21,474 nucleotides of DNA from a virus, in IMG/VR virus record IMGVR_UViG_3300046836_000330, positions 1 through 21,474 of that record, one strand, 5' to 3'. The notes below the pieces were generated by a model. That model saw only the letters and a program-made list of their open reading frames with translations, was not told the DNA's origin and did not search any database. Below, piece after piece: positions 1 through 21,474 of the stretch (position 1 is its first letter; every line of letters starts with the position of its first letter). The translations under genes and the position numbers were made by a program.

Positions 1-1871
1 TCATCGGCTACGACACGCAGCGCGTCGCGGTCGCGAAGCTCTACGCGGAGATCGTGAAGAAGCTGCCGCCGCTCGCCAGCGGCTCGATCGCCGCGCCCGA
101 GATCCGCTACACGTTCACGAACAAGCAGGAGCTACTCGGCGCGCTGCTGCACGTCGGCAACGGCTACGCGCCCGGCAGCAACGGCGACAAGCTCCTGCGC
201 GGGCGCAACTGGGATCGGGCCGGCTGGTCGACGTTCCTCGACCGGATGCACACGAGCGGCACGCTGACGCGCGGCGACTACGACTACGTGCAAGCGGTCT
301 GGGATCTCAACGCCTCGCTGAAGGACGCCGCGCAGCAGGTGCACAAGGCGCGCTTCGGCCGCTACTTCGACGAAGTGACCGCCGTGCCGGTCGACACCCC
401 CTTCGGGCAGTATGCCGGCGGCTACTTCCCGGCGATCGCCGACCCGTTCATCACGCCGACCGCCGGCGAGCGGCAGCGCGCGAGCACGCGCCTCGAGGGC
501 GGCGCCGGCGGCTCGTCGATGTTTCCGAGCGTCGGGCGCGGCTTCACGCAGACGCGCGTCGAGGGCTACGCGAAGCCGCTGATCCTCGACGCCTCGCAGG
601 TCGTGCCGCACCTCAACGCCGTGCTGCGCTTCGTGCATCTGAGCCAACCCGTGTCAGAGGTCGGCCGGCTGATCCTGCATCCCGAGTTCCGCGCGCAACT
701 CGACGCGATCGACCCGGCCGCCGTGAGCGACTTGCTCGTGCCGTTCCTCTATCGGGCGGCGTCGCAACGGATGTTTAACCCGCTCGAGGGCAAGGCCGGC
801 CGCGCGATGGATACGGTCGCCCGCGAGATCCGCAACCGAGGCGCGATGCAGATCATCGCGCTCAACGGCACCGTGCTGGCCGAGCAGTTCACGCACTTCC
901 CGAGCGTGCTCGTGCATCCCGACGTCGACGCGACCAAGCTGCTCGGCGCGCTCTGGCAGCTCTCGCGATCGCCGAAGAAGATGACCGCCGACATCCACGA
1001 GGCGAGCCCGTTCATGGCGACGCGCGAGTCGGCCGGTCTGGTCGAGGCGCACGCCGACATCAATCGCGTGCTGCTCGACGAGTCGCCGCTGCGGCGCGGC
1101 GTCGACTGGGTGCAGGAGCACTCGCGCGTGCTGATGACCGCGATTCAACAGGGCATGGACAACGCGACCTGGCAGGCCGTTTACGACAAAGTGGCCGAAG
1201 AGCCGGGCGCGACGCACGCCTCGGCCGTCGAGCGCGCCGACAGCGCCGTGCGCCAGGCGCTCGGCAGCTACCGCCCGCAGGACCGCGCGGCGATCGAGGG
1301 CGGCAACCAGATCGTCGGGCTGCTCAACCAGTTCTACGGCTTCTTCAACACGAAGCTGAACATGCTCGGCACCGAAGCCATGCTCGCGAGCCGGCTCGGG
1401 CTGCAACGGAAATTCAGCCGGGGCTTCGCGATCTACGCGCTCGGCTTCATGGTGCCGGCCATTCTCGGCGAGGGCATCAAGAACGCGATGCGCGGCAAGG
1501 GCGTGCTCGACCAGGCCGAGACCGACGACGACACCGTGTCGGCCTTCTGGCGCTTCTGGGGCACGAGTCAACTCAACATGGGCGCCCGGATGATCCCCTT
1601 CGGCGGCGCCGCCGTGAAGACCGCGACGCTCGCCTTCGGCGCCGGCAAGCCGACGAGCATCCTCAACGCGCCGGCGATCACGATGGTCGAGAACGCACTG
1701 CACGCGCCCGGCGAAACCTATCGGGCGCTGACGCTGCCGAACGCGACGCAGGCCCAGAAGGCCAAAGCGACGACCGACTTCTTCACGCTGATCGGCCTGC
1801 TCTCCAATCTGCCGATGCGCCCGGTCGGGCAGGCCGTGAACACCGCGACCGGGCAAACGACTGCGAAATAG
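1..1871 (+). CDS. C-terminal part of a very large phage virion/polyvalent protein (5' partial)
   Basis: The reading frame is already open at base 3 (IGYDTQRVAVAKLYAEIVKK...), so the gene starts upstream of the window and at least 622 residues are seen. The GTG at 54 is only an internal Val codon. The middle is rich in helix. The segment around bases 1320-1400 (LLNQFYGFFNTKLNML) followed by a hydrophobic stretch (FAIYALGFMVPAILGEG, about 1420-1475) resembles the C-terminal domains found at the end of giant phage 'polyvalent' or DdrB/DarB-like proteins and internal virion proteins; this is a family impression, not a search result. Such proteins are packaged in the capsid and enter the cell with the DNA. 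A second weakly hydrophobic region lies near 1580-1680. It ends with TAG, 53 bases before the next gene. Its position is consistent with the last gene of a late operon. Confidence 0.6.
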   Translation, partial: IGYDTQRVAVAKLYAEIVKKLPPLASGSIAAPEIRYTFTNKQELLGALLHVGNGYAPGSNGDKLLRGRNWDRAGWSTFLDRMHTSGTLTRGDYDYVQAVWDLNASLKDAAQQVHKARFGRYFDEVTAVPVDTPFGQYAGGYFPAIADPFITPTAGERQRASTRLEGGAGGSSMFPSVGRGFTQTRVEGYAKPLILDASQVVPHLNAVLRFVHLSQPVSEVGRLILHPEFRAQLDAIDPAAVSDLLVPFLYRAASQRMFNPLEGKAGRAMDTVAREIRNRGAMQIIALNGTVLAEQFTHFPSVLVHPDVDATKLLGALWQLSRSPKKMTADIHEASPFMATRESAGLVEAHADINRVLLDESPLRRGVDWVQEHSRVLMTAIQQGMDNATWQAVYDKVAEEPGATHASAVERADSAVRQALGSYRPQDRAAIEGGNQIVGLLNQFYGFFNTKLNMLGTEAMLASRLGLQRKFSRGFAIYALGFMVPAILGEGIKNAMRGKGVLDQAETDDDTVSAFWRFWGTSQLNMGARMIPFGGAAVKTATLAFGAGKPTSILNAPAITMVENALHAPGETYRALTLPNATQAQKAKATTDFFTLIGLLSNLPMRPVGQAVNTATGQTTAK

Positions 1872-1924
1872 ATGGGCGACGACCAGCTACAATCGGCGCA
1901 CGCCAACCCAGGGAGATCGTGCCG

Positions 1925-2194
1925 ATGCCGCTGCCGCCGCTGTGGAGTCTCGAAGTGACCCTCGACACGTCGATCCATATCGGTGAAATCTTCGCGCTGC
2001 TCGGCGGCGCCCGCTGGATTCTGACCGGCGGCCTCGCGCTGCGCGACGGGATCCGCGACCTGAAGGGCGTCGTCGACAAAATTCAGGAAGACGTCGACGA
2101 TCACGAGGATCGCCTGCGCGCCCACGAGGGCATGCCGCCGCTGCCGCAACGCCGGCGCACCGACCGTCGCCGCCCGTCGGTCGTGCCGACCTGA
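1925..2194 (+). CDS. Small phage protein with hydrophobic segment and coiled coil
   Basis: This gene encodes 89 residues. I chose ATG 1925 because the GGGAGA at 1911-1916 sits at a normal distance from it; the GTG at 1919 is only three bases past that site. A weakly hydrophobic segment (HIGEIFALLGGARWILTGGLAL, about residues 18-39, written here in parts of one helix) is followed by a charged coiled-coil stretch (DLKGVVDKIQEDVDDHEDRL) and an Arg/Pro-rich tail. This architecture is common among small membrane-associated phage proteins placed after tail genes, sometimes in lysis cassettes, but no family could be named. A TACAAT hexamer at 1888-1893 could be a -10 box, but no -35 box is visible. 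The stop lies 4 bases before the palindromic promoter at 2199. Confidence 0.6.
   Translation: MPLPPLWSLEVTLDTSIHIGEIFALLGGARWILTGGLALRDGIRDLKGVVDKIQEDVDDHEDRLRAHEGMPPLPQRRRTDRRRPSVVPT
2179..2191 (+). other. Short hairpin GGTCG-TGC-CGACC upstream of promoter 1
   Basis: A 5-bp perfect stem with a 3-base loop lies inside the end of the preceding gene, just before the promoter. It has no T-run, so it is at best a weak pause or terminator for late transcription. Confidence 0.3.
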
Positions 2195-2196
2195 GT

Positions 2197-2228
2197 TGTT
2201 GACAACATAAGAGCCCCTTCCGTAGACT
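2197..2228 (+). promoter_or_regulatory. Promoter 1 with overlapping operator-like palindrome
   Basis: A perfect -35 box TTGACA (2199-2204) is separated by 18 bases from a -10-like TAGACT (2223-2228). The -35 lies in the palindrome TGTTGACAACA (2197-2207; arms TGTTG/CAACA around a central A). The same arrangement recurs at 6909 and 13597. A protein bound here would block RNA polymerase. The predicted transcription start is about 2235, at or one base before the ATG of the next gene. Confidence 0.8.
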
Positions 2229-2235
2229 GACCCGC

Positions 2236-2466
2236 ATGCCTCACCCTCGAATGGGCCGCGCCTCGTTTTTTCGCGGCAAGATCAAAAGCTCGAAGTATCG
2301 CGTGCAGGGGCTCCTGACGCGCGTCGGCCGTCGCTTGTTTGAAGCGCGCCGGCGCGAGTTCTGTCGGCTCGTCGGGATGAAGGAAGCGAGCGACGCTGAT
2401 GTCATCGAATATCTGGCGCGCGGCCACGATGACACGCTGCTCTATATGGAGAAGGGAAGCCGGTAA
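2236..2466 (+). CDS. Small basic phage protein, probably translated from a leaderless transcript
   Basis: The product has 76 residues and a strongly basic N-terminal half (Arg/Lys clusters around residues 5-42), then an acidic helix DADVIEYLARG (about residues 53-63). The SDADVIE.LARG pattern seems familiar from small phage proteins of unknown function; no domain can be named. There is no Shine-Dalgarno sequence: the ATG lies only 7 bases after the -10 hexamer of promoter 1, so the mRNA should begin at or within a base of the start codon. Being first in the early operon, basic, leaderless and next to a palindromic operator makes an autoregulatory DNA-binding protein possible, but this is inference. 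It is followed by a strong hairpin at 2472-2505, so it may be transcribed mainly alone. Confidence 0.7.
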   Translation: MPHPRMGRASFFRGKIKSSKYRVQGLLTRVGRRLFEARRREFCRLVGMKEASDADVIEYLARGHDDTLLYMEKGSR

Positions 2467-2471
2467 ACGAC

Positions 2472-2505
2472 GAAGGCCCGAGACCGGCGAGAGTCTCGAG
2501 CCTTC
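2472..2505 (+). terminator. Hairpin terminator or attenuator after the leaderless gene
   Basis: The arms GAAGGCCCGAGAC (2472-2484) and GTCTCGAGCCTTC (2493-2505) pair over 13 positions with one mismatch around an 8-base loop CGGCGAGA. Only TTCTTG follows, so the T-run is weak and termination may be partial. A second small stem, TGACC/GGTCA (2507-2522), and a third, CAGCG/CGCTG (2521-2537), follow in the leader of the Rad52-like gene. The loop core CGGCGAR recurs in the terminators at 14861 and 15297. Confidence 0.7.
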
Positions 2506-2562
2506 TTGACCAGGAGAGGTCAGCGGAGCGAACGCTGCTGATCCTACCTGAAGAGGCGACAA

Positions 2563-3513
2563 ATGAAAACCAACCGGAAGACCTCGACGGCGCTCGTGCG
2601 TCGCCGGCCGGCGCCCGTGGCGCGTCGAAAGACCCGGAAACAACCGGGTAAGAATGGCATTGTTATACGGCAGCCGGCGCCGACGCTGACCCTCAGCGAC
2701 GATCCGCACGTCGGCGCGATCGGGCTCGTCGAGGTCAAGCTCACCAAGCGCGAAGAGGCCGTGCTCGCGACGCCGGTCAGCTTCGACGACGTGCGCGTGA
2801 AGCCGACCGGGCAGCCGTATCTCTCGCACCCGGCCTATACCCGCTGGTTCAATGCCGCCTTCGGCCGGCTCGGATGGGCGATCGCGCCGGCCGCGAAGCC
2901 GGTCGCCACGGCACCCGACGCTGAAGGGCGCGTCACGGTCGCCCGCGACTACCTGCTCTACATTCACGGCGTCGCCGTCGCCTTCGCCCAGGGCGAGCAC
3001 GAATACCACGAGAAGAACGCCGAGCAGAGCTACGGCGACGCGCTCGAGGCGACCGTCGCGTCGGCCCTGCGGCGCTGCGCGAAGCGCCTGGGCGTCGGCC
3101 TCGAGCTCTGGGATCCGACGTTCCTGCATCAGTTCCTCGACGACCGCTGCGTGAAGGTCTGGGTCGACGGGCAGACGAAGCCGCGCTTCCGCCGGAAGAT
3201 CGATCCGCCGCTCTACAAAGAGCAGGGCGCGAGCGAGCAGCAGCCGTCGCGCCGGCCGCTTCCCGCCGGTCGGGAAACACCCGCGCACCCGCCGGCGTAT
3301 CACAACAAACTGAAGGAGCCGATCACGGCGCCGCAGCACGGCCGCCTCTGGGCGATCGCGGGCAAGATGCACCGCACCGAAGAGGAAGTGCACGCCTGGC
3401 TGCAGCAACGCTTCGGCTTCGCGTCGACCAAAGTGATCCCGCGCGAGCTCTACGACGAGATCGTGAACTGGCTCGAGCAACCGGGCCCGCTACCGCCGAA
3501 GGAGATCCGCTGA
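2563..3513 (+). CDS. Rad52-like single-strand annealing recombination protein
   Basis: A 316-residue protein. Residues about 1-35 are a basic, disordered extension. The central region (about residues 85-205) has the pattern of phage Rad52/Rad22-type annealing proteins: YLSHPAYTRWFNAAFGRLGW, a beta-strand run with RDYLLYIHGVAVAF, EYHEKNAEQSYGDALEATVA and the helix ALRRCAKRLGVGLELWDP. Such proteins coat single-stranded DNA and anneal complementary strands during phage recombination. After a Pro-rich linker (about 225-250), a C-terminal helical domain (RLWAIAGKMHRTEEEVHAWL...) resembles tails of other phage recombination proteins. The start ATG is preceded by GAAGAGG (2550-2556). The exonuclease at 4382 is the likely partner. 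It overlaps the next gene by one base (TGATG). Confidence 0.75.
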   Translation: MKTNRKTSTALVRRRPAPVARRKTRKQPGKNGIVIRQPAPTLTLSDDPHVGAIGLVEVKLTKREEAVLATPVSFDDVRVKPTGQPYLSHPAYTRWFNAAFGRLGWAIAPAAKPVATAPDAEGRVTVARDYLLYIHGVAVAFAQGEHEYHEKNAEQSYGDALEATVASALRRCAKRLGVGLELWDPTFLHQFLDDRCVKVWVDGQTKPRFRRKIDPPLYKEQGASEQQPSRRPLPAGRETPAHPPAYHNKLKEPITAPQHGRLWAIAGKMHRTEEEVHAWLQQRFGFASTKVIPRELYDEIVNWLEQPGPLPPKEIR

Positions 3514-3794
3514 TGCCGCTCACACTGAAGCCGACCGACGCGCCGAAGATGCTGCAGATCGAGGCCGCGCTGCTGCAGGCCTTGCGCCCGTTCAACAACC
3601 AACAGACCGAGGCGCTGCTCGCGGCCGTCTCGCTCGTGCGCATCGCGCGCAAGCTGCTCGACAGCTACGACGCGCTCACGCTCGAGACCAACCTGCCGAG
3701 CCTCGTGCGGCATCTGCAGGGCGACCAGACGCAGCCGGGCGAGCTCTGGGTGCCGCCGCACTTCGGCAGCTTCGGCGGCAACGGGCGGAAGTGA
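3513..3794 (+). CDS. Hypothetical helical phage protein
   Basis: 93 residues, not recognised. The middle (IEAALLQALRPFNNQQTEALLAAVSL and neighbouring residues, about 16-58) is predicted helical and amphipathic; the C-terminus is Gly/Pro-rich. The ATG overlaps the stop of the annealing protein (TGATG), and a good AAGGAGAT site at 3499-3506 serves it. The tight coupling to the recombination gene suggests co-expression, perhaps as an accessory factor, but nothing in the sequence shows this directly. Confidence 0.65.
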   Translation: MPLTLKPTDAPKMLQIEAALLQALRPFNNQQTEALLAAVSLVRIARKLLDSYDALTLETNLPSLVRHLQGDQTQPGELWVPPHFGSFGGNGRK

Positions 3795-4003
3795 TGCCTG
3801 AGAAGATCCGCACGCCGCGCGATCGCGTCGAGCACGCCCTCGGGATGGTCGAATGGGCAAAGACGCTGCTCGAAGAGAGCGAGACGCCCGAGGCGCTCGA
3901 CGTCGACAAACTCGCGGAGATGGTCCGCTCGGCCTTTGCGGCGCGGAAGGATGAAGCGATCATCGAGCTCGGCGTGCGGCGCTACCTGGCGGGCCGGTCG
4001 TGA
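3794..4003 (+). CDS. Hypothetical small acidic/basic helical protein
   Basis: 69 residues from ATG 3794; the GTG directly before it at 3791 is an alternative start adding one residue. The protein is almost entirely charged helix (RVEHALGMVEWAKTLLEES, then LAEMVRSAFAARKDEAIIEL). No motif is recognised. It overlaps its upstream neighbour by TGATG and its downstream neighbour by GTGA, so it is a translationally coupled member of the first early operon. Confidence 0.6.
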   Translation: MPEKIRTPRDRVEHALGMVEWAKTLLEESETPEALDVDKLAEMVRSAFAARKDEAIIELGVRRYLAGRS

Positions 4004-4194
4004 AGCCGCCGGTCGTCTTCTTCGTCGGCTGCCCTTACTGCGGCGTCCAGGTCGAGGCGGTCAGCACGCCGATGCCCGATCACACGATGGGCTGGCGCGT
4101 CATCGAGCACGCCGACTTCTACCCGGAGCGCGTGTGTGAAGGCAGCCAGCGGCGCGTCGTCGATGGCTACGTGGAGACCGGAGCCCGCACATGA
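4000..4194 (+). CDS. Small CxxC zinc-knuckle-like protein
   Basis: 64 residues starting at GTG 4000, which overlaps the preceding stop (GTGA). A CPYC motif at residues 11-14 and a third cysteine near residue 46 (RVCEG) could bind zinc together with nearby His residues (DHTMGW, EHADF). Only one full CxxC is present, so a complete zinc ribbon is not shown. The function is unknown. Several other small proteins in this genome carry isolated CxxC pairs (8983, 12407, 12820, 12968, 15367, 15614). Confidence 0.6.
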   Translation: MKPPVVFFVGCPYCGVQVEAVSTPMPDHTMGWRVIEHADFYPERVCEGSQRRVVDGYVETGART

Positions 4195-4385
4195 GACAGG
4201 TGCCGCCGCCAAACGTCACGCCCGGCAAGGCGCTGCTGCGCCGCGACGTGATCGCGCAGCTCAACGAGCTGCAGCACGAGCTTGATAACGGACAGAAGGA
4301 TCACGCCGAGCGCCGGCTGATCGAGCTCCGACTGCAGCTCGATCGCGACGACGTGCTCGGCGAAGAATGGGGCGCCATCCAGTGA
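4191..4385 (+). CDS. Hypothetical coiled-coil-like small protein
   Basis: 64 residues starting at ATG 4191 (ATGA overlap). From residue about 18 onward it is one continuous charged helix (DVIAQLNELQHELDNGQKDH, then AERRLIELRLQLDRDDVLG), typical of a short coiled coil. No family is recognised. It lies directly before the exonuclease gene and overlaps it by GTGA, so the two are probably translated together. Confidence 0.6.
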   Translation: MRQVPPPNVTPGKALLRRDVIAQLNELQHELDNGQKDHAERRLIELRLQLDRDDVLGEEWGAIQ

Positions 4386-4960
4386 CACCCGTCGCCTTCC
4401 GCTTCGATCGTGTCGAGCACGTCTACATCACGCCCGAGGGCGAAGAGCTGCCGCACATCACCGGCATGCTGCAGGCGACCGGCTGGATCGATGACCGCTG
4501 GTATACCGAAGAGAGCAGCCGGCGTGGGACCGCCGTGCATCAGCTCACGGCCGACTTCGACCTGGGCGCGCTCGACGTCGCGAGCTGCGTGTCACCGTTC
4601 CGGGGCTACCTGCTCGGCCACGTCAAAGCGATGTCTCTGCTGCGGCCGACGATCGTCACAGTCGAAGAGCCGCTCGTGCATCCGGGCTTCCGCTTCGGCG
4701 GCCGGCCCGATCGCGCCTGGACGCTCTACGGGCTCGAGGCGATCGGCGAGATCAAGACCGGCGACCCGGAGCGCAGTCATCGCGTGCAGACCGCGCTGCA
4801 GGCCATCCTGCGCGCCGGCGCCGGCGAGTCGCTGCTGCCGCCCGAGCTCACCGCCCGCTACGCGCTCTACCTGAAGGATCGCGGGAAGTTCTACGTTGAG
4901 GAACATAAAGACCGCCGAGACTTTGACGACGCCTACCGTGTGATCAAGAAATGCTGCTGA
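4382..4960 (+). CDS. PD-(D/E)XK exonuclease, phage recombination type
   Basis: 192 residues from GTG 4382, chosen because it overlaps the previous stop (GTGA); an in-frame ATG five codons upstream lies inside the neighbour. The ordered motifs of the Cas4/AddB/lambda-exonuclease-like fold are visible: RRGTAVH with His53, GGRPD with Asp110, GEIKTG with Glu123 and Lys125, and HRVQTALQ with Gln136. These are the metal-binding and catalytic positions of PD-(D/E)XK exonucleases that resect DNA ends. With the Rad52-like annealing protein at 2563 it makes the exonuclease plus annealing pair known from many phages. The C-terminus ends in a double cysteine (KKCC). Confidence 0.8.
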   Translation: MTPVAFRFDRVEHVYITPEGEELPHITGMLQATGWIDDRWYTEESSRRGTAVHQLTADFDLGALDVASCVSPFRGYLLGHVKAMSLLRPTIVTVEEPLVHPGFRFGGRPDRAWTLYGLEAIGEIKTGDPERSHRVQTALQAILRAGAGESLLPPELTARYALYLKDRGKFYVEEHKDRRDFDDAYRVIKKCC

Positions 4961-5106
4961 ATCTGCTCGAGGCCCTCGGCGCCGTTGTTGCTATGGCCGC
5001 ACTGCTCGCGTTCTGGCGAGGCCGCCGGCGCGGCGTCGACCTCGGGCCCGTGAGCGACCGCTGGCGCAGTGAACACTTCAGGAGTGACGACCGATGGCGA
5101 TACTGA
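4951..5106 (+). CDS. Very small single-span membrane protein
   Basis: 51 residues. ATG 4951 overlaps the last 10 bases of the exonuclease gene. Residues about 3-22 (LNLLEALGAVVAMAALLAFW) form one convincing membrane helix, followed by a very basic RGRRRG stop-transfer segment and a charged tail. The orientation would be N-terminus out, tail in the cytoplasm. The 3' end overlaps the next gene by 13 bases and contains that gene's ribosome-binding site. The function is unknown; it resembles small phage inner-membrane proteins used in superinfection exclusion or lysis control, but there is no direct evidence. Confidence 0.5.
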   Translation: MLLNLLEALGAVVAMAALLAFWRGRRRGVDLGPVSDRWRSEHFRSDDRWRY

Positions 5107-5315
5107 CGAACGCGCAGGCGCAGCAGGCCGAGGCCTACCAGGTGCTCGGCATCACGCCGACGCTCGAGGGCGAGCTGCTCACGCTGACCTTTCAGAACGG
5201 CACGCGCGAATACTGGGGCTCGACGGAAGGGCTCGACGTCGCCGCGCGCCCGTGGGTCGAGACGCTCTGCTATCAAGACCGGATCTACTGCGAGCTGCCG
5301 TCGAGGGAGTCGTGA
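5094..5315 (+). CDS. Hypothetical beta-rich small protein
   Basis: 73 residues from ATG 5094 with AGGAG at 5080-5084. After a short helix (QAQQAEAYQVLGI) comes a strand-turn-strand pattern (EGELLTLTFQNGTREYWG) that superficially recalls KTSC-type folds, but the rest does not match that family. Two cysteines (LCYQDRIYC) lie near the end. The ORF is in a different frame from the small membrane protein it overlaps. It ends in GTGA with the HNH gene. Confidence 0.6.
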   Translation: MAILTNAQAQQAEAYQVLGITPTLEGELLTLTFQNGTREYWGSTEGLDVAARPWVETLCYQDRIYCELPSRES

Positions 5316-5827
5316 GCGCACACAAAACCTTCTTCAAGGATCCGCCGCTCTCGCGGAAGGTGAAGCGGGCGCTGAAGGGCCGCGAGCACAAAGCGGCCGA
5401 AGACGACGAGAAGACCACGGTGCGGAAGGAAGACGGTTACTGTCGCTTCCCGAGCTGCGGCTGCCGGCGCTTCAAGCTGGCGCTGCACGTCGCGCATCTC
5501 GAGCACAAGGGCATGGGCGGCAACCCGGCCGGCGACCGCAGCCAGGCCGCGAAGATGATCCTGCTCTGCTCAGCGCGGCATCGCGAGAACGTGATCGCCC
5601 TCGATCGCGGCACGCTGCGGATCCGCCCGCTGACTGCCGCCGGCACGCGCGGGCCCTGCGCCTTCGACGTCGACGTGCCGACCCTGGCGAGACTCGGCCT
5701 CGCGACCTTTGCCTCGAAGATCGTCTGGTTTGAGCTGGCGCGCGAGCGTGGCGGCCGGCATAGCTTCGAGGTCGCAACCCACGAGCAGGCGATCGTGCTC
5801 GCCAAACTACGGGAGATGACATCGTGA
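5312..5827 (+). CDS. HNH-family endonuclease-like protein
   Basis: 171 residues from GTG 5312, which overlaps the previous stop; the frame extends upstream but the neighbour's coding claim makes this start most likely. The core reads CRFPSC (Cys44, Cys49), then ALHVAHLEHKGMGGNP (His59, His62), DRS, and LLCSARH (Cys86, His90). This is the C..C / H..H / N / C..H pattern of phage HNH nucleases, which cut or nick DNA with one metal ion. HNH proteins near terminases often assist packaging, but here it sits in the recombination operon, so a role in DNA processing is more likely. The last 70 residues show no known domain. Confidence 0.7.
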   Translation: MSAHKTFFKDPPLSRKVKRALKGREHKAAEDDEKTTVRKEDGYCRFPSCGCRRFKLALHVAHLEHKGMGGNPAGDRSQAAKMILLCSARHRENVIALDRGTLRIRPLTAAGTRGPCAFDVDVPTLARLGLATFASKIVWFELARERGGRHSFEVATHEQAIVLAKLREMTS

Positions 5828-6087
5828 CGATCAAGCTGAAGACCCTCGCCCAGGCCTGGGCTTCCCATGAGGCCGCGATCACCAACGCCGGCGCGACGCC
5901 GCTCGACTGCCATCGCGCCCGGCTCTCGTTCTACGCGGGCGCGGCCGTCGCGATCGAGACCGTGCGCGCGATGGGCGGCGACGACATCGGCGAAGACGAG
6001 GCGGTCGAGCACCTGTCGACGCTCTGGGATGAAGTGCATGCCGTCGCCGGCGACGCCCTCGGCGAGGCGCTGAAGGCCGAGTCGTGA
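5824..6087 (+). CDS. Hypothetical conserved-type phage protein
   Basis: 87 residues from GTG 5824 (GTGA overlap). It is mainly helical; the pattern LSFYAGAAVAIETVRA followed by an acidic GDDIGEDEAVEHLSTLWDEV stretch looks like a small phage protein family of unknown function that I cannot name. It is embedded in a chain of overlapping genes and must be expressed from promoter 1. Confidence 0.6.
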   Translation: MTIKLKTLAQAWASHEAAITNAGATPLDCHRARLSFYAGAAVAIETVRAMGGDDIGEDEAVEHLSTLWDEVHAVAGDALGEALKAES

Positions 6088-6281
6088 CACGCGACGACGA
6101 GAAGCTGGTCACGGCCTTCGAGATGCTCGCCCGCGCTCGCGTGCGGCGCGTGTGGCTGCGCGCGGACGTCTACGATCGCGTCACGCGGATCAGCGATTGG
6201 GGCGGCCCGACGAAGGATGGCTATGTGATGGCGGTCTGCGGCGTCCAGGTGCAACGACGAGAGGAACGACCACGAACATGA
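6084..6281 (+). CDS. Hypothetical small basic protein
   Basis: 65 residues from GTG 6084 (GTGA overlap with the preceding stop). The N-terminal half is an amphipathic basic helix (ARVRRVW) and the C-terminal half is rich in Arg and turns (QVQRREERPRT). No motif is recognised. It overlaps the next gene by ATGA. Confidence 0.55.
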   Translation: MTRDDEKLVTAFEMLARARVRRVWLRADVYDRVTRISDWGGPTKDGYVMAVCGVQVQRREERPRT

Positions 6282-6511
6282 GCCCGATCCCCCTGACAAG
6301 CCCGGAGCGCGAAGCCGCCTACTACGTCGACCTGATCGGCCGGCTGCTCGCGAGCGGCAACTACGACTGGGCCCGCGACACCCTCGAGGGCATCTCGAGC
6401 AACGTGTGCTTCAACAACCGCATCACCCGCGCCCAGAAGGCCGCGATCGATCACGTGATGGCCGGCCGGCTGCGGCACGACCTCGGCGGCTCGGGAGGGC
6501 CGTTGACATGA
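6278..6511 (+). CDS. Hypothetical phage protein
   Basis: 77 residues from ATG 6278 (ATGA overlap); GAGGAA at 6261-6266 is a plausible ribosome-binding site. The sequence is helical, with YYVDLIGRLLASGNYDWARD and RITRAQKAAIDHVMAGRL. No function can be assigned. It ends a few bases before the next ATG, again with ATGA coupling. Confidence 0.6.
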   Translation: MSPIPLTSPEREAAYYVDLIGRLLASGNYDWARDTLEGISSNVCFNNRITRAQKAAIDHVMAGRLRHDLGGSGGPLT

Positions 6512-6702
6512 ACGACGAACTGAGTCGACTCCTCGACGTCGTGAAGCCGGCCGCCATCGAGGGGCTCTATCGCTATGCGGACGAACGCGCGCCGCTTGTG
6601 CCGCTCGCCTTCGTCGAGGCGCTCGGCCGGGCCCTCGGCGAGATCAGCTTCGACGAGGCGATCGCCGCGATCGACAAGCAGCAGCAGGAGCTTGCCCGAT
6701 GA
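6508..6702 (+). CDS. Hypothetical helical protein
   Basis: 64 residues from ATG 6508; GGGAGGG at 6493-6499 is the ribosome-binding site. Charged helices throughout (LSRLLDVVKPAAIEGLYRYA, EISFDEAIAAIDKQQQELAR). Not recognised. It is coupled to both neighbours by ATGA overlaps. Confidence 0.6.
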   Translation: MNDELSRLLDVVKPAAIEGLYRYADERAPLVPLAFVEALGRALGEISFDEAIAAIDKQQQELAR

Positions 6703-6938
6703 ACATCATCCTGAGACCCGACGACGCCTTCGTCATTCACCGCTGGCTCGAGCTCGTGCTCGACGGCCGCAAGTTCGACAACCCGCTCGTCGCGATGGAG
6801 ACCGAGGCGCACGCGCGTCAGGCGAAGAAGCGCCTCGAGCAGAAGCTCAATCGGTTGCGGGGGCAGGTCGCGCAGAAGCTCGAAAAAAGTGTGTCAACAC
6901 GTGCAGCCGTTGTTGACAACAACACATCCCAACCCTAG
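6699..6938 (+). CDS. Hypothetical protein whose 3' end overlaps promoter 2
   Basis: 79 residues from ATG 6699 (ATGA overlap). The last third before residue 62 is a basic coiled-coil-like helix (ARQAKKRLEQKLNRLRGQVA). The final codons, encoding VSTRAAVVDNNTSQP, also carry the operator-promoter of the next operon: the palindrome at 6909-6923 is read as codons, and the TAG stop is the first three bases of the -10 hexamer TAGACT. The C-terminal residues are therefore probably constrained by DNA rather than by protein function. Confidence 0.6.
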   Translation: MNIILRPDDAFVIHRWLELVLDGRKFDNPLVAMETEAHARQAKKRLEQKLNRLRGQVAQKLEKSVSTRAAVVDNNTSQP

Positions 6939-6941
6939 ACT
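6891..6941 (+). promoter_or_regulatory. Promoter 2 with perfect operator palindrome
   Basis: TTGACA (6913-6918), 17-base spacer, TAGACT (6936-6941). The -35 is the centre of a perfect odd palindrome GTTGTTGACAACAAC (6909-6923). Upstream lie GTGTCA (6891-6896) and GTGCAG (6901-6906), the same pair of hexamers with the same 4-base gap as upstream of promoter 3, and an A6 tract (6883-6888) that could act as an UP element. The expected start is near 6948, giving a short leader with GGAGG at 6949-6953. Confidence 0.85.
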
Positions 6942-6959
6942 TCGGCTCGGAGGATCGAC

Positions 6960-7979
6960 ATGGCGAAACGCGAACCACGGGCGCCGGCGAGGGCGCACGG
7001 TGAACTGACACACGTCTCTCACATCTCACTGCCCGGCGTCAGCGACGACGAGGCCTTCGTCGCGCAGGCCGGCAAAAGCGTCATCACCTTCCTGCGCGAG
7101 CTCGCCGGCTTCTTCACGACCGCCCAGGCGCTCGAGAGCGAGGCCCTCGCGAAGCTCGACGCCGCGAAGAGCTGGCAGGCGCCGAAAACATCCGACGACG
7201 ATCTCTTCATTCAGGAGCAGATCAAGGACGCGAACACGATCCGCAAGCAGATCCTCGAGCACTGGAAAATCACGAGCCTGGTCAGCCAGTTCCATAAGCG
7301 CCTGACCGGCCGGCGCGACAAAGGCGCCGACGCTGCCGAAGAGATCGCGACCATCGGCAACCGGCTACACAACGGCTGGACCGTCGAGCAGAAGGAAAAA
7401 GTGCGGCGCCAGGAAGAGAGCGAGCGGCTGCAGCGCGAGCTCGACGCGCAGGCCGCCCGCGACCGCGAGCTGCAAGCAATGGAACTGAAGGCGCTCGCGG
7501 CCGAAGAGGGCTCGCCGGATCTCAGCGAGCGCGAGAGCCGCTTCGTCGATCTCGTCTTCGGCGATCTCAACAGCCCGACGACCGCCGCCCGGCACGTCGG
7601 CTTCAAGGATCCCGCCCTGCAGGCCGAGCGGCTGATGAAGAGCCCGAAGATCCAGGCCGCGATCGAGGCGCGTCGCACGGCCCAGGCGATTCGCAAGCAG
7701 CGCGAGGCCCGCGCCGCCGCGCCGCTCGTGGTCGAAGCGATCACGCCGATGAAGCCTGACATCCAGCGGGCCGCCGGCGCGAGCGAGCGCACGACCTACA
7801 GCCTCGAGGTCGTCGACGAGGCCGCCTTCATCGAGGCCGCCTTCTCGGGCCGCTACGGCATCCCGCACGACCTCTTCACCGTGAAGCCGGCGAAGGGCAA
7901 CGAATACGCGCGCAGCATGCGCGAACTCGTCAACCGCTGGCCGGGCTGCCGGCTGGTCACGAAAACGGGCGTCATCTGA
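6960..7979 (+). CDS. Long coiled-coil phage protein with internal TerS-like helical segment
   Basis: 339 residues, first gene after promoter 2, with GGAGG at 6949-6953. Three parts are visible. Residues about 40-180 are charged helix and coiled coil (including ALAKLDAAKSW and the Arg/Glu-rich stretch at 140-175). Residues about 185-240 (LSERESRFVDLVFGDLNSPT, then AARHVGFKDPALQAERLMKS) look like the helix-turn-helix unit of small terminase subunits. The C-terminus (about 275-339), with YSLEVVDEAAFIEAA and a terminal WPGCRLVTKTGVI, matches the tail of a common phage recombination/replication-associated family whose role is not known. The real terS is at 16568, so this segment is probably a DNA-binding module in an early protein. 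Confidence 0.65.
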   Translation: MAKREPRAPARAHGELTHVSHISLPGVSDDEAFVAQAGKSVITFLRELAGFFTTAQALESEALAKLDAAKSWQAPKTSDDDLFIQEQIKDANTIRKQILEHWKITSLVSQFHKRLTGRRDKGADAAEEIATIGNRLHNGWTVEQKEKVRRQEESERLQRELDAQAARDRELQAMELKALAAEEGSPDLSERESRFVDLVFGDLNSPTTAARHVGFKDPALQAERLMKSPKIQAAIEARRTAQAIRKQREARAAAPLVVEAITPMKPDIQRAAGASERTTYSLEVVDEAAFIEAAFSGRYGIPHDLFTVKPAKGNEYARSMRELVNRWPGCRLVTKTGVI

Positions 7980-8023
7980 TGACCCGCCACAACATCATCT
8001 GGGGCACAGGAGCGATCCAATGA
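7979..8023 (+). CDS. Possible 14-codon coupling micro-ORF
   Basis: ATG 7979 overlaps the stop of the preceding gene (TGATG), and its TGA overlaps the next start (ATGA at 8020). It encodes MTRHNIIWGTGAIQ. The exact double overlap mirrors the coupling used by real genes here, so ribosomes could use it to reach the next start; a functional peptide is doubtful. The next gene also has its own CAGGAGC site at 8007-8013. Confidence 0.25.
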   Translation: MTRHNIIWGTGAIQ

Positions 8024-8226
8024 ATGAGACTATCCGCGCCGCCGCTCGAGAAATCGCGCCTCGGCTGCTGCCGATCGACATCGAGCAGCTCGTCGTCGAA
8101 CACACGGCGGCCGGCAACGCCGCGAACGCAGCCGGTCGACAACCCGAGGTCAGCATCGCCGACTTCATCGAGCTGCAGGACGCGCTGATCCGCGAGCTGC
8201 TCGACTACCTGGACGTGCGGGCATGA
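8020..8226 (+). CDS. Hypothetical small acidic protein
   Basis: 68 residues from ATG 8020, served by CAGGAG at 8007-8012. Helical and acidic (LPIDIEQLVVEHTAAG, then DFIELQDALIRELLDYLDVRA). No motif is recognised. It is coupled to the following gene by ATGA. Confidence 0.6.
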   Translation: MNETIRAAAREIAPRLLPIDIEQLVVEHTAAGNAANAAGRQPEVSIADFIELQDALIRELLDYLDVRA

Positions 8227-8516
8227 TCGTCGGGATGGGCGACAACGCGACGCTCGTGATCGCCATCACGGCGGCCGACCTGGCGCACCTGCAGTCGGGC
8301 CAGGTCGGCACAGAACACGCCGAGACCCTCGCCTACGAAGGCGCGACGCCGCTCGGCCTCGTCCAGAATGTGATCCTGCTCTACGCGGCAGACCGCGAGC
8401 AGCTCATCAAGATCTTCACCGACGCCGGCGTCGACGCGAGCTCGCGCACGATCCACGACTGGAAGGGCAAAGTGCGCCGTGACGAACGCACCGACCGCCC
8501 GAAGAAACCGAGCTGA
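8223..8516 (+). CDS. Hypothetical phage protein
   Basis: 97 residues from ATG 8223 (ATGA overlap). The N-terminal half has beta-like hydrophobic alternation (ATLVIAITAADLAHL); the middle is helical (GLVQNVILLYAADREQLIKI) and the C-terminus is basic (WKGKVRRDERTDRPKKPS), perhaps for nucleic-acid contact. No family is named with confidence. Confidence 0.6.
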   Translation: MIVGMGDNATLVIAITAADLAHLQSGQVGTEHAETLAYEGATPLGLVQNVILLYAADREQLIKIFTDAGVDASSRTIHDWKGKVRRDERTDRPKKPS

Positions 8517-8518
8517 TC

Positions 8519-8755
8519 ATGTGGATGCTGCTGACACCCAGGGAAGCCGAGGCCGTGCAGGGCGCGTCGGCCAAAGGCGCGAACGGCGCCGCCCTCGCGA
8601 TGGTCAAGGGCAAGCTGCGCCCGATGGGCCCTGACACCGAGCTCGACCTCACGCTCGACGAGCTCCTGGCCGTGCGCGAGGCCGCCTATAACTGGGCCGA
8701 CGGCGGCGAGAAAGCCTTCCGGGCCATCCTGGCCGCCCGCGATCGGCACCGATGA
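8519..8755 (+). CDS. Hypothetical small helical protein
   Basis: 78 residues from ATG 8519, two bases after the preceding stop and without a clear ribosome-binding site, so it probably depends on upstream translation. Contains LTPREAEAVQ and a C-terminal helix (ELLAVREAAYNWADGGEKAF). Unrecognised. It is the last gene before the 227-base non-coding region. Confidence 0.6.
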   Translation: MWMLLTPREAEAVQGASAKGANGAALAMVKGKLRPMGPDTELDLTLDELLAVREAAYNWADGGEKAFRAILAARDRHR

Positions 8756-8982
8756 CCGGAGTTTTCCACAGGGGCACTTGTTGATAACTTGTGCACGCGC
8801 CCGCCTCGGCCAACGCCCTCGAGTTATGCACAGCTTTCAACAGGTCGCCTGTGCAAAACTCGAGGCGGCAACCCGCGCCAGGTCAGCGAGATGACCCGCC
8901 GAGCGGCAGATTTCCGCAGGATCCGCAGGCCTTACTCTTCTCTTCTTCAACCCATTTGAAAGAGAAAGGGAGATCAGGAGCC
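8756..8982. other. 227-base intergenic region
   Basis: No convincing gene starts here; a frame open from 8791 has no ribosome-binding site and reads a low-quality Pro/Ser-rich peptide. Besides the DnaA-box cluster it holds a tandem TCCGCAGG repeat (8913-8920 and 8922-8929) and, near 8933-8973, a long imperfect hairpin (TTCAA/TTGAA core with pyrimidine and purine flanks) that would partly cover the ribosome-binding purines of the next gene. Confidence 0.6.
8762..8864. other. Candidate replication origin: DnaA-box cluster with 16-bp inverted repeat
   Basis: Three sites fit the DnaA-box consensus TTWTNCACA exactly: TTTTCCACA (8762-8770, +), TTATGCACA (8824-8832, +) and TTTTGCACA (8850-8858, -). 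TTATCAACA (8779-8787, -) has one mismatch to TTATCCACA. The last two exact boxes sit inside an inverted repeat, CTCGAGTTATGCACAG (8818-8833) and CTGTGCAAAACTCGAG (8849-8864), 15 of 16 paired, with a 15-base loop. The region is non-coding and less GC-rich than its surroundings. TTGTTGATAAC (8778-8788) also differs from the operator core TTGTTGACAAC by one base. Confidence 0.55.
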
Positions 8983-9204
8983 GTGCCAGTCTTCTATCGC
9001 GTGTGGCGGATCCCAGGCCGGCAGGCGCTCTGCCGCAACTGTAAAAAGCCGATCCGGTGGGTCTACCTGGACAACGGCAAGAAGCTGCCGCTCGAGCCGA
9101 GGGCCATGCCGATTCGCCTCGAGCAGTCGACGAGCGGCGCCCGCTTCGAGGTCTACGACGGCGAGGCCTCGCACCTTTGGCACTGCCCGAAAAAACCCGC
9201 TTGA
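8983..9204 (+). CDS. C2HC zinc-ribbon-like small protein
   Basis: 73 residues from GTG 8983; AAAGGGAGA at 8966-8974 is at a workable distance, while AGGAG at 8976 is too close. CRNC (residues 17-20), then PIRWVYLDNGKKLPLEP, and near the end SHLWHCP give a Cys-x2-Cys ... His-x3-Cys pattern. The same layout (C..C, PI.W, GK, SH...CP) is found in the gene at 12968, so the two look like distant paralogues. Such small zinc ribbons are common in phages and have no known function. Confidence 0.6.
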   Translation: MPVFYRVWRIPGRQALCRNCKKPIRWVYLDNGKKLPLEPRAMPIRLEQSTSGARFEVYDGEASHLWHCPKKPA

Positions 9205-9243
9205 TCTTCGTGCACTTGTGAGCAACAATCCCCGCTTCCCGCC

Positions 9244-10032
9244 ATGAGCAACGTCTCGCGAGGCGCCTACTACAAAGCTCGCACGCGCAAGTGGCTGGCC
9301 GCCGGCGGCTGGCAGGTCGTCGACCTCGAGGTCGTGCGATGGGTCGGCGGCGAGAAACGCTTCCCCGTCAAGCGCGACCAGATGGGCAGCGACTTGCTCG
9401 CGGTCAGCGGCCGGCGGATCGTCTTCATCCAGGTCAAGAGCGGCGCGACCGTCGGCGGCACGTTCCCCGCCGCGCGCCGCGAGTTCGACAAGTTCACCTT
9501 CCCGCCGTTCGCCGGCCGGCTCGTGCTGGCCTGGGCGCATGGCGCCTCGAGCCCTCGCATCGTCAACATGGCAGTCACCCAGGAGCCGCCGCATGCCGAA
9601 GACCATCAAGGAACAGATCGACCAGATCTTCACGTATCACTCGCCGGTCGGCGATCAACCGCAACGCTACGAGACCATCCGAACGGCGGCGAGGGAGTTC
9701 GCGCACATCCTCGTCGACAACACGCCGCCGAGCGCCGACCAGACGGCCGCGATCCGGCTGCTGCGCGAGTGCGTGATGACCGCCAACGCCTCGATCGCGC
9801 TCGAGAACGAGCCCAAGTAAGCCCACGTCAGACACCGAAGGAGATCCCCGATGGCAAAGAGAAAGCGCGGCACACCGTCCAGGGCAGCCGCCAAGAGCAC
9901 GCGCGAGAAGACCGGCACCCGAAAGAAGCGCGGCGAGTCGCCGGCACCCGTCGGGCCGCGACAGCGCACGCTGCCGACGATGCAGCAAGTGCGGCACGTC
10001 TACCTCGATCGGCGCACGGCGCGCGTCGCTGA
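9244..10032 (+). CDS. Hjc-like PD-(D/E)XK nuclease with unusual read-through tail
   Basis: The N-terminal 115 residues look like a small Holliday-junction-resolvase/restriction-type nuclease: SRGAYYKARTRKWLAAGGW, then GSDLLAV with Asp50 and IVFIQVKSG with Gln63 and Lys65 (Gln in the place of the usual Glu, a known variant). Homologous phage proteins end at about this length. Here no stop follows: the frame stays open for about 147 more codons, across all of the Acb2 gene and 180 bases of the next, reading an Arg-rich low-complexity peptide. Either the natural stop was lost, or there is a frameshift near 9570-9600. No clear ribosome-binding site precedes ATG 9244. Confidence 0.55.
   Translation: MSNVSRGAYYKARTRKWLAAGGWQVVDLEVVRWVGGEKRFPVKRDQMGSDLLAVSGRRIVFIQVKSGATVGGTFPAARREFDKFTFPPFAGRLVLAWAHGASSPRIVNMAVTQEPPHAEDHQGTDRPDLHVSLAGRRSTATLRDHPNGGEGVRAHPRRQHAAERRPDGRDPAAARVRDDRQRLDRARERAQVSPRQTPKEIPDGKEKARHTVQGSRQEHAREDRHPKEARRVAGTRRAATAHAADDAASAARLPRSAHGARR
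9593..9820 (+). CDS. acb2: Acb2-family cyclic-oligonucleotide sponge (anti-CBASS)
   Basis: 75 residues from ATG 9593, with AGGAG at 9581-9585. The order FTYHSP, DQPQRYETIRTAAREFA, NTPPSADQTAAIRLL and ECVMTANASIALENE matches the pattern I know for Acb2/Tad1-like hairpin proteins (FxYHxP, RYxxIRxAAxxFA, CPxSxExxxAxxxLxxAVMWANAAIAxNE). Acb2 proteins are small helical oligomers that bind cyclic di- and trinucleotides made by CBASS (and related) defence enzymes, preventing effector activation. Deviations from the usual form are Asn-Thr instead of Cys before Pro-Pro and Thr instead of Trp in VMTAN. The gene lies wholly inside the read-through tail of the Hjc-like ORF, in another frame, so translation may be coupled to it. 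Confidence 0.8.
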   Translation: MPKTIKEQIDQIFTYHSPVGDQPQRYETIRTAAREFAHILVDNTPPSADQTAAIRLLRECVMTANASIALENEPK

Positions 10033-10294
10033 GATCCGCACGAAGCAGGCCACGCTGAACGCCGAAGAGAAGGACGAGCTGCGCCTCACGCTCCGCTACA
10101 TGCACGACAAGAACGTCAAGGCCTACCGGCAGAACGGCGTCGAGTTTGAGCGCGTCGAGGGCGAAGAGAAGCTGCGCACGCACATGACGAAAGAGACCGC
10201 GACCGAGATGCTGCCGACCGACGTCGCCGGCGAGGGCGAAGATGCGGGCGAGGATGTCATCGACGCCGGCGGCAGTCCCGAGCTCGAGGCATGA
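9851..10294 (+). CDS. Hypothetical phage protein with basic N-terminus and acidic tail
   Basis: 147 residues from ATG 9851; AAGGAGATC at 9838-9846 is a strong ribosome-binding site. Residues 1-40 are strongly basic (KRKRG, REKTGTRKKRG). The centre is helical (VYLDRRTARVAEIRTKQATL, EEKDELRLTLRYM) and ends with KNVKAYRQNGVEFERVEGEEKL, a pattern that recurs in phage proteins of unknown role. The last 30 residues are Gly/Asp/Glu-rich. It starts 30 bases after acb2 and overlaps the methyltransferase by ATGA. Confidence 0.65.
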   Translation: MAKRKRGTPSRAAAKSTREKTGTRKKRGESPAPVGPRQRTLPTMQQVRHVYLDRRTARVAEIRTKQATLNAEEKDELRLTLRYMHDKNVKAYRQNGVEFERVEGEEKLRTHMTKETATEMLPTDVAGEGEDAGEDVIDAGGSPELEA

Positions 10295-11355
10295 GCGTCA
10301 ACGAGTCGGGTAACGGGCGAGTGTTACCCGTCCGTCGCAAGCTGCTGCTGCCGCTCTTCGACAACACGCCGATCAACCTGGACGGCTTCACGCTCACGGC
10401 GCGCGGCGTCCAGGTCGACGGCAAACCGAAGCCGGTGCAGTGGGTCGCGGCGATGAATTTCGCGATGGCAGCCGAAGAGTGCTCGCCCTTCTGGGTCGGC
10501 GAGCTCTGGAACTACGCGAACGGCCGGGCCGACTGGCGCGGGCAGCTCGAGCAGATCCTCGGCTCGATCGGCCGGCCGCTGCAGTTCAAGACGCTGCAGA
10601 ACCACGGGGCGATCGCGAAGAGCGTGAGCCCGGAAGCGAAAGAGCTCGCGCCCTCGATCGCACACGCCGATGCTGTCGCGTCGCTCGAGCCCGACGAGCA
10701 GGTGCGCTGGCTCGACAAGGCGAAGACCGAAGAGATGGGCGTGCGCGAGCTGCGCGTCGAGATCCGGGCGTCGAAGCGCCGGCGCGTCATCGAAGGGCAG
10801 GCGACGCTGAAGGGGATGTATCGCGTCATCTACGCGGATCCGCCCTGGCTCTACGGCGACCGGCCGCCGAGCGGCAGCGGCGCCTCGGACAGCTTCCCGC
10901 CGATGACGATCGCCGACATCTGCAAGCTGCCCGTCGAGGCGCACGTGCTGCAAGATGCCGTGCTCTTCATGTGGGTCACGGCGCCGATGCTCTACGAAAA
11001 CCCAGGGCCGCGCGAGGTCATCGAGGCCTGGGGCTTCAAACCAAAAACGGGCATGGTCTGGGATAAGGTCGTGACCGCCGGCGGGCATTACGTGCAGAGC
11101 TGTCACGAGCACCTGATCATCGCGACGCGCGGCTCGTGCCTGCCTGACCATCCGACGCCGCAGCCCGATAGCGTCGTCGTCGAGCGCCGCACGCACGCCT
11201 TCGAGCACTCCGAGAAGCCCGGCGTGTTTCGCAAGGTCATCGAGAAGCTCTACTCGACCGGGCCTTACCTCGAGCTCTTCGGCCGCGAGCCGGTCGAGAA
11301 CTGGGATGTCTTCGGCAACGATGCCCGCCTCTGGGCCGAGCAAGTGAGCGCCTGA
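10291..11355 (+). CDS. MT-A70-family DNA adenine (N6) methyltransferase
   Basis: 354 residues from ATG 10291. The C-terminal half is the catalytic domain: VIYADPPW with DPPW at residues 183-186 (substrate-adenine and AdoMet site), LFMWVTAPM, a GMVWDKV strand, HLIIATRG, HSEKP at 306-310 and YLELFGRE near 327. These are the ordered motifs of MT-A70-type enzymes that make N6-methyladenine. The N-terminal 170 residues (helical, with FWVGELWNYANGR and a basic SKRRRVIE linker) form a recognition-like region often fused to phage MT-A70 enzymes. In phages such enzymes usually protect DNA from restriction. No cognate restriction enzyme is seen nearby, so it is probably a solitary protective methylase. 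Confidence 0.85.
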   Translation: MSVNESGNGRVLPVRRKLLLPLFDNTPINLDGFTLTARGVQVDGKPKPVQWVAAMNFAMAAEECSPFWVGELWNYANGRADWRGQLEQILGSIGRPLQFKTLQNHGAIAKSVSPEAKELAPSIAHADAVASLEPDEQVRWLDKAKTEEMGVRELRVEIRASKRRRVIEGQATLKGMYRVIYADPPWLYGDRPPSGSGASDSFPPMTIADICKLPVEAHVLQDAVLFMWVTAPMLYENPGPREVIEAWGFKPKTGMVWDKVVTAGGHYVQSCHEHLIIATRGSCLPDHPTPQPDSVVVERRTHAFEHSEKPGVFRKVIEKLYSTGPYLELFGREPVENWDVFGNDARLWAEQVSA

Positions 11356-11603
11356 TGTTTCGAGTGTGCCTACTCACCCGCGAGGGCGGCTTCGTCGCCG
11401 GCTTTCGTGTGCACGTGCCGTATCAGCCGGGCCTCGAGCCCGAGATCATGGCCTGGGGCGCCCGCTGGTTCTGGAAGGATGCCGGCGAGCCGATGGTCAT
11501 ACACCCAGACGGCACGAACGAAGTGCGCTACCGCGAGGGCCTCGCTTTCCAGCTCGTCGATCACAAAGAGAATTACCTCTCGGGCGTCGAAAGGATCGCA
11601 TGA
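11355..11603 (+). CDS. Hypothetical beta-rich protein
   Basis: 82 residues from ATG 11355 (TGATG overlap with the methyltransferase). Mostly short strands with aromatic residues (GGFVAGFRVHVPYQPG, MAWGARWFWKDAG, LAFQLVDHKENYLSG). No family is recognised. Direct coupling to the methyltransferase suggests a related role, though nothing else shows this. Confidence 0.6.
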   Translation: MFRVCLLTREGGFVAGFRVHVPYQPGLEPEIMAWGARWFWKDAGEPMVIHPDGTNEVRYREGLAFQLVDHKENYLSGVERIA

Positions 11604-11899
11604 ACACCGACTATCCGAAGAACGAGATCGAGAAGGCGAAGCGCGTGCCGCTCAACCCGCACGTCGAGCAGGCGCTCGAGGAGATCGGCCAGGAGGTCAT
11701 GTGGGCCCTCGCCGCGCACGGCGTCATGGCGAGCGCCCACGAGGGCTATGCCGTCATCCTCGAAGAGCTCGACGAGCTCTGGGAGCAGGTGCGCCAGAAG
11801 CGCGCCGATCGCGATCGCGCCTGGATGATGCGCCACGAAGCGATGCAGATCGCCGCGATGGCGGTCAAGTTCATGCTCGGCATCGAGGCCGGCCGATGA
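11600..11899 (+). CDS. MazG-like (all-alpha NTP pyrophosphohydrolase-like) protein
   Basis: 99 residues from ATG 11600 (ATGA overlap). After HVEQALEEIGQEVMWALAAH comes HEGYAVILEELDELWEQV (residues about 47-64), followed by MRHEAMQIAAMAVKFMLGI. The EELDE motif and a later E-x-x-Q helix fit the metal-binding helices of MazG-like proteins, which hydrolyse nucleoside triphosphates or, in some phages, lower alarmone levels. The protein is short and the second metal site is only partly visible, so activity is uncertain. Confidence 0.5.
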   Translation: MNTDYPKNEIEKAKRVPLNPHVEQALEEIGQEVMWALAAHGVMASAHEGYAVILEELDELWEQVRQKRADRDRAWMMRHEAMQIAAMAVKFMLGIEAGR

Positions 11900-12426
11900 T
11901 CGTGCACCTGACCTGGCACGAGCTCACCCTCGCCGCGCACGTCGGCGTGCGACGCCACGCTGAGGCGCTGCGGCAGCAGCTACCGGACGCGCACGGCCGC
12001 GAGGGGCACGACGGCTGGTCGGATCACATCGAGGGCGCCTGCGGCGAGATGGCTGCTGCGAAGGCGCTCGGCGTGTATTGGACGCCGACGGTCAACACCT
12101 TCCAGATCGGCGGCGACGTCGGCGAGCTGCAGGTGCGCACCCGCAGCAAGAGCGACTACGAGCTGCTCGTGCGCGACGCCGACAAGACCGGCAGCATCTT
12201 CATTCTCGTGCGCGGGCTCGCGCCGGTCTTCGATGTCGTCGGCTGGCTGCGCGGCGGCGACGCGAAGCGGCCCGAGTGGCGCAAGGGGCACGGCGGCCGG
12301 CCGCCGGCTTACTTCGTGCCTGACGCCGCGCTGCAGCCGATCGACAGCCTCGCGCGCCTGGGCGGCTCGGCCTGCCTGACATGGAGTGAAGCGAAGGAGC
12401 ACGACGATGGGCCGCCCACGCACTAA
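11896..12426 (+). CDS. Conserved-type phage protein, possibly of PD-(D/E)XK-like fold
   Basis: 176 residues from ATG 11896 (ATGA overlap). The segment HIEGACGEMAAAKALGVYW (Glu46, Glu51) followed by GGDVGELQVRTRSK (Asp74, Gln79, Arg81), LLVRDADK and FDVVGWLRGGDAKR recalls an uncharacterised protein family that I associate with many phages. An acidic helix, then D-V-G-x-x-Q-V-R-T on a strand, resembles a degenerate PD-(D/E)XK core, with Arg in place of the catalytic Lys; this is a structural guess. It lies in the accessory block between the MazG-like gene and a zinc-knuckle gene. Confidence 0.6.
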   Translation: MIVHLTWHELTLAAHVGVRRHAEALRQQLPDAHGREGHDGWSDHIEGACGEMAAAKALGVYWTPTVNTFQIGGDVGELQVRTRSKSDYELLVRDADKTGSIFILVRGLAPVFDVVGWLRGGDAKRPEWRKGHGGRPPAYFVPDAALQPIDSLARLGGSACLTWSEAKEHDDGPPTH

Positions 12427-12820
12427 CCCGAAGCCGATCCCCGATCACGCGGTCTGTCAGGTGTGCCGCACCCGATGGGCCCAGAACAAGCGCGGCGTGT
12501 GCCGCACGTGCGCGGCCGACGCCGGCCTGGCGCTGAAGGTCATCGAGATCGAGCGCGACCGCCTCGAGCGGCAGCAGGCCCGCATGCGGCCGGTCTACAA
12601 AGTCGGGCGCGTGAAGTGGCCCGGCTTCCGCTCGGTCATCGTGAACGGCGTCGAGTTCGACGTCGCCTGGGATGGCACCCTCGACGGCGCCGAGGCCTTC
12701 GGCATCCCGCGTGCGGAAGACCGGCCCGGCGGCTACGACCAGGGCCGGCTCACGATGGGCGACGCGAAGCGCAACTCGACGGTCCAGACGGTCAGCAGCA
12801 AATACGCGGATCGCCCGTGA
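12407..12820 (+). CDS. C4 zinc-knuckle phage protein
   Basis: 137 residues. ATG 12407 has AAGGAG at 12394-12399 and overlaps the end of the previous gene by 20 bases. CQVC and CRTC (residues about 17-35, eleven residues between the pairs) form a four-cysteine zinc knuckle, then a long basic helix (KVIEIERDRLERQQARMR) and a beta-like C-terminal half (SVIVNGVEFDVAWDG). A zinc knuckle plus basic helix suits binding to DNA, RNA or a host protein. No family is named. Confidence 0.6.
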   Translation: MGRPRTNPKPIPDHAVCQVCRTRWAQNKRGVCRTCAADAGLALKVIEIERDRLERQQARMRPVYKVGRVKWPGFRSVIVNGVEFDVAWDGTLDGAEAFGIPRAEDRPGGYDQGRLTMGDAKRNSTVQTVSSKYADRP

Positions 12821-12987
12821 TGCGCGGCGACTTCGACGAAGACGAAGAGAGCGACGACGACTGGCTCGAAGACGACTACGAGCCCGAGGCCGTCTGCCCT
12901 GACTGCGGCTGCGACCTCTTCACCGAAGAGCACGAGCTCGACTGCAGCTACGACGACGAGGAAGACGATGATCACGAAGACGATTGA
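12820..12987 (+). CDS. Extremely acidic cysteine-containing mini-protein (possible DNA mimic)
   Basis: 55 residues from ATG 12820 (TGATG overlap; GTG 12817 is an alternative). I count 18 Asp and 12 Glu, so 30 of 55 residues are acidic, and only one Arg and no Lys; net charge is about -29. In the middle is CPDCGC (residues 26-31) with another Cys at 42, which could bind zinc and give the chain a fold. Phage inhibitors such as Ocr, Arn and several anti-restriction or anti-CRISPR proteins are acidic DNA mimics; that this is one is inference from charge, size and location. Its 3' end overlaps the next gene by 20 bases. Confidence 0.6.
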   Translation: MRGDFDEDEESDDDWLEDDYEPEAVCPDCGCDLFTEEHELDCSYDDEEDDDHEDD

Positions 12988-13216
12988 GATCTACCAGGCC
13001 AGTCGCGGGCGCACGACCTGCCGGGGCGCGAGCTGTGGCGCGCCGATCGAGTGGGCGGAAGTGGTCAACAGTGGTAAGCGGCTCTGCTTCGACGCGCCGA
13101 TCACGCCGCTGCGGACGTTCCCCGACGAGCGCGGCCGGCTGGTTGACGTCGTGGATCTGAGTCGTTCACACTGGGCGACCTGCCCCGACACGAAATCGTT
13201 TCGACGGAAAGGCTGA
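12968..13216 (+). CDS. Zinc-ribbon-like small protein, paralogue-like to the gene at 8983
   Basis: 82 residues from ATG 12968, inside the end of the acidic gene. CRGASC (residues 18-23), GAPIEWAEVVNSGKRL, PITPL and SHWATCP near residues 67-73 repeat the layout of the product of 8983 (C..C, PI.W, GK, SH...CP). A Cys2-His-Cys zinc site is likely. The C-terminus is basic (KSFRRKG). The function is unknown. Confidence 0.6.
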   Translation: MITKTIEIYQASRGRTTCRGASCGAPIEWAEVVNSGKRLCFDAPITPLRTFPDERGRLVDVVDLSRSHWATCPDTKSFRRKG

Positions 13217-13220
13217 AGCT

Positions 13221-13568
13221 ATGGCGGTCGTCGACACCCTGCTGATCCTGCTGGCCGTGCTCGGCTCGTCGCTCTTCCACTTCCGGCGCCTCGACGACCT
13301 GGCGGGCGCGCTCCGGGTTATCAGCTTCCAGGTGAAAAAGGACAGTGACATGAATCAAGAGATCCTCGACCTGCTCAAGAAGATCGACGACGAGACCGAT
13401 GCCGTCGCGAAGGAAGTCGCCGACCTGAAGGCCTCGATCGGCACCGGCATGTCGCCGGCCGACGTGCAGGTCGTGCACGACCGGCTCGCCGCGATCAGCG
13501 ATCGCCTCGAGGGCATCGCGGCCGACCCGGCCAACCCGGTGCCGCCGGCGCCCGCGCCCGTCGTCTAG
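13221..13568 (+). CDS. Membrane-anchored coiled-coil protein with possible second start
   Basis: 115 residues from ATG 13221. Residues about 3-20 (VVDTLLILLAVLGSSLFHF) are a likely membrane helix; the rest is coiled coil (ILDLLKKIDDETDAVAKEVA, DRLAAISDRLEGIA) with a Pro/Ala-rich tail. An internal in-frame ATG at 13350 has a better ribosome-binding site (AAGGA 13338-13342) than the first start, and the 72-residue product from there resembles short soluble coiled-coil proteins common in phages. Long anchored and short soluble forms may both be made. It is the last gene of the second early operon. Confidence 0.55.
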   Translation: MAVVDTLLILLAVLGSSLFHFRRLDDLAGALRVISFQVKKDSDMNQEILDLLKKIDDETDAVAKEVADLKASIGTGMSPADVQVVHDRLAAISDRLEGIAADPANPVPPAPAPVV

Positions 13569-13577
13569 CAAGAAAGC

Positions 13578-13629
13578 GTGTCATCGTGTGCAGGTCGTTG
13601 TTGACAACAACGGCGGCCTGCGCAAGACT
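13578..13629 (+). promoter_or_regulatory. Promoter 3 with perfect operator palindrome
   Basis: TTGACA (13601-13606), 17-base spacer, AAGACT (13624-13629). The -35 is the centre of GTTGTTGACAACAAC (13597-13611), identical to the palindrome of promoter 2. GTGTCA (13578-13583) and GTGCAG (13588-13593) lie upstream with the same 4-base gap as at promoter 2. The predicted leader is about 60 bases and contains a GTCGGC/GCCGAC stem; CTGTC near 13634 could pair with GACAG at 13686, touching the ribosome-binding site. Confidence 0.85.
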
Positions 13630-13695
13630 GTCCCTGTCGGGCACGTTTGGGTCGGCATACCGCCGGCCGACGCGCGCCGCCAAAGGACAGCCGCC

Positions 13696-14850
13696 ATGAA
13701 AACCGGACGCACGTTGCAGCAACTCGCCGCCGAGCTCGAACGTCAGACCGCTTCCCGCCGCGACTACATCGCACCCCAGGGCAAAGTCGAAGCCGTCGTC
13801 GTGACGGAGACGACCGAGAAAGTCGGCGAGGTCATCAACGGCCAGGTCGAGACCGAGACCTCGAGCGAGATCAAGATCACCGGCTTCAACGGCGACGCGC
13901 TCGCGCTCACCAACTACGCGCACGGGCAGCTCGCCGACCATCTCGAGATTCCCCGCAAGTATTACGACCGCACGCGCTCGCTGCAGCCCGAGCTGCTCGC
14001 CGAGAACATCAACACCTGGCTGCGCGCCGACCCGGCCAACAAGCGCATGATCCGCACGCTCGACGGGCGCGTGCGCGGCATCCTCTCGCCGAAGTTCCGA
14101 CCGCTCGACAACTTCGACCTCGCCGGCGCCGTGCTGCCGACCCTCATCGAGCACGAAGTCGAGATCACGAGCTGCGAGCTCACCGAGACCCGCATGTATA
14201 TCAAGGGCATCCTGCCGGCGCTGAGCGACGTCATCCCGGCCGGCCTGGCGCTCGGCGAAGGGCACAACGCCCTCGACCGGGGCACGGTCGTCGCGGCCGT
14301 CGTCATCAGCAACAGCGACATCGGCAACGGCACGCTGCGCGTCGAGCCGAGCGTGTTCACGACGTTCTGCACGAACCTGGCGATCCTGAAGGATGCCGCG
14401 ATGCGCAAGTATCACGCGGGCCGCGCGAACCAGACGACCGGGGAGACCTGGGAAGTGTTCGCCGACGACACGCGCAAGGCCGACGACGCCGCCTTCTGGC
14501 TCAAGGTGCGCGACGTCACGAAGGCGGCCTTCGACGCCGACCAGTTCCGGGCGGCCGTCGCGCGGATCCGCAAGGCGGCCAACACGATCATCCCGAGCGA
14601 CGACATCGCGGCCGTCGTCGAGATGACCATCGAAGAGCTCAAGCTGCCGACGTCGACCAACGGCGGCATCCTGAAGGCGCTCGCGGCCGGCGGCGACATG
14701 ACGCAGTGGGGGCTCTCGTCGGCGCTCACGCGCGTCGCGAACACCCAGGCCGACTACGAGACCGCGACGCTGCTCGAGCGCGCCGGCGGCGAAGTGCTGG
14801 CCCTGCAGGGCGGCGCCTGGAAGCGGATCGCCGAAGCGACCGCCGCGTAG
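13696..14850 (+). CDS. DUF932 phage/plasmid-like protein
   Basis: 384 residues. ATG 13696 is chosen because AAAGGA (13682-13687) precedes it; the open frame further upstream lies in promoter 3 and is non-coding. The sequence matches the DUF932 pattern: FNGDALALTNYAHGQLADHL, IPRKYYDRTRSLQPELLAEN, MIRTLDGRVRGILSPKFRPL, then VVISNSDIGNGTLRVEPSVF and AAMRKYHAGR. DUF932 proteins occur widely in phages and plasmids, often near recombination genes, but their activity is not established. It is transcribed alone, between promoter 3 and the terminator at 14861, which suggests a product needed in larger amounts or separately timed. Confidence 0.8.
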   Translation: MKTGRTLQQLAAELERQTASRRDYIAPQGKVEAVVVTETTEKVGEVINGQVETETSSEIKITGFNGDALALTNYAHGQLADHLEIPRKYYDRTRSLQPELLAENINTWLRADPANKRMIRTLDGRVRGILSPKFRPLDNFDLAGAVLPTLIEHEVEITSCELTETRMYIKGILPALSDVIPAGLALGEGHNALDRGTVVAAVVISNSDIGNGTLRVEPSVFTTFCTNLAILKDAAMRKYHAGRANQTTGETWEVFADDTRKADDAAFWLKVRDVTKAAFDADQFRAAVARIRKAANTIIPSDDIAAVVEMTIEELKLPTSTNGGILKALAAGGDMTQWGLSSALTRVANTQADYETATLLERAGGEVLALQGGAWKRIAEATAA

Positions 14851-14860
14851 ACTCTCAACC

Positions 14861-14898
14861 GAGCCGGGCGTCGGCGAAGGGCGCCCGGCTCTTCTCTC
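14861..14898 (+). terminator. Intrinsic terminator of the DUF932 gene
   Basis: A perfect 10-bp GC stem, GAGCCGGGCG (14861-14870) and CGCCCGGCTC (14882-14891), with loop TCGGCGAAGGG, followed by TTCTCTC. The stem is strong, the T-run modest. The loop shares CGGCGA with the hairpins at 2472 and 15297. Confidence 0.75.
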
Positions 14899-14910
14899 AG
14901 GAGCGCACAC

Positions 14911-15288
14911 ATGGACGAGACCAAGATCCCGCGCGACGACTTCTCGACCCGCCGCCGGCAGCTCGAGATCAACCCGGCCGCGATCGTGGCGAGCTCGCGC
15001 GTCGACATCCTCGACTTCTACGGCAACCTCGAGACCTGGACGATCGACACGTTCCGGGCCGACGGCGACACGACCGCCTTCATCCAGCGCATGAGTGCCG
15101 ACGGCGCGATCCGGCTCGTGCTGCCGCCGCAGATCATGCGGTCGCTCGCACGGCAGACGATGGCGGCCGTCGACAAGCTGCGATCGCGGGCGGCGCGCAA
15201 GGCCGTCGACACCCGCCGCTCGCGCGGCGACGTGCTCGGCAACAAGACCGCGCTCGAGAACGCGCGGAAGGCTCGGCGAAAGAAGTAG
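14911..15288 (+). CDS. Hypothetical phage protein with basic C-terminal tail
   Basis: 125 residues from ATG 14911 with AGGAG at 14899-14903. The centre has strand-rich segments (DILDFYGNLETWTIDTFRAD, GAIRLVLPPQIMRSLARQ), followed by a very basic helix (LRSRAARKAVDTRRSRGDV, ARKARRKK). The RLVLP...IA.Q pattern is common in uncharacterised phage proteins; the tail suggests nucleic-acid binding. It is bracketed by terminators at 14861 and 15297, so it must have a weak promoter of its own or rely on read-through. Confidence 0.65.
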   Translation: MDETKIPRDDFSTRRRQLEINPAAIVASSRVDILDFYGNLETWTIDTFRADGDTTAFIQRMSADGAIRLVLPPQIMRSLARQTMAAVDKLRSRAARKAVDTRRSRGDVLGNKTALENARKARRKK

Positions 15289-15296
15289 CATCACGG

Positions 15297-15332
15297 CGAG
15301 AGGCCGGTCGGCGAGGCCGGCCTTCTCGTTTT
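15297..15332 (+). terminator. Intrinsic terminator
   Basis: Arms CGAGAGGCCGG (15297-15307) and CCGGCCTTCTCG (15317-15328) pair over 11 bp with one bulged T, loop TCGGCGAGG, followed by TTTT and further T/C-rich sequence. This is the best-formed intrinsic terminator in the window. Confidence 0.8.
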
Positions 15333-15366
15333 CACTTCCACTTTTGACTTCCAGGGAGCGACGACA

Positions 15367-15612
15367 ATGAAGGTTCTGGTCTGCATCGGCTGCGCGTATC
15401 GGCACTGTGTCGACGCGCTCGAGCGTGGCGAGGATCCGGGGAAGCCGCCGACGTTCGACCAGTCGCCGGCCGAGCACATGGCGAGTCATCACCCTGACCC
15501 GCAGCGCGAGCAGGCCGAGCTGCACGCGCGGATCAACAAGCTGCCGGCCGAAGCGTTCCGGCTGCTGATGCACGACCTCGGCAACGCGACGCCCACGAAG
15601 GAGAGGCACTGA
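15367..15612 (+). CDS. Small Cys/His-containing phage protein
   Basis: 81 residues from ATG 15367 with GGGAG at 15355-15359. CIGCAYRHC (residues 6-14) and HMASHHPDP (about 37-45) could form a zinc site. The remainder is helical (REQAELHARINKLPAEAFRL). Not recognised. It is the first gene after the terminator and starts the run of small genes leading to terS. Confidence 0.6.
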   Translation: MKVLVCIGCAYRHCVDALERGEDPGKPPTFDQSPAEHMASHHPDPQREQAELHARINKLPAEAFRLLMHDLGNATPTKERH

Positions 15613-15613
15613 C

Positions 15614-16057
15614 ATGAAGGTCACACGCACGCGAACCACGAAGGGGATCACGCGCCGGATCGGCCGGCTCTGCTGGTTCCTCGACCCGCGCACCGGCGAG
15701 TGCGTCGAGGGCTTCTACCGGCACGGCCGGCGCGTCGAGCGCCACGTGAAGGGCACGACGACCCGCACCGAGCGCCGCGACCCGACGACCGGGCAGCTCG
15801 TCGGCGTCGACTACGACTGCGAGATGCAGATCTTCCGGCTGCCGGCTTCGGTGCCGATTCACTTCGGGATGGCGCCGACGAAGCTGCTGCAGGGGCAGAC
15901 CTGCGGGCACTGCGGCGAGCCGTGGCCCTGCACGGTCATCACGGGCAAGAGCCGGCACAACGCCGAAGAGGTCGCGCGGCATCACGTCGCCCGGCCCGAT
16001 CCCGGCATCACGCAGGCCGACGCCGCCTTCGCAGCGGCGCGCCAGGTGGAAGACTGA
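15614..16057 (+). CDS. Hypothetical CxxC phage protein
   Basis: 147 residues from ATG 15614, one base after the previous stop. The N-terminal half is basic and beta-like (RIGRLCWFLDPRTGECVEGF, RTERRDPTTGQLVGVDYDC). Near residue 102, CGHCGEPWPC gives three cysteines in a zinc-ribbon-like turn, followed by HNAEEVARHHVARPDP. This arrangement of CGHCGE.WPC is frequent in small phage proteins. The function is unknown. Confidence 0.6.
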   Translation: MKVTRTRTTKGITRRIGRLCWFLDPRTGECVEGFYRHGRRVERHVKGTTTRTERRDPTTGQLVGVDYDCEMQIFRLPASVPIHFGMAPTKLLQGQTCGHCGEPWPCTVITGKSRHNAEEVARHHVARPDPGITQADAAFAAARQVED

Positions 16058-16287
16058 TGACACCCCCAGGCCTGCAGGTCATCCTCGAGCAGCTCGTCGA
16101 CGGGCACGGGCTCAAGGCCGTGCTCGAGGCCCTCGCCGAGACCTGTCAGCTCAAGGCCGCGCACGTGGCCGAGGCCTGGCAGGATCCGACACTCACGCGC
16201 CGGTGGGAGCAGGCCGGTAAGGCCGTCGACACCTGCTCGGCGCGCACGCCGATCGTCGACCTGGCGCACCTGGAAGGGCGGCCCTGA
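16057..16287 (+). CDS. Hypothetical helical protein
   Basis: 76 residues from ATG 16057 (TGATG overlap). The segment QVILEQLVDGHGLKAVLEAL followed by LAETCQLKAAHVAEAWQD looks like a short helical repeat found in small phage proteins. No function is assigned. It overlaps the next gene by one base. Confidence 0.6.
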   Translation: MTPPGLQVILEQLVDGHGLKAVLEALAETCQLKAAHVAEAWQDPTLTRRWEQAGKAVDTCSARTPIVDLAHLEGRP

Positions 16288-16487
16288 TGGATCCCAACAC
16301 CAACCTCGAGCGGCAGCGCGAGCTCGTGAAGGCCATCAGGGATCTCTGCACGTCGCCGGCGTCGCTCGAAAACTTCGCTGAGCAGCTCGAGGCGCTCGCG
16401 AACGAGCTCGCCGATCTCGTCGAGGCCCTCGACCAGTGGCTCGTCGCCGGCGGCTTCCGCCCGCTGCCCTGGCTCACCCGCTACTAG
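16287..16487 (+). CDS. Small coiled-coil-like protein upstream of the packaging genes
   Basis: 66 residues from ATG 16287 (TGATG overlap). A leucine-rich charged helix (RQRELVKAIRDLCTS, then FAEQLEALANELADLVEALD) makes up most of the chain, ending in an aromatic tail (FRPLPWLTRY). Not recognised. It is the last gene before the structured non-coding region in front of terS. Confidence 0.6.
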   Translation: MDPNTNLERQRELVKAIRDLCTSPASLENFAEQLEALANELADLVEALDQWLVAGGFRPLPWLTRY

Positions 16488-16489
16488 CT

Positions 16490-16556
16490 TTCCCGACCGG
16501 CGGGAAGGGTCGCACCGGGGCGGCTCTTCCCTTCTACCGCGACCCCCCTGTAGACT
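16490..16556. promoter_or_regulatory. Structured non-coding region before terS (terminator / packaging-site candidate)
   Basis: Nested inverted repeats: TTCCCG/CGGGAA (16490-16495 and 16501-16506) is a compact hairpin; GGGAAG/CTTCCC (16502-16507 and 16526-16531) and GGGTCGC/GCGACCC (16507-16513 and 16539-16545) could form alternative, larger structures. A TAGACT at 16551-16556 matches the -10 of promoters 1 and 2, but no -35 box stands at the right distance. Position directly upstream of terS is usual for pac or cos sites. Confidence 0.45.
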
Positions 16557-16567
16557 CAACCGCACTT

Positions 16568-17086
16568 GTGAGTAAGAAGTCGGCGAAGGGGCTGCCCGCG
16601 CAGCTCGAAGCGTTCCTGCTGGTCTACGACGGCAACGGCGGCAACGGCACGAAGGCCTGGCGTGAGACACACCCGACCTGCACGAGCGACGTCGCCGCCG
16701 CGACCTCGAGCTACAAGGCCCTCAGAAAACCTCAGATCGCCCGCCGGCTCGGCGAGCTCCGCGAGGCCCGCTTCCGCCGGCTGCAGATGACCGGCGACGA
16801 GGCCCTCGGGCGCGTCGGCCTCGACGCCCGCGCCGACCTGCGCAAGCTCTACGACGAGCACGGCAAGCTGCTGCCGGTGCATCTCTGGCCCGATGACGTG
16901 GCGCTGTCGGTCAAGAGCATCAAACCAGGGCCCTTCGGCGACGCCGTGACGCTCAACGACAGCCTCGCCGCGCGCCGGCTGATCCTCGAGCAGAGCGGTA
17001 AGCTGAAGACGCCGGGCGCCTCGCTTCTCACGCTGGCGAAATTACTCGCCGGCGACTTCGACGACGACAAGGACGGTCAGCCATGA
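16568..17086 (+). CDS. terS: Terminase small subunit
   Basis: 172 residues. GTG 16568 gives VSKKSAKGLPAQLEAFLLVY, the normal beginning of this family; the frame is open further upstream, but that part is the structured non-coding region. Residues about 10-65 (FLLVYDGNGGNGTKAWRETH, SSYKALRKPQIARRLGELRE) form the helix-turn-helix DNA-recognition domain, and the rest (GRVGLDARADLRKLYDEHGK, LAARRLILEQSGKL) the oligomerisation part. TerS binds the packaging start site and regulates the large subunit. There is no good ribosome-binding site; the GTG lies 12 bases after a TAGACT hexamer, so a very short leader is possible. It overlaps the next gene by ATGA. Confidence 0.8.
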   Translation: MSKKSAKGLPAQLEAFLLVYDGNGGNGTKAWRETHPTCTSDVAAATSSYKALRKPQIARRLGELREARFRRLQMTGDEALGRVGLDARADLRKLYDEHGKLLPVHLWPDDVALSVKSIKPGPFGDAVTLNDSLAARRLILEQSGKLKTPGASLLTLAKLLAGDFDDDKDGQP

Positions 17087-17418
17087 AGTTCCTCTCGATC
17101 CTGCAGTTCCTCACCCCGCTGCTCGGCGCGCTGCTCAGCCAGGCGATTCCCGGCCTGCACCCGGCCGCCGTGCCGCACATCATCGCGGGCATCACGGGCG
17201 CGGAGTCGCTCGCGGCCGGCAGTGGCATCGACAAGAAGCGCGTCGCCATCCAGATCGCGCAGGATGGCCTCGAGGCGGCTCAGGCGCAGGGCGTGCCCTT
17301 CGACGCCGGCACGATCGCGCAGGACGTGCCGGCCGCCGTGCAGCTCGGCGTCGACGTCATCAACGCGCTGCACAAACACACGGCGGTCAACCCGGCCGAC
17401 ACGACGATGACCGACTGA
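17083..17418 (+). CDS. Small hydrophobic-start protein between terS and terL
   Basis: 111 residues from ATG 17083 (ATGA overlap). Residues about 2-22 (KFLSILQFLTPLLGALLSQA) are hydrophobic, then HIIAGITGAESLAAGSG, a helical middle (KKRVAIQIAQDGLEAAQAQG) and a polar tail. Proteins of this design with a helix pattern 'KK..A.QI...GL.A.' are frequent near phage terminases and are sometimes labelled holin-like; a holin role is not shown here because only one possible membrane helix is seen. Another possibility is a virion or packaging accessory. Confidence 0.6.
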   Translation: MKFLSILQFLTPLLGALLSQAIPGLHPAAVPHIIAGITGAESLAAGSGIDKKRVAIQIAQDGLEAAQAQGVPFDAGTIAQDVPAAVQLGVDVINALHKHTAVNPADTTMTD

Positions 17419-18908
17419 TGGGGCTGCTCGAGCGGGCGCGCACGCGACTACTGCGATGGGCGGCGCGCCCGGTCGACTTTGTAACGGAGCTCTTCGGCCC
17501 GATCGAGATCGACGACTTCCAGCTCGAGGCGCTGCGGATCATCGCGCAGCCGGCGCACGATCTGCGGCTCGCGCTGAAGGCCTGCAAGGGCCCAGGGAAG
17601 ACCGCGCTGCTCGCCTGGATCGGGCTCTGGTTCCTCGTCACGCGCCCGCACGCGCGCATCGGCGCGACGTCGATCACCGAGGGCAACCTCGACACGAACC
17701 TCTGGGCCGAGCTGCACAAGTGGGGCATGCGGTCAGAGTTTCTCAAGGCCGCGCTCACCTTCACGAAGACGCGCATCGCGCTCAGCGACGAGCCCGAGCT
17801 CGCCTTCATCGTCAAGCGCGCCTGGCCGAAGTCGGCCGACGCCGAGGCGCAGAGCAACGCGCTCGCCGGCCTGCACGGCGACTATGTGATGTGGCTCGCC
17901 GACGAGAGCGGCGGCTATCCGCAATCGCTCATGGTCACGCTCGAGGCGATCTTCTCGAGCTGCATCGAAGGCAAACTGATCCAGGCCGGCAACCCGACGC
18001 ACACGGCGGGCCCGCTGCATCGCGCGGTCACGATCGACCGCCATCTCTGGCACGTCATCACGATCACCGGCGACCCGGACGACCCGAAGCGATCGAAGCG
18101 CATCTCGCTCACCTGGGCGAAACAGCAGATCGCGCAGTATGGCCGCGACAACCCCTGGGTCATGGTGAACGTGCTCGGGCAGTTCCCGCCCTCGAGCATC
18201 AACGCCCTGCTCGGCATCGAAGACGTCGAGCGCGCGATGAAGCGACACCTGCAGCCCGACGTCTACTCGTGGGCCCAGAAGCGCATCAGCGTCGACGTCG
18301 CCCGCTTCGGCGACGACCGCACCGTCATCTGGCCGCGCCAGGGCCTCGCGAGCTTCAAGCCGATCATCATGCGCGGCGCCCGCACGACCGACATCGCGGC
18401 GCGCGTCGCGATGGCTCACACCCGCTGGCACAACGAGCTCGTGCTCGTCGACGACACGGGGCACTGGGGGCACGGCGTCATCGACAACCTGACCGTCGCC
18501 GGCGTGCCGTGCCTGGGCATCAACTACGCGAGCAAGGCGCTCAGCCCGCGCTACCGCAACCGGCGCTGCGAGTTCTGGCTGAAGGGCGCCGAAGCGATCA
18601 AGGCCGGCGCCGCGCTGCCGTATCTGCCCGAGATGGTCGGCGAGCTCACCGAGCCGACCTACACCTTCCTCAACGGCGTCTTCGTGCTCGAGGACAAAGA
18701 CCAGGTGAAGGAGCGGCTCGGCCGCTCGCCCGACCTGGCCGACGCTTACATGCAGAGCCACGCGATCGAAGACATGCCGTCGGACATGATGACGACCTTC
18801 GGGAAGCAGGCACACGCCACGACGATGGATGACCTCGCCGAGCGCCTCGAGCGCACCGTCGACGACCGCCCAGGCCACGCGCTGACCGAGTTCGATCCCT
18901 TCAAGTAG
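17418..18908 (+). CDS. terL: Terminase large subunit (ATPase and nuclease)
   Basis: 496 residues from ATG 17418 (TGATG overlap). The ATPase domain has Walker A KGPGKT (residues 57-62) and Walker B VMWLADE (Asp162, Glu163), with a coupling-type GNPT near 191-194. The RNase-H-like nuclease domain follows: ISVDVARFGDDRT (Asp293, Asp300), LVLVDDTGHWG (Asp345, Asp346) and DLADAYMQS (Asp439, Asp442). Both domains are intact and the length is usual. The enzyme cuts concatemeric DNA and drives it into the procapsid through the portal. It is followed by the parS-like palindrome and a hairpin, then a new group of genes. Confidence 0.9.
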   Translation: MGLLERARTRLLRWAARPVDFVTELFGPIEIDDFQLEALRIIAQPAHDLRLALKACKGPGKTALLAWIGLWFLVTRPHARIGATSITEGNLDTNLWAELHKWGMRSEFLKAALTFTKTRIALSDEPELAFIVKRAWPKSADAEAQSNALAGLHGDYVMWLADESGGYPQSLMVTLEAIFSSCIEGKLIQAGNPTHTAGPLHRAVTIDRHLWHVITITGDPDDPKRSKRISLTWAKQQIAQYGRDNPWVMVNVLGQFPPSSINALLGIEDVERAMKRHLQPDVYSWAQKRISVDVARFGDDRTVIWPRQGLASFKPIIMRGARTTDIAARVAMAHTRWHNELVLVDDTGHWGHGVIDNLTVAGVPCLGINYASKALSPRYRNRRCEFWLKGAEAIKAGAALPYLPEMVGELTEPTYTFLNGVFVLEDKDQVKERLGRSPDLADAYMQSHAIEDMPSDMMTTFGKQAHATTMDDLAERLERTVDDRPGHALTEFDPFK

Positions 18909-18911
18909 CAC

Positions 18912-18925
18912 GTTCCACGTGGAAC
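18912..18925. promoter_or_regulatory. parS-like palindrome (ParB-binding site candidate)
   Basis: GTTCCACGTGGAAC is a perfect 14-bp palindrome, flanked as cGTTCCACGTGGAACa. It matches the bacterial parS consensus tGTTNCACGTGNAACa at every position of the core and one flank; the GTTCCACGTGGAAC form is that of Pseudomonas-type parS. It lies four bases after the terL stop, and no other copy was seen in the window. Confidence 0.7.
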
Positions 18926-18951
18926 AAAGGCGCCGATCTGTCGGCCTTTGT
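18924..18951 (+). terminator. Hairpin after terL, overlapping the parS-like site
   Basis: ACAAAGGC (18924-18931) pairs with GCCTTTGT (18944-18951), extended by CGA/TCG inside with a 2-base bulge and loop TCTG. No T-run follows, so it is a weak intrinsic terminator or an mRNA-stabilising hairpin. Confidence 0.45.
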
Positions 18952-18969
18952 CGTCGACGTGTGTCGTCA

Positions 18970-19005
18970 CGACCACAGAGTCGTGTATCATCTCGACCAC
19001 AAGTC
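18970..19005 (+). promoter_or_regulatory. Possible promoter with direct repeats before the head-gene cluster
   Basis: TATCAT (18986-18991) is one base from the -10 consensus but lacks a clear -35 box. It lies between two near-identical copies of CGACCACAGAGTC (18970-18982) and CGACCACAAGTC (18994-19005), 24 bases apart. CACGAC/GTCGTG (18968-18985) is also an inverted repeat. An activator-dependent late promoter would fit, but this is inference. Confidence 0.35.
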
Positions 19006-19022
19006 ACCCCAGGAGAGCCCAA

Positions 19023-19196
19023 ATGGCCGACAAGCCGAAGCTGCCGATGTCGTCGCAGACCGACATGACCCTGCCGCTCGCCGCGCCCGCCGTGAAAGAA
19101 AAGAAAGTGCAACCCGCGAACAGCCTCGCCGGGCACAGCTCGCGTGTCGCGAGCGAGATCGGCCGGAAGGGCGGCCAAGCGGAGATGCACAAGTGA
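19023..19196 (+). CDS. Small hypothetical virion-region protein
   Basis: 57 residues from ATG 19023, with AGGAGA at 19011-19016; the frame is open upstream but this start has the only ribosome-binding site. The N-terminus is Pro/Leu-rich and the C-terminus (VASEIGRKGGQAEMHK) is basic. No motif is recognised. It overlaps the next gene by GTGA, so it belongs to the morphogenesis cluster. Confidence 0.6.
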   Translation: MADKPKLPMSSQTDMTLPLAAPAVKEKKVQPANSLAGHSSRVASEIGRKGGQAEMHK

Positions 19197-19402
19197 AGGC
19201 CAAGCTCGGGAGCGGCAAACGCTTCGCCGCCGTCGAGCGCAGCGCCGCCGCGAGTGGCGCGCGTGATCCCGGTGCCGTGGCCGCCGCCGCCGGCCGCGCG
19301 AAATACGGGCAGACGAAGATGACCGCGCTCGCCAACCACGGCAAGGCGGTCGCCGGCGAGATCAGCCGCAAAGACGGCAGCAACGAGCAGCAGCACAAAT
19401 GA
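19193..19402 (+). CDS. Small basic phage protein (GSGxRFxA...GRxKYGxxKM type)
   Basis: 69 residues from GTG 19193 (GTGA overlap). The pattern KLGSGKRFAAVERSAA, RDPGAVAAAAGRAKYG, KMTALANHGK follows a small phage protein type (LGSGxRFxAL, DPxALAAxIGRxKYGxxKxxxLAxxG) that is common in phage genomes near the portal gene. It is basic and short, perhaps a virion or DNA-associated protein; the function is unknown. Confidence 0.65.
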   Translation: MKAKLGSGKRFAAVERSAAASGARDPGAVAAAAGRAKYGQTKMTALANHGKAVAGEISRKDGSNEQQHK

Positions 19403-19860
19403 TCGACGGCGCCGAAGTCGCACAGATCGCCTCACGGTTCATCGGCGTGCACGAGGCCGTCGGGCCGTCGGCCAACAACCCCTTCATCGTGTGGGCGCTG
19501 TCGCTCTGCGGCCTCGAGGGCGCGACTGACGAAGTGCCCTGGTGCTCGGCCTTCGTGAACGCGATCGCCTTCATGGGCGGCCTGCAGCGCACGCGCAGCG
19601 CGTCGGCCCGAAGCTGGCTCGCGGTCGGCGTGCCGGTGCCGGCGCCGCTCGCGATGCCCGGCGACATCGTGATCCTCAAGCGCGGCACGGGCCCGCAACC
19701 CGGCGCGGACGTGCTCAACGCGCCCGGCCACGTCGGCATCTGCATCGGCCCGCACAACGGCGACATCCAGATCGTCGGCGGCAACCAGCACGATGCCGTC
19801 TCGATCGCCAGCTTTCCAGCGGCCGACATCCTCGGCGTGCGCAGGTTGCGAAGTGTCTGA
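19399..19860 (+). CDS. TIGR02594-like cysteine peptidoglycan hydrolase
   Basis: 153 residues from ATG 19399 (ATGA overlap). The protein follows the TIGR02594/NlpC-P60-like plan: IASRFIGVHEAVGPSANNP, DEVPWCSAFVN with the catalytic Cys49, PGDIVILKRG, GHVGICIG with His111, and IQIVGGNQHD with Asn129 as probable third residue. Such enzymes cut amide bonds in peptidoglycan and act as endolysin or as a virion hydrolase. There is no signal peptide, so release through a holin or delivery in the particle is expected. Its position before the portal gene, instead of beside a clear holin, makes both roles possible. Confidence 0.8.
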   Translation: MIDGAEVAQIASRFIGVHEAVGPSANNPFIVWALSLCGLEGATDEVPWCSAFVNAIAFMGGLQRTRSASARSWLAVGVPVPAPLAMPGDIVILKRGTGPQPGADVLNAPGHVGICIGPHNGDIQIVGGNQHDAVSIASFPAADILGVRRLRSV

Positions 19861-19871
19861 AGGAGTGAGCT

Positions 19872-20045
19872 ATGCCTCTCGTGAAGGGCGGGAAGTCGAA
19901 AGCCTCGAAGCAGGCAGCGGTCTCGGCCGACATCAAGGAGCTGAGTCACTCCCAGACGAAGGCCGGCAAGGCGCGCAACAGCGGCGCGAACAGCCACGCG
20001 CGGAACGTGGCGATCGCGATGAAAACGGTCTACGACACGAAGTAA
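19872..20045 (+). CDS. Small basic phage protein
   Basis: 57 residues from ATG 19872 with AAGGAG at 19860-19865. The sequence MPLVKGGKSKASKQ, ADIKELSHSQTKAGKARNSG and ARNVAIAMKTVYDTK resembles a type of small basic phage proteins (KGKSxxxxSxNIxELxxxGxxxxQAVAIAL) encoded close to portal genes. The function is unknown, perhaps virion assembly. It has a strong ribosome-binding site and lies 11 bases after the hydrolase. Confidence 0.65.
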   Translation: MPLVKGGKSKASKQAAVSADIKELSHSQTKAGKARNSGANSHARNVAIAMKTVYDTK

Positions 20046-20056
20046 CGATCCGGCCG

Positions 20057-20512
20057 ATGCGCGAGGACGATCGCGGCGCCATCATGCTGATGGGCGCGCA
20101 CTTTCTCGCCGGCACGCACTACGGCGAGGTCTTCGACGCGCTCGTGCCCGAGGCCGACCTGATGCGCGGCATCGACCGGCTGATCACCCTGGCGCAGGAG
20201 CTCGGCCCGAACGCCGCGACCTGCCTCGTCGCCGACAGCGACGGCGCGCTCGTCGGGATGCTCGCGATCGCGATCGGCCCGCACATCCTCACGGGCCAGC
20301 TCTTCGCGGAAGAAATCGCCTGGTGGGTCGAGCCCTCACGGCGCGGCAAGGTCGGCGTCGCGCTCGGCCTACTCGACGCTGCCGAGGCCTGGGCGCGCGG
20401 CAACGGCGTCGCGTTCCTCAAGATGATCGAGCCCGTCGGCACGCAGATCGGCAAGCTCTACGCGCGGCGCGGCTACCGCGCGATCGAGACCGGCTTCGCG
20501 AAGCGCCTGTAG
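20057..20512 (+). CDS. GNAT-family acetyltransferase
   Basis: 151 residues from ATG 20057. The fold is seen in ATCLVADSDGALVGMLAIAI (strands 2-4), EEIAWWVEPSRRGKVGVALG (acetyl-CoA pyrophosphate loop, a variant of the usual R-x-x-G-x-G/A) and AEAWARGNGVAFLKMIEPVG with IGKLYARRGYRAIETGFAKR at the end. It would transfer an acetyl group from acetyl-CoA to an unknown substrate. GNAT genes beside the portal are frequent in podoviruses. The usual first strand (VTIRP) is encoded just upstream of the ATG in the same frame but has no standard start codon, and no ribosome-binding site is near ATG 20057. Confidence 0.75.
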   Translation: MREDDRGAIMLMGAHFLAGTHYGEVFDALVPEADLMRGIDRLITLAQELGPNAATCLVADSDGALVGMLAIAIGPHILTGQLFAEEIAWWVEPSRRGKVGVALGLLDAAEAWARGNGVAFLKMIEPVGTQIGKLYARRGYRAIETGFAKRL

Positions 20513-20519
20513 GAGAGAC

Positions 20520-20849
20520 ATGGCTGCACTCACTGCCACGCTGATCGGGCTCGCGCTCGCCGGCGGCCTCACGGCCGGCAAGACGATCGCCGACAAACAG
20601 AACGCCGCGAGCAGCGGCCCAGGGCCCGGCGCCGAGACGAAGCCGACGACCGCGATCGTCGGGCCGCCGCAGACCAACGCGAGCGACCAGAACGCCCAGG
20701 CCGCCGGCGCCCAGGCGGCGACGCGCCAGAAGAAGCGCGCCGCAGCGGCCGACACGATCCTCACCGGCGGCACGAAGACCGGCACCGGCATCCCGCGCGA
20801 CTTCCCGAGCGCCGGCACGGCCGCGCCCGCGAGCCTGATCGGATCCTGA
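20520..20849 (+). CDS. Small conserved-type protein preceding the portal
   Basis: 109 residues from ATG 20520 with AGGAGA at 20511-20516. Residues about 3-22 (ALTATLIGLALAGGLTAGKT) are hydrophobic and small-residue-rich; the rest is Ala/Gln/Thr-rich and disordered, with ADTILTGG near residue 77 and a PASLIG end. The motif 'ADTILTG ... LLG' at the end is familiar from small phage proteins encoded directly before podovirus portals. The function is unknown; it may be a minor virion protein. It overlaps the portal gene by TGATG. Confidence 0.65.
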   Translation: MAALTATLIGLALAGGLTAGKTIADKQNAASSGPGPGAETKPTTAIVGPPQTNASDQNAQAAGAQAATRQKKRAAAADTILTGGTKTGTGIPRDFPSAGTAAPASLIGS

Positions 20850-21474
20850 TGGCGCTTTACGGTTCGCTCGCGGAACGGCGGATCGCCTACGACCGGATCT
20901 ACTCGAGCCTCTGGTCGGAGCGGCAGAGCGGCTTTGACGCGCACTGGCAGGATCTCAGCAACTTCATCATGCCGCGCCGCACGCGCTTCTGGACCGGCGA
21001 CCGCAACCGAGGCGACAAGCGCAACCAGAACATCGTCGACAGCACGGCCCGCTTCTCGGCGCGCACGCTCGCGTCAGGCCTGCACGCCGGCCTCACGTCG
21101 CCGGCGCGGCCCTGGATGAAGCTGACGACGCCCGACCTCTCGCTCGCGCGGCAGCGCGACGTGAAGATCTGGCTCGACGAAGTGACGACCCGCATGTTGA
21201 CGGTCTTCGCGACGAGCAACCTCTACAACGTGCTGCCGATCGTCTACGGCGACATGGGCATCTTCGGCACGGCCGCGATGGCGATCGTCGACGACAGCCG
21301 CGATCTCTTCCGCTGCTACGCTTACCCGCTCGGCAGCTACGCGCTCGGCATGGATGCGCGCGGGCTCGTGACGACCTTCGTGCGCGAATACGAGCTCACC
21401 GTGCGGCAGATCGTCCAGCAGTTTGGCCTGCAGCCCAACGGCGACATCGACTGGACGAACATCTCGAGCCACGT
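20849..21474 (+). CDS. Portal (head-to-tail connecting) protein, 3' partial
   Basis: 208 residues are seen from ATG 20849 and the frame is open at the window's end. RIAYDRIYSSLWSERQSGFD, HWQDLSNFIMPRRTRF, IVDSTARFSARTLASGLHAG and LTSPARPWMKLTTPDLSLA are characteristic of the podovirus-type Head-tail_con family (PF12236); GDMGIFGTAAMAIVDD follows. The portal forms the dodecameric ring through which TerL pumps DNA and to which the tail attaches. The family points to a short-tailed phage. The ATG overlaps the upstream stop (TGATG). Confidence 0.85.
   Translation, partial: MALYGSLAERRIAYDRIYSSLWSERQSGFDAHWQDLSNFIMPRRTRFWTGDRNRGDKRNQNIVDSTARFSARTLASGLHAGLTSPARPWMKLTTPDLSLARQRDVKIWLDEVTTRMLTVFATSNLYNVLPIVYGDMGIFGTAAMAIVDDSRDLFRCYAYPLGSYALGMDARGLVTTFVREYELTVRQIVQQFGLQPNGDIDWTNISSH

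Follow-up and report, generated by a model that had tools for sequence, protein, structure and literature searches.

A DnaA-box cluster that alternates with a helicase module in a podovirus-like phage family: a putative replication origin for host DnaA

The intergenic interval between positions 8756 and 8982 of the window, the whole 21,474-bp virus record analysed here, is probably a phage replication origin opened by host DnaA. It holds a cluster of DnaA boxes with an AT-rich stretch beside it, and the same element stands at the same position in three relatives (G011, G014 and G015), where it is exchanged with the helicase module of other related phages.

The phage and its DnaA-box cluster

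The window is a fragment of a soil-type, podovirus-like phage. It includes the last part of a large virion protein, all of the early region, the two terminases and the first part of the portal gene. The large terminase shares 46% identity with those of Xanthomonas phages CP2/SAC; named phages gave no near-DNA matches, and a scan with the gene at 6960–7976 returned zero relatives. The early genes include a Mgm101-type annealing protein, an exonuclease and an MT-A70 methyltransferase. Family searches of the 21,474 bp recognised no helicase, primase, polymerase or initiator, which agrees with the sequence-only reading, and they found no Rep-type family in the window or in G015. A near-identical contig (L002/L013) begins downstream of the box cluster and is, therefore, uninformative on it.

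The features of the interval are compiled in Table 1. Exact TTWTNCACA sites occur across the 21,474 bp only at 8762 (+), 8824 (+) and 8850 (−), with 0.06 expected for the whole window from dinucleotide shuffles and three boxes reached in 0 of 100 shuffles. Three exact boxes and one near-match had been described within 97 bases of non-coding DNA; the span of 8762–8858 confirms this, except that the near-match is better assigned to TTATCAACA on the minus strand (8779–8787) than to TTGTGCACG at 8789–8797. The element is also larger than first noted, with a rightward extension at 8910–8971 that carries it to about 8971. No iteron array was found in 8500–9300, and the interval thus lacks the iterons with a cognate Rep gene of an iteron plasmid-type origin. 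The downstream gene starts at about 8983, preceded by a ribosome-binding site.

Table 1. Features in and around the proposed origin (window coordinates)
Feature	Position	Strand	Remarks
Upstream marker gene g8519	8519–8755	+	Function unassigned; homologues flag the same interval in relatives
Intergenic region, proposed DnaA-dependent origin	8756–8982		Upstream ORF stop at 8755, downstream gene start at ~8983; box clusters in the homologous interval of G011, G014, G015
Predicted DnaA box TTTTCCACA	8762–8770	+	Exact TTWTNCACA
DnaA-like box TTATCAACA	8779–8787	−	1 mismatch to TTATCCACA
Weak near-match TTGTGCACG	8789–8797	+	2 mismatches to TTWTNCACA; may be chance
Inverted repeat, left arm	8817–8833	+	94% complementary to 8849–8865
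Predicted DnaA box TTATGCACA	8824–8832	+	Exact TTWTNCACA
Inverted repeat, right arm	8849–8865	−	Pairs with 8817–8833
Predicted DnaA box TTTTGCACA, opposed to the 8824 box	8850–8858	−	Exact TTWTNCACA
Pair of degenerate proximal boxes in tandem, ATTTCCGCA GGATCCGCA	8910–8927	+	Weak alone (2–3 mismatches); exact boxes at the aligned place in G011, G014, G015
Pyrimidine tract CTTACTCTTCTCTTCTTC, DnaA-trio-like (complement of 3'-GAN-5')	8931–8948	+	4 consecutive [CT]TN triplets at 8937–8948
Candidate DNA unwinding element	8932–8971		AT 0.63, top 40 bp of window
Downstream marker gene g8983, DUF6083-like	8983–9204	+	Weak Pfam PF19561 match; homologue in G011

The distal boxes of DnaA origins work in either orientation with helical phasing (PMC6669920), and the BUS of bacterial origins consists of a box, a spacer of 0–16 bp and DnaA-trios (PMC8287927); a box with up to 2 mismatches at 0–16 bp from at least three trios was taken as the criterion. 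The corresponding layouts are TTTTCCACA-CGC-CTTCTACTCTTC in G011, TTTTCCACA followed after 12 bp by (CTT)5 in G014, and TTTTGCACA-TTTTCCACA-CGC-CTTACTCTC in G015. In G011 and G014 the BUS layout includes an exact box, past which the triplet tracts start at 3 and 12 bp, and G015 has no run of three triplets. Among 17 genomes, an exact box with at least three [CT]TN triplets within 16 bp is found in G011 and G014 only, at this interval. The window carries a degenerate version, ATTTCCGCA-GGATCCGCA-GGC-CTTACTCTTCTCTTCTTC, in which the proximal boxes have three mismatches to TTATCCACA and the first has two to TTTTCCACA; boxes and trios appear to fall short of the published BUS rule, which counts against the origin reading. 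In all four genomes the AT-richest segment comes directly after the boxes: it is the genome maximum in G014 and G015 and lies in the top 0.2% in G011, and no 40-bp segment of the window exceeds 8932–8971. An AT-rich candidate unwinding element thus lies beside the boxes in the window and likewise in its relatives.

Since DnaA is a known regulator (PMC11317965) and a gene follows the cluster, the operon from 8983 might instead be controlled by DnaA or by a phage repressor that recognises a similar site; promoter-like TTGACAACAA elements are found just downstream of the boxes in G014 and G015. Such transcriptional control is very unlikely, given that no promoter-like site was found within 8756–8982, that regulatory sites in E. 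coli favour pairs 2–3 bp apart, unlike the window layout, and that the helicase exchange would be left unexplained.

Several short motifs recur in the window. GTTGTTGACAACA, to which the TTGACAACAA elements are similar, has three exact copies (2195, 6909 and 13597; 0.07 expected when up to 2 mismatches are allowed). Every copy has TTGACA with a TAGACT/AAGACT −10 element at 17–18 bp. The copies are read as shared phage promoters, possibly with an operator. CACTTGTGAGYAA occurs at 9213, ahead of the 9244 gene, and at 16563, close to where the small terminase starts; it is resembled by GCACTTGTTGATAA at 8775, inside the box cluster.

Exchange with the helicase module among relatives

Methyltransferase scans retrieved about 20 relatives with the same genome plan, approximately eleven of them near-complete at 43–48 kb; complete genomes measure about 46 kb. 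One search detected DnaB_C in 6 of 13 records and the other in 13 of 18, several of the negative records being distant phages or short fragments. The gene order in DnaB-bearing relatives is annealing protein, exonuclease, superfamily-2 (SF2) helicase (ResIII/Helicase_C), a non-coding stretch, DnaB, a RuvC-like gene and the methyltransferase. The SF2 helicase is encoded in 13 records in which the interval is covered, 12 of which also encode DnaB. None of these 13 has a DnaA-box cluster; their near-boxes are scattered, and no 250-bp stretch holds more than two.

The window, G011, G014 and G015 are without SF2 and DnaB, and all have a box cluster and an AT-rich stretch in the same interval, which adjoins the homologues of g8519/g8983/g9244. 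The sites within 250 bp number four in the window, G011 and G015 and seven in G014 (near-matches included; exact boxes 2–3). The cluster is present in 4/4 genomes without SF2 vs 0/13 with it (Fisher p=0.0004), and in 4/5 without DnaB vs 0/12 with it (Fisher p 0.002), kinship being ignored in both comparisons. When genomes are sorted by DnaB, G004 is the one exception: it has kept SF2 together with the non-coding stretch, and has neither DnaB nor a box cluster. The sequence-only reading had raised the retention of the boxes in related phages, and this is true of the three relatives but not of the SF2-bearing ones. The box sequences differ among the four genomes, so the cluster has been kept while its letters changed. 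For this reason it is highly improbable that the boxes are neutral remnants or host-derived sequence without a role, even though the sites are few: four diverged genomes keep clusters of differing sequence in the same interval.

G015 carries an end repeat of 70 bp and is, therefore, read as a complete genome. In a scan of its 45 proteins, all the families recognised were structural, packaging, annealing, methyltransferase or acetyltransferase ones, with no helicase, primase or polymerase. None of the 14 genomes tested has DNA_pol_A or Bac_DnaA. The large terminase of G011 (L351) matches in several pieces in different frames, which suggests frameshifts or sequencing errors in the contig.

The boxes could alternatively act as a decoy: present several to each genome copy, they would titrate host DnaA and block chromosome initiation, while the phage would replicate by recombination with its Mgm101-type annealing protein. 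A titrating locus such as datA is itself a cluster of boxes, and the phage does encode an annealing protein and an exonuclease. We nevertheless regard a decoy as unlikely. Neither the triplet tract and AT-rich stretch that adjoin the boxes nor the alternation with the helicase module would be expected of it, and the SF2/DnaB-bearing relatives share the annealing protein and exonuclease yet are without boxes. The boxes might also belong to a DNA-entry or packaging signal, either a terminase recognition site or a stop signal like that for T5 injection, in which repeats, palindromes and DnaA boxes are described (PMC13250531). Convergent pairs do lie a few hundred bp upstream of the terminase in some unrelated viruses; here the cluster is about 8 kb from the terminase genes, inside the early region, and alternates with the helicase module, not with packaging genes, so that a signal of this kind is most improbable.

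In SF2-bearing relatives, the same interval contains a promoter-like ACATCT(N)GTGGCGTTGAT...TATAA, after which come about 400 nt of non-coding sequence that folds strongly (z −4.7 and −2.5); such regions are located at L357:6600-7080, L366:6625-7095, L007:1045-1540, L006:1170-1720, L370:6240-6730 and others. Rfam gave nothing in the window, L006 or L007 at the thresholds used. The structured region may be the origin of these relatives, possibly an RNA-based one, or an RNA gene, possibly for a new phage RNA.

One or two evolutionary events may underlie the box/helicase association. In the methyltransferase tree, the window with G011 and G014 with G015 fall in different parts, a single clade is rejected (p_AU 0.005) and two separate exchanges are required, whereas a four-gene concatenated tree allows a single event (p 0.11). 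Because the two trees disagree on a single clade, one or two exchanges, with phage mosaicism, are compatible with the data. Too few independent tree pairs were available for a sign test to reach significance.

A proposed initiation mechanism and its known counterparts

The sequence-only reading had proposed recruitment of host DnaA for replication. The relatives support this part of it well, since box clusters occur only where SF2 and DnaB are missing and have a BUS-like AT-rich neighbour; its cruciform part is not supported (see below). Boxes, AT-rich stretch, position and helicase-module exchange are direct observations; DnaA binding, melting, helicase loading and use of the interval as an origin during infection are what we infer. 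Host DnaA would bind the distal boxes (8762, 8779−, and 8824 with 8850−) and spread, probably via the weak proximal boxes at 8910–8927, polymerising onto the triplet tract at 8931–8948. The AT-rich stretch at 8932–8971 would then melt, and host DnaB, primase and polymerase III would be loaded, as the phage encodes none that is detectable. In the relatives, a phage module of SF2 helicase, structured RNA region and DnaB would do the same job in this part of the genome. GC skew, to which the sequence-only reading had also pointed, is a weak test in small one-directional phage genomes; it displays no switch at the cluster in the window, G011, G014 or G015, nor around the boxes in viral loci, and is uninformative here.

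A broader reading, which we put forward tentatively and hold to be somewhat doubtful, is that the replication start is a swappable cassette in this one podovirus family, consisting either of a phage module or of a minimal bacterial oriC for host DnaA, and exchanged at the same position at least twice. The phage module would comprise the SF2 helicase, the ~400-nt promoter-headed structured non-coding RNA region, which may be an RNA-based origin, and DnaB.

The proposed origin resembles bacterial oriC with a BUS (B. subtilis incC type; PMC6669920, PMC8287927) in its either-orientation distal boxes, proximal box or boxes, short GC spacer, triplet tract and AT-rich stretch, most clearly in G011 and G014. 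It differs in being phage-borne and about 200 bp long, with few boxes and no adjacent dnaA gene, and in the degeneracy of the window's proximal boxes and trios. Plasmid and phage-plasmid origins (P1 oriR, mini-F, pSC101) likewise have host DnaA boxes beside AT-rich DNA, but need a plasmid-encoded Rep and iterons, and the window differs in that no Rep or iteron array was found. Extrachromosomal mycobacterial prophages have RNA-based origins that use non-coding RNA (PMC7157519); the absence of a Rep protein and the dependence on host enzymes are shared, whereas the family members with DnaA boxes are without the structured region found in SF2/DnaB-bearing relatives.

Well-studied phages usually supply at least an initiator or a helicase loader. 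The BPP-1-like podoviruses BPP-1 and BcepC6B and the Xanthomonas phages CP2 and Olaya have capsid, portal and terminase genes related to those of the window. Unlike it, BPP-1 and BcepC6B have their own primase, polymerase and helicase and no DnaA boxes; CP2 has an annotated replication initiation protein and 0 boxes, and Olaya an annotated primosomal protein and one box. The more distant BPP-1, BcepC6B, phiM5 and AF all carry polymerases, primases or helicases of their own. Ori-Finder has predicted one phage origin with DnaA boxes; the phage concerned encodes a primase and a polymerase of its own (PMC11512268). The open-access literature searched describes no natural phage with a helicase-free DnaA origin.

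If the origin reading is correct, a phage without a detectable replication enzyme that carries a miniature oriC would provide a minimal model for extrachromosomal replicons driven by DnaA, its replication would be tied to host DnaA control, and initiation modules, self-made or borrowed from the host, would be exchangeable as a whole. The existence of relatives with and without phage helicases makes the idea directly testable.

Opposed box pairs in the window and in other viruses

Two of the boxes lie within the arms of an inverted repeat, as the sequence-only reading had noted, although the arms measure 17 nt with one A/A mismatch (16/17 paired; 15-nt spacer) instead of the 16 bp it gave. Folded as DNA, the repeat has a z of −5.3, and its arms reach several bp past the box. 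The proposed cruciform-capable structure is not supported: across 92 distinct viral convergent pairs, complementarity ends at the boxes, outer and inner flanks being at chance level, and selection for a cruciform or hairpin was rejected. Judged from these pairs, the symmetry in the window comes from two opposed predicted DnaA boxes. Nor are symmetric boxes unusual, as had been thought, since a scan of 2.9 million viral contigs with the pattern AGTTNTNCACAG..CTGTGNANAACT returned at least 119 stretches with opposed pairs; the same pattern reversed without complementing returned none from the viral contigs.

Divergent pairs (94) and direct pairs (at least 120) also occur in the viral contigs. 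Among the matches listed, spacing peaks at 12–15 and 24–27 in convergent pairs and at 8–11, 20–22 and 29 in direct pairs, and is flat in divergent ones. The window spacing of 15 lies inside the main convergent peak of other viruses. Because of the helical spacing and the lack of complementarity past the boxes, the pairs fit cooperative protein binding on one DNA face, not hairpins.

A general rule that box pairs mean no DnaB was rejected across unrelated viruses (10/42 vs 3–4/16). About 24% of the larger viral contigs with box pairs, among the matches listed, also encode DnaB, so the role of the pairs in viruses is not simply DnaB replacement. On the genomes compared, the link between boxes and a missing helicase is valid in the window's phage family, not across viruses at large.

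Opposed, helically phased pairs are distributed over about 30 sequence clusters of environmental viruses, among the matches listed (e.g. L049, L016 and L042). Seven matches to the same G-variant convergent pair were found in bacterial genomes. In the unrelated viruses L017, L023, L040 and L108, a convergent pair precedes, by about 400 bp, a terminase gene that is a distant relative of the window's.
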